Assembly (NCBI GenBank): GCA_018398585.1
Contig: JAGTTD010000018.1
Coordinates: 7,819,501 to 7,883,500, forward strand
DNA length: 64,000 nt
Reading direction: 5' to 3'
DNA from: Simmondsia chinensis
Lineage: Eukaryota > Streptophyta > Magnoliopsida > Caryophyllales > Simmondsiaceae
Shown piece by piece: positions 1 through 64,000 of the stretch (positions within the stretch are counted from its first letter, which is position 1; every line of letters starts with the position of its first letter). Position numbers and translations under genes: made by a program. A model generated the notes under the pieces. It did not search any database, was not told the origin of the DNA, and saw nothing but the letters and a program-made list of their open reading frames with translations.

Positions 1-30
1 TTCTAGGGATTAGGGAGGTGCATTGCATAC

Positions 31-582
31 TAGGATGCGTTTGGTTTAACTTATTTCACCTTATTTTTTTATCTTATTTATTTTAATAAAATCTATCTAT
101 TTACAATCTGTATCTTTTTACAGTGAAGTGTATGGTTGTGCAATATAAAAATATGTTTTTTTACAAAATAAAGTATTTCAATATAAGTTAAAAAAGTAAC
201 TTACTTACTATAATCATAAAAATGACTTAATAATATTAATTATCTATTTGTAGTAGGAAAGAAAAATTATGATAATAGTTGGTCATGATAATAGAAAGTA
301 GTGAGTATAACGACCCATGACTATAAAATGTGTGGTGGTCAGTGAGAGTGGTGATAACAAGTAAAAGTAGGTCATGGTGGTAAAGATTTAATGTTAATAT
401 AATATTTTTTTAAAGCATTTCTTTGAAATAAGTTGTGAAAAAGATCCAGTTATGAAACAGCTTAGTTATAAAATAGCTTTTTTATCTTTTTATTTAAGTT
501 GTAAAAAAGATATAAAAAGATCTTTTCTACCAACTAGACACAAGCCCTGCAGTCAAAAAAAAGTTGAACCAAACACAGCCTA
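31..582. mobile_element. candidate MITE with 22-bp imperfect terminal inverted repeats
   Basis: The ends at 31-52 and 561-582 are inverted copies of each other, matching at about 19 of 22 positions (left taggatgcgtttggtttaac..., right the complement of a taggctgtgtttggttcaac... sequence). The interior is AT-rich and non-coding. The outer TTTGGTT motif and the size resemble hAT-type MITEs. I could not find a convincing target-site duplication beside the ends, so the exact borders and the superfamily are inference. Confidence 0.4.
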
Positions 583-890
583 AGTAGAATCTAAGTAGAT
601 CTCGAAAAGATCTAACACTATATCATAACATGACATAAACACAATATGAATATGAAAACAGAATATAAATATGACAGGTTTGGATTGGAGTTTTTGAAAC
701 CAGGTTGAATTTGAAGTGATCAATTTAATTAGTTTAGGTAATTAGGTTGAATTTGGGTTTGACCCATTTCACCCGTTTCCTACACACTTGACCGATCTAT
801 ATAGTTATGTTAAGTATTTAAATGTTATAATACTGTTGTTACTTGTTATATATAGATTTTGATAGCATATCCCACATGAGATAATTTAAA
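583..890. other. AT-rich spacer, no gene seen
   Basis: No coding frame, RNA gene or bounded repeat is visible here. The last eight bases (883-890, aatttaaa) are the left target-site duplication of the TIR element that follows. Confidence 0.6.
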
Positions 891-1106
891 GGACTAGTTA
901 TTACAAAGGTTCATATACTTTATCCATCGTATCAATTTAATCCTTGTACTTTTAATTGTGTCAATTTAGTCCCTGTATAATTCAAAATGTGTCAATTTAG
1001 TCCTTAGAAAAAAATTTATGTTAATTTTTTAATGAAATTTTTAATGGTTCGGCCACAAATTGGGTTAAATTGAGTAAATATATGAATTTATAATAAGTTA
1101 CTTGTA

Positions 1107-1359
1107 CAACAACAACAACAGACCCAATGCCTCAAGGGCTCCTGCATAAGCGGGGTCTGGGAGGGGTGGATGTATGCAGCCTTACCCCTTCAGAGTATAA
1201 CTTTGCTAAGAGGTTGTTTCAGAGGACCTCCAACCTTATAGTGTTGGCAATACAAGGACTTCTCAGGAGGTCACTCATCATGGTACTACTCTCGCCCAAG
1301 CACGCTTAACTTCGGAGTTCTAACGGGATCCGATGCCTTAGTGCCTGATAAATGAACCC
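1107..1359 (-). mobile_element. SINE with a 5S rRNA-derived head and (TTG)n tail
   Basis: A perfect 19-bp direct repeat, ttataataagttacttgta, flanks the unit at 1088-1106 and 1360-1378, as expected for LINE-assisted retroposition. Read on the minus strand, the element begins with an essentially full-length 5S rRNA sequence (1359 to 1241), continues into a body of about 130 bp with the landmarks ctgcatacatccacccctcc and gaaacaacctc, and ends in four to five TTG units next to the duplication. The same body, with a different 5' part, occurs at 3233-3433. Plant SINEs normally carry a tRNA-related pol III head; here it is 5S. There is no TG..CA border, so this is not a Cassandra-type LTR element. 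No protein is encoded. Confidence 0.85.
1241..1359 (-). pseudogene. 5S rRNA sequence serving as the SINE head
   Basis: The complement of this stretch aligns with plant 5S rRNA from its 5' end to near its 3' end. The internal control region is best preserved: agttaagcgtgcttgggcga is identical to the canonical A-box region, and the C-box region reads gatgagtgacctcctgagaa, two changes from canonical. The first 15 or so bases and the last dozen are more diverged. Because it lies inside a retroposed unit, away from any 5S array, I treat it as a promoter-bearing SINE head rather than a functional rRNA gene. Identity was judged by eye. Confidence 0.9.
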
Positions 1360-1558
1360 TTATAATAAGTTACTTGTATCTAACATAATTTTACCATTCA
1401 AAATTACTTCATTAACATAGCTTAAATTTGACCAAAGGACTAAATTGACACATTTTGAATTATTCAGAGACTCAATTGACACAATTAAAAGTACAAGGAC
1501 CAAATTGACACAATGGGCAAAGTACAAAGACCTTTGGTGTAAATAATCCCAATTTAAA

Positions 1559-1860
1559 CTATATTGAGCAATGTTAATGTAATGATTTATTTTAATATAG
1601 ATATGTTATATATTTATTGCCACTCAAGGTGTAGTATTAACATGTTCATAAGTTGACAGATTAGTATTTAATGAAAAAAATAATCAATATAATTAAATGT
1701 GTAACCGACGAGTTGTGTGTTAAATAATTGGGTTAGATAGAGGTTGAAAGTTCTTAACTCATTTAATAAATGGGTCGGATTCGAATTGACTCTATTTTTA
1801 AGACATTTCGCATAACACAAAAATGAACACAATGCTACATTACACATTTGCCATCCCTAA
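1559..1860. other. AT-rich spacer, no gene seen
   Basis: Non-coding sequence between the TIR element and the LTR fragment. I see no bounded element or RNA gene. Confidence 0.55.
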
Positions 1861-2285
1861 TGCCAAGTCTTAAGCTTTGGCAGTATATGGGGGGTTGGAA
1901 AGACTAGTATGCCCTTGATCTGGTATGTAGTATAAGCATTTTGAGGCTGATGTATAGAAGCCTTTAAAGATGTCCCTTTTAAGGTTTTATAGTGATTTGG
2001 TATGTGTTTGATACATGATATTTTGTATAAAGACATGGGAATGCAAGAAATATAAGTCTTGCATTGGAACTATAAATAGTTAGGTAGTTACAAGTTGTTA
2101 AGCAAGAGTTACTGTATGGAGGTTCATATAAGTAATTGTAATTGAATTCAAGAAAAAGTATAGAATTAGAAATCACAATTATCTTCTGCCTACTTCTCTT
2201 CTCTATTCTTTTCCTCCCTCAATTTCTCTTCAAATTCTCAATTAGATCTCAAGGGACTTGATCTCTCCTGAACTAATCCGTATCA
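1861..2285 (+). repeat. orphan LTR, probable 5' LTR of a truncated retroelement
   Basis: The right edge is defined by a primer-binding site: ttggtatcagagcatctc starts at 2286 and matches the complement of the initiator tRNA-Met 3' end. A TATA box (tataaata, 2071-2078) and a pyrimidine-rich stretch after it fit an LTR promoter and R/U5 region. The left edge is placed at tgccaagtc because it gives a TG start, but no second LTR exists in the window, so this border is a guess. Confidence 0.5.
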
Positions 2286-3064
2286 TTGGTATCAGAGCAT
2301 CTCGACCGGCTCGACAATGAAATGGCTATCAATGTGAATCCAAAGCTCAAAAATCGAATAGACGAAGATCTAAGACGCTAAGGAGCTGCATTCATTGAGC
2401 AATATCGGAAGATAGATCTCAAGGATCTTAAATTGGATCCGTGGCTGGACAAATTGATCAAGTTATCTAGAAAAACTGATGAACTGGTCAATAAGGAGAA
2501 AATTGATGTTGTGACCACGAAAAATTCGACAACGAAGATGGTGGTGGCAGCGGAAATGAAATTTGTAAGCATTTGTAAATCAAAACAAATTACCTCAACA
2601 ATTGCACCCGATTTGGTCAAAACAGCACCAGAACTTACTGAAAATGAAGACCACAAGCTGGAGTCGCCAGAGTCGATATTGGAGGAGGAAGACAATGTTT
2701 CTGTCACCACCAAGGTGCCAGAACCACCAGCTTGGGTCAACGAGGTGATGTTTAGACCGGCCAAAGCCTTGGACGGAGGTTAGATGCACGGAATAAGGAA
2801 CCAACAATGATGGTCGAGGTGAAGAAAGTGACCACCACGAGAAGGCCGTCCAGCACCTCGGAGGGCAACCGCGCTTTGCTGGGGAAGACGAAGATTCCAT
2901 CATTGTCAAGACAGAAGTCGAGGATGCGAAGGGCCATGTCAAAACCGAGCCACCGCCGCGAGAGAGCGAAGAGGCTGATGATGCCTATCAACCACCGAGC
3001 GCCGACGCCTATTGTACACCGCTGGCCACCCAATTATGTGAATGAGACTGTTAAAAATTTATAG
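2286..3064 (+). pseudogene. leader and degenerate ORF of the truncated retroelement
   Basis: After the primer-binding site an ATG at 2322 opens a frame that continues, through one in-frame TAA near codon 20, to 2783. The product is charged and Glu/Lys-rich with a PPAWVNEVMF segment; it has no zinc knuckle, protease or polymerase motif I recognise. A second, overlapping Arg/Lys-rich frame runs to about 3064. Position right after a primer-binding site suggests a gag-like or captured leader protein, but this is inference. Nothing downstream matches pol or a 3' LTR, so the element is truncated. Confidence 0.35.
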
Positions 3065-3232
3065 TCAAACATAAAAATCAACGATAAACAAGATAATAGA
3101 AGATAGATGAAAGGGAGCGAATGAAGAGATAACTAAATGTGATATATTTGGATTTTAATGTACTTATAGGGAGACAAAGAGAGATTAATTATTTTCCTTT
3201 TCCCTAAATCATTAAAAAATCCAATTGAATCA

Positions 3233-3390
3233 ACAACAACAACAACAACAAGCCCAGTGCTACCAAGGGCTCCCGCCAAAAGTAGGGTTTGGGGAGGGTA
3301 GATGTACGCAGTCTTCCCCCTTCAGGGGGTTACCCTGAAGAGAGGCTGTTTCCTAGGACCCCCAGCCTAAGATCATAGTCTTGCATCCAT

Positions 3391-3433
<43 letters not shown>
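3233..3433 (-). mobile_element. SINE sharing the body of the 5S-headed SINE, with a 37-bp poly(A/T) tract
   Basis: A 13-bp duplication (tccaattgaatca) flanks the unit at 3220-3232 and 3434-3446. On the minus strand the body carries ggaaacagcctct, a ctgcgtacatctaccctccc block and a tail of about seven TTG units, collinear with the body at 1107-1240. Its 5' part (3372-3394) is not 5S and keeps no clear pol III B box, so the tRNA-type head is truncated or decayed. A run of 37 A on the plus strand (3395-3431) lies at the minus-strand 5' end. If the element were instead read on the plus strand that run would be a poly(A) tail; the TTG tail shared with the other copy favours minus. Confidence 0.72.
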
Positions 3434-3435
<2 letters not shown>

Positions 3436-4497
3436 CAATTGAATCATCCACCTAAATAGTTATCATAAAAAACTACTCCATATTGCATAGGTAACTAATC
3501 TTTGCAAAAATTCCCACTAAATTGGTAGTTTTTTTATCCTAAAATTTTTGAATATTATGGGAGTTAATTTTTTTTCTTTTTTCTTTTAAGAAAATACTTA
3601 ACAACTACTAGGTTTTTAGAATTACTGAATTCTATGGTTCATAATTTTTTGGGGAGGGCAGAAACTTCAAAATAATAATATAGACATATTTGTCTTTCTA
3701 CTAATCAAGGTTCTTATAGTCTCTATTTCAGAACTATAGTGAGCAGATCTTTTATTTGTACTTACTAAACTTCTTGATTATAAAGAATTAAAGTTAGATA
3801 ATAAAAATGTAGGATTTATTATGCATTATTATTTGCTATATAGATTTACAAATGAATGTTACCTTGACACATTGTGGTTCGAGATCAGGATAGAACTAGA
3901 GAGGGGATCACTAGTTGCTTATAACAACACCTTTCTTCGAGTCCGGTGGTGGTGCCTTGTAAGAGAAAATGTGGCTGAGTTAATTAAAAATATAGGTACT
4001 TAGTATACTACACATGAAAATATGAGTCAATTAAACTAATAATATAATATAAATTTTAATTTGTAAATAAGTTTAGTTAATAGGAAAATACATTTGGAAC
4101 ACCATCAACAAATTTAAAACCATTTTTAAGAGAGAATAAATTTTTGTGTCTATACCTGATTTTGTCTTTCTGACATACAATGTCCTCCACTGCTTCGCAA
4201 TTATAGCAATGATCACTCTGTCATTAAGATTAAGCAATGAAAAAGTGGAAAAATAGTTTTGAGTGAGAGGGAGATAGAGAGAGATTAGGAAGAGATAAAT
4301 TATAATAATGGGTGGTTATTGAAATGGCGATTTTATTTTTCTTTATAAACATAAAAATAATTAAAAGAGAAAAATAGGGGAAAGTGGGAGGTGAGAGGTA
4401 GATACCCATAACCAACCTAATTTTTTTTTTTTTTTTGGTTTCTTTAGAATTTTAGGATTTGTTACTTGAAGCCTTTATAGAGAAGGAGGAACTTCTC

Positions 4498-4502
4498 CAT
4501 AT

Positions 4503-4548
<46 letters not shown>

Positions 4549-4575
4549 CTATATTATATAATTATATATATAATA
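4498..4575. repeat. (AT)n microsatellite
   Basis: An almost pure run of alternating TA with a few TT interruptions, within otherwise AT-rich DNA. Confidence 0.9.
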
Positions 4576-5343
4576 AGATAGACTACTGATTCCTCGTGAG
4601 TTGCACGGTCGAATATTTAAAAGTTTAAATAATTGTATATCATATGTTATCGTTTTCAAATAAAGTTAGTATCTATACATTGTGAGCTTCTTATTACGCT
4701 GTTTGGAAATGCCTAAGTTATGCAATCTTAAATATTCGACAAATATTTTCAATATATTTTAAATTTGTATGATACTTAATTGATCATTTAAGTAAATTTC
4801 ATTAATTATTGTAAAATATAATGTACAATGTTATTTTACTTGATAAATATGTTGTCTTATAATTCTTTTATGCACTACTCTTATCTCATAGTTTAGTTTT
4901 TGCATACATGATATCTGTAGACATATGAAGAGAAATATTGAGAAAGAAAATTAGGAAATGAAATTAATAGTTATAGTATTAATAAAAAAAATTACAGAGA
5001 TGTCAATGGCAACCACCATGAATGCCATGGTTGAAAAGTCGGTAAACTTTTTAGAGTTTATTTCATTGTAAAGTAAGAAAATACAATAATTTTTGAGAAA
5101 GGCTAAACTGGGTATTAAGAGGGTTATTTTAAACTGTTTGTAAGTTTTTTACATACTTTTGTTGGTGGGTTTTAAATTTATGTTTTCATATTTTATTGTT
5201 GGTATTTTGTTACTGTTGCCTTCTTAATTTCATTTATATTCTTTAACTTTCTTTAAATTTTTGAATGTATTATTTATAAGTCTTATATTAATTTTTTTCA
5301 ATTTCATGGACTAAGTTTTTTCTTTACTCATTTTTTAATTATT

Positions 5344-5606
5344 TTAAACAAATTAATTTTGCAACTAATGTATTTCAAATTGTTTATTTTTTTTATTTTT
5401 TTTGTATTTTAATATCTAGATTTTGGTTTTGTTGGTTTTGAATCTTCTTTACAAAAATTAATGTTTGTACATAATGTTAAACAAATTAATTTTGCAAATA
5501 ATGTATTTCAAATTATTTATTTTTTAATTTTTTTTTATTTTTACAACAAGATTTTGGTTTTGTTGGTTTTAAAACTTCTTTACAAAAATTAATGTTTACA
5601 AATAAC
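5344..5606. repeat. tandem duplication, unit about 133 bp
   Basis: Two copies begin with ttaaacaaattaattttgca at 5344 and 5477 and both end near aaaaattaatgttt. Each unit contains ttttggttttgttggttt. The copies differ by several substitutions and small indels, so the duplication is not recent. No coding frame crosses it. Confidence 0.8.
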
Positions 5607-7291
5607 TTTTTTTTCACCTCTATTCATATTACGGATTTTTAGAAAAATATTTGTCCATTATATTTTTCTTTTCACATAACTTGTTTCATAATGATATTTG
5701 TTCATATTATTTTAATATTTTAGTTGAAATAAATTGTAAATTAGTGTTCCTTGTTTTCGATTTTTTTTTCTAAGTGATAATAGAATGTTTTATTTTGTTC
5801 AAATGTCCAATTTTGCAGTTTATTTTAATATTTAAGTAATTGGTTATGTCATATAATTGAATAGATTGTATCTTTGAAATACTTCATAATTTTTAAACTT
5901 TATATGTAGTATAGATTTGAGTAACATATGTAATGAGTAATAATTCTATGGTATAGCTAATCAATTAAAATGAACAAAATGATGGATATAGGAATGGAGA
6001 AAACTTATCAAGTGTGGTAAATATCTTTTACTGTCTAATTACATATTCTCGCTTGCCTCTTGACAAAGAAAACTGACTGCATGTGAGTCCTGCCAAGAAT
6101 GGTACAAAAAGGTTGATGCTTTTTTTCTCTATTAATATCTCAATGCAGAAGGTTTTAAGATGTTGACCCTGTGAATCAATATTTTAAAGTAGCCCTTGAT
6201 GTTTTTCTCTGCTTCCTCTCTGTCACTTTTCGAGATTGCATTATGTGCAACTATATTGAAATACCATGGAGATGAAAGACATGCCACGCAGATTATAGTG
6301 TGGGTAGTTAAGGAAATGAAGTTAGTGGAGGCAATACAATTGTGGTTATAATTGATTTTTCTTTTTTTTAATATGGAATTATATTTACACTTACGAATTT
6401 AGTTTTGCATTTTTATTTTTTTACTAAGTATAGAAATTAAGAGTTTGGGCCTTCCAAGTATCAGTACACATAGATAGATAGGAAATAATACTTTTTAATC
6501 AAATTGTTTGTTTTGCCTTTTTTCAATAGGCATTTTCTTGCGGAAATCCAAATTTAATAATTGTACTATGTCTATTTTATGGTAAGTACATATATGATGT
6601 AAATATTATTGCATTAGATATTACATTCACATACATCAGTATAAATAATAAATAAGCTCTATAATATTAGTACTATTGTTAATACATATTAATAATACAT
6701 ATTATCGTATGAAATTGCAAATATTTCTTTGATAATTATACTCCATAAAAGAAAAAAAATACAAACCACATTATTGCGTACAATTATAACGGACTTGAAT
6801 ACCAACTATTCTAAGATCTCTCTCTACTTGGGGAAATAAAATTTTCACAAAGTAAATGCTACTATTTTGGGCTGACTCTTTTCATCAAGTCATCGTTATT
6901 GGACCGCGTTATTTTGGTATGAACCGACTACTATACTCAGGCTGTGGTAAAATTTAGCATTATAAAATTTAAAATTTTTGATTTCTAACATTAGGAACAT
7001 ATCTAAATTATTTCGCTCTTGAACCTTGAGTGCTTAATCAATGATGTAAATTTTCAACATTAGGAATTGCAATTAATAATGTAGTGCCATTTCATCTTGA
7101 AAGCATATCAAATCTAAGCAAGTAGTAAATCAAATAGCAACGTCATACTGGAAGTATCAAACCTAAGCAAGTTGTAAATAAGTTAGAACAGAAAATTAAG
7201 TAAATGAGTAACTAACCAGGAGCTGTCGAAGGGTCTAGAAATAATGAAATGTATAGGTTAAAATACAAATTACATAAAATTGATTAGACTG

Positions 7292-7430
7292 TGTTAGACT
7301 ATATTGTATAGGTGTTACTATTATATGTAACTGAGCCAAATGGGCCTTCTTTGTATATCATGTAAGGCCCATTATATTTCTATAAATATATGAGAGGGCC
7401 ACTGCTCTATGCACGCTCCTCATTCTTTCA
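7292..7430 (+). repeat. Copia-1 5' LTR
   Basis: 139 bp, TGTTAG...TTTCA, with a TATA box at 7381-7388 and the primer-binding site adjacent to its 3' edge. Confidence 0.93.
7381..7388 (+). promoter_or_regulatory. TATA box in Copia-1 5' LTR
   Basis: tataaata, preserved at the matching position of the 3' LTR (11975-11982). It is about 50 bp from the LTR end, leaving a very short R/U5. Confidence 0.6.
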
Positions 7431-7594
7431 TGGTATCAGAGCTCTCCCGAGCCCTCTCATAATGGCAAACTCTAGCTTCCGTTTAATTCTTTCCATTCAA
7501 AAAAAGGGTAGAAACCCTAATTTGGCAAACCCTAGCCGCCGCGAGCTGTCCTAGCCTAGCCGCCCCCAGCTGTCGCTCTCTCTGTCTTTGCATT

Positions 7595-8738
7595 ATGGCC
7601 CACAAATACCTCTTCCGCCTCCTCTCTAGTCATCGGTGCGACTTCCACGTTGCCTACTACTGGTGGTACCCCGTCTCTTCCCACACCATTCAGCATCTCT
7701 AATATTCGACAGCACATATCATCCATTCTTATTTTGAATGATCTATCAACCTACTTAGTCTGGCACCGCTCGTTTATCTCTGCTTGTCAAGGCTATGCTA
7801 TTGATGATCATCTGGACGGTTCATCTCTTCCACCCGTTGTTGCCGATCCAACCTATCTCTACTGGAGGCAGGTTGAAAATCCCCTTATATCTTGGATACT
7901 TGGTACTATTTCCTCTGATCTTGCAAGTGTTGTATGTGTGATGATGATGATTTAACTGCTGCATTTATTTGGAGTTCCATCACTAGACTTTTCACTGATT
8001 TCGCTCAATCACGCCAATTGCAATACAACGTGAATTAACTAACATCAAGAAGGCCAATCTTCCATGTTAACATACCTCACCAAAATTAAATCCCTGGTTG
8101 ATAATCTTAAATCTGTACGTGCCTCTATATCTGACGTTGATATTGTTCTAGTTGCTGTGGATGATCTTTCTGATGAAAAAGACTTTCATGCTATTTGTAC
8201 CTCTATTACATCTAGAGTCCCTTTTCCCTCGTTTATTGAGGCTCGGTCTATGTCAATGAATGAAGAATCTCATCTTAAGAATGCTAACACCAATACCCCT
8301 ACTCTTCTCCTCCCTACCGGCACCACCCAGGTGGCGCAACCGCCACCCACAGCTAGCGCCGTGCCCACCCAACAGCAGCAGCAAGTGCCGGCCCCTGAGC
8401 AACTTGTTGCTCTCCCTGCTCATCAAAGTTCGCATGCACCTGGTTCTGGAAATCAATTTGGTAATGGTCGAGGTAATGGTCGTGGTCGTGGGGGTTAAGG
8501 TAATGGTGGAAGTCGTGGACGTCATGGTCGTGGTTATGGAGACCCATGGATGCAGAACATATGGGGTCCGAATTTTAGGGGTATGCCATGGCCTATGCCT
8601 AGGCCCATGCTGTATCACACGCCTCATTTTGGCTCAGCTCCTCAAGGTGGTAATGTACCTTCTTATCCACAATTTCATCCAGTAAATGATGCTTATACCA
8701 CTGGATATGGTTTTTACCCAGGTTTTGATGTGAGTTAG
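7595..8738 (+). pseudogene. gag: Copia-1 gag
   Basis: The probable start is the ATG at 7595. A one-base shift within the first codons is needed to enter the frame PTTGGTPSLPTPFSISNIRQ, which resembles the N-terminus of copia gag proteins (DUF4219/UBN2-type). The frame continues through a Trp-rich gag core (WRQVENPLISWILGTIS), breaks near 7955, and resumes from 8064 with the helical YLTKIKSLVDNL segment and an FIEARSMSMNEE motif typical of this gag. From about 8450 the protein becomes Gly/Arg/Asn-rich and then Pro/Met-rich, with no CCHC zinc knuckle; RNA binding presumably relied on the GRG repeats. A TAA interrupts that tail at 8496-8498. At least two frame breaks make it non-functional. It would form the virus-like particle. 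Confidence 0.8.
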
Positions 8739-8760
8739 TTTTCCCCACAGTCATATTCCA

Positions 8761-9005
8761 CCCTAATTCTTGACTCATCCTGGGTCATGGATAGTGGGGC
8801 TTCCTCTCACATGACAAATAACCCAGGTATCCTCACATCCTTGTCTCCATATACTGGTTCTGATAGAATCTTGGTTGGTAATGGTGCATCCCTTTCTATT
8901 ACAGGCATTGGGTCATGTTTCATCTCTACTCCTGCAGGTCTTTTTACTTTAAATAAAGTACTATTCATTCTCGGTCTATCCAAAAACTTACTTTCTGTCC
9001 TTTAA
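8761..9005 (+). pseudogene. Copia-1 aspartic protease
   Basis: The frame contains WVMDSGASSHMT, the retroviral-type aspartic protease active site as found in copia elements, followed by the usual VGNGASLSITGIG flap-like segment and the LGLSKNLLSVL end of the domain. The catalytic Asp-Ser-Gly is intact. The frame stops at 9003-9005, right after the domain, where an active element would read on into the integrase. Its role is to cut the gag-pol polyprotein. Confidence 0.85.
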
Positions 9006-9169
9006 TTTTGTTCTAATAATAACTGTGTTCTTGAATTTGACTATTTTGGCTTTTCTGTTAAGAATCCTAAATTGAAGTCCACCATCATCCGTTGTGTTAG
9101 CACGGGGCCTCTCTTTACTTTCTAGGATCATCCTCTTTCCATACATCGTTCGTTGCTTCTTGAGTCTCC

Positions 9170-10330
9170 TTCTCTCTTTGGCACCATCGCTTGGGCCATC
9201 TAGGAGAACCAGTTTTGTCCACTTTAGTTAAGCAAAAGTTTATTTTTTGTTCTAGTTCTTCATAATCCAGTTTGTGTCATGCTTGCCAACTAGGCAAGCA
9301 TAGTCATTTGCTTTTTCAAAAGTCTATAACCAATACTACGTGTCCTTTTGATATTGCTCATTCCGATGTATGGACATCACCTGTTCTTAGTTTCAGTGAT
9401 TTGAAGTATTATTTGTTATTATTGGATGATTACTCTCATTTTGTGTGAATTTATATTATGCGTGCCAAATCTGAGGTTTTTGACATGTTTGTTCAGTTTC
9501 GTAATCTTGTGTTGAATCAATTTGGTGTGGAAATCAAACGTTTTCAATGTGATAAAGGTACTGAATATATCAACCATGACTTTAATGGACTTTTTCTGCA
9601 AAGGTGCTTTCTCAATAGGGACTCTTGCCCTCATACATCCCAACATAATGGAAAAGTTGAACGCATGAACCGCACCATTGGTAACATGATGCGTTCCCTC
9701 TTGTTCCAAGCTTGTATGCCATTAGAAAGTTGGGTTGAAGCAGTTTCTATTGTAGCTCACATTATCAACCTACTACCATCCACTTCCATCAAGAAAAAGA
9801 TCCCTTTTCAACGTCTATATAAGAAGAAAGTTAATTATGATCACCTTTGGGTCTTCGGCAATGCCTGCTATCCAAATCTAAGTGCAAACACTTCACATAA
9901 GCTTGTTCCGCCCTCTACTTTATGTGTTTTCTTGGGTTATCCACCAAGTCATAAAGGTTATAAATGTTTGGATCTTTCTACTAATAAAGTCATTATTTTG
10001 AGGCATGTTGTTTTTGATGAAGCAGACTTTCCTTTTGCACCGGTTGGGAACCTTTTCTCAAGCTATAATGAACCGTCTTCACCACACCTTTTCCCCGCCA
10101 CTAGCATCATCACCGTTCGCCAGCTTTCCGCCACCGCAGCCGCCCCTCACAGCTACACCTGCCGCAGCGTCTCCTGCCCCTACCGAATAGCCTACGGTTC
10201 CACCCGAGGCACCCACTCCTCCCCCTGCCCGGTCTTCGATTCCTCCTGCTTCCTCTATTCATCTCATGGTAACTCGTGCCTGAGCTGGTATTGTGAAACC
10301 TTTTCTGAAACCTTTTATAATTGCTCATAA
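9170..10330 (+). pseudogene. Copia-1 integrase with GAG-pre-integrase zinc region
   Basis: The zinc-binding region begins near 9177 (HHRLGHLGEP) and includes CHACQLGKH, giving the HHCC pattern of copia integrases, with a TAA between the pairs. The catalytic core has its first Asp in AHSDVW, its second in FQCDKGTEY and its Glu in GKVERMNRTIG, so the DDE triad is readable. The C-terminal part runs through VFGNACYPNL, VFLGYPPSHKGYKCLD and HVVFDEADFPF, typical of copia, into a Ser/Pro/Ala-rich linker ending about 10330. Stops and a frame change upstream of 9458 disable it. It would insert the cDNA into the genome. Confidence 0.85.
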
Positions 10331-10360
10331 TTCGTTGCCCGAGGTTCCTTTTTCTTATAA

Positions 10361-11160
10361 ACAGGCTCTTACTGATGATAATTAGAAGCATGCAATGCTC
10401 GATGAATTTAATGCTCTTATTCGCAATAAGACATGGGATCTTGTTCCACCACCCCCTCATGGTAACATAGTTGGCTCCAAGTGGGTTTTTCGCATAAAAC
10501 AGACATCTACTAAATAGGTTGAATGGTATAAAGCTCGGTTAGTTACTCAAGAATTTACACAGAGGTATGGCATAGACTACGGTGAAACTTTCAGTCTGTT
10601 GTTAAACCTGCTACTGTTCGTACAATCTTGACTATTGCCACTTCTCGGCACTAGCCTATTCATCAACTTGATGTTAAAAATGCGTTTCTCAATGGCACAC
10701 TTAATGAAGAGGTCTATATGAAGCAACTACTGGGTTTCATCAGCTCTCAACATCATGATCATGTCTGTAAGCTTCACAAGTCTCTTTATGGTCTCAAGCA
10801 GGCTCCTCGTGCCTTGTACACCCGCTTTGCTACCTTTCTACATAGGTTGGGCTTCCACAGCTATAAATCTTATTCCTCTTTATTTGTCTTTCATCGTGGA
10901 CATGACATGGCTATATTACTAGTATATGTTGATGATATAGTTTTTACTGCTTCCTCTAATATGGTACTTCAAGACCTGCTTCACTCTCTTTGATCTGAGT
11001 TTGACATGACCGACTTGGGACGTCTCAGTTACTTTCTTGGCATCTCAGTATCTCACTTATCTACAGGACTCTTCTTGTCCCAATCTAAATACCCCCACGA
11101 TCTTCTGGACCGGACCAACATGCTCTTTACAAGCCTGTTGCTACACCCATAGATTCCAAG
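10361..11160 (+). pseudogene. Copia-1 reverse transcriptase
   Basis: Copia RT landmarks appear in order: MLDEFNALIRNKTWDLVPPP, SKWVFRIK, IHQLDVKNAFLNGTLNEEVY, LHKSLYGLKQAPRALY, LLVYVDDIVFTASS and MTDLGRLSYFLGI. The YVDD catalytic motif is intact. Nonsense codons interrupt it, notably TAG where Trp is expected before KHAMLDEF and before PIHQLD, plus a frameshift near 10590. These look like G-to-A and C-to-T changes. The domain copies the element RNA into DNA in the particle. Confidence 0.87.
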
Positions 11161-11199
11161 TCCAAGCTCTCTATAGAGGACGTTGAGCTCATGCCCGAT

Positions 11200-11880
11200 C
11201 CCACCTTATACAGGTCCATTGTTGGTGCCCTTCAGTAACTCACCTTGACTCGTCCTGACATTTCTTATGCAGTTCAATAGGTGTGTCTGTTTGTGCATGC
11301 TCCATGCTCGTCACACTGGATGGTTGTTAAGCGCATCCTACAGTATAACAAGGGCATTATTGATCATGGTTTGACTATCTGCCCGACTTGTTTTAACCAA
11401 CTCGTGGCTTACTCCGATACTGATTAGGCTGGATGCTCCGATACTTGCCGTTCCACATTTGGTTTTCGTGTTTTTCTTGGAGGCAACATTATCTCCTGGA
11501 CCTCCAAACAGCAGCCACAATCTCCAGTTCCAGTGCCGAGGTTGAATATCATGCAGCTTCCAATGTCGTCTCACAATGTTGCTGTCTTCGTTCTCTCCTT
11601 AGTGAGCTCAGTCTTCTTCTTCCACGGGCTATCTTGGTATATTGTGACAATCTCCCTGCCATGTACTTGTCTACCAACCCCGTCTAGCATATTCGCACTA
11701 AACATATCGAGATTGACATTCATTTTGTCCACGAGCATGTTCAACTGGGTCTTGTTCGGGTCCTTCCTATTCCGTCATCACAATAAATTGTCGACATATT
11801 CACAAAGAATCTTCGGCGCCAACTTTTTCTGCTTTTTAAATCCAACCTTCACATTCGGTTACCTCCTGCTTCGGTTGAGG
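11200..11880 (+). pseudogene. Copia-1 RNase H and C-terminus
   Basis: The segment begins with the conserved LTLTRPDISYAVQ connection, interrupted by TAA and TAG, then shows GFRVFLGGNIISWTSKQQ, SSAEVEYHAASN and YCDNLPAMYLSTNPV followed by a TAG and HIRTKHIEIDIHFVHE. This is the standard copia RNase H with its Asp/Glu active-site environment. The end reads IVDIFTKNL, close to the expected ADIFTKGL. Two overlapping frames are needed, so at least one frameshift is present. The frame dies just before the polypurine tract. Confidence 0.82.
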
Positions 11881-11885
11881 GGAGA

Positions 11886-12024
11886 TGTTAAACTATATTG
11901 TTTAGGTGTTATTATTGTATATAACTGATCCCATTCGACCTTCTCTGTATATCATGTAAAGCCCATTATATTTCTATAAATACAAGAGAGGACCACTGCT
12001 CTATGCACGCTCCTCATTCTTTCA
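11886..12024 (+). repeat. Copia-1 3' LTR
   Basis: 139 bp, TGTTAA...TTTCA, same length as the 5' LTR with about 15 substitutions by eye. It is preceded by a polypurine tract and followed by gattg. Confidence 0.93.
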
Positions 12025-12029
12025 GATTG

Positions 12030-12349
12030 GTTGTATTGCAAAGTAAAAATTGAAAGATTTGAGAGACGTGATTATTGTCTATGAAGGTTTGTGAAATGCA
12101 ATAACTAATATTTTCAACCAAAGAAGATCATTTGTTCAATATGTAAAGGTTAGAAGTGTGTTTAGTGGGAAGTCAAGGTTCTTAAGGGGTTAGTGGAAAG
12201 TTAAAAAACAAAAAATACGAAATATTAAAATATTGGCTATATATTTTTATTTTATCTTTTTTCTTTATTTTTCAAAATATTTGGGTTGCTCACAATTGAG
12301 AGTTTGGGGTTAGGAGAGATGTGGAAGAAGGAAGCACTTAGCATTAAAA
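12030..12349. other. spacer between Copia-1 and the gag-only copia derivative
   Basis: Short AT-rich interval. No gene, RNA or bounded repeat seen. Confidence 0.6.
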
Positions 12350-12354
12350 TATAG

Positions 12355-12927
12355 TGTTAGGGATAAAACTTGATGCGGAAGGGTAAACCCTGATAACTTG
12401 ATTCGATTCAAATAATATGACTCACGCAAAACAAGTAGTAAACAAATATGGAGAAAGAAAGAACAAACAAGAACACACAATATTTACGTGGAAACCCCTC
12501 TTCAATCGAGAGGGGAGAAAACCACGGGCGAAGATGAAGATTCTTTATTGATACTGAACGGAAGAATTACAACGACACTTCCTCTGAACGAGATCTATGA
12601 AAGAATTACAATCACTTTCTTTAAACTCTCGTAGCACTCAAATCTGAATTAGAGGAATGACAAAGTCACCTCTTTTACTCTCAATGGTGGCGCCTCACAA
12701 ACTTTGATTGGATACCTAATGATGTAATCCCTACATCCCTTTTATAGACCCGTGTCTGGGAGGGCCCGATCGATCGGAACGAGCTAATCGATCGGCCCTC
12801 TAACTGGTTAAAAATACCCAAAATTTCCTTAAATCGCCTGATCGATCGGGCTTCCCTCCCGATCGATCGGTGACCCTACAGCAACCCCATAAAACTAAAA
12901 CAAGTAATTTGAGACATAAACCTAACA
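12355..12927 (-). repeat. 3' LTR of the gag-only copia derivative
   Basis: Starts tgttagggataaaacttgat, ends gacataaacctaaca. It contains a minus-strand TATAAAAG (12739-12746) and four cgatcgatcgg-type motifs at about 12766, 12787, 12840 and 12861. Confidence 0.92.
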
Positions 12928-13002
12928 AATCTCCACCTTGGCTCGAATTACATACATAAAAGAATTTCCTCCACCTTCTCCACTAAACCCCAACGCACGG
13001 GG

Positions 13003-13233
13003 TTATCTCAACGAAACATGAAACCTAACCGAGTCCGAGCGAAGCTTGAACTTCCTGCTAGGTAGAAACTGAGTGAACATATCTGAGAGGTTATGAGCAA
13101 TTTCAATCTTCTTCTTCTCTGAATTGGCTCTTGGCACATTATCTGAAACAGCCACCTGCTGCTGAACTGTGTTACTCAACTGAACTTCCTCTGGCTTACT
13201 CACCTGACCTGAATCACAAACAACTGACGACAT
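13003..13233 (-). pseudogene. RNase H C-terminal remnant of the copia derivative
   Basis: The 76-residue frame ends with IEIAHNLSDMFTQFLPSRKF, which corresponds to the N-x-ADMLTK...FK motif that closes copia RNase H. Nothing of the RNase H catalytic part precedes it; the upstream residues are linker-like. The gene therefore retains only the last part of pol and lies immediately after the integrase scrap, which marks the edge of a large internal deletion. Confidence 0.75.
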
Positions 13234-13236
13234 CTT

Positions 13237-13836
13237 TTATGGAGACAATAACGAAGACTCACCAAACATGACATGTCTACTCGTCAGGAATTGTTTGGAG
13301 CGAAATACTTTCTGCTTCCCATAAAGCCTTTGTTCACATACCACCAGTCCTGTAGACTGATCACACAAAGAGCCCCTCACACTGTGCTCAGACAGACCCC
13401 TATCATCTGAATGATCCAATCTCGAACGTCCTGAATTTGTGATTTCTGATTCTGTCAACAACAAGGATGGTGAAGATGCTGCAATAGATCTAACAACTAT
13501 GGAACGGACAAGCTCATACAGCGTACCTAACCCTCTGCCCTTCATAACTGTCAATTCACCCTTAATGACCCTCAAAACTCCACCTTCAGCTGTGTACCTG
13601 TACCCTTTAGACTTAAGAGTACCTAAAGAGATGGGATTCTTCTTCAAATCAGGAACATGGCGAACATCGCTCAAAACCCTGATAGTGCCATTGAACATCC
13701 TAAAACGAATTGTTCCTATACCCATAACTTTGCATGAAGTATAATTACCCATCAAAGCAACTCCACCTCGAACTGACTCGTACGTGGAAAACCAATCCCT
13801 GTTGGGACAGACATGATAGGAGCAACCCGAATCCAA
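13237..13836 (-). pseudogene. copia protease plus integrase fragments, fused after deletion
   Basis: The frame begins at the protease active site LDSGCSYHVCPNRDWF and continues through the standard VRHVPDLKKNPISLGTLKSK and YRYTAEGGVLRV segments. A decayed pre-integrase zinc region follows (GLSEHSVRGSLCDQSTGLV, then YGKQK), in which the first His pair is lost. It then jumps to LTSRHVMFGESS, the equivalent of the integrase C-terminal SRDVVFDESSM. The whole DDE core between them is absent. It is in frame with gag upstream, separated by one TGA at 13837-13839 where Trp is expected. Confidence 0.82.
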
Positions 13837-13839
13837 AAT

Positions 13840-14691
13840 TCAACTATCTCTCAAATTGGACTGAGGTTCAGACACAGACAATAGAAGATCTTCATTCTCA
13901 CCATCCACAACACTAGCTACTATAGATCTCTGGTCAGACTTATTATCTACTTCAAGTTTTCTTTTAAGCTTGTAACAGTCTTTCTTAATGTGCCCTTTCT
14001 TATGACTGTAGTTACAGGTTAGGTCTTGATACCTAGACTTAAACTTGTTTCCACAATAATCATACTCAGTTCTCCCCCTCACAAATAAACCACTACCTGA
14101 GTTATAAACAGAATCAGATAATTCTCTGTCTACTCGTTCTTTACTTAGTAGGTTTCTCTTAACTTCATAAACAGATATGGTTTGTCTACCACCATAAATC
14201 ATGCTTTCAACAAAACCCTTATATGAAGCAGAGAGAGAATATAACAACAACATTGCCCGATCTTCATCCTTAGGAACATCGTCCAATTCTTTCAAAACTT
14301 GAACAATTGAATTAAATTCATTGACGTGATTCTTAAGTGACGTACCTTCTGACATATGAAACGTGAATAACCGGGGCTTAACTGCGAGTTTGTTGGAGAC
14401 AGACTTGAAACCGAACATATCCTGCAATTTCTCCGACAACTCCTTAGCGGTCTTCACTTCCAAAATTTCTGTCAAAACGTTATCGGTAAGACACATCTGA
14501 ATTGCTGTGAGCGCCTTCTCATCTAACTCCTCCCATTGTACTTCTGTCAAATTCTCTGGTTTCTTCTCTTTTCCATCTAAAGCTTTCTTCAAGCCACTCT
14601 GAGTCAAGAGGCCCTTAACGCGAACCTGCCATAAGCTAAAGCTCCCCTGACCACCAAACTTCTCAACCTCGGTCTTAATTGTGGACGTCAT
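13840..14691 (-). CDS. gag: copia gag of the non-autonomous derivative
   Basis: A 283-codon frame starts MTSTIKTEVEKFGGQGSFSL and shows the copia gag series: W-V-R-KGLL near residues 22-28, ALTAIQMCLTDNVL, LSEKLQDMFGFKSVSNKLAV, TFHMSEGTSLKNHVNEFNSI and LLLYSLSASYKGFVESMIYG. Near residue 230 the zinc knuckle reads C-NY-S-HKKG-H-IKKD-C, so the second Cys of CCHC has become Ser. The frame ends at a TGA immediately before the protease active site; one G-to-A change would explain it. This is the longest intact gag frame in the window and probably the component the element relies on for particle formation. UBN2-type gag by family. Confidence 0.88.
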   Translation of the reverse strand: MTSTIKTEVEKFGGQGSFSLWQVRVKGLLTQSGLKKALDGKEKKPENLTEVQWEELDEKALTAIQMCLTDNVLTEILEVKTAKELSEKLQDMFGFKSVSNKLAVKPRLFTFHMSEGTSLKNHVNEFNSIVQVLKELDDVPKDEDRAMLLLYSLSASYKGFVESMIYGGRQTISVYEVKRNLLSKERVDRELSDSVYNSGSGLFVRGRTEYDYCGNKFKSRYQDLTCNYSHKKGHIKKDCYKLKRKLEVDNKSDQRSIVASVVDGENEDLLLSVSEPQSNLRDS

Positions 14692-14728
14692 ATTACCAAA
14701 TCGAAATAACAGGGCTCTGATATCAATT

Positions 14729-15306
14729 TGTTAGGGATAAAACTTGATGCGGAAGCGTAAACCCTGATAACTTGATTCGATTCAAATAATGTGACTCACG
14801 CAAAACGAGAAGTAAACAAATATGGAGAAAGAAAGAACAAACAAGAACACACAATATTCACATGGAAACCCCTTTTCAATCGAGAGGAGAGAAAACCACA
14901 GGCGGAGATGGAGATTCTTTATTGATACTGAACAGAAGAATTACAACGACACTTCCTCTGAATGAGATCTATGAAAGAATTACAATCACTTTCTCTAAAC
15001 TCTCATAGCACTCAAAATCTGAATTAGAGGAATGACAAAGTCACCTCTTTTACTCTCAAATGCGGCGCCTCACAAACTTTGATTGGATACCTAATGACGT
15101 AAACCCTACATCCCTTTTATGGACCCGTGTCTGGGAGGGCCCGATCGATTGGAACGAGCCAATCGATCGGCCCTTTAACTGCTTAAAAATACCCAAAATT
15201 TCCTTAAATTGCCTGATCGATCGGGAGGGAAGCCCTCCCGATCGATCGGTGACCCTACGGCAACCCTATAAAACTAAAATAAGTAATTTGAGACATAAAC
15301 CTAACA
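14729..15306 (-). repeat. 5' LTR of the gag-only copia derivative
   Basis: 578 bp, TGTTAGGG...CTAACA. The TATA position on the minus strand (15114-15121) reads CATAAAAG where the other LTR has TATAAAAG, so the promoter of this copy has a changed first base. A perfect hairpin lies at 15215-15247. Confidence 0.92.
15215..15247. repeat. perfect 15-bp stem hairpin in the LTR
   Basis: gatcgatcgggaggg (15215-15229), a 3-base loop, then its exact complement at 15233-15247. In the other LTR the corresponding place (about 12840-12870) has lost several bases of the arm, leaving only the outer gatcgatcggg parts paired. Confidence 0.9.
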
Positions 15307-15311
15307 TATAG

Positions 15312-17230
15312 ATAGATAGATACTTACCAAGCTACCCTCAATAAAACATGCTTTTTATCAATGAATTATAAACAAGTTTAAAAATAAAAAAATTCTAAAT
15401 TTTTTTGGTGCAAAAGCCTGTAGCAACACGCCGAATCCTTAACAATTTTTCGAATTCAAAGGTGAAGAGTAATTTCGTCATTTGCAAAATACATTACTTA
15501 ATATCATTTAATTAAATTATTTAAATTTAGTGTTTTGATACATTTATACCTAAAACGCATCATTTCATTTGAAGGAAAGTTAAAGGTGTTAGCATCAGAT
15601 GTGACATTAAAATTTTTTTGAAAGTCTAGGTATGACTTTGAAAAATTAGAAAAGTTAGATGGTTTTCTGATACCTGACTTCAAAAATATAGGTTAACTCG
15701 AACACAAGATGGCTTAAAATCTAAAGGCCTAAACACAATATAAAATTTGACCTGAACATCAAAATCACCCAACTCGAAAAATTTGAACTTGAAATGACCG
15801 AAATCACCTTATTTCAAAGTCCAAACTAACCTAGCCCGAATGAACCGAAACTTGAGATGACTCAAATATAGAAAATGAAAATACTCGACTAGAATGTGAT
15901 GTAAATAAGCCGAGGTAAAGTGAAAAATGAGCCAATTAAATTGACCAAAACTTAATACAAGCTAGACCCAAAATAACCTGACCCATCTCAAACTCAACCT
16001 AGGATGACTAGAAATTTGAAATGATACAACTTGTTTTTTTTTTTTCCAAACTAAGATGGCTCTAGCTCAAAATGACCCAAAACAGCTCAAACTCGATCAA
16101 TGCTAGCCTCAATTCCGAAAAAGACTAACCCGATTAACTGAAAATCTGAGATAACTTGAACACCAAATGATCCGACGTGATATTCGACTCCGATTTGACT
16201 CAAAACTCGAATAACTATTACTCAAAGTGAATCGCTCCAACCATAATAACACGAGCGCAATGTGAACCGCTCGACCAAAATCTAACCGTAGTTGATTTAA
16301 AACTCGAAATACTCCAACTCAATTGACTGAAAACCCTTGATGATTCGAATCATTATGTAATTATAATTCCAATCTCTAATTCATTTGATAAACTAAACAA
16401 TGGAATTCAATTCCATAAGAATTCTAATTCCATCATATTTGGATTTGAAATTACAATACCACTGTCAAATTCCAATTTTATATGCCAAACAGAGCCTAAA
16501 GGTATTTACAATTCAACTTTGGACATAATTGAAGATTGTTAAAAATCGTAACATCAGAAGAGGATCAGATCAAAAACTGACTAGCTACACTCTGTCCTTG
16601 GATTAAACCATTATGGTTGGTAAAAATTTTGTTATTAACAAGAGTTTTACACAAAGTTATAAATCGTTGGACATAATAATTTTTTTTTAAAATAAAAAAA
16701 GGAAGAACTATTTTGTAAATATTTTATCCTAGAAAAATATTTTTTTAATCTAAAATACATACTTGTTGAAAGAAAACTTCTTCTTCTTGACCAAATGGAG
16801 GCTTGATGCAATATAAATAAATAGGCTATTTATTGTGCACTTAATATTTAATTTTGGTAAATCTATGAGGTTTTAGATCTTTTTAGTTATGGTGGTAGCA
16901 CTACTCTCATTTCTAACCCTCTATTGTGGTAGAAACTTTTAAAGTAATGGCGGATCTAGGAAATTTTATCACTGGGGTACACTTGAGCAATGGTTGTAGT
17001 TATACTTTTCGGTACATAATTCAAGTATACGATAAAGTGCTCTCTATGTTAGAATTTAAGTAATTTTTAAAACTTAAGTAATAAAATTTTAAACTTTAGA
17101 ATACAAAGTGTTAAAACCTCGAGGCACTTCATCATATATATTGAAATATTATATTACCCAGATGATAAATAATCAAACATGATAGTCCTATATGATAGTT
17201 TCCCTAATTTTTATATCAAAATTCAATATC
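15312..17230. other. intergenic DNA without a gene
   Basis: AT-rich, no defensible coding frame. It contains the degenerate short-motif repeat at about 15680-16345. An aattccaat-rich patch at about 16370-16500 ends in ccaaacagagcc and could be one end of an old MITE; its partner end was not found. The last five bases before Copia-2 (ccaac, 17231-17235) are its target duplication. Confidence 0.55.
15680..16345. repeat. degenerate short-motif repeat region
   Basis: Variants of aactcgaaatgacc, acccgaa and actcgaa recur every 10-20 bases across the region in one orientation, with heavy divergence. It reads as an old minisatellite-like tract. No frame is kept. Confidence 0.5.
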
Positions 17231-17235
17231 CCAAC

Positions 17236-18245
17236 TACTGTGTTTATAACAAATCTTATAGAACAAATTTTCAGATCTTATTATGTTAAGTTAAAACCAT
17301 GACTTATAACTTTGAAAATTTCAGATTTACAATTTAAACTCAAGATCTTTGCAAAGTAAGCAATAATATGAAAGAATCAACAAATCAAAACAAGAACACG
17401 AAAGATTTACGTGGTTTGGCACCTCTAAACAAGGTCCTATTCCACTACTCCCTTTTACTAGGAAAGTCTCTCCAGTAATATCAAGAATTAAAGTGTTTAC
17501 TAATCAAATCTAAGCAAAAACACCACAATACATCCATATCTCAGGATTCTAAGATAGAAACCTAATAAACAAAGCAAGAGATGAGGAAATCTTATGAAGA
17601 AGCCTTAAAAGGCTTCGAAATGCTCCAATGAAGGAAGATTGAAGACCAACAAGTGTTAACACCCACGGATCTTGTGAAATTTCCTTGGAATCACCGAAGA
17701 GAGAGAAACATCAGAAATGAAAGAAAGAGAAAATGAACTAACAGATTAAGGTTTTCATTGAGAAAATCGGCCTTATATACCTAGAGGTCTCAATCATTGG
17801 CAACACCTACTTGGCATGATCATGGCCATTCATTTTTATTGCATCTAACATTCCAAACTTAATCAAACAAACACAATCTAGGGCGTTGGCTGCACGACAC
17901 ATGTCCAACTCCTTTCTTCTAGATTTTGACACACAAGGCTGAAGAAAAGCCTCCTCCTTTTAATATACACGGGCAGCTAGTACATGAGCGGGCAACACAG
18001 GCAGCAAGTAAAGACAAGTAAATCTTACTTCTGGGCAAGGGCATTATTGTCTTTGTCTTCATGGTTGATCATTCAAGTAAGGACAAGTAAATCGTACTTG
18101 AGGCCAGGGCATTATTGTCTTTGTCTTCATGGTTGATCATTCAAAAACTTGAACCCAAAAAAGACCTAAACTTATACAAAATTACAACACATGCCACTCA
18201 ATACAAAATAATGCCTACAAGCCCTTAACCACTGCGTCTTGTGTC
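17236..18245 (-). repeat. Copia-2 3' LTR, outer part
   Basis: Homologous to the beginning of the right LTR (tgtgtttata at 17239 and 38277). It contains a minus-strand TATATAAG near 17770 and a 69-bp tandem duplication not present in the other LTR. It is interrupted at gtgtc (18241-18245), the target duplication of Gypsy-1. Confidence 0.9.
18008..18144. repeat. 69-bp tandem duplication inside the Copia-2 LTR
   Basis: Two copies begin gtaaagacaagtaaatc (18008) and gtaaggacaagtaaatc (18077) and each ends with catggttgatcattcaa. The partner LTR has a single copy (about 39058-39126), so the duplication arose after or during insertion of this copy. Confidence 0.88.
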
Positions 18246-19638
18246 TGTTTGCTCCATTTTGTTTGGAATGATGTGAGCATGGTCGCCATAAATATGAACA
18301 TAAAACAAACATGCAAAAGAGACTCACACGACTAAGGAGTGAGCCTGATTATGAACTGCGCGTCTCTGACCTCAACCACTCACCATTTTCGGAGAAAAGG
18401 TTGTGGTATGTTGGTGTATCTGACTTCGGCTATACCGTGAACTTTGCTTACGCTTCAATTAAGAAGACTTTGTTAAGTACTTGTTTGTGGATTTTACGTT
18501 TTTTTATGACAAAAAATTAAAGGATATGGACCTAACATAAGTGGCAGTTACAGTGACAGAGCAGGGCCCACTAACACCTTTCCTTATACACTTAAAAGTT
18601 AGGAACTGGGGTGGAGACAAACCCAAGAGATCAGTAGTCCACTTATAAGCCCGAGTCAAACAGGTTTCAAGCCTGGCAACCCTTGACTTATAATAACTCG
18701 AATGAGTTTAGGTCTAACAAGATTAAGGTGGAGCAAACTGTATTTAGGTCACTAAATTAGGACCAGCGCAATCAAGGGACAAGCCTTGGCCATCAAAGCT
18801 CTAATCAATCGCGCGACCCTAAGTTCACCCGACTCATAAATTAGTGACAGTAGTGTTAAGACCAACATAATCAAGGAACAAAGCCTTGGCCATCAAGGCC
18901 TTAAACTAAAGCCTCAAATCTCAACTTCTCAATTTGTAAGAACATATTAAAACCAAAAAGTCACACCTGATGCCCGAGAATTGTACTATGATAGAGGTAA
19001 GTACAGCAAAGACCAATGTTACGCTATGTCTAGTTAAGTTACACTAATCTTAAGAAAAGAGCACAAGTGTGCTGTAAAAAACTTGAAGTAGTTTTGTCCT
19101 GAGTGTATGTGTACTACTTTGGACTAAAGCAGAGTCCTTTATTTATAGAAAAAGAAAATAACAGCTGCTCCTAATTTCACGGCAACTTCACCCACGTCTA
19201 GCCACAAAGCTCTTTTTCTTCATGCGCTTATTCTTGACCAACGTCTCTTTAGTTTTGGAGGGAAATCCTTGATGCCCACATCCGTAATTTTAGTAGAGTT
19301 CCCTCTAGAAGCACCACGTTCCCCTGAATTAAGCTTAAGGCCCAAGCAACAGAAATTACGCTCCAAGTAACTTCCTCGAGCTTGGAAACTACCATTCTTA
19401 CAGCTTTCCTGGCAGCCCCTCGAGCTCGAGCTTATTTCACCCTTCAACTATCTCAAAGCCTTGAGTGGCTAATACCCTTGTTAAGGGTAGTAATGTTTTC
19501 CAGGAACTGGGCCTAAGATGTCGTTACTACAGTACCCAAAGGTCTAACTTCCCTCGAGGAGAACCTCATGTGATGACCACTTTGCTCTTTACTTAAAAAC
19601 GGCGTCGTTCACATGCTGTTAAAATTAGGGTGTAAACA
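18246..19638 (-). repeat. Gypsy-1 3' LTR
   Basis: Read on the plus strand from tgtttgctcc to gggtgtaaaca. It carries a minus-strand TATA (complement of ttatttatag, about 19139-19148). A plus-strand open frame of 69 residues (18311-18520) has a longer counterpart in the other LTR; I do not regard it as a gene. Confidence 0.92.
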
Positions 19639-19925
19639 AATGTCCTCCTTTTAACCGCAAATTTAAATTTACAATGGGTAAAAAAGTCTTCCTGATTTGA
19701 CCCTCAACGGCTAGAGGGAGCTCGAGAGAACACTGTACGTCGCTTGCTCTTCCTTCTCGTGTCTCTATAAGTATGACGGTTAGGGTTTGAACTTTTCACT
19801 TTCTGCTTTCTGTTCTCTCTTTTCTGGTCCTCAAGCGCACTTGCAATCTCTCGCTTTGATTCTTGAATCTCTGAATTCCCTAACTCAATCTGCTCTTCGA
19901 TCCTCTGCTTCCCTTGAATCTGATA

Positions 19926-22900
19926 ATGGCACAACTCTCATCTGCTGTGGCTGTTCCTCCTCCTCAAGCTGATGGTCCTATTGAACAACTGACTCGATTT
20001 CTCCAATCTGATCACTCAGTTATCTCTGATGTGCTTTAGAGTTTAGTTGATCTTAAGACCATCACGGAGGAACTTTCATGGCTATCTGAAGAAGATTCTT
20101 CATTGCCTTCTTATGCCCTAGGGCCAATCTTTGCCCCATCCCACAATGTTCCAAGTTTGGATGGACTATTCCCTGACACTAATGAATCTCCTCTTATTCA
20201 TCTAGGATCTCCAAGCTATTCTTACTAAGGCAGGCATCTACAGGGAAGCGGCGCCCTTTAAAGGATGGACATTTTTGACCAAACGATACCTTGATTGGGT
20301 AGATGGGCCGATGGTGACTTACGGCGAAAAAATGGAAGCAAATTCGCATCCATGAAGCCATCAAGCTCTCAACCAATGCCCTCATGTATGATTTTCCCAT
20401 TGTCACAGCACTAACATGCTACTAGAATACCTATTATAACACTTTTGTCCTCGCTGAAGGATTCTTAGGAATCACTTTAGAGGACATAGCGGCCCTAACG
20501 AGTCTTTTGCTTGGGGGAGAAGAGTTGCCCCCTTGATTCTTTCGTTTCTTTAGAGGCTGAAGCCTTTGCCTCTTCCTTCTCCATTACTAACTTGCCTAGA
20601 GGTTATGAGACTTTTGTCAAAAAGTTGGTATATTCATGACTTTAGGCAAGGTTCTAGAGAACAGGAGGTATGCTTCTACTTGTTTTGGTTGAACAAGTTT
20701 TCTTTTTCTTTTTTTTTTTTCCTCAACCCTTCTAACTCAGTTCTCAAGTTCCTCAAGACCATGACCATCAATCTTCCTTTCAGTAGTGGCCCTTTATCCT
20801 TGGGTCCATTTTTTTTGGCTCAAGTGTATGGTTGTCTTACAAACATTATAGCCAAAACCTATGGTGCTCATGTAAGTGGTCCCTTATGGCTGGTCTAATT
20901 TCGGGCCCAAGCCTATTTTCTTGAGTATGCCCCAGAGGCCCCTATGCTCCCACATGAGAGGGGGTTTCTTGTTTTGGTAAGCGTTTTGCTCACTGTGAAG
21001 TTCAGCTCCCTCTAGTATGGTCATTTAACCAATGCCTTGAGGCTCTATGAGGCGGGGACCCCGGTGGACTCCTTTCAAGGGGAGGAATCTTGGTCTTGAA
21101 TGGTTTAGGAAAGTAGACCTCCATGGTGATGTCTTAGTAGACATCAACTCCCAAATCTGGCAGGCAATCTTGTGTCCCCAAGATTTATTCTATTGTCACC
21201 AAACTCATCCTGGTGTGGAGACCTATAGGCCCGGGTTGTTTGCCAGACAATTGGTATGGTGTAAGATGTTCCTTTTTCCAACCTAAAGACCAAGAATCTC
21301 TAGCAGGACAAGATGATTTCTCTCCAGCTTGATCAGCACCCGAAGCTTCGTGCTCTGAATTAAGAGATCAAGTCTCTTTATGAGTATCTAATGGCTTGTA
21401 GAACACCCCATGTGCCATGCCATGTTTTTCAGCTTGGTATCAAGCCTATTGGTCCTCCTTGGAGGCCAGAGGCACTAGGTAGCATTTAACGTTTCCTCTT
21501 GAGATTGCATGTTCTAGTTTTAAGGGAAGCCAGCCATCTCTTCCCAGGCCTACCTGGCAGAAAGTGCAATCAGGTCTCACCACTTCCTGAAGCATGCTTT
21601 AATTTTCTAGTGGTTGTCATAAGGCCCGACCCTTGTATTTTTATGTCTAAAGCAGCTGTCCAGGTGATTTCCAATGGTGCCAGGACAAGAAGCTTTACTC
21701 AAATGCTTCTTGAGGAATCAACCCCAGGTGCTTCCTCATCAATCCCTAGAGCTGAAAGCTCTAGAAAAAGGAAGAAGGATGATGCTCATCCTGCACTTCC
21801 TTCGGTAATAGAAGGAGGAGAAGAAGAAGAGGATATACCCATCTTATGATTAGTGAGAAGGAAAAGAAGGACCAGGCTCCCTACAGCTGAGGTATTAGTC
21901 TTTCTTAATTGGTATTTTCATTTTCTTTATTAAAGCAGCTTCTAAAATAGCCATTATCAGCCATAGGAAGAGCCCGCTCTTTACATTGTGGAGATTCCTG
22001 ATTCTCCTTCTCAAGAGGTTGTCTAATAAGCTCTAGTGCCGGAGACATAGGAGATGTGGCTACCTCAGCAATGGAGCCAATCCTGAGTCTTCCTTCTGAA
22101 GAAGTGACTCTTTTAGCCACTTTGTTTCAAGCCCTTATTCAGGCTTTATTCCTTCTTCCAGGAGCACTAGTCTCTATGGAGGAACCCCTTGAAGGTATAG
22201 ACTTATCTAACCTTTGCATCTTTGATGTAGAACCATATTTTGGTCCTAACATGCAAGTGTCAATACTCAAGAATTTCCCTTGGGGAAAACATAATGCTAG
22301 CAATAACTACACTGGTTACAAAAACTCCAGTGGTGGGAACCTCACCAGCAACTTCACCGGAAATCCTTCTAGCATCAGAACCTTCCGTACCCCAGAGAGA
22401 GGCCTCAAAGGTAAAGGAGCTTAGTTTTGAACTTTGGCTATCTTTCCGAAGTCAAAGCCTTGACTAATTTGGTTGATCCTTCACCAGATCACTCCTCCAA
22501 AGGCTACCCCCACATCAAGACTAGAGGAAGTGGCTTCTCTATTGGAGAAATTCGAGGCAAGTGGAAGACTGGCCTTTCAACAACTGGACCAGGAGTCCTC
22601 CATGCTTTAAAGGCTAAGGGACATCATACACTTCCCTATTCTGATCGTAGCGGAGGGAGCTATTTTTGAAGAAGCCATGTCCCTCCTGAGAGCTTTATAG
22701 GAAGATCAAAGGATTTACCCCACTATTTCCAAGGAGCTCAAAGTCCTTGAAGAGGTAATCCTAAAGATACGAGAAGTTCAGCCCTCCAGCACAGAAAACG
22801 GCAGGGCCAAGATACCATGAGGGCCTTAGGGCGGTCAGCTAGCCTAGGAGGCATGCAACCCTTGCTTGAAGAGCTCTAAGCAGCAAAAAGAACTCAAGAC

Positions 22901-23176
22901 CAACAAGCCCAAGGAATCAGGGGCTTGGAGAATGAGATTCATAGCTTGGAGGAAAGATTACAACACCTTAAAGAGGAGCTGCTTTCCTTAAGAGAACAAC
23001 ACACCTCTCTAGGTTCAGTGGAAGGTGGCCTTGAAGAAGCCCTCATGAAAGCTTAGAGGAAGAGTTAAACTACTCATGAGGAAGCCCCCTCCTTGGATCT
23101 CAAGCTAAATGATGCCACCATCTAGTTATCCTCAATTGAGGAGTCCTTAGTGAGGATTAGGACTAGAATCATTTGA
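19926..23176 (+). pseudogene. antisense gene of Gypsy-1 with plant mobile domain and coiled coil
   Basis: The gene runs opposite to gag-pol. A probable start ATG lies at 19926 (MAQLSSAVAVPPPQADGPIE). An in-frame TAG occurs at codon 38 (20037-20039). The PMD-like part spans roughly 20240-20950 and contains EAAPFKGWTFLTKRYLDWVD, FVLAEGFLGITLEDIAAL and, in another frame, FYLFWLNKFSF plus SGPLSLGPFFLAQVYG, which match the plant mobile domain (PF10536-type). After a variable Pro/Ser-rich middle, 22860-23130 encodes a Glu/Leu-rich coiled coil (LENEIHSLEERLQHLKEELL). The related copy at 55500-57348 keeps the same arrangement. Several frameshifts and stops make it a pseudogene. PMD proteins are known from host genes (MAIN, MAIL1) and from transposons; the role in this element is unknown. 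Confidence 0.75.
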
Positions 23177-23748
23177 TTTGTCTTTGTAAAAAGACTTTAG
23201 CTTTCACAATCTGCTCATTTGTAATATTTGTCAGCCGTGTAATCTCCCAACCTTAACGAAATATGCATAGCATTTACTCAATATGTCTCTCAGTTTGATG
23301 GTTCCTTCGTCTTTTATTTTATTTTTCCTAGGAATCTTGTGATTGGTCCTCCAGGCATTGATATTAAAACTGAGCCCATAACTCTGGAAATCTAAACTTA
23401 AGGACTTCTTAGTTAGAATCCCAGATGAATGGCACATATTTCTTTAGGAACCTTCCATTGATGGCCCTTGGATTAGTTCTCCTATCTAAGTCTTGAAGTA
23501 CATAAGCATTTCCCCCCAAATACTTCGATTACTCTAAATGGGCCTTCCCAATTTGGGGACCGTTTACCAAAGACACGGTCTTTTTGGAAAATGGGTAAGA
23601 TCACCTTCTAGACCAAATCCCTCAAGTCAAAAGAACTAGGTTGGACCCTTTTGTTGTAGGCTTTGGCAACTCTTTTCTTTTGAGTTTTCAACTTGTGTAA
23701 AGTTTCAAGCCTTACTTGGTCTAGATTAGTGAGTTCATCCATCATGGA

Positions 23749-24650
23749 CTACTCATATTCAAGTTTAGAGAATTTCCCTTGATAAGCTAATCTAATAGAT
23801 TGAACTGTTACCTCCATATGCAGTACTGCATCATGGCCATATGTTAAATGAAAAGGAGTCGTCCTAGTGGCATCTCTTTTAGAGGTTCTGTAAGCCCACA
23901 GGGCATCTAGTAGTTCTTCATGCCACCTTCTAAAGTTCTCCTCAATCATCTTCTCAATGTTGGCTTTTAAAAACTTATTAGTTGATTCAACCTTGCCATT
24001 AGCTTGAGCATAATAAGGCATTAAGTTCAAGATTTTTATATTGAAACTCTTACCTCTGCTCCACTGAAGACTCTAGCTTGGTCCACTATGATAGTCTCTG
24101 GAATGGCAAACCTACGCAGGATATATTCCTTAATAAGATCGATCACATCATGCTAATTGATATTCCTATATGGTTTAGCCTCCACTCATTTGGTGAAGTA
24201 ATTAGTGGCCACAAGGACATAAGAGTGTTGTTTGCTGGATGGAGGGTTAATTTCTCCTATGATATCCATTACCCAGCCTCTAAATGGCCAAGGTTTGACA
24301 ATGGCATGCATCTCAGCAGAACGGACTTTGGGTACATGCCCATGCCTTTGGCATGCTCTGCATCTATAGGCATATTTAATGCAATCCTCCATCATGGATG
24401 GCCAATAGTAGCCATAACGCCTGATAAGCCAGTGCATTTTATTGCCTGCTAGATGTGATCTATAGATACCCTCAAGGGCTCCTACCATTACTAGCATTGC
24501 TTCGTCCAAGTTAAGGTGCTTGAGAAGCACTCCACTAGCATCCCTTTTGTATAATTCTCCAGACTCACCATCAAAATGGAATATGTGAGCTCTCATTTTC
24601 ATCTTCCTGTCCATAACGTAATTGTGAAGATTATCGAAGTAATCCATCAA
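23749..24650 (-). pseudogene. Gypsy-1 integrase
   Basis: The zinc-binding region reads SHLAGNKMHWLIRRYGYYWP then CRACQRHG, with the first His of the usual H-x-H pair changed. The core has its first Asp in GWVMDIIGEINPPSS, a second in a TIIVDQARV segment near 24090 that is out of frame with its neighbours, and the Glu in NGKVESTNKFLK. The end has WHEELLDALWAYRTSKRDAT and TPFHLTYGHDAV, standard for Tat/Athila-type integrases. A frameshift separates 24186 from 24030. It would insert the cDNA; this copy cannot. Confidence 0.88.
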
Positions 24651-24929
24651 AGGCTTCCGCCAATCCTCTTATTGATTTAGGACAGTTTGATGTGTCTCGT
24701 AGTACTCCAAACATTCATTTAGCGCACCCTCGAAGGATTCAATGTACTTGATCTCATGATCCAAAACCTTAGTCTTAATGATCATAGTCTCTTTACACCA
24801 AGTTCTAGGTAACTTCTACCCAGATGCTAGCTGAGCTAAGTCATTGGCTACCTTATTTTGTTCCCTAGGGATGTGCTTGAACTGTACCTCTTTAAATTTA
24901 CTTAACAATTTACGTGCAATTGACATAAA

Positions 24930-25214
24930 TCAATTCAAGGTGTCACTGAGACACTGTAACTCCCCATTTACTTGGCAAATTACCAATTGTGAATGCCCCT
25001 TGACGAGGACATTGAGGACTTGCATTCCCAGAAGAGTTTGAAGGCCAATTATTAGAGCTTCATACTCAGCCACGTTATTACAGCATCTCCCCACCATGGT
25101 GACAGCCAACTTAATGATGATTCTCTCATGGGATTCTATCTTAATTCCCACACCAGCACTAGAATTAGTCCTTGATTTGTCAAAGAACAGCTTCCAAGGA
25201 GCTAGTTCTACCAT
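24930..25214 (-). pseudogene. Gypsy-1 second (archaeal-type) RNase H
   Basis: The frame has WKLFFDKSRTNSSAGVGIKI, NNVAEYEALIIGLQ and VLVKGHSQLVICQVNGE. This is the RVT_3/RNase H domain that Tat-lineage gypsy elements carry in addition to the ordinary one. The expected catalytic residues are partly retained (Asp in FFDKS, Glu in AEYEAL), while the third site reads GHSQLV where GDSQLV is usual, so the catalytic Asp is lost. Confidence 0.85.
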
Positions 25215-25294
25215 TAGAAGGTGTTCTAGCTCATTGTCTAAGCCAATTTGGATATTTGGATGGTCAGCTAAAAAATGGTTTATCTAGCATATAT

Positions 25295-25564
25295 TTAAGG
25301 ACATTTGTGTGGGCTACCACATATACAGTAAACGCCAAGACTTAATTTTGTTGATGCGTAAAACAAAGATAGGTAAAATTTTTCAATTGAGGAATACTTT
25401 ATTTCACATTCATTTAGGCAACGGCTAATGTAGAACACAGCCTGCTCAAAACCTTGCTCATTGTTCTGTACAAGCAAACACCTAATAGATTCCTTTGAAG
25501 TAGAGACATAGATCTTCAAAAGCTTTTCCTGCTTTGGTGGAATTAATACTGGCGGCCTAATCAA
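25295..25564 (-). pseudogene. Gypsy-1 first RNase H
   Basis: RPPVLIPPKQEKLLKIYVST, CLLVQNNEQGFEQAVFYISR and IKYSSIEKFYLSLFYASTKL match the RT-linked RNase H of Ty3/gypsy elements. It directly follows RT with a frame break between 25601 and 25564. The frame ends early at 25295 and the stretch to 25214 is a linker. Confidence 0.82.
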
Positions 25565-25600
25565 GTACTCCTTGATGGCCTCGAATGCTGTTTGATAAAG

Positions 25601-26377
25601 CTACTCCCACTTTAAGTCCTTCTTAAACTTAAGCTTCAGCAGCGGAGAGAAGACCTTGGTTTTTCCTATGACATTCGATATAAAACGTCTTAGGAAGTTA
25701 ACCTGCCTCAAGAAGCGTTGAAGCTCCTTTTTACTTGAAGGCGGCTTGGCCATTTGGATAGCCTTATTCTTATTAATATCCATCTTGATGCCCCTTTGGT
25801 GTACTAGAAAACCCATAAAGTTTCCAGCTGGCACGCCAACAGCACATTTCAATGGATTCATCTTAAGGTTGTGAGCCCTCATTCTAAGGACCGCACTCCT
25901 CAAGTCTTCCAAGTGTTTAACTTGGGATTTTGATTTGACCATGATATCATCTATATAGACTTCCATGGTCTTGCCAATGAGGTCATGAAAAATCATGTTC
26001 ATAGCTCTTTGGTAGGTGGCACCAACATTTTTCAAACCAAAGGGTATAGCCACCCATTCAAACGTCCCTATTGACCCCGGACATCTGAATGTTGTCTTGT
26101 GGGAATCCTTCGCGGCAATCATGAATTGGTAATACCCACAGTAGTCATCCATGAAGGACAAAATCTCATGCCTCGAGTTTGAATCAATGAGCACATCCGC
26201 AATAGGCATAAGGTATTCATCCTTTGGGGTGGCTGCATTCAGATCTCTGAAATTATTACAAACCCCGATCTTGCTATTCTTTTTAATGACAAGGACGGCA
26301 TTAGCCAGCCACTCAACATACCTAGCAATTCTAATGAACTTGGCCTTTAGGAATCTTTCAATTTCTTGCTTGACCAA
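25601..26377 (-). pseudogene. Gypsy-1 reverse transcriptase
   Basis: A 258-codon open segment with all gypsy RT blocks: EIERFLKAKFIRIARYVEWL, KIGVCNNFRDLNAATPKDEY, ILSFMDDYCGYYQFMIAA, VAIPFGLKNVGATYQRAMN, EVYIDDIMVKS and NFMGFLVHQRGIKMDINK. The YIDD active site is intact, making this the best preserved Gypsy-1 domain. Usual Asp/Ala positions in the PMPFGL block read AIPFGL. It is cut off from protease and RNase H by frameshifts. Confidence 0.9.
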
Positions 26378-27179
26378 GTCTATGATTTCTTAAGACATCC
26401 TTCTCTAGCCTAAATGACAGGCTTTGAGCCTAACTTAAAAGGAAGCCTATGCTCCACCACTTTTCTATCCAGGACAGGTATCCCATGATGATGCCAAGCA
26501 AAAAAAATCCTTGAATTCACAGGGCAAAGTCAAGTATTGCTCTTTCTGCTCCAAAGAGAGCGGAGCACTCAGATAGGTAGGCCTTGGGCCCTTTGTCGAG
26601 CCCAGATTAACCTCAAAGAGGGGGTCTTAAACTTCAGCCTTTAGATTTTCCATTTTAGCTGGTGCTGGTCTTAGATCAAAGAGCTCCAGTTCCTTTTCTT
26701 ACGCTACATGGACTTGAAAACCATGGAATGGTTGCTCAGCCCAGAGCTGATCCTCAGCGCGCTAGGTGATGAACCTTGCTAACGCTGAGGATAATGGCCT
26801 CTTGGGCCATTACTAGGAGGTCTTGGTGCCTCCGCATTGGGATTCTGGAGTGCCTTGAGAGTCCTCTTCATCAAGAAGGGCCCTCATGTATCCCCATAAC
26901 TCAGAATATTCAAATTCGACATCCGCTTGACCAACCTCAGCTTCGTTTAGTGGGCTGTCAAGGATGGCTATGGTGGCTTGTTGTTGGGCTGATTGTGAAT
27001 TGGCCCTCTTAACGTCCACGAGTCCCACATCATCTTCACAGAATTTTTGCCTCAACATAGTTGGAGCAAGCCATGAATGGCCTGTTATCTGCCAAAACAA
27101 CCTCATACTTTTCTTAATTCCAGAAGATTAAAAACTGGTGAAGTGAGGACGGATACAATAATTGGCATGCAGCCAATCC

Positions 27180-27449
27180 TTACCAAGCAAAGCATTGTGG
27201 CTCGAGGTAGTTTTCTACCATGAAGAAAGCTATTAGCTTGCTTAAGTTGCCAACAGTTAAGTCAACGGGGATAACTCCTTCAGATTTGGTAGTAGCTCCA
27301 AAAAAGCCACAGATCACCACATCTGAGGTTATCAAGTCTTCTCGAGACTTACCAATGACTCCCAACATATATGAAAGCAAGACGTTAATAGCTGCGCCAT
27401 TATCCACCAAGACCATGTTTATCAGAATGCTATCGAATTTGGCCTTCAT
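27180..27449 (-). pseudogene. Gypsy-1 aspartic protease
   Basis: KFDSILINMVLVDNGAAINV corresponds to the V-L-VD-S/T-G-A active site of gypsy proteases, but the residue after the catalytic Asp is Asn instead of Ser or Thr. Downstream GVIPVDLTVGN and IAFFMVE match the rest of the domain. The frame ends at 27180, well short of RT. Confidence 0.75.
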
Positions 27450-29234
27450 ATATAGGGGCTTGATGTGTTTATAAGCGATATTGGTCCATCAAACATCATC
27501 TTCATTATGTCAGGTGGTTCATCAGGCAACTTGGATGTTGAAGCATTAACTAAAAAAGATAAAGGGTCAAGTGTACCTTTAGCGGCTGCTACTTCAACCA
27601 CGAGCTTGACTTGAGGCTCCTCATCTGATGCTATCACATCACCCTCGAGAACATCTTGGGTATCGCTTGCCATGAATTCGAGGGGAAGGAATAGGGATGT
27701 TCTGACGTCCACCTTTTCAGGCAACGTCCTGAATGGGATTTGGATCCCTTGGTCTTCCTCCTTCTCAGGGCTATTGACCATGGGTGTATCCTCCATGTGT
27801 TGTTATGAAACACCGTTATTTGGCATGTCCGATTCTTAAGGTTGTTTGCTGTGATCAACCTATGAAGTTCAAGACTCCTCCATAGGCTAGGGGAAATCGT
27901 CTTTGTGAAAATCATTTTCAATGTCAGACCATGTGGGTTTGACGCCATCCAGTGGTTCCATTAAGTTAGTGCTGAGAGGGGAGTACTCCTCCTTGTCCTT
28001 AGCTGGCTCTCGAACTAGGGGGTCCTTGGTAAGGTGATCCCATCACCCTTCCGAAGATAAGAGACTAGCCCACCTTTTGAGTTTCTTATGAGGTGGCCCC
28101 TTACTAGTAGTAGGAGGCATGGATCCAGTCACTAGATCCTCGAGATCCGCATGCTAGGCCTTTTTTCCCTTGCGGACCCTGGCTTCTTCTTGAGGAAGCT
28201 TACTTAGGCAGGAATCAAGCATGATTCTTCACTGAGCCGCCCTCTTGTGCAGCTGCCTTCTTTTCTGTGTTCGAGTTAAGTTGGAGGGACTAGCTACTTC
28301 TTGATCGATGTTATTTCTTCTCCATACATTACTGAACTTGATGCTTGATGGTTGATAACTTGACTACCGTGGTGCCTGGCTGGTATCCACGTCCAATAAG
28401 GTGTACTTCGGGTTCCTCTTAGGATGTCCTATCCTCATGATAATTTGAGCCTTCGAGGGAGAACCCTCGAACCAACTACCTCTTCGAGGTTTCTCAGATG
28501 GCATTTTTAGTCCTAATAGAGGATCGGCGAGAGAAATGTACTGAGGAAGTAACTTGAGTTTCCTCATTGCAGCTTGTATTCTCCCACAACATTGCTCACA
28601 TGCCACGTATGACATCCTTTTCAAGTCGCAAGATATTTTCTTCAGACCAGCACTGATGTCCATAGCCAATTCCTCTGCCCCTGTTAGCATAATGGCGGAG
28701 TTATTGAGGAGCTTAATCAACAAATTCTTAAAAACGGTGCATCTGCTAGTAGGACGAAGTTCAGTGATGTGCCAACGGCCTATCCCATCATCCAAAGTAC
28801 ACACCAGTCTAGGGAATGTTAGTATTCCTTTAGTGACCAACTATTCAAAAAGATGGTCAGCCACCCGAGCCTACCATTTTCTTCTTGTACAAAGAAAAAG
28901 GATTAGCCTGGATACAACAAGGCTTAATTTTGTCAATAGTTTCAACAACGTTGGCATGAAGAGGACTAGGAAAAGGGTCTTTATTGACACCCATCTGTCC
29001 TTCTCCTGGGAAGATAAGTTCTCTAGCCTCAATGGCATCTTGAACTACGTTTCTAAAGATCGTGCAGTTCTTCGTTGAATGAGTTAACGAATAGTGCCAC
29101 TTATAGTATACCTTTCCCTTATTCGAGTTGGGATCTGGTTTTCTGTGTTTACCCCTGATCTTAAGTTTATTATTTGTCTCAATCCAATTGAATATTACAT
29201 CGGCTCCAGAGAGGTCAAATGAATATTTTTTCAA
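27446..29234 (-). pseudogene. gag: Gypsy-1 gag C-terminal part and gag-protease linker
   Basis: Three broken frames cover this stretch. The first (28857-29234) contains SFDLSGADVIFNWIETNNKL and YYKWHYSLTHSTKNCTIFRN, the usual distal gag segment of Tat elements, where H-S-x-H-x-T-x-x-C resembles a degenerate zinc motif. The next (28364-28840) has no recognised domain. The last (27446-27948, two frames) is acidic and Pro-rich and leads into the protease. The solo LTR at 29285 separates this from the gag core. Confidence 0.6.
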
Positions 29235-29284
29235 GTCTTGGGATTGGTAAGATTTCCTGGCTTTAATATCCTTCTTGACGTACT

Positions 29285-30719
29285 TGATGCTTATTGTGTT
29301 GTTTTCTTAGCAAGTGCACTAAGTCATATCACGTAATAAAGAAATGAGTAGAGTATCGGCCCACGAGGATTGTTTATTGAATGAGTACCAAAATTAGTAG
29401 TTTCAACGCTATTTGAAAGACTGAAATTTGTAGTTTTTGATATGAAACAAACAAAATAAAAAGGAACTAAAATGTTTACTGGTTTTATGAAAGTTGTACT
29501 AATTTTTAGATGAGTTTAATGATTTAATAAGATCCAAGGCATCTGATTTCACCTAGTTGCATCAATATGCCTTTCTATTCTCGATAGTCAAGTTGTTATT
29601 ACATGTTGATGGTCAAAAACCCTAATTAACTAAATATTCTCTTTTGAGCAACATTTAGCATGCTCTTTTAAATATTAACTCATTAATCTATTGCATGAAT
29701 TTAAATAAGAAAAGAGTTTTGAAGATCCATGGTTTTCACTTAAGACCACACAAATTGCATTAATCGATCTCTAGCATTCACTCAATTTGTGATATTTATC
29801 ACTTTAGAAATCATCATAAATCTCCTCTCGGACCAATTATGAATCATTATAGACTTTGAATTGTGATCAAGCATTCAAAACTCATGAAGAACAATGATAA
29901 ACACTCAAACGAAGCGATAAACAAACTGTGAACACATTGAATTAGAAAAGAGCGTATATTACAATTTAGGCTACACCGTAGCCTTGAAAAAGCAAAACTA
30001 GATCATGGTAGACATAATATAAAGTAAAACCAAGACAAAATTTATGAACTTAAAGAAGAAAAGGCTAGAAAAGAACATGAAAATATGAAATTACAAACCA
30101 AACTTTTCTTCCTTTAACTCCTTCTCCTCCTCATGGTTTCTCCTAATTGTTTCTACTTTATATTTTATTTTTGCTGATTGAATGATGCCTAAACTCTTCC
30201 CAAACATCCCCATTTATAGTATATGAGGACAGAAATACTTGAAATAAAAAATTACATAAGCTTCACTCTCATTGCACCTCTTTGCCGCCCACCTTTGCAA
30301 CTTGAAACAACTTGCTAATTTCTTTATTTTTCTCTTCATTTTGGCGCCCATTTTCAACTTTTGCGTCAAGTGTGATGTGTCCTTGAAATGCTAAAGAAAT
30401 CCTTGCTCTTGATTTTCTAGATTGCCGCCCAAATTTGCATTTGGCAACAAGTTGTGTAAGTTGTTTCATCTTGCTAAAACTGAGTAGATTTGATGAATTT
30501 AGCCCATTTTTTGCTTTTGTTTGATGTATCTTGCATTCACTTATTGATGTTGATGATAAAACCTAGCAAGAATTAGCATTAAATGAGTTTTTTTTTTTTT
30601 TTTGCAAGAAAATAACAATAGGAACGAAAAAGAGCAAAAGCAGATAAAAATTTGATGTAAAATGGTTAGAAAATGAACCTAAATGATATGAATAATTATA
30701 TACTAAATTAGGTTTATCA
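29285..30719 (-). mobile_element. Athila-like solo LTR inside Gypsy-1 gag
   Basis: TGATGC...TTATCA, 1435 bp, flanked by gtact at 29280-29284 and 30720-30724. It is related to the LTRs at 45681 and 51236 through agagtatcg, cacgaggattg, tgagtaccaaaattagtag and tgttgatggt, and shares their GCCGCCCAAAT motifs, but is clearly diverged and shorter. There is no internal region, so unequal recombination between two LTRs of a former full element is the likely origin. A TATA-like tataaatggg lies on the minus strand near 30213-30222. Confidence 0.9.
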
Positions 30720-30967
30720 GTACTCTGCTACATCAATTTCATATGGAGGATCATCTTCCTCCTCAATTAAGTTGTGCACATATATCCCATACATGTTATT
30801 TTTCCTGAGGCTCTTTTCTTTTAAGACTGTCTCATATCTAGTGGCACATTCTGCCAGTTGAAGAAGCGTTGTAAAGTTAGAGCCTTTGAATTTCTTCCTG
30901 AATTCAATGTCTAAGCCATTAAGAGTCAGATTGGCGTATTTGAGCTCAGGAAGGGCTACAGTGCATT

Positions 30968-32340
30968 TTAACCGAGCTCGCTTGAACTGATATACTCTTC
31001 CACTGATTCGCCTGACTTTTGTCTCATACGAGCTAACTTTGACATGGAAGTTCCTAACTTCATTCTGCGGAATTGGGCCTGGAATTCTCTGGCCATGTCA
31101 TCCCAATAGTAAATAGAATTAGGTGGGAGGCTGATATACCACTGGAAAGGGGCCCCAGTTAACGAACTGGTGAACAACCTTAATTTGAGATATTAGTTAT
31201 CTGCTACTTCCATACATTGGAAATTGAATCTCGCCAGGTGCTCGAGAGCAGAAACAGTCCCTTCCCTTGAGAAGAGCGTAAACTCGGGGATTTTGTATCC
31301 TCGAGGAAAAGGGTAATCCCTATTAATGTAGGCAGGGTAAGGTTTACTATACAAGGGCCTATTGACCCTTGTGAGGCCTAGCCCATACATTTGCTCAATG
31401 AGGGCGGCCAATTGATCTTGGAGGGGAAGGTTAGGCACATGATTATGCGCTTGCCCCTGCAACCACCCCCCCAAAAACTGGATAGGAATCTTGAGGGGGA
31501 TCTGTAGGATACCCCTGAGCACCGATCATAATTAAGTGTGGGAATGGTTGTTGCCGCCCAAACCCCAGATAAACCCCTTAATAATAATGGCCATGTACTT
31601 GGTTGGCCATTAAGTATGTTCCAGTAGGACCTAGGTTACATGGCGCGCCTAGAGGCACACTAGTACCAACAGGTTATTGGCTCATCCTTGTCTAATCAAC
31701 CCTTAAGTCGTGATCTTGAGAATGTGGGTTATTAATTTTCCCCCCAATATGGTATGTTGTGGTGAGGTTCAAGATGAGAAGTTCGGTTCTCTATAATAGG
31801 GACCTGACCTTGCGCTCATATCTCAAGGCCTTGAGTGGGCCTCGAGGTAATCTCCACTGCTTGAGGAGGGTGAGGACAGTTGTACCTCCCTGCCTCAAGG
31901 AAAGGTATCAATGACACAATAGGAATGAGGTCCCTCATGGTCTGAGAAAGCTTTTGATTGGAAGGGCCTTCAACTCCATGAGGCATGCTTTCATTTCTAT
32001 GGCTTGATTCTAAGCGCATGACACCTAGGTTAGCAATAGGCGGATTTTCCATTCCCTCAAGGACCATATAGTCAACTTGAGTGACTGGCTTCCGCAAGCT
32101 CAAAAGGGTCTCATGGGGCTAACCAACTGGCACTAATGGAGGGGATGCAGGCCTTAGTTGCTTGATATCTTCCGTAACGGCTTCGACCAAGCCATTATGA
32201 CTCTCGGATTGTCTAACCAAAATAGGCTCGACATCAACCACTATCTGCCTAGCCACATCCTTAGCTTGAAGGGTAGTAGTAGAGGATAAGGTCAAGTTCA
32301 TTTCTTCCAAGACTATCGGTTTCTTTATGTAGCCTTTCAT
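30968..32340 (-). pseudogene. gag: Gypsy-1 gag N-terminal and core part
   Basis: The core frame (30968-31177) reads FTSSLTGAPFQWYISLPPNS, WDDMAREFQAQF and SKLARMRQKSGESVEEYI, the standard Retrotrans_gag motif series. Just upstream, 31193-31522 contains YSKPYPAYINRDYPFPRGYK and FTLFSREGTVSALEHLARFN, which also belongs to Tat gag. Frames at 31816-32103 and 32119-32340 give the N-terminal, low-complexity part. Multiple frameshifts separate the pieces. It would package the element RNA. Confidence 0.8.
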
Positions 32341-32800
32341 TCATAGAGGTTCCAACGTCATTAATCACAGCTCTCATGGAGGCAGAGTTTTCACGCTAAG
32401 CCGCAAGATTGCGCTATGTTTCAACACGTTGCCTCTCGAAGGCTTCTCTCATTGTTTGTTGAACCCTCCAGTCCACTATCTCTAAATGACGCTTGATCAT
32501 AGCCATGAAACTCTTACAAAATGGCCATCGAGCCAAATACGTTCATCTTCTAGATGTCATCATCACCGCTACTTTTGCTACTGTGGCTGTGACTCATTTC
32601 ATCCCTTCGAGATATGGGACTTTGTTCTAGAGGACGCTCAAGTGGTGACCCAATAAGGGCTAAGCCTTCCAGTTCCTCAAGCTCTTAACCTCTTGGTTCT
32701 GACCATCGCAAATGGACGACAATTACATCGCCGTAATCCACGATGGGCGAAAGACAATAAAGTCTCATTTCAAGCCTCCCACTGTGGTCACCAAAAGGCG

Positions 32801-34193
32801 TGTTGGTCTATTTTGTTTCGAATGATGTATGTGTGGTCGTCATAAATGCGAATACAAAGCAAACGTGCAAAAGGGACTTACCGCGAGTAGGGAGTGAACC
32901 TAATTACGAACCACACGTCTTTAACCTCAAGCAATCACCGTTTTTGGAGAAAAGGTTGTGGTATGTTGGTGTATCTGACTTCAGTTATGCCGTGAGTTCT
33001 ACTTATGCTTCAATTAAGAAGACTTTATTAAGTATTTTTTGTGTGGATTTTACGTATTTTTATGAAAAAAAATTGAAGGATATGGACCTAACGTAAGTGG
33101 TAGTTACAATGACGGAGTAGGGCCTACAGACATCTTTCCTTGTACTCTTAAAAGTCAGGAACTGGGGTGGAGACAAACTCAAGAGCTCAGCAGTCTACTT
33201 ACAAGCCCGAGTCAATTAGGTTTTCAAGCCTAGCACCCTGTACTTATAATAACTTGAATGAGTTTAGGTCTAACAAAATTAAGGTGGAGTAAACGGTATT
33301 CAGGTCACTGGATTAGGACTAACACAATCAAGGGATAAGCCTTGGCCGTTAAAGCCCTAATTAATGAAGCGAACCTAAGTTCACCTAACTTATCAAGCAG
33401 TGACAGTAGTGTTAAGACCAACACAATCAAGAGACAAAGCCTTGGGCATCAAAGCCATAAGCTAAAGCCTCAAATCTCAACTTGTCAATTTGTGGGAACA
33501 GATTAAAACCGAAAAGTCATACCTGAAGCCCGCGAACTGTATTACTTTGGAGGTAAGTACAGCATAGATCTACGTCACGCTACGCTTCGCTAAGTTACGC
33601 TACTCCTATGAAAAGAGCACAAGGGTGCTATAAAAAATTTGAAGAAGTTTTGTCTTGAGTGCATGTGTACTACTTTGGACTAATGTAGAGTCCTTTATTT
33701 ATAGAACAAGAAAATAATGGCTGCTCCTAATTTCATGGAAACTTCACCCACGTCTGGTCACTAAGCTCTTCTTCTTCTTGCGCTTAATCTTCACCAACGT
33801 GTCTTGAGTTTTGGAGGGAAATGCTTGATGCCCACTTCTGTAATCTTAGTAGAAGGTCCCTTTAGAAGCTCCATATTCCCCTGAATTAAGCTTAAGGCCC
33901 AAGCAGCTGAAATTGTGCTCCAAGTAACTTCTTTGATCTTGGAAACTACCATTCTTGCAGCTTTCCTAGCAGTCCCTCGAGCTCGAGCTTATTCACCCTT
34001 CAGCCATCTCAAGCCTCGAGTGGCTGATACCCTCGTCAAGGGTTGTAATGTTTTCTAGGAACTTGGCTCGAGACGCCGTTACTGTAGTACCCAAGGATCT
34101 AAATTTCCTTGAGGAGAACCTTACGTGATAGCCACGTGGCTCTTTACTCAAAAACGACGCCGTCCTAACCCTGTTAAAATTAGGGTGTAAACA
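32801..34193 (-). repeat. Gypsy-1 5' LTR
   Basis: 1393 bp, same length as the partner. The minus-strand TATA (33691-33704, complement of ctttatttatag) lies about 500 bp from the transcription-start side. The primer-binding region is adjacent at 32775-32800. A 98-codon plus-strand frame (32800-33096) partly parallels that of the other LTR. Confidence 0.92.
33691..33704 (-). promoter_or_regulatory. TATA box of Gypsy-1 5' LTR
   Basis: Complement reads ctataaataaagga. It is also present in the 3' LTR. Confidence 0.55.
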
Positions 34194-34198
34194 GTGTC

Positions 34199-34313
34199 CA
34201 AAGATAACAAAACCTAGTGTTTTACATTGTTTGGTCTATAAAACTTAATAATACATTTGATATTAGTAATTACATTGTCATAGTTAAATCATTTAAGGAC
34301 CAATATTATAACA
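34199..34313 (-). repeat. Copia-2 3' LTR, inner part
   Basis: Continues the LTR interrupted at 18245. aacctagtgttttacattgt matches aacccagtgttttacattat in the right LTR, and it ends tattataaca against tattatagca. Confidence 0.9.
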
Positions 34314-34399
34314 ATTCTCCATTTAGTACCTACATGAGCTAACTATTGAACTTTCCCTAATAAAAAGGAGTAAAAGCAGTAATTGGATCATCTAAGATC

Positions 34400-34822
34400 C
34401 TAACTACTTTGAATCAAGTTGATGCACCTTATCAACTTGTCCAAAGTGGCATTCTTGGTACCCATATCAATGGGATTGTCTTCATTACTAATTTTCTGCA
34501 AACCAATAGCATTAGAATCCAAATAATCCTTCACAAAATTTCTCTTGATAGCCAAATGCTTAGTTTTATAATGATAAATAGGATTCTTACTAAGAGCTAA
34601 AGCAGTTTGACTATCAGAAAACAAAGTGGGTGGGACAAAATCCAGATTTATTTTATACAAAAGACCTCTCAACCAAATAGCTTTCTTAATGGCACCAGGT
34701 ACAGCTAAAAATTCAGGTTCAATTGTTGACAAAACTATCATTGACTGAAGTTGAGATTTCCAACCTATAGCTCCATCATTAAGAGTAAAAAGATAAGCAC
34801 TAGTTGATCTTCTTCTATCCAA
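34400..34822 (-). pseudogene. Copia-2 RNase H
   Basis: RRSTSAYLFTLNDGAIGWKS, QSMIVLSTIEPEFLAVPGAI, LFSDSQTALALSKNPIYHYK and KHLAIKRNFVKD are the copia RNase H blocks. Usual STTEAEYMA reads STIEPEFLA, and the end of the frame holds the equivalent of N-PADMLTK as NPIDMGTKN. It is continuous for 140 codons, ending 86 bp before the 3' LTR, and was once joined to RT upstream. Confidence 0.87.
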
Positions 34823-35039
34823 ATCCTCACCAAAGTCAGAATCAACATACCCACTAACCTAAGGTCTGATTTAGTCCTTCCAAAAGTAAGACCTAATCTA
34901 ATCGCCCCCTTAATGTAACGTAACAGCCACTTAACCTCATCCTAACGTTCTTTTCCAGGATTACTCATAAACCTAGAGAGAACACTCATAGGAAAAGCTA
35001 AGTCAGGCCTAGTACATATCATAGCATACATTAAGGAAC

Positions 35040-35901
35040 CTATAGCGTTAGCATATGGGATCTTTTTATTTGTTTCTTCTCTAACTCATTTGAAGGACAT
35101 TGTGTTACAGAAAACTTGTACTGGTTAGCTAACAGCAGTTTAACTGTTTTACATTCAACCATATTAAACCTATTCAACACCTTCTCTAAGTAACTTTGTT
35201 GGGACAAATGCATAGTACCAAATTCTAAATCCCTACTGATTTCCATGCCAAGTATCTTCCTAGGTTTACCAAGATATTTCATGCCAAACATAGCAGACAA
35301 TTTCTGTTTCAAATCATTTATATGATGCAAAGATCTACTAGCTAGGAGTATGTCATCAACATAAATCAGCAAATACAAAGCATCAGCAGTATCAACATGC
35401 ATAAAATAGAAACAAGTATCATGTATTGATCTATTAAAACCCCTATCTATCATGAATTGGTCCAACCTCTTGTCTTATTGCCTAGTGGATTGTTTTAGGC
35501 TATACAAAGACCTTTTCAAGAGACAAACATGATTTTCTTTCTTTGGTTCTAGTAACTCCCTTAGGTTGGACCATAAAAATCTCCTCATCTAACTCGCCAT
35601 GTAAGAATGCTGTTGTTATATCCATTTGCTCTAAATGCATACCAAATTTCGTAGTTAAGGCCATTAGAATCCTAATTGTGGTATGCTTAACAAAAAGTGA
35701 GAAATTTGCATTATAGTCCACTCCCTCCTTTTGTGAAAAGCCCTTAGCAACTAATCTAGTCTTATGCTTAGGCTGTCTAGATGGTGTTGAAGGGTTTTTA
35801 ATCTTAAAAAGCCATTTAAACCCAGCTAACTTCTTGCATAAGGGCCTAGGAACCAAAACCCAAGTTTTATTCAGCTTTAGACCCTCCATTTCCTCTGTCA
35901 T
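35040..35901 (-). pseudogene. Copia-2 reverse transcriptase
   Basis: The N-terminal frame (35500-35901) has EEMEGLKLNKTWVLVPRP, FKWLFKIK, RLVAKGFSQKEGVDYNANFS and LEQMDITTAFLHGELDEEIF. After a frame break at about 35480, the C-terminal frame (35040-35465) has LLIYVDDILLASRSLHHIND, FGMKYLGKPRKILGMEISRD and LSQQSYLEKVLNRFNM. The YVDD motif is intact. The lost piece between the frames would hold the SLYGLKQ block; the DNA still encodes a recognisable SLYSLKQ in a different frame near 35500. Confidence 0.9.
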
Positions 35902-36093
35902 AGCTTTCAGCCACTATTTAGAGCAAAGACCCTTTATAGCTTCATTATAGGTGAGAGGTTCAGACTCTATAAACTCTAAGGTTGAATTGAAAACATAAGC
36001 TATGAAATTAGCATGGCTAGCTCATCTTCAATCACAGGGGTTTGTTTTTCTTGGTAAAATGGTTCAAGGGGGTTAATTTCAAACTCATACAAC

Positions 36094-37119
36094 TCAGTCA
36101 AATTTCCTGGGATTGGTGGTAGTGACTGCAGTACCAGCAACCATTGTTTTATCCAAGTAGGGCATTTCGAACTCATTAAATGTTATATCCCTACTAATTA
36201 TGACTTTAGTCTTACTACCATCCCTAACTCCCACACAATAACCTTTCACACCATTTGAATAACCTAGAAAAACACCTTTTAATACCCTGGGATCAAGTTT
36301 TCCCTCAGATTGGTGTGCATAAGCAGCACAACCAAACACTCTAAGGCTAGAATAACCACTAAGTTTTCCAGTCTATCTTTCCTTAGGATGTTTAAAGCCA
36401 ATAGCCGAGGATGGTGATCTATTAATCAAATTACGTGTTGTTTTTACAGCTTCCCCCCAAAACCTTTTGTTAAGTCCGGTTGCAGATAACATGCACCTAA
36501 CTCTATCTAACAACGTCAGTTCATTCTTTCCGCTAAGCCAATCTGATGGGGTGTTTTCCTAACAATGTTATGTCTCCCAATTCCTTTCTTAGCACATAAG
36601 CTATCAAAGTTTGTATTCACAAATTCCAGGCCATTATCAATTCTAAATACTTTAATTTTTCTACTAGTTTGATTTTCAATAAGTTTTGTCCATCTAACAA
36701 ATGCATCAAAACATTCATTTTTAGTTTTCAGCAAGTATACCCAAACTTTTCTTGAATAATCATCAACTATAGACAAAAAAATACAATGCTTCACCTAAAG
36801 TGCGTACCCTTGCAGTTCCCCACAAATCAAAGTGCGCATAATCCATAAGAGACTTAGTAACATGCAAATCATATTTAAAAGCCAATTTGTGATGTTTGCC
36901 AAATATACAAGATTCATAAAAGTTAGGTTTAGAGACATGACCCTCCCCCAACCACCCTTTCTTACTTAGTTCAATCAACCCCCTCTCAAATATATGCCTT
37001 AGCCTTCTATACCATATGTTGGTCATGTCAGTCTTATTAGATTTAGCAACATAAGTTTTAGCAGGAACAACTTCACCTATAAGGACCTTCATTACCCCTT
37101 GACTAGCTTTTAAGGTCAT
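36094..37119 (-). pseudogene. Copia-2 integrase with GAG-pre-integrase region
   Basis: The zinc region reads WYRRLRHIFERGLIELSKKG (first His and one further residue altered) and continues to CIFGKHHKLAF. The core carries the first Asp in HFDLWG, the second in FRIDNGLEF and the Glu in IGLAERMN, so the triad is intact over two frames. The C-terminal part (36094-36339) has FGCAAYAHQSEGKLDPRVLK, GVFLGYSNGVKGYCV and IISRDITFNEFEM, as usual for copia. Frameshifts near 36790 and 36500 separate the parts. Confidence 0.88.
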
Positions 37120-37209
37120 ACCAACCCGATCTAGCTACCCTAGTGAAATCAAGTTCCTTCTAAGGTCAGGCATATGCCTAACTCCAACTAAGGTAAAGTC
37201 AGCACCATC

Positions 37210-37365
37210 ACCTAAGTTTGACTAACCCTATCTCACAAACCTTACGGCCATGATTGTAACCTAGTAACACCTTTTTGCCATCTATTGCTTTGTATTAATA
37301 GAAAAAAGATCTTTCAGATGTCATACGGAAACTACAACCTGAGTCCATAACCTATTTATGTGTAT
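37210..37365 (-). pseudogene. Copia-2 protease remnant
   Basis: VMDSGCSFRMTSERSFF on the minus strand around 37310-37350 is the copia protease active site. The following sequence (KVLLGYNHGRKVCEIG) is the flap region with a stop in between. Frame breaks follow. Confidence 0.7.
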
Positions 37366-38236
37366 TTAGGTCTGTAGAACAACTAACACGTCAGTAGATT
37401 CATATCCATCAGAAAACACAATATTATTAGCAGAGCCATTGCTCTTATTTTGATAAACAAAACAGAATTTCTTAATATATCTAAGTTTTCCACATACATA
37501 GCACTTAACTTTGCTGTAATCTTTTCTTGTTTTAGATGAAGATCTATTCTTACTCTTGTTTCTTTTCTTATCTTTATTATTGTTGTTGTTATTATCAAGA
37601 GTTTCTGTCTTACCCCTAATAGATAAACCCTCACCATTGCTACTATTAGGAGGATACTTGCTATCCCTCTTTAACTCAAGAATCTTGGACCTAAGGGCCT
37701 TGGTAACATCCTTAAGTGTTATAGTTTCACGTCCATATCTTATTGTGTCCTTAAAAGACCTGAGATACTTAGGTAAAGCACATAAGAGAACCACAGTCTA
37801 AATCTCATCATCACTTGTTACCTGAACATTTGCCAGATCCTAGCATATTCTGTTAAAGTCATCCATAGATTCTTCTAAGGGTCTAGACTCACTCATTCTA
37901 AATGTAAAGAAGGTTTTCATGCATAGTATCCTATTAGCCAAAGATTCTGACTTATAAATCTCTTCTAACTTGGCCCAAATTTTGGCTGCTATTTGTTCAG
38001 AACTAATCTAACCAATAACTGAGTTATCTAGGCTAAGAAGTAAAAAAACCAAAAGCTTTATATTCAATCTCAAGTTTATCTTTCTAAGTTAAGTTAGCAG
38101 GTTGTTCATTTGGAGGTAAAATAATGGTTTCAGCACCTTAAGCCATAAGAACAGCCTTCATCTTTAGTTTCCAAAGATTAAAATCATTTCTTCCATCAAA
38201 CTTTTCAATCTCAACTCTAGCAAATGCCTTTTTCAT
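37366..38236 (-). pseudogene. gag: Copia-2 gag
   Basis: A probable start ATG at 38236 gives KKAFARVEIEKFDGRNDFNL, the copia gag N-terminus. The central part is broken by stops and frame changes. From 37794 a 142-codon frame carries LLCALPKYLRSFKDTIRYGR, an Asn/Lys-rich stretch and the CCHC zinc knuckle CYVCGKLRYIKKFC, in which the usual His is Tyr-Ile and so the knuckle is impaired. It lies just inside the primer-binding site. Confidence 0.78.
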
Positions 38237-38273
38237 TTCTTTAAAACAGAGAACCTAAAGCTCTGATATGACT

Positions 38274-39343
38274 TGTTGTGTTTATAATGAGTCTTAAAGA
38301 ACAAATTTCCAGATCTTGCTATGTTAGGTTAAAACTGTGACTTATAACTTTGAAAAGTTCAGATCCACAATTTAAACTCAAGGTCTCAGCAAAATAAGCA
38401 GGAATATGAAAGAATCAACAAATCAAAATAAGAATACGCAAGATTTACATGGTTCGGCACCTCTAAACAAGGTCGTATTCCACGACTCCCTTCTATTGGG
38501 GAAGTCTCTCCCCTGATATCAAGAATCAAAGTGTTTACAGACCAAATGTAAGCAAAAACACCACAATACATCCAGATCTCAGGATTCTAAGATAGAAACC
38601 TAATAAACAAAGCAAAAGATGAGGAAATCTTACAAAGAAGCCTTAAAAGGCTTCAAAATGCTCAAATGAAGGAAAATCAAAGACCAACAAGTGTTAACGC
38701 CCAAGGATCTAGTGAATCGCCTTGGAATTACTAGAGAGAGGAGAGAGAAACACCAGAAACAAAAGAGAGAGAGAAAATGAGTCAGCAGATTAAGGTTTTC
38801 ATTGAGAAAACCAACCTTATATACCCAGAGGTCATAATCCATGACAACACCTCCTTGGCACGATCCTAGCCATTCATTTTAATTGCATCTAACGGTCCAA
38901 ACTTACCCAAACAAACACAATCTAGGGCGTTGGTTGCGCAACACGTGTCCAGCTCCTTTCTTCCAGATTTTGACACGCAACGCAGAAGAAAAGCTTCCTT
39001 TCGAACCCGTTTATTATACACAGGCAACTAGTGCATAAGCGAGCAGCACAGGCAGCAAGTACAGACAAGTAAATCATACTTCTAGGCAGGGACATTATTA
39101 TCTTTGTCTTCATGGTTGATCATTCAAAAACTTGAACCTAAAAAAGACCTAAACTTATACAAAATTACAACACATGCCATTTAGTACAAAATAATACAAA
39201 CAAGCCCTTAACCACTACTTTTTGTGTCCAAAGACAACAAAACCCAGTGTTTTACATTATTTGGTCTATAAAATTTAATAATACACTTGAGATTAGTAAT
39301 TACATTGTCATAGTTAGATCATTTAGGGACAAATATTATAGCA
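38274..39343 (-). repeat. Copia-2 5' LTR
   Basis: TGTTGTGT...TATAGCA, 1070 bp, ending at the target duplication ccaac. The TATA on the minus strand (38815-38823, complement of ccttatata) is followed by a start-site region. Confidence 0.92.
38815..38823 (-). promoter_or_regulatory. TATA box of Copia-2 5' LTR
   Basis: Complement reads tatataagg; conserved in the other LTR near 17770. Confidence 0.55.
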
Positions 39344-39502
39344 CCAACTCCAAAACATAATTTTTACATCAAAACTCGGACCCTTTCTGTTTAACGTGCA
39401 AATAAAACCCTAAACTAATAGGAAAAAGAAAAATACAATAAATCAATACCAAACCAAAATTCAAGAGAGTGAGCGAAGTGAGAGAGAGAGAGAGAGCGGT
39501 GC

Positions 39503-39921
39503 TGTCACGAGCCAAGGAACCGAGCAACCATTTTTCGCTTTTATTATTTTTTGTATCGATTATGTAATGTAAACAAAAAAATGTAAAATTAATTAGTTTG
39601 AATTTGAATTGGGTTTTGGGCGCCGGTTGGGGGACAAATGGGTTAGGCAAGGATTATTTATGTTTCAAGGTTGTATTAAGCATTAATTAAAATGTGGGTT
39701 AGTAGGGGGGTCTAGGGCCTAAGGTGGCCGGTTGTGTCTCCCTCCAAAACCTCTATATAATCATGTACCCAAGCTTGTATTTTACATCAAGTAATCAAAG
39801 TAAAATTCAAACTCTTCTCTCTCTTTTTCTCTCATCCTAACCGTCCACCTCTTCCTCTCTAACTTCTAAAATTTCTCTTCTCTTTCTCTAACTTCTCTCT
39901 AATTCTTTTCTTAACCTCTAT

Positions 39922-39953
<32 letters not shown>

Positions 39954-40000
39954 GTTCTTTCTCCCAAAGTTGTCCAAGTCACGGACTTACGTTCATGACA
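39503..40000 (+). repeat. Gypsy-2 5' LTR
   Basis: 498 bp. TATA box ctatataatc at 39753-39762, followed by a CT-rich stretch including (CT)n at about 39921-39955. The 3' LTR has a shorter CT run, which accounts for much of the length difference. Confidence 0.94.
39754..39761 (+). promoter_or_regulatory. TATA box of Gypsy-2 5' LTR
   Basis: tatataat, conserved in the 3' LTR near 44959. Confidence 0.6.
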
Positions 40001-40093
40001 AAGTGGTATTAGAGCCATCTTCCGATCGAAGAGGGCATATCCTATCCTTAAAACCCCATTCGGTTAAAATCGAATCAAAAAAAAAAAAAAAAA

Positions 40094-41220
40094 ATGGCTA
40101 TTACAAGAAGCAACGAGTGGGTCGATGCCGTAGACGGAAGGTTGGTCCGCTTGGAGGAAAGAATGGACCGCTTGGAGGAGCATGTTGAGCAACAAAGCCG
40201 AACTAGCACCGAGATGAAAGCCACCATGGAGAATATGGCGGCGGACATTAAGGTCCTAGCCGAAGCCGTTGGACGGTTGGTGAAGGCCTAAGAAAAAAGG
40301 CCTGAAGTCGAGACCGTGGCACCAACCATGGGTGCCCATGAAGCCACTGCACAAGGAGGGTCCGGGAATTATCCTAGGACCGGAGATGGGATCCTCCCGC
40401 CATCCGCACACTCCTCGGAACTAAGGACCAACCGTGCCCCACCTCGGGTCATGGAAGAAGGAGATTTTAGCCGAAGCCATGGGGGCAACCGTACATTGTC
40501 CACCCACACGCCGAGGCTCGAGATTCCGAAGTTTGAAGGTACGAACCCGAGAGCATGGATTCGTAAGTGCCTTAAATATTTTTGTTGGTACCAAATGCCC
40601 GAGCATGAATGGGTGGAATGTGCCTCAAGCCATCTTCATGAGCATGGGGACATATGGTTCCATGGGCTTGAGCTTAGGCACCCTCAAATGACATGGCCAT
40701 TTTTTTATGAATGAGCTATGCAAATGTTTTGGGGACCGATCACTTCAAGACATTGTGGTAGAATTTAATAAAATGTCTCAAAACAGGCTGGTAGAAGATT
40801 ATGTCTTGAGATTTGAAGAGTTGGATGTTGATCCACCATCCGACCTTAAGCGAGGCATACTTTGTCTCGAGTTTCATTAGTGGGCTCAAGCTTGCCATCC
40901 GAGCTTCCGTCAAAGCTAGCCGCCCTACCGACCTTAATATGGCCTTTGAACAGGCCAAACTCCAAGAAGTTGCCATAACCGAAATTGAGAACGCCACCAA
41001 ACCGATCGCCCGACCCAACTTTAGTGTCAGGCTCGTCCAGAGCAGCCGGACAGCGTCCTCGGCAGTGCCCCAGCGCTCGGCTCAGTCCCAAGGGACCGTG
41101 TCAAGGCCCAGCGGTGCCCGAACCGGTGCCAGCGCCTATGTAGGGCCCAGCGCGCCCAAATGAGAGCCCGGCCAATGCTACAAGTGTCACGAGAAGTACT
41201 TCCGGGGGCACGTTTGCAAG
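40094..41220 (+). pseudogene. gag: Gypsy-2 gag
   Basis: The start ATG at 40094 follows an A-rich leader; MAITRSNEWVDAVDGRLVRL leads into a coiled-coil (LEERMDRLEEHVEQQSRTST). A TAA at 40289-40291, probably from CAA, interrupts, and the same frame continues as EKRPEVETVAPTMG to about 40714. Core motifs are TPRLEIPKFEGTNPRAWIRK and WVECASSHLHEHGDIWFHGL. A frameshift in a T-run near 40700 moves the rest to another frame, which is then shared with pol: LSEAYFVSSFISGLKLAIRA and the zinc knuckle CYKCHEKYFRGHVC near 41177-41218. A TGA at 41161-41163 precedes the knuckle. The Gln/Ser/Ala-rich spacer before it is normal for this family. Confidence 0.87.
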
Positions 41221-41349
41221 AGAACATTACAAAGCATGGAGAGTGAAGAGATTGAAGATGAAGAACAGGAAGAGGAACCCACGGTTGAGGAGCAAAATGA
41301 AGGGGAAGAAAATGGGGCCATGGAAATTTCTCTAAATGCACTCTCGGGC

Positions 41350-44300
41350 TGAGTCACGCACAACACCTTGAGATTGAAAGGACAAATCAAGAAACGGGAG
41401 GTAAACATCTTGATCGATAGTGGGTCTACAAACAGTCTCCTTGATGCTAGAGTAGTTCGGGAGCTATAACTCGAAACTGTGCCAACCGTTGTAATGACCG
41501 TGACGGTGGCTAACGGGGAGAGCCTTGTTAGCTATCAAAAATGCCCGGGCGTGAGGTGGAAGGTCCAAGGCACAACGTTCGTTGATGACCTGAGGGTACT
41601 TGAACTCCGAGGCAGTGACATGGTCCTTGGGGTGGATTGGCTCCAACGCTATGGACCCGTGACGTTCGACTTCACCAACCTCAAGTTCGCATGCTTCAAG
41701 GAGGGCAAAACAGTTCGGTTGCAAGGCACATCCGAAAGAGCTTCCTTGCAATCCATTTCGGGTAAGGGCGTAACCAAGTTCCTTAAGAAGGCTGGACATG
41801 TGATGGATCACCTCTTTATGGCGATCGCCGTGGAGGTTCCCAATTCCATTACCCATCCGGAGATCGAACGCATCCTTAACCGGTACCAAGATGTTTTTGA
41901 TGAGCCGAGGACCCTTCCTCCTCCTCGCTCACATGACCACCACATTCCAACCTTACCCGATGCCAAGCCTGTGAACATAAGGCCCTACCGGTACCCACAC
42001 GGGCAAAAGAACGAGATTGAAAAGCAAGTCAAGGAAATGTTAGAGGCCTCCATAATCCAACCAAGTCGCAGCCCGTTTGCCTCCCCGGTACTTTTGGTCC
42101 GAAAGAAAGATGGGTCTTACCGTTTTTGTGTGGACTACCGACAATGAAACAACATAACCTTAAAGGATAAATTTCCGATAGCGGTCATTGATGATTTGCT
42201 CGATGAACTCAAGGGTTCTTCCATCTTCTCCAAGATCGATCTCTGAGCCGGCTATCATCAAATCCGAGTGTGTGAAGAAGATCAACATAAGACCGCCTTC
42301 CGGACTCACCAAGGGCATTACAAGTTCCGTGTCATGCCCTTCGGGCTCACTAATGCCCCCGCTTCCTTCTTAGCCATGATGAACGAGGTCTTTGAGCCGT
42401 ATCTCCGCAAGTTCGTACTCGTGTTCTTCGACTACATCTTGGTCTACAGCCCGGACCTCTCCGAACATCTTAGACACTTGACCAAGGTGCTTGAAACCTT
42501 GCACATGCATCGCCTCTATGCCAAGCGGAGCAAGTGCACCTTCGGCCAAGACCGGGTTGAATACTTGGGACACGTGAACTCAAGGGAAGGGGTTGCAACA
42601 GACGAAGGCAAGATCGAGGCAATGAAGAAGTGGCCGAGACCGAAGAATATCAAGAGCCTTCGAGGGTTCTTGGGGCTCACCGGGTACTATCGAAAATTTG
42701 TTCGCTGGTATGGTACCTTGAGCAAGCCATTAACCAACCTCCTCAAAGGGGGGGAATTTCATTGGAATGAAGAAACCGAACGAGCATTTGAGGCCTTGAA
42801 AGAGGCCATGACGATAGCACCGGTCCTTGCGCTCCCCGACTTCTCCAAGCCCTTTGTCCTTGAAACCGATGCTTGCGGAGTGGGAATAGGTGCGGTCCTC
42901 TCACAAGACGGCCGACCCCTTGCCTATCTCAGCAAGGCCCTGAGCCCACGCCATCTTGGGCTTTCGGTCTACGAGAAGGAACTTCTTGCGGTACTCATGA
43001 CCGTGGAAAAATGGAGACATTATCTTATGGACCACCACTTCATCATCAAGACCGACCTCGCAAGCCTCCATCACCTACTTGAGCAAAGAATTACCACACA
43101 GTTGCAGCTCAAGGGGATGTCAAAAATGATGGGCCTTCATTATTGCATTCTTTACCAAAAGGGAGCCGAAAACCGAGCCATGTATGCACTTTCGAGGCGT
43201 GATGAAGATGAAACTACCGCCACCTATGCCCTCATGACTACTTCGGTTCCTCTTTGGATGCACGAACTCGCCCATAGCTATGAGAACGAGGCTCCTACTG
43301 CCAAGGTGATAGAGCAACTTGTCCTTGATCCGACGAGCAACAAGCCTTATTCCTTTAAAGGGGGTCTTCTTCTATACAAGGGAAGACTTTACGCGGGAAA
43401 AGATGGAGGAATGAGAGACAAGGTCCTACAGGCACTTCATGACTCTCCTATGGGGGGTCACTCCGGATCCTTTGGCACCTTAATGAGGGTCAAACACTTG
43501 TTCTATTGGCCCAACCTCAAGAAGAGTGTTCGAGAATGGGTGGAGAAATATGATACTTGCCAACGCATCAAGCACGAGAATGTGGCCTGCCCAGGGCTCC
43601 TACAACCTCTACCCGTGCCCAATCAGGCATGGGAAAGCATCAGTATGGACTTCATCGAGGGGTTGCCCAAGGCCGGAGGTAAGGATGTCATTATGGTGAT
43701 CGTGGACAGATTTACCAAGTATGCTCACTTCATCACCCTGACTCATCCATACACTGCAAGCAAGGTGGCCCAATTATTCTTGGACCATGTAAGCCGACTC
43801 CATGGGTTGCCCAAGGATATCATTTCAGATCGGGATGCATCCTTCCAGAGCCTCTTTTGGAAGGAACTCATGCGCTTAGCCGGGATCAAGTTAAAAATGA
43901 GTAGTGCCTACCATCCGCAATCTGACGGGCAAACCGAGCGGGTTAATCAGTGCCTTGAGAGCTACTTCTGAGCCATGGCTCTCAACAAGCCGAAGCAGTG
44001 GTCCCAATGGCTTCCCTTGGCCGAATTTTGGTACAACACTCACTATCACTCTTCATTGAAGGGAACAACATTCCTTGCCCTCTACGGTTATGAGCCGAGG
44101 GTCCTCACACTTGACATCCCATGCATTTCCACATCCGGAGATGTGGAGGACTTCACCAACGAGAGGCAAAACTTAATCGGTTTACTAAAGGAGAACTTGA
44201 AGGAGGCACAGCAACGCTATAAACGACAAGCCGATCAACGAAGAACCGAGAGAACTTTTGAAGTGGGTGATTGGGTTTATCTGAAACTACAACCCTACAG

Positions 44301-44658
44301 GCAAACCTCCATCGCCCTTCGAAGAAACTTGAAGCTATCCGGCCGCTACTATGGACCCTACCGAATTGCACCCCAAATCAGAGAAGTGGCTTACAAGCTC
44401 GAGCGTCCCGAAGGTTCCAAAATCCATCTAGTGTTCCATGTCTCCAGGTTGAAGATGAAGGTAGGAGAAAACGTGCATATCACTTCGGATCTTCCTCAAA
44501 TCGACGAAAACGACGAAACTGAAGTCACTCCACAAGCCATCCTCAACCAACGGACTATAACCCTCAACAAGCAAAAAATCAAGCAAGTACAAGTCCGATG
44601 GAAGAACATGGGAGAAGACGCCATCGCTTGGGAAGATTGGACCTTCATTCGCAAGTAA
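41350..44658 (+). pseudogene. pol: Gypsy-2 pol polyprotein (protease, RT, RNase H, integrase, chromodomain)
   Basis: One reading frame spans the whole gene, interrupted only by nonsense codons at 41350, 41467, 42145, 42244 and 43972. Protease: VNILIDSGSTNSLLDARVV near 41405. [21 protein letters not shown], FRVMPFGLTNAPASF and LVFFDYILVYSPD, where the second catalytic Asp of FFDD is Tyr. RNase H: PFVLETDACGVGIGAVLSQD and YEKELLAVLMTVEKWRHYL. Integrase: GGHSGSFGTLMRVKHLFYWP, CQRIK, Asp in SMDFIEGLPK, Asp in IISDRDASF and Glu in SDGQTERVNQCLESYF, then a stop. Chromodomain: KIKQVQVRWKNMGEDAIAWE at about 44580-44640. The stops at 42244 and 43972 replace Arg codons expected as CGA. Confidence 0.93.
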
Positions 44659-44708
44659 TTTCTGAGCTTCAATCCTTGAGGACAAGGATTAATTGAAGGG
44701 AAGGGGCT

Positions 44709-45191
44709 TGTCACGAGCCAAGGACCCAAGCAGCCATTTTTCGCTTTTATTATTTTTTTGTATCGATTATGTAATGTAAACAAAAATTGTAAAATTAATT
44801 AGTTTGAATTTGAATTGGGTTTTGGGCGCTGGTTGGGGGACAAAAGGGTTAGGCAAGGATTACTTATGTTTCAAGGTTGTATTAAGTATTAATTAAAATG
44901 TGGGCTAGTAGGGGGGTCTAGGGCCTAGGGTGGCCGGTTCTGTCTCCCTTCAAAACTTCTATATAATCATGTGCCCGAGCTTGTATTTTGCATCAAGTAA
45001 TCAAAGTAAAATTCAAACTCTTCTCTCTCTCTTTCTCTCATCCTAACCGTCCCCTCTCCCTCTCTAACTTCTAAAATTTCTCTTCTCTTTCTCTAACTTC
45101 TCTCTAATTCTTTTCTTAACCTCTATTCTCTCTCTCTCTCTCACGTTCTTTCTCCCAAAATTATCCAAGTCACGGACTTAGGTTCATGACA
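44709..45191 (+). repeat. Gypsy-2 3' LTR
   Basis: 483 bp, TGTCACG...TTCATGACA, directly after the polypurine tract and followed by ggtgc. Confidence 0.94.
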
Positions 45192-45196
45192 GGTGC

Positions 45197-45675
45197 TGAC
45201 GGTTGCCAGTCGTGGGTCACGGGCCACAGTGGGGATAGAGTTTAGTGAGAGAGAAGCGGCGTCGGCAGTCGTCGGTCGGGGGTCACAGGCCATGGCAAGG
45301 AGAGAGAGAAGGTTAAGTGAGAGAGAGTGTGTTAAGTGAGAGAAGAGAGACGGTAAGTGAGAGTTTAGGTTTTTAAAAGAAAGTGAAAGTGAGGAGAGAG
45401 AGGGATACACGACTGAGCATTAGGCTTTTTTTTGGAGGGGGGGGGGGGGTATGTTATCGTATTTGATCTTTTATACTATACTTAGGCATTTGGGTTTAAG
45501 GGCACTCCCTTAACACTGTATCCCATGTTTTAGAAGGTAAACTATAAGATAAAACTAAACAAAATAAAAATAGGGCTAATGGTACTCTAATTTATCCATA
45601 TATTATTATCATATGCTTGCTTCTTCCAAACAGAGCCCAAACCCTATTTCTTACAATTTGAGGGAGTGACCTTCA
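45197..45675. other. pre-insertion DNA with GA/CT-rich tract
   Basis: This is the continuation of the sequence at 39349-39497, separated by Gypsy-2. On the minus strand it is CT-rich and contains an ATG (MACDPRPTTADAASLSLN) in a frame that stays open across the Gypsy-2 insertion site. Composition is low-complexity, so I do not call a gene. A run of 13 G lies at about 45437-45449. Confidence 0.45.
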
Positions 45676-45680
45676 ATTTA

Positions 45681-47878
45681 TGATGCAAACTTTGCGTATG
45701 CATTAGCAAATGCACTAGTAGTACCAAGTAATATAGAAGTGAGCAGAGTATCATTCCCACGAGGATTGTATTGAGTGAGTACCAAAAATAGTAGCTTCAA
45801 TACTATTTGAAAGATTAAAAATTAAGGTGTTTCGCTAAAATTAAAATAAAAGAAATACAAATACAAATAAAAATTTGATTGTTAATTAAATTTGTTGATT
45901 TTTCTTTGGTTTTTATCAGATAAATAAGGTATGAGGCAACCGATTTCACCTAAGTTGTATCAATACGCCTTTCTGTTCTTGATATTCATGTTGTTCTTGC
46001 ATGTTGATGGTTGAAAATCCTTATTTACTAAATATTCTCTCTCGTGCAACATTTAGCATACCCTTTTACATATTAACCCATCACTCTCGCGCATGAATTT
46101 AAATAAGAAAAGAGTTTTCAAAGTTCTGTGATTTTCTTTTTAAAACCACACAGATCGCGTTAATCTCTCTCGAGATTCGCTCAATTTGTGGTCCTTATCA
46201 CCTCAGCAATCATCACAAATATCCTCTCGAACTCGTTATGAATCATTACAGGCTTTAAATGGTGATCAAGCATTTAAAACACATAAAGAACAATGATAAA
46301 CACTTCGACAACATAATAACATGAACATTGAATACGTTGAATTAGAAATAAGCGTATATTACAACTTAGGCTAAATCGTAGCCTTAGATTAACAAATTTA
46401 GTTCATGATAAACTTAATATTAAACATTATAAATACAAAATTCATGAACTTATGAAAGAAAAAAGGATAGAAAGAACTAAAAGTACAAAATTACAAACCA
46501 AACTTTTTTCCTTCCTCTCACTCGATTTTTTCCTCTATTCTCAACCAAAACTTGTGGTTTTTGTTTTGAAATCTGATGCCCCAACACCCTTACCACCTTC
46601 CCTATTTATACAAGTAGAGCTTGGAATATAAAACTTAGAAAAAAAACCTCAAAAATTAGCTCCCATTGGAGCTTCCTGCGGCAGGTCTGCAACTTGTTGT
46701 GTTCTTCCTTTTTTTTTTTTTTTTTTTTTTTTGATTTTCAGCTCAAGCACCGCCCAAATCTTGATCCTAATTGGTTAGGCTTGTGGTTGATGCATCAATG
46801 GAGTTATTTTACATTTTTCTTGTAGTTGCACTGCCCAAATTAGCTCAACCTTCATCTTCATTGGTTAAATTTTTGCAACAGCTGCTCTGTGTGCTTCAAG
46901 CCACTTTCACAACTAATTATCTTGCTTGTTCTCTTCATACCACTGCCCAAATTTCAGCTAGGATGATTGTTTACATGTTAATTAAGCTTTCTTGAAAAGA
47001 TTACACCAAAAGAGCATGAAAAAAAAAAAGCTTCAAAACTCATCTGCATTGGACCTTCATGCTGCACAGCCCAATTCTGCAGATTTGGATGTAACATGCT
47101 GATTTTTTCAATTTTTTTTTACATCTGCACCACCCAAATTCAGTCCTAACATCAACTTTAACATGTTAATGAAGTGTATAAGAGGTTCTTTCACTTTATT
47201 CGTCCATTTTGCCACCCCAAATTGCAAGTTGAAGTGAACTGTGCAGGTTTTCTTGAACAGATTCTATCAAGCTGATTTCTTTGCCATTTTTCTTCATTTT
47301 TTTATGAAATCCTCCACCCAAATACTGCAATAACATGTTAAGAATATGTTAAATAACTTATTTAAGCTTTTGTTCAATGTATTTAGTTGAAAAAAAATCA
47401 AGAAATATTGAGATGAAAAGTTGCCTTCCAGCTGCAAGTTGCTCCGCAACTTGTGATTTTTTTAAAAATATTTTTTCATTTTTTTCTGATTTTTTATGTA
47501 AAAGAATGCTTAAACTAGCTTTAAGTAATGTTTAATTGTATTGTACAATGCATAAAATATGAATAATGGGGATAAAAGCTTGAATTTTAGCTGAAAATTG
47601 ATGCAAAACTTGTGAAATAGGATGTAAGTTCGGTGTTCTTGGTAATTTTGTATAATTTTTTGTTATTATTTTATAATTTTTTGGATTTATGTTACTTCTA
47701 TTTATTGATATTAATGATAAAACTAGCAAGATTTAGTACAAAATTGGTGTTTTTGCAATAAAGTAGCAAAATAGTCGAAACAGAGCAAAAACAAGCAAAA
47801 GCGAATAAAATTTGATGTAAAATGTTTAAAAATATATTAAAATATTATAAAAAATTATATACTAATTTAGACTTATCA
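45681..47878 (-). repeat. 3' LTR of the Athila-like element
   Basis: TGATGCAAAC...ACTTATCA. It contains a repeated GCCCAAAT module (at about 46751, 46831, 46943, 47066, 47131, 47212 and 47315), a 22-bp T run near 46710 and a small hairpin caagttgc-tcc-gcaacttg (47435-47453). Confidence 0.93.
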
Positions 47879-48259
47879 AAATACCCCCAAACTTAAATCT
47901 TGCTCGTCCTCCAGCAAGGCTAAACATTAAAGCGCAGGATCTCATGCTTTTAAGAATTTTACCACAAGTTAAAGCAGGTATACTCCAAATTAGAGAAGAA
48001 TAACTGAGGCTCAAAGTTCAGGGTTCTAAAGGCAAAACCATCTTTCCCAAGAAAAAATCTGTTAATTACCTAGGTAATCCAATTCAAAAGTTAGCTAAGC
48101 AAATTAAGTTTATCCGTTTTTTCTAATCTTAAGATATTCAAACCGAATAAAGGACAAAAAATATATCACTCATAACAAAACTTATCAAGTATGCCCAAAC
48201 TAATTATTTTTGCGCCATTTTTTCTCTTTATTTACTCAAGTCAATATAAGCATATCTGC

Positions 48260-48446
48260 AGCAAGAATCATGCTCCGACTCCTGGGCGATGACCCATAAG
48301 TAAGAGAAGCCACCACTGAGATGCCTGTATTATGACCTCCTGAGTATATCTTTAGTAAGAATCAAGCTCCGACTCCTAGGCGATGACTCATAAGTAAGAG
48401 AAGCCACCACTAAGACGCCCTCTTAACGGGTAGTACATATCTTATT
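48260..48446. repeat. 94-bp tandem duplication in the Athila-like interior
   Basis: Two copies share gctccgactcct-ggcgatgac and cataagtaagagaagccacc, starting at about 48263 and 48357. They differ at a few positions. Confidence 0.85.
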
Positions 48447-49508
48447 TATGTGGGATAGCGGTGCTAAAGATCTTCTTTTCTGTTTTTTTTTTTTTCCCCC
48501 GGTGCTTGGCTCCTTGCTTGCTTTCTAAGTACTTCTTGTAGCGAGCTTTCAATGTGGCCGTTCCAGTTGGCCCAAGGTACCAGGTGTTGAAACACCCCTA
48601 CGGATCTACTTGCTCGAGGTACCAAGGCACGAAACCATCACACCATAGCACATATCCAAATGATAGACATTTTTCAACAGGATAGCGGTGCTTAGTAACT
48701 CTCTCCCTTTATTATTTTTCTTTTATTTAGACTTAGGCATAACTTTTTAAAATCTATTATGTATATGATACTCTTTATGCAATCTATTCAAATTTGAGCA
48801 TCTTTTAATCAGAAAGAAAAGTAAAACAGCCATGCTAGCTAGTGAAGTCAAATACCATGGTTTTATGAAGATAGTGCCTTAAATTAGATCGTGTTCTGCA
48901 ATTAGAACACAAAAATAATTGATTATCAGGTTATTCAAATCTAATTAAAGTAAATGAGCTAAAAAGAGTAGAAAAATTGCCTAAAAAGCATGATGATAAG
49001 TTCTTTCTTTTTTTTCTTTTTATATGGATTTTTTTTTTTTGAAAGACTAATGACTAAAACTGTAGTAAATAGACAATCTTTTTGTTGGCCAATACTATTT
49101 ACATCCCCATACAAAGGCTTCGAACTCTGGGAGGCACTGAAGCTGACTCTAAAGCATAAAACAGGAAAACTTTTCAGATAAACTTTGTTAAATTTTTTTT
49201 TAATTTATTAGTATTTTTTTTTTTTTAACATTACTTTTCCCACCCCAAATCTTTATTTTTAAAAAGAACTAAAAAGGAAAATTGCGTGAGAGATACATCC
49301 CAAGTTTGAGGATTGCTTTTTGATGATGCATGTTGACATTGTGTTACCCCCAAACTTGTTGCAAAATACCTGTTTAATCAAAAATAAACATGAGAAAAAT
49401 AAAAATAATGAAAAGAAAATAAAATTAGATAAATAAAGATATAAACACTTGGGTTGCCTCCCAAGAAGCGCTTAGTTTATAATCGTTAGCTCGACTTTCT
49501 GTGTGGAT

Positions 49509-50590
49509 CTATCCCATGTCCTCAAGGAGAATAGAGTTTCCACCATCCATCCATAATGACAATTTTCTTCCGTGACTCTTCCTTGTTCTCTTCTTTACAC
49601 AACCTCCTCCACCTTCTCTAATCTTGGGATCTTTGAGCCTGATTTGCCACAGCTTGAATTTCCTTTTCCGATCTCTTCTGCTATTTTTCACTGAAGCATT
49701 CATAGTTCTGAAAATTTCTGACCATGTTAGATAAGCTCGACATTCTATTTCAATGGCTGGTGGTGGTGGGTTAGTAAAGACAGGTTTGGTCATTGGTAGT
49801 TCTGAGTTGACTAAGGGGATTATGTCACATTGAGGTGGTTTTTCTAGTGTGTCTTTCATCCCTCAATGTTATGGCGTTAGTTTGGTCCCCTAGGTCAGTG
49901 ATGGTATTGCTAGACATGAATTCTTCTGACCTCACAAAATGTTCTTCTATTATGGTCCCTACTTGAGGTTCAGGATTTTAGATGGAGGCTCTTTGTATTT
50001 TTAAGTCACTCACGGTTTTCATGAATTCCTTATATAATTCTTCTAAGTTATAGCTCTTTCCTTGGGATGGATAAGTGGGTGACTAAGATGCTTTGTGATA
50101 ATTTTAGGAAGGGTCCATCCATTCTTGACTATACGGGCTAGAGTAGGGATTGTACTAGGATTGGCTAAAATTTGACATATAATTATTTTGTTCAAAACTC
50201 CATGAGGAAAAGCTATTACCTAATAGATCTTCCTTACTAGCATAGTTACTGCCACAAAATTTACATCTACGAGCACCAATAGCATTTAATTCATCTACTA
50301 ATACATGAATTTATGAAACTTGGGCAGATATTGTACTAATTTCATCAATGCTCGGTTTTCTTCTCGGTTCACCTTGATAATTAAGTCTTATAAAATTATA
50401 TTGCTCAAAACCTGATGAAGAAAAGATATTACCCAATTGACATTCCATACTAGGATGGTTACCTGCACAAAATTCACACTTAGGAGTGCTAGCAGCAAAC
50501 CTGTATTCAATTAGTGAAAGTTGAGCAGATAATGATTTAGATAAAGCTTAGTATTGAGATCTTATACAGTAGCAGCAAGCCAACTCTCTT
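49509..50590 (-). pseudogene. gag: Athila-like gag remnant with duplicated zinc knuckle
   Basis: On the minus strand at about 50430-50510 the DNA encodes PKCEFCAGNHPSMECQLGNI, a CX2CX3HX4C knuckle of the Athila gag type, followed by FSSSGFEQYNF. About 200 bp further the module recurs as CKFCGSNYASKEDLLGN and FSSWSFEQNNY with the His and last Cys lost. NPYSSPYSQEWMDPS then matches the NPYSNTYNPGW segment common after the knuckle in this family. A 116-codon frame at 49509-49859 is Lys/Arg-rich and of unknown function. The N-terminal gag core is not recognisable. Stops separate the parts. Confidence 0.7.
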
Positions 50591-51235
50591 TTTTTTTAAT
50601 GAATAAATAATTAAAATAATAAATAAATAAATAAACTTAATTGTTAGAGGAAAAAAATAATAAAATTTGTGAGAAAGATTAAGAGAACAATAACCTTTAA
50701 AAACTGAGTTTTAAGAAACGGGTATTAGTAATACTAAAGGTTTTGAAAAACTTTAGGATAAAAAACCTAACTTTGAAAAACCTATCTAGATGACTAAAAA
50801 AAAAAGCTTAAAATAAAGTTAAAATTAATCAGAAAATCTAAAAATACAACAATCTAAAATAAAAGTTAAGAAAACGCAAATTTTAAAGAAAAAAAGGAGG
50901 GTAATAACCCCAATGTTTTCAAAAAATTTAAAAATATCTTAACTTTTTAAAACCCTAACAAAGTGAACTTATGAGCAAAATAAAAATAAAAATAAAGACA
51001 AAATATAAGAAAAATAACAAAATAACACAAAACTAACAATTTTTTTAGGGGGGTATATACGAATTTATTTATTTTTAAGAATTATCTTTACAAATAAATA
51101 AATGAATGAGAAGAGAGTTACATTTTAAATTTAACAAAGTTTACAAATTATTAATAATTTCAAATTAGCATCGAAACTAGTTGGTATCAATATCACTCAA
51201 ATAGAGACAATCCCAGGTAACGGTGCCAAAAAACG

Positions 51236-53418
51236 TGATGCAAACTTTGCGTATGCGTTAGCAAGTGCACTAGTAGTACCAAGTAATATAGAAGTGAGTG
51301 GAGTATCGTTCCCACGAAGATTGTATTGAGTGAGTACCAAAATTAGTAGCTTCAACACTATCTGAAAGATTAAAAATTAAGATGTTTCGCTAAAATTAAA
51401 ATAAAAGAAATACAAATAAAAATAAAAATTTGATTGTTAATTAGATTTATTGATTTTTTCTTTGGTTTTTATCAGATAAATAAGATCTGAGGCATCCGAT
51501 TTCACCTAAGTTGCATCAGGACACCTTCCTATTCTCGGTATTCATGTTATTATTGCATGTTGATGGTTGAAAATCCTAATTTACTAAATATTCTCTCTCG
51601 AGCAACATTTAGCATACCCTTTTACATATTAACCCATTACTCTCGTGCATGAATTTAAATAAGAAAAGAGTTTTCAAAGTTCTGTGATTTTCTTTTTAAA
51701 ACCACACAAATTGCGTTAATCTCTCTTGAGCATTCGCTCAATTTGTGGTGCTTATCACCTCAGCAATCATCATAAATCTCTTCTTGGACTCATTATGAAT
51801 CATTATAGGCTTTAAATGGTGATCAAGTATTTAAAACTCATAAAGAACAATGATAAACACTTCGACAACACAATAACATGAATATTGAATACGTTGAATT
51901 AGAAATAAGCGTATATTACAACTTAGGCTACATCGTAGCCTTAGATTAACAAATTTAGTTCATGATAAACTTAATATTAAACATTATAAACACAAAATTC
52001 ATGAACTTATGAAAGAAAAAGGATAGAAAGAACTAAAAGTACAAAATTACAAACCAAACTTTCTTCCTTTCTCTCACTCCATTTTTCCCTCTATTCTCAA
52101 CCAAATCTTGTGGTTTTTGTTTTGAAATCTGATGCCTCAACACCCTTACCACCTTCCCTATTTATACAAGTAGAGCTTGGAATATAAAACTTAGAAAAAA
52201 AACCTCAAAAATTAGCTCCCATTGGAACTTCCTGCGGCAGGTCTGCAACTTGTTGTGTTCTTCCCTTTTTTTTTTTTTTTTTTTATAATTTTCAGCTCAA
52301 GCACTGCCCAAATCTTGATCCTAATTGGTTAAGCTTGTGTTTGATGCATCAATGGAGTTATTTTACATTTTTCTTGTAGTTGCACTGCCCAAATTAGCTC
52401 AAACTTCATCTTCATTGGTTAATTTTTTGCAACAGCTGCTTTGTGTGCTTCAAGCCACTTTCACAACCAATTATCTTGCTTGTTCTCTTCATACCACTGC
52501 CCAAATTTTAGCTAGGATGATTATTTACATGTTAATTAAGCTTTCTTGAAAAGATTACACCAAAAGAGCATGAAAAAAAAAAGCTTCAAAACTCATCCGC
52601 ATTGGACCTTCATGCTGCACAGCCCAATTCTGCCGATTTGGCTGTAACTGGCTGATTTTTTCAATTTTTTTTTACATCTGTACTGCCCAAATTCAGTTCT
52701 AACATCAACTTTAACATGTTAATGAAGTGTTTAAGAGGTTCTTTCACTTTATTCGTCCATTTTGCCACCCCAAATTGCAAGTTGAAGTGAACTGTGCAAG
52801 TTTCTTGAATAGATTCTGTCAAGCTGATTTCTTTGCCATTTTTCTTCAATTTTATATGAAATCTCCCACCCAAATACTGCAATAACATGTTAAGAATATG
52901 TTAAATAACTTATTTAAGCTTTTGTTCAATGTATTTAGTTGAAAAAAAATCAAGAAATATTGAGATGAAAAGTTGCCTTCCAGCTGCAAGTTGCTCCGCA
53001 ACTTGTGATTTTTTTTTTATATTTTTTCATTTTTTTCTATTTTTTATGTAAAATAATGCTTAAAATAGCTTAAAGTAATGTTTAATTGTATTGTACAATG
53101 TATAAAAGATGAATAATGAGGATAAAAGCTTGAATTTTAGCTAAAAATTGATGCAAAACTTGTGAAATAGGATGTAAGTTAGGTGTTCTTGGTAATTTTG
53201 TATAATTTTTTGTTATTATTTTGTAATTTTTTTGATTTATCTTGCTTTTATTTATTGATATTAATGATAAAACTAGCAAGATTTAGTACAAAATTGGTAT
53301 TTTTGCAATAAAGTAGCAAAATAGTCGAAACCAAGCAAAAGCAAATAAAATTTGATGTAAAATGTTTAAAAATATATTAAAATAATATAAAAAATTATAT
53401 ACTAATTTTGACTTAACA
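51236..53418 (-). repeat. 5' LTR of the Athila-like element
   Basis: TGATGCAAAC...ACTTAACA, collinear with the other LTR. TATA on the minus strand (52157-52167, complement of ccctatttata). Confidence 0.93.
52157..52167 (-). promoter_or_regulatory. TATA box of the Athila-like 5' LTR
   Basis: Complement reads tataaataggg; also present in the 3' LTR near 46604-46614. Confidence 0.55.
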
Positions 53419-53423
53419 ATTTA

Positions 53424-54015
53424 CCTGAACCATGGAAAATGAAAAAAAAAAAAAAAAAGCGAAACTCTAAATTGGATTTTCCCCAATTGTGTTCTGGAAC
53501 AGAAAACTAATTGAAGCAAATTAAAAAAAGACCCTAATGAATCAAGAACATGGAAAATTGTGTAGCTGAAATTCAATGGATATATATACCAAATATTCAT
53601 TGTTCTAAATAAATAATATGGAAAGAGAATGCAAATACAAAATATGTGAAAGCATGAGAAAGGGTCAAAAGAAAATTACATAGGAACAAAGGAGCTGAAG
53701 CCTAAAATTACACTAAAATAAAATTTATTTTTAAAATTAGCTTTCAAAGAAAAATATTTTTCCAAATGTCATCCATATGACTTTCTTATTTTTATTTTTT
53801 TCCTTTTTTTTGTACTTTCTTCTTTTGTTTTCAATGCATTTATAATTTTTAAATTTATAATACTTTTTTAATCATGACAAATAAATTAAATTAAATTATT
53901 TATTAAATATTTAGATTAAATTTGTGTATAAATAATTTATTTAAAATTTAAAAAATAATTTATTTTATTTTATATATTATAATATGAATGTTGCCTAGCA
54001 ACGGCGCCAAAATCT
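53424..54015. other. AT-rich interval between the Athila-like element and an orphan LTR
   Basis: No gene recognised. On the minus strand an atggttcaggtaaattg sequence crosses the insertion site and resembles a start codon followed by a splice donor, but no supporting exon was found. The last 20 bases (to 54015) look like a primer-binding site of the next LTR. Confidence 0.45.
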
Positions 54016-55396
54016 TGATATGTTTTCTACATCTATCAAAATTAAATATAAAACCTATGCACTAAACACATATAAATTAAAATTTAGGGCAAGAGGGTGT
54101 CGAACTATAGGGACTAAGAGTACGTGAATTTAACCTATGACTAAATTGATTGGTGGAAAATTTTGGGATTTTATGTTAATTAATATAAGGAAACTACAAT
54201 TAGACTAAGGAATTCTACTTCTACAGGGAAAAAGAACATGAAATTGGAACCTAAGGTCTTGAATCCATCATTAGCCACTTATTCTTGTGTTAACTCTTAA
54301 ATCGGGATTATTGATTGTCACACGGGTAGTGGTTTAGGCTACAAACTTCAACCTACTAAGGTAATGTTCTTAGTATCACGTATTGACCCTATCTAACTAA
54401 ATCATTAATGTATTATTAATTATCATATATTGATCTTATCTAACTAAATTATAAGGAAGATAGGCTCTAATTAACAATTCAATGAATACTATTACTTGAT
54501 TAATTAATCCTAAGGCTACAAGTGCAAATAATTAATTTATAAATATCAACATCAACCATCAAATGTTACAAATTCAATCATCACCTCAATTGAATAGTCT
54601 TTAAAAACATAATAATTCAAGTATTTTTTATAATCAAGCAATTTATATAAACTATCAAATTATTTCAAAATTAAAAGTAATACAAGAATATAAAAGCTAA
54701 AACTTTATCTAATCCTAGAGAATAAATTAGCTCTCTATTAAAGATGAACCGATTAAGAAGGAGAAGAATAAATCCATGCCGATCTACACGCTAATTATTA
54801 CTCACGTCCCAAATTATCCAAAAAGAAAAAGAAAATCAAGAGAGAGAGAGAGAGAATAAGAATGTAGAGGTTTCAGAAGAGGCCAAGCGGTGGACCCCGA
54901 ACAGCCCATTCCCCTCTGAAAACCAAAACAGGGCATAAACACTAAAGCAAAACCAGCCTCCACGCTGTTGTGCGACACCTCTGACGCTGGACCTGTGCAT
55001 GGTGGTGATGGGCTGGACGTTGGGCAGACCGGACTTAGGTGTCGGTGTTAGGCTGGCTTGGTGTCATTAATAATGTTGGGCTGAGCAGATGCGGTGTCAG
55101 TGAAAGCAGGACAACAGGCGGTGGGCTGAGGTGTTGCGGTGTGGGCTGGGCAAGGTTCTGTAGTGGAGGTGTGGGCTGGGTGGTTTTCGATGGCCTGAGC
55201 TTGGGCTTGCTGGTGTTGATGTCGGTGCTGGACTTAGCTTGCGTGATGCTGCGCGTGAGTGGGCCTGACGTTGGACTTGGGGGGTTATGTGTTGAGCTGG
55301 TGCGGGCCGGAGGTCAACTTCGGGCTCCGAATCCCGATTGACTTGATTTAATTGCCCACGTATCGAATTTTGCTTTGTTTGCACCAAAATTTGACA
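54016..55396 (-). repeat. orphan LTR (probable 5' LTR of a truncated gypsy element)
   Basis: On the minus strand the sequence starts TGTCAAATTTTGG (55396) and ends AAACATATCA (54016). It is followed by agattttggcgccgttgc, a good TGGCGCCGTTGC primer-binding site, which fixes the right-hand (3') border and the orientation. No partner LTR or internal domains were found to the left, where the Athila-like element now lies. The GC-rich stretch at about 54950-55340 has no convincing gene; its open frame of 100 codons on the plus strand is composition-driven. Confidence 0.5.
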
Positions 55397-55499
55397 ATTT
55401 AAGAAACTTTAGTCTTCAAACCTATAAAACATAAAAATTGCGGAAGTGAGGATATAGCAATAATTAAACATGTGCAGAAAAGCTAAAATATTAATGAAA

Positions 55500-57348
55500 A
55501 GATGTTTAAAGATGAGACGCATCACTGGTGAAGAAGCTCCTAGAGGAGATTTCTCCAATGGCATTCCGGTGAAACTCCAGGTATTCCCGGGGATCTCTTG
55601 AGTAGATGAAGCTACAAAGAAAATAGTAGAGGTTAGCCTTTGTTCAAGCCATTTGAAGAAAAATTCCAAAGCTTTAGAGATGGCTGTTTACCTGGTAGTG
55701 CTTTCTTTAGAGTTTGTCTTACTTTGACTGGTTGGGCTCCTCTTGAGTTAGGACTTGCACATCTACAAGCTCAAGGGAAGGCGCTAAATACTGCTTGGCT
55801 CCTGGTCTTTAAAGAGGACCAATAGGCTTATAACTAAGCTGAGAAACGAGGTGTGACACACGGGGCATACCTACAAGGAACATGGTACCCATAGGTTGAA
55901 TTAACCTCTAAGTTGGACTCATAGCGCTCTTTATACTAAGGGAGCTGAATAGAGATCCTCTTGACCCACCATAGGTTCTTGGTCCTTAGGCTTGGAAAAT
56001 GAATGTCCTAGACCATTCCAAATTACCTAGCAAACAATTGAGGCCTATAAGTCTCTACACCAGGTTGGGTCTGGTGGTAGAAGAAGAGATCTTGGGGGCA
56101 CAAGATTGTCTACCAGACTGGAGCATTGCTGTCTACTGGGACATTATAGTGGAAGTCCAGTTTCTTGGATGAACAGGGACCAAGTTTCCTCTCCTCGAAG
56201 GGAGTCCATCGGATCCCTGACCTACCTCAAGGAGACATAAGCTTCTCAGGGCATCGGTCAAAAGACCATCCTAGTGGTAAGAGAACCTCTCTACTAGCAA
56301 ATTGCTTTCTATAATAGGTGATTCCATCATTTGTGGAGGCAAAGGGTCCTCTATAGCAGAACTTAAGCAAATAGGCTTGGACGCACGGTTGGATCAGCCA
56401 TAAGGGTGCTCCCAGCTAGACAGCATAGTTCTTAATTATGATGTCTTTGAGGGATCCATATACTTGGGCCAAGAATAATGGTCCTATAGCCAAAGGACCA
56501 ATACTAAAGGCCAGGTTTATTGCCAACATTTTAAGATATTTAAGCACAGTGTTGGCGGAGTTAACAAAGAAAAACTTGTTTAACCAAAACAAGTAAAAAG
56601 AAACCTCTTCTTCCTTGGACCCATGTCCATAGTTATGACTTTCTGTGACGAAAGCTTTAACCAAAGTTTCATAACTAGTGGGTAGGTTGGTCACAGAAAA
56701 AGAAGAGGCAAAGGTTTCAACCTTTTTAGAAATAAAAGAATCGAGAGGCAATTCATCTCCCCTTGGAGAAAGACCTATTAAGGCCACTATGCCCCTTAAG
56801 ATAATCCCTAGAAAGCCCTTGTGGAGGACAAAAGCATTATAAAAGATGTTCCAATAATAGGTGAGAGCTGTCATGATGGGATAATCATACCTAAGGGCAA
56901 TCTTGGAGAGCATGATAGTTTCATAGATACGGGGATTCCTCCATTCATCCTCATAGACGAGAGTGAAGCGATCTACCCATTCAGCGTATATCTTGGTCAA
57001 GAATGTCCACCCTTTGAAGGGGGCAGCTTCTCTAATGACGCGTCTTCCTCCTAAAGAATGACCTGTAGAAACTTTGCCAAGTAAAAGAGACTTGTCAGTA
57101 TCAGGGAACACACCCTTCAGGTTGGGGACGTCAAAAGAAGGGTCAAAGATGGGCCCTAGGGCATATGGTTCATGGATCGAAGAGGGATCATTCTCAAGAA
57201 AGATCTCCTTGATGGTACCAAGGTCAGTAGGGCTCTAAAGCCTATCAGAGACCATTGAAACGTCTAATTAAACCAGACATGCCAACTGCTCTATAGGGCT
57301 ATCAACATGAGGGATGGTGGCAGAAACAACGTAGGAGATTTGAGCCAT
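55500..57348 (-). pseudogene. antisense PMD gene of the second Tat element
   Basis: The start ATG at 57348 gives MAQISYVVSATIPHVDSPIE, parallel to the Gypsy-1 copy, and an in-frame TAG again falls at codon 38 (57235-57237); codon 30 or so carries a further stop. The best frame (56416-57111, 231 codons) holds EAAPFKGWTFLTKIYAEWVD, RIYETIMLSKIALRYDYPIM, FVLHKGFLGIILRGIVALIG, VSFYLFWLNKFFFVNSANTV and SIGPLAIGPLFLAQVYGSLK, a nearly complete plant mobile domain. Downstream (to about 55500) the reading is broken. It lies between integrase (missing here) and the 3' LTR, on the strand opposite to element transcription. Function in the element is unknown. Confidence 0.82.
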
Positions 57349-57639
57349 TTCTTAGTGGTTAGAAAGAATCTTAAGATGCTAAGAATAATCAACAACATAG
57401 TTTGAAGAAGTCAAAAGCTGAGAGCAGGTGTTTAGATGCTTGATCACAATAGAAAGAGAGCATAGAGCACAAAGCGGAGTTTCGAAACTCTAATAGTCGT
57501 ATTTGTAAGCATGTGGGAACGAAGGAAGGTGAAAAGTCAAATAGTATTCTCTCGACTCTCTGCAGCCGTTAGGGGCCAAATCAAGCAGATTTTTTACTCG
57601 TTGGAATTTGAGATTACCAATGGCTAAAAGGGGGCCATT

Positions 57640-57733
57640 TGTTTACACCCCAAACTTGAGAGAGTTGGGACGACTTCGTTTTCAAGCAAAGCGCCACGCG
57701 CTTATCATGTGAGGCCATCCTCAAGGGACATAA
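57640..57733 (+). repeat. start of the second Tat element's 3' LTR, truncated
   Basis: tgtttacacccc and the following ttgggacgacttcgtttt and gcgccacgcg segments correspond to the Gypsy-1 LTR start on its sense strand. It is interrupted by Copia-3 after 57733. Confidence 0.78.
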
Positions 57734-59990
57734 TGTTAGGAACAGTGTCCTGAAATCCAGATTTATTCTGGATATATTATTTTTATTAATAAATAAAATC
57801 GAAGTTCCAGTCGTTTCCTAGTTAAATTTGTGTAAGTGAGCATTTATACTGTATGTGATTTTCTTTTGGGAGACATCCATTAGATGGGTGTAGTCCTCAT
57901 ACTACAATTTACAAGTTTGTTCTAAGTGGTATATGAGACTAAGCCACAAATAGACTTGGAACAAATAGTATGGATTGTTGTTTGAAAGACTCGTAGTCGA
58001 AGACAAGTTTGGACAACTTATATGTTAAGACTATAACGTGACACTTTAGATGACTTGTCTTGGTCACGTGGATAGAAATCCAAAAGTGTTAAGTTAGTGT
58101 GTTTAATAAGATTGACACACTGAGTTGGACCATGTGAGTTACTTATTTCTAGACTACTATCGGAAATTAGTGATTCACATTGTACTGTTTGAACAACGAC
58201 TCTAAATCCTGAGGGTATTATGGACTTGTGCATGGAGCGTTAGTTACTTTGGTGTACTATAAGTAAGGTCTAAACGAATGACTAAAATCCCACGTACACT
58301 GGGTAGCAATGTGAAGTGTGACAAGGATCAGATATTCAATAGGGAATCTACAGTCTCTTATGAGATACAGGTGTCCCCTTAGTTGATTCGCAAATATTTG
58401 AATAGTTCGGAAACTTTGGCCAAAGTATTCTAAGTGTTTGACATTTGAAGTTTATACTGGAATACGTTCAAGTATAAATAAATTATTCAGTGAAGGGCGA
58501 GTCAGTAACTAATGGAGAAGCCGTGAGAAGGATAATGGCAGTGGTTATATTTATCATTTGTCATGGGCATCTAGTGGAGGGGTTGTTGTCATCAATACAG
58601 TCTATTAGGGAGATATCGAATAAATAATTTAAGTCTGGAGTACAGTAAGATTTATTTAGTAGAATTAAGTCTCCTTAAATGGTAATTAATTAATATTATG
58701 AGATGGTTTAATTTAACCCATTTGGAGCTAAATTTAAATTATCCCTGAAGTCCCTGCGCAAGCCTCTGTATTTATTGCCATTGAAAAAAATATTAAAGAA
58801 TTCATGAGATGAATTATTTATCCATAAAATGGGTAAATTAATTTTGCCAAATATTATTCATGAGATGAATAAAAATTAAAAATTATAAAATAAAATAATT
58901 TTGGAAAATTAAAATTCATAAGATGAATTTTTCCATGTGGGAAATAAAGCAAAAACAAAAAAAAAAATAGCGAAAAGCTGCACAGCTAGCAATCCGTGTG
59001 CTTCGGATCCGACGAACCACGTGTGTCGCGCTAGGTCGCTCCCTGGCTATTCTCGTGCACGGGCGCGGACCAATCAGGACACGCCACGTGTCACGCAGTT
59101 TGAATTAAATAAACAGGCAAATTTGAACCGTGTTAAAACGTGTCATTTTGGGATGCTTTTGCTCGAAACGCTGCTTTTGGTTTTAATAACTGCGAATCCT
59201 ACTTCGATTAAAATTAGATTTTTTGCTCCGGTATATTCCTATAAATAGAGGGGTTTATTCCGAGGTTTGGCATTGAAGTTAAAATATTTCTTTAGAGTTC
59301 CTGGAATTGTTTCGGAGACTCAATTGGAGAGAAAAATTTCCGTTGAAATTTTTCTTTCCTCAGTTTAATATTTTTCGGAGCCCACCTTTTGGACAGTTCG
59401 AGGTCATTGTGTAGAAGGCCTCGGGGTCTCGATTTTGAAGAATATTATTGTCTTTCTGGTTTTTCTTTTATTGGAGCAAATCCAGGTATGTTTTTCTTTT
59501 TTTCTTCTTTTAGTTTCGTTTTTCTATTTATTTATAGTATTCATTATTATACATGTTTAAGTTTATGTATTATTATTAATGTATTAGAGTAAAAGGCCTG
59601 TAGATCTAAATTAAGAATTTAGACCTGTTGATTTAAATTATGAATTTAAGTCAGTAGATTTGAAATTAAGAATTTTAAATCGACCCTAGGTTTAGAGTTA
59701 TGAATTCTAAACCCGTTTCACTGCGTAAACTTTAGGGAGAATTTTTGAAATTCATCCCAACAACCGATATTAAGGCAAAGGGTTTATAGAGATAAACCTA
59801 TTCCTGAGAACTCTCGCACGTGAGGTGTCACGAAGCGTGACTCTCCAACCAGGGGCTTAGGTAGAGAGAAGAGTCTCCTACTCTATGTGCTCTAATAGGT
59901 GCCTATTGTTGTGACCATAGTTGAGAACTGTGAACCCAATAGTCGGCATCAAAATTTATTTTCTAACAAAACTCATATCTTTTCCCAACA
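57734..59990 (+). repeat. Copia-3 5' LTR
   Basis: The TG start is placed where Tat LTR homology ends, and the CA end directly abuts the primer-binding site. TATA box at 59240-59248 (tataaatag), leaving about 740 bp for R/U5. No second copy is in the window to confirm the borders. Confidence 0.78.
59240..59248 (+). promoter_or_regulatory. TATA box of Copia-3 5' LTR
   Basis: tataaatag followed by agggg and a T-rich stretch. Confidence 0.55.
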
Positions 59991-60189
59991 ATTGGTATCA
60001 GAGCCAGCCTCTGATTACATTCATAATATACATAAATAGGTATAATAAGATCGAAATAAATAGATTTGCGAATTAATAAAATAGAGATTTTATTAAGAAG
60101 GAAAAATTAGTGTAATTTGACGTATTGATTTAAATTGTTGAATCGATAATGAATTAATGATTCATTCATATGATTATTTTTATTTTTTA

Positions 60190-61110
60190 TTTAAATTGTT
60201 TAAATCGGTTTAAAAGAGTTAATAGTTAACTAGGTTATGTAAAGTATCGATTTAAATTGTTTAAATCGGTTAAAAGATTTAATAGTTAACTAGGTAGTTT
60301 ATAGTAACGATTTAAATTGTTTAAATCGTTAATTCAGAACAACCCGTAAAATTGCAATTATATTGTTCGTATACTAAGATTGTACGTTATCTGTCATGAT
60401 TTATGAAATCGGACAAAATTGATATAATAAGATTAGATTCAAATATTTTTAATAATCGATAAAGTTGACCTAATAAGATTAGATTCAATTATTTTATACA
60501 AAATCGGATACAATTGATCTAGTGAGATTAGATTCAATTTATTTTAAAATTAATTATTTTAATTTAAAAAAAATTAAAATAAAAAAATTTTGTCAATCGC
60601 TGACATCAGCAGCAACTTAAAAAAAAGTTCTTTTTATTTTTTAATTTTTGGGATGTGCAGACGTCAGTACTGATTTACATAATAATTATAAATTAATTAA
60701 TTTTCTTTTAGAATGAGATTCTAAATTAAATTATGAGATAATTTAAGTTGTAAATCAGTATTATTTTAAATAAAAGTTATTTGATTTTATTTTAGAATAA
60801 GATTCTAAAATAGACTATGGGATAGTCTAAGCACAAAATCGCTACTGATTTTAAATAAAATTATTTTTAATTTAATTTTGGAATTAGATTTTTGAAAAAT
60901 AGATTTTGTGATAATCTAAATTAGATGTTGGTACTATTTTAATTAAAATTAATTAATTAATTTTATTGATTGGTTTTAGAATTAGATTCTAATGTAAGAT
61001 TATGAGATAATCTATACTGTAAAACGATAGTATTTTAAATAAATTAATTAATTAATTTTGGTTAATTCTAAAGGGGATTATGAGATAATCCGGGTTGTAA
61101 GTACAAGTTA
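60190..61110 (+). repeat. three successive short tandem-repeat arrays in the Copia-3 leader
   Basis: Array 1: tttaaattgtttaaatcg begins at 60190, 60251 and 60311 (period about 60). Array 2: atcggacaaaattgat-type units begin at about 60408, 60455 and 60503 and share taagattagattcaa (period about 47). Array 3: gaat-agatt units at about 60711, 60795, 60881, 60979 and 61063 share attatgagataat (period 84-98). All are AT-rich with internal palindromes. Confidence 0.85.
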
Positions 61111-61210
61111 ATTAAAAACCACTGGTTATAAAAATCAAGTGGGAGTGAGGTTTCAATTGTTGTAACCTCACGATCTTCATTACCGGTCTAGCAGTATAGG
61201 AGATCGATAG

Positions 61211-61520
61211 ACCTCCCCGTGGAGCATGTCGGTTTGTCAATTACAGGGTTGGACTTCTTTTAGAATAAACCAAAGTACAAAGAAGCGATGCGACCACGCT
61301 GCCATGGAGTATTTCGTGTATTTGTATGGAGGTTTAGGTAATGGTTTACACTTGACTAGCGTAATGCATTAGCCTCCCCGAGGAGCTCTGCTGTGTCATG
61401 TTAGAGACTAAGGTAAAGTGGTGAGTTAATCATGTTTAGTAAGAGTTACAAGAAAACGGGTTAATTGAGAATAGTTCTCACCTAAACTAGCTTCGTGCGA
61501 CCCCGCTGCCGGGGAGTAAG
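61211..61520 (+). repeat. dispersed GC-rich hairpin motifs in the Copia-3 leader
   Basis: ctccccgtggag (about 61213), gctgccatggagt (61299), ctccccgaggag (61374) and ccccgctgccgggg (61501) recur in otherwise AT-rich sequence. Three of the four can form short stems. Confidence 0.6.
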
Positions 61521-61839
61521 GAGTGGTGTGTTTGGGTCATCATTGTATGCATGATATACAGTTTGGTGGATATCTGACTTATTATGTATGCTAAATTGAA
61601 AGAATATATATCACTGCATTATACATGACTCATATAAGGTAGTTCCACAAATGTTTACATTTACAGTATTTTTGATACGGATACGGATACGGTTGGCGAA
61701 CTTCACTTGATTTCAAATACATAATGTACCCACTGGAACAAATCACTTTGCCTTGGAAAAATTAAGTTAGACTTACTTATTACTCACAAGGGGTACCTAT
61801 TAGATAGAAAGGAAAAGAGTAAGGTCACTATTGTAGCAA

Positions 61840-62110
61840 CCAAGTCCATAAGGAAGTCAGCAAAAGAAAAGTGTTTATTTTGCAAGAAAACTAGGCCCAC
61901 TGGAGGAGAAACTATACTAAGTACATAGCTACTCTTCCTACAAAGACTGTTAAGCTATCTAGTGAAGGTATATTGATATCTCACTTATTTGAGTCATGCG
62001 TAGTTGAGAGTCCACTACTTTCCTGGTGGGTGGACTCTGGTTTACGGACCTTAGCTGTAATATGTTATAGGAGCTCAGGCTAGGCCAAAGGCTACATGAT
62101 AGGTGTTATA
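61840..62110 (+). pseudogene. Copia-3 gag C-terminus and protease remnant
   Basis: KKSVYFARKLGP near 61870 resembles a decayed zinc knuckle (C-x-x-C-K-K-x-G-H), and SWWVDSGLRTLAV near 62020-62060 matches the WWLDSGATTHV protease active site with the downstream residues lost. Several frame breaks surround both. Confidence 0.5.
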
Positions 62111-62347
62111 CCTGATGGTCAGGGACTGTACAATAATAGTGGTCTTAAGTGTAGGAGACGTTAGCTTAGACTTTAGTGATAGAGGTTTGTTTTAAAGGAT
62201 TGTTTATTTGTAGCTACTCTGCACATGAATTTGATTTCTGTATCTCGTTTTATGAATAATTGTTATTCAGTTGATTTTGATAATGAAAATTTTAATATGA
62301 GAAATAAATTATTTATTTTCACATGTACATGAATAAATTATTTATTT

Positions 62348-63260
62348 ATGATATTTTCTTATCAAAACTATGGTAATTGTTTAAATGAATCTAACGTAAG
62401 TTCACTTGTTCAATCTTTTAAAAGAAAACACCCTGAATGTCATAATGCCTATACAAGGCACCAATGTTTAGGTCACATTAATTCGAACAGGATCCAAAGA
62501 TTGGTAAAAGATGGACTGATAAAGGCTTTGGACTTGAGGTCATTACCAGTTTGCAAATCCTGCATAGAAAGAAAGAGGACCAAGTTTGTCTTTAAGAGTA
62601 AAGGCAACATGGCTGGTGGCTTGCTTGGGCTGGTTCACATAGATGTATGTAGACCAATACATGTTCAGGTAAGAGGTGGGTATGAGTACTTATTCACGTT
62701 TAGTGATGATTACTCAAGGCATGTATATGTTTACCTAATTAGACATTAGTTGGACTCTTTTGAAAAGTTCAAAGAGTAAAAAGCTGAATTTTAAAAGATA
62801 TTAGATAAACAAGTTAAGTCAATTCGATCAAATCGAGGTGGTGAATATTTTTCAGGTGAGTCTTTAGAGTTCCTAACTGCAAATGAGATAGGATCTCAGC
62901 TTTCTGCTTTGGGTACACCGTAGTAGAACGGTGTTCAAGATAAAAGAAACAAAGACAATCTTTTCTACAGTTGTTTTGATCAAAATGGTTTTTAATACTA
63001 TGCAAGACACTTAGAGAAGGATTTTGCAAATAAGCTACAAAAACAAAAACAAAAACAAAATGGTATTAAAGGAAAATGACAATAATTCTGAACAGCTAGA
63101 CACAACTTAAGACATAGTGAATGCATTAGATGCACCACTGATAGGAGCAAAAATGCTCCAGGTACACGAGAGCTTAGATGTGGTGGGAGGATTGTCAGAA
63201 CACCTGACAGGTTCATAGCAGGAGCCTTAGTGGTTGACTGTGGCATTGAATCTGATCCTT
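62348..63260 (+). pseudogene. Copia-3 integrase
   Basis: The open segment 62348-62749 carries RHQCLGHINSNRIQRLVKDG and CKSCIERKRTKF (HHCC region), LLGLVHIDVCRPIHVQ with the first catalytic Asp and FSDDYSRHVYVYLI. After a frame break, RSNRGGEYFSGE and NGVQDKRNKDN cover the second Asp and Glu regions with both residues changed (SNRGGEY, VQDKRN). A run of Lys/Gln codons near 63040 has replaced the following part. RCGGRIVRTPDRFI (about 63178-63220) is the copia linker between integrase and RT. Confidence 0.8.
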
Positions 63261-63261
63261 T

Positions 63262-63600
63262 TAGCAGCCATGAAGCAGTTAAGTCTTATGGTTTTGAGCA
63301 ATCTATTGACGAACCATGCGTGTACAAACGACATCAAGGGAAAGTAGTGACTTTCTTAGTTTTATATGTCAACGATATACTACTCATTGAGAATGATGTG
63401 GGGGTGTCATTAGCTGTAAAGACTTGGTTGTCATGATAGCTCAATATGAAAGATATAGAAGAAGCCAGCTCTACTCTTAAGATTAAGCTTCTGCGAGGTC
63501 GTAAGAGTAGGATGTTAGATCTCTCTCTAGCCACTTACATTGACAAAACGTTGTAAAGTATAGCATGGAGTCCCTCTCCTTTTTGAGTAGTGTTCTAGGA
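63262..63600 (+). pseudogene. Copia-3 reverse transcriptase, C-terminal part only
   Basis: EAVKSYGFEQSIDEPCVYKR, VTFLVLYVNDILLIENDVGV and ATYIDKTL correspond to the C-terminal third of copia RT. The catalytic motif is YVND instead of YVDD. Everything from the RT start to the KQAPR block is missing, so the linker before it is joined directly to this part. A TGA (63436) follows in the frame. Confidence 0.85.
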
Positions 63601-63639
63601 CACCTCAAGAGGAGGAGCAATTGAGGAATATTCCATATA

Positions 63640-64000
63640 TTTGACAGTGGGAGCCTTAGGTATGCCATGTTGTGCACGAGACTTGATGTCTGCTATGCTA
63701 TGGTATAGTAAGAAGGTGTTAGTCTGACAAGGGTCCAATGGACTAGGTGGCAGTGAAGTGTTTTCTCTAGTTCTTAAGAAGAACTAGAGATCCTATGCTG
63801 ACTTTTCAAAGTCACGAGCTGGTTCCAGTTAGGAATATTGGTTTAAGACTTTCAGTCAGATTAAAATGGTAGACGTTCGACGTCTAAGCATGTCTTTACC
63901 TTTTGGAGTGGGAGCTATTAGTGAGAGGAATGTCAAGTAATATTGTATTGCTGACTTCGCAGTAAAGTAATTGTGCTCGCTACGGGTTAGGCTCAATAGA
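63640..64000 (+). pseudogene. Copia-3 RNase H, partial
   Basis: YLTVGALGMPCCARDLMSAM (expected AVGSLMYAMLCTRPDICYAV) and QYCIADFAVK (expected KQSCIADSTMEAEY) can be aligned with copia RNase H with several changes. It reaches the window edge, so the true end is not seen. Confidence 0.6.

Follow-up and report, generated by a model that had tools for sequence, protein, structure and literature searches.

A multi-copy SINE family with a 5S rRNA-derived head and a LINE-derived 3' end in a plant genome

The genome of Simmondsia chinensis contains a multi-copy SINE family in which a head derived from 5S rRNA is joined to the 3'-terminal sequence of a LINE from this genome; the family is predicted to be transcribed by Pol III from the 5S internal promoter, and its copies were likely inserted by the reverse transcriptase of that LINE. 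We give this reading a probability of about 0.93. With a 5S 5' end, promoter boxes, dispersed copies flanked by target site duplications (TSDs) and a LINE 3' end, the family agrees in each of these features with the SINE3 elements of animals, and it is apparently the first such family in a plant. One full-length copy lies in the window, by which we mean the whole 64,000-nt stretch of DNA that was analysed (C10:7819501-7883500 of the host genome, which comprises 831,394,711 bases in 35 contigs). The named sequences closest to one gene come from Amaranthus (80%) and Carnegiea (79%), followed by Davidia and Carya (78% each), which points weakly to Caryophyllales. The features of this copy, and of a relative nearby, are collected in Table 1.

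The element in the window

A sequence-only reading of the window had proposed a 5S rRNA head on the minus strand, and the Rfam 5S model, RF00001, bore this out with a match over the whole model (gathering threshold 38 bits; E-value of 2.5e-10 for the whole window and 2e-12 for the interval 1000-1500). No other Rfam family reached gathering level in the 64,000 nt, ARAGORN found no tRNA in the window, and in RNA folding the element, two tails and the family consensus did not rise above shuffles (z = -0.18, 0.01, 0.36 and -0.71). The perfect 19-bp target duplication and the TTG tail that had been described were also found, with the direct repeat lying flush with both ends of the element. A search for direct repeats across 1050-1420 returned nothing besides this TSD, and no LTRs. 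With the A box, intermediate element (IE) and C box placed as in 5S genes generally, the A box and the IE are identical to those of the host's own 5S genes (a minority of the host units read have one change in the A box); the two changes reported for the C box are confirmed when counted from the family consensus.

The claim that the 5S sequence runs straight into the body stands in part: the head tracks 5S closely up to ...TTGC, after which ~9 nt of divergent sequence precede the LINE-derived part, whose start is at ~1237. The features of a functional 5S gene, a tandem array and a T-run terminator after the 3' end, are absent, and the window copy continues into the LINE tail. Against a reference 5S sequence, the window head carries 13 substitutions, only five of which are present in the family consensus. 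A first age argument contrasted these 13 changes with the perfection of the TSD and took them to mean that the source had already diverged (P about 0.03-0.1); comparison of the copies upheld that conclusion, but the reasoning was weak and the argument was set aside.

Table 1. Coordinates of the 5S-headed element and a body-only relative in the window
Feature	Position	Strand	Remarks
Full-length copy, 5S-headed SINE family type 1	1107-1359	-	253 bp
5S rRNA-derived head	1242-1357	-	Rfam RF00001, 60.9 bits, model 1-120; 5' end of element at 1359
5S A box, unchanged	1297-1311	-	AGTTAAGCGTGCTTG in window copy, consensus and most host 5S units read
5S intermediate element (IE), unchanged	1289-1294	-	CGAGAG
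5S C box	1264-1281	-	ATGATGAGTGACCTCCTG in window copy, AGGATGGGTGACCTCCTG in consensus; two changes
Body, LINE 3' end	1119-1237	-	Same sequence downstream of ORF match in 20 of 20 LINE loci
(TTG)4 tail	1107-1118	-	From the sequence; last 12 nt of element
Target site duplication, copy 1	1088-1106	.	19 bp
Target site duplication, copy 2	1360-1378	.	19 bp, identical to copy 1
Body-only relative without 5S head	3236-3368	-	LINE 3' end or another SINE; own target duplication TGATTCAATTGGA

Copies, junction and decay of the family

We searched the host genome with the 253-bp unit and scored 40 of 7,635 first-look candidates. All 40 covered at least 250 of the 253 bases and they were spread over many contigs; the window copy matched its own query at 100%, and the other scored matches at 88-91%. 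From 30 loci we read 31 full-length copies, those most like the window copy, of which 24 begin with the bases GGGTTCATTT, with a one-base difference there in the other seven. TSDs were scored as length minus 3 per mismatch with a cut-off of at least 8, and by this measure 22 of the 31 copies are flanked by duplications (10-21 bp, 0-3 mismatches) whose sequences differ from copy to copy. Several of these 22 have 1-3 mismatches, and nine copies have no convincing TSD. As a control, the 5' flank of one copy was paired with the 3' flank of another, which gave a duplication in three of 93 pairings. LTR elements make TSDs of ~5 bp, unlike those seen here.

The 21-nt head/body junction, TTGCCAACCCTATAAGGTTGG, was searched with up to 3 mismatches and returned 4,194 + 4,002 = 8,196 matches in the genome, against 3 + 3 for a control pattern; the total is a count of matches to the junction pattern. 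In 340 kb sampled (some loci overlap), all 41 junction matches sit in copies with both the 5S part and the body, and the Rfam 5S model matched one copy at each of four further loci, at 55-75 bits. Five random stretches totalling 50 kb, drawn from the 17 of 35 contigs whose length was known, contained one 5S-headed copy (of the second type described below) and two body-only pieces, too few for an estimate of abundance. The sequence-only reading had left two options, a one-off chimera and a member of a 5S-driven SINE family; because the unit recurs in the genome search, the junction has 8,196 matches and the target duplications differ, we take it to be a family, which likely has thousands of copies. 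Patterns for plant 5S, for the head-body pair and for the body had no match in viral and prokaryote collections.

The consensus of the 31 copies is 253 nt long, and individual copies depart from it by 1.6-8.3%, the window copy being the most diverged at 8.3%. Because the 31 are the best matches to the window copy, the consensus and these divergences are biased towards its subgroup and do not give an unbiased age profile. The consensus head keeps the A box, the IE and a canonical C box. C>T or G>A changes make up 319 of 426 substitutions, and sites in the promoter boxes are substituted at 3.8-6.8%, those in the rest of the head at 4.9-5.4% and those in the body at 5.8%, a pattern that would be expected of methylated insertions decaying without selection. 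TTTT is absent from the 253-nt consensus, and a Pol III transcript could therefore read through it.

The LINE with the same 3' end, and body-only copies

One body-only copy is preceded by an ORF that we took to be the C-terminus of a LINE. Pfam gave nothing above cut-off for this 232-aa piece, with which we searched the genome, scoring 150 of 17,612 first-look candidates. The best 20 LINE loci, among them the locus of the query, all have the SINE body 144-226 nt past the ORF match. TTG repeats are clear by eye in 16 of these loci, with decayed or related repeats in the other four, and two of the LINE ORFs contain RVT_1 (reverse transcriptase) at 116 and 102 bits. The LINE and SINE letters are common from (C)AGGTTGGGG / (C)AGGTTGGGGGTCC onward. 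What the sequence-only reading had called a SINE body is in fact the 3'-terminal part of a LINE found in this genome. The body may also resemble the conserved 3' segment (a 37-bp Angio-domain near the 3' end) that many plant SINEs, the Angio-SINEs of Seibt et al. 2020, reportedly share.

The LINE probably belongs to the RTE clade, to judge from its TTG tail and from a parallel in tobacco and potato. A potato RTE LINE and the tobacco TS SINE have ~100 nt at the 3' end and TTG repeats in common, and (TTG)n or (TTGATG)n is the terminal repeat of the plant RTE LINEs that the same source tabulates (PMC3747384). The family described here resembles TS in sharing its 3' end with a LINE and in ending in TTG repeats, but it has a 5S head where TS has a tRNA head; more generally, the tRNA-derived head of plant SINEs of the TS or Au type is absent here.

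Some copies of the body stand without a 5S head. The one in the window matches positions 124-253 of the 5S-headed element at 76% identity, its duplication scores 13, and no Rfam 5S match was found at 3236-3368. We had expected such copies to be simply 5'-truncated LINEs, but comparison with the LINE 3' UTRs collected here found similar sequence upstream of only 4 of 32 body-only copies near the SINEs, and a crude test found a tRNA-like A/B box pair upstream of none of the 32. Other LINE variants, or SINEs with the same body, may exist, since so few of the upstream sequences are LINE-like and none has tRNA-like boxes. TSD scores of at least 10 were obtained for 10 of 23 body-only copies tested (2 of 23 in the control). 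The alignment starts at element position 118-128 in 25 of the 32, which suggested a preferred 5' end at the junction; this idea was dropped, the 5' TSD ends being scattered between a point 93 nt ahead of the body start and one 12 nt past it.

The copy at ~3236-3443 has an upstream segment, CTGATRGATGCAAGAC.AT.ATCTT, in common with a copy at another locus (L036), perhaps marking another SINE or LINE subfamily. A long T-run adjoins the target duplication of the ~3236-3443 copy.

Host 5S genes, origin of the family and related elements

The host's own 5S genes form arrays elsewhere, at about 6.41 Mb and 4.69 Mb of C8 (L044-L048). Of 565 candidates 40 were scored, 20 per array; the units stand in tandem at a spacing of mostly ~420-440 bp, and TTTTT follows the gene. 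The SINE consensus shares T39 with the host units and is identical to them at positions 25-78, which include the A box and the IE. Differences from both arrays lie at positions 5, 11, 24, 79, 81 and 95, with three indels in the first 16 nt, while positions 12 and 106 each differ from a single array; the last ~7 nt are also different. The C box in the units read from both host arrays is AAGATGGGTGACCTCTTG, two places off the canonical plant C box, which begins AGGATGGGTG (PMC10853983), and the C box of the SINE consensus begins with these canonical letters. Since the host C box is changed and that of the consensus is canonical, the type-1 head is not an exact mirror of today's host promoter, in contrast to Cassandra, whose 5S is reported to mirror the promoter of its host. 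The T39 common to the SINE and the host 5S units suggests, as a reading of the letters, that the head originated in the plant lineage, separately from animal SINE3.

Four more diverged copies (L012, L032, L033 and L043) form a second type, with a 5S core and a different 5' end and tail. They start with ACCTAAGAGGGTACCAACACGCAAGCACCGG or similar, three of the four have GGAATGTT near the end, and their target duplications are visible by eye. L012 and L032 carry a 5S 3' end, ...CCCT, that abuts CAGGTTGGGG, the LINE sequence. The C box of L012 and L033, AAGATGGGTGACCTCATG, is closer to that of the host than the type-1 box, and three of the four copies share C79 with type 1. A partial copy (L017, element 89-244) was kept out of the type-2 count, and a copy at L067 (element 21-253) was assigned to neither type.

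The founder of the family could have arisen when the reverse transcriptase of a LINE left its LINE RNA template and continued on the 3' end of a 5S RNA, an origin that we infer because two of the four type-2 copies join ...CCCT directly to LINE sequence. Pol III is predicted to start at GGG (+1) by way of the 5S internal promoter, to read through the LINE-derived 3' end and to terminate where the flank offers a run of T. The transcript would then be recognised by the LINE enzyme through the ~130-nt 3' end in common together with the TTG repeats, and target-primed reverse transcription is predicted to insert the copy, leaving duplications of 10-21 bp.

For the origin alone, and compatibly with the rest of the reading, an older tRNA-headed SINE with the same body might have captured a 5S head. 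The moth SINE HaSE3 is explained in this way (PMC3272025), TS shows that a plant SINE sharing a TTG-tailed LINE end can have a tRNA head (PMC3747384), and the scarcity of LINE-like sequence upstream of the body-only copies fits; against this, the crude test found no tRNA-like boxes there, and past the junction the SINE already matches the LINE's own sequence. We consider such a swap rather unlikely, though it deserves to be taken seriously. That 5S RNA and LINE RNA were instead fused many times, giving copies that never replicated as a unit, might be entertained given that the genome has many copies of the 5S genes as well as of the LINE and that two 5S-headed types have different ends. However, the 31 type-1 copies have one 253-nt structure and one junction in common, their consensus departs from 5S at 5, 11, 24 and 79 and by the early indels, and C79 recurs in type 2; because separate fusions to a conserved 5S RNA would not give common departures, recurrent fusion is strongly disfavoured and very unlikely.

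A one-off chimera, in which a LINE reverse transcriptase switched once from SINE or LINE RNA to 5S rRNA, has a precedent in the 5S/LINE-1 chimeras of human LINE-1, which resemble the present family in that 5S RNA is fused with the 3' end of a LINE and TSDs are frequent (PMC13174262). These mammalian chimeras are isolated events without a replicating family, and their 5S part is typically truncated and antisense, whereas the SINE head is near full length and sense. With 40 of 40 scored matches near full length and the junction recurring as often as it does, a single event is scarcely credible here. A fragment of Cassandra or of another 5S-bearing LTR element (TRIM), suggested by the 5S in the LTRs of plant Cassandra (PMC10853983), is practically untenable, as the sequence-only reading had already concluded, given the absence of LTRs around the unit, the TSD lengths and the presence of a LINE 3' end with a TTG tail.

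As a 5S-headed SINE family, the elements can be set beside animal SINE3 (zebrafish SINE3, AmnSINE1, the fruit bat and springhare SINEs, and HaSE3 of Helicoverpa). They are alike in having a 5S-derived head, internal Pol III promoter boxes, a LINE-derived 3' end, TSDs and many copies, and differ in that the host here is a flowering plant whose own LINE supplied the body and tail. A 5S head with an RTE-type tail is also found in springhare Ped-1, where the tail is BovB (PMC3747384), and in moth HaSE3 (PMC7245038). In the literature consulted, which also included PMC8825457, PMC11490119, PMC13295347 and PMC8010984, SINEs with a 5S head occur in vertebrates and insects (PMC7245038) and in a fungus (PMC5063351), and plant SINEs are termed tRNA-derived by a plant review that cites the Angio-SINE paper (PMC9033089). 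The open-licence papers searched yielded no plant 5S-headed SINE; a record in a database such as Repbase may nonetheless exist.

The family, with its thousands of junction matches, shows that a SINE using a 5S sequence has arisen in a plant as well, apart from Cassandra. The latter is likewise a plant mobile element with a 5S promoter, but it is an LTR element that carries the 5S in mid-LTR (PMC10853983) and has a different integration mechanism. Its promoter has been speculated to derive from a SINE3 inserted in an LTR (PMC10886601), and this idea becomes testable; no plant SINE3 is named in the literature surveyed. It is possible, if on balance doubtful, that flowering plants have a 5S-driven SINE class of their own, separate from animal SINE3 and with at least two types in this genome, whose older members were the missing 5S-SINE donors of Cassandra; such a class would have begun when 5S RNA became fused with a LINE that ends in TTG repeats. 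One genome here offers a matched set of true 5S arrays, two 5S-headed SINE types and a LINE with a common tail, and because the host C box has changed while that of type 1 is canonical, promoter and parasite can be compared as they have been for Cassandra.

Elsewhere in the window, two inverted arms (881-1048 and 1393-1562, ~79% identical) enclose the SINE and may be read as a foldback or MITE-like element with the SINE inserted in its loop. LTR retrotransposon ORFs with SH3-like, gag_2, RVT_1 and integrase domains lie at 9458-10330, 13840-14691, 25601-26377 and 42268-43971, and a plant mobile domain (PF10536) lies at 56416-57111 on the minus strand.
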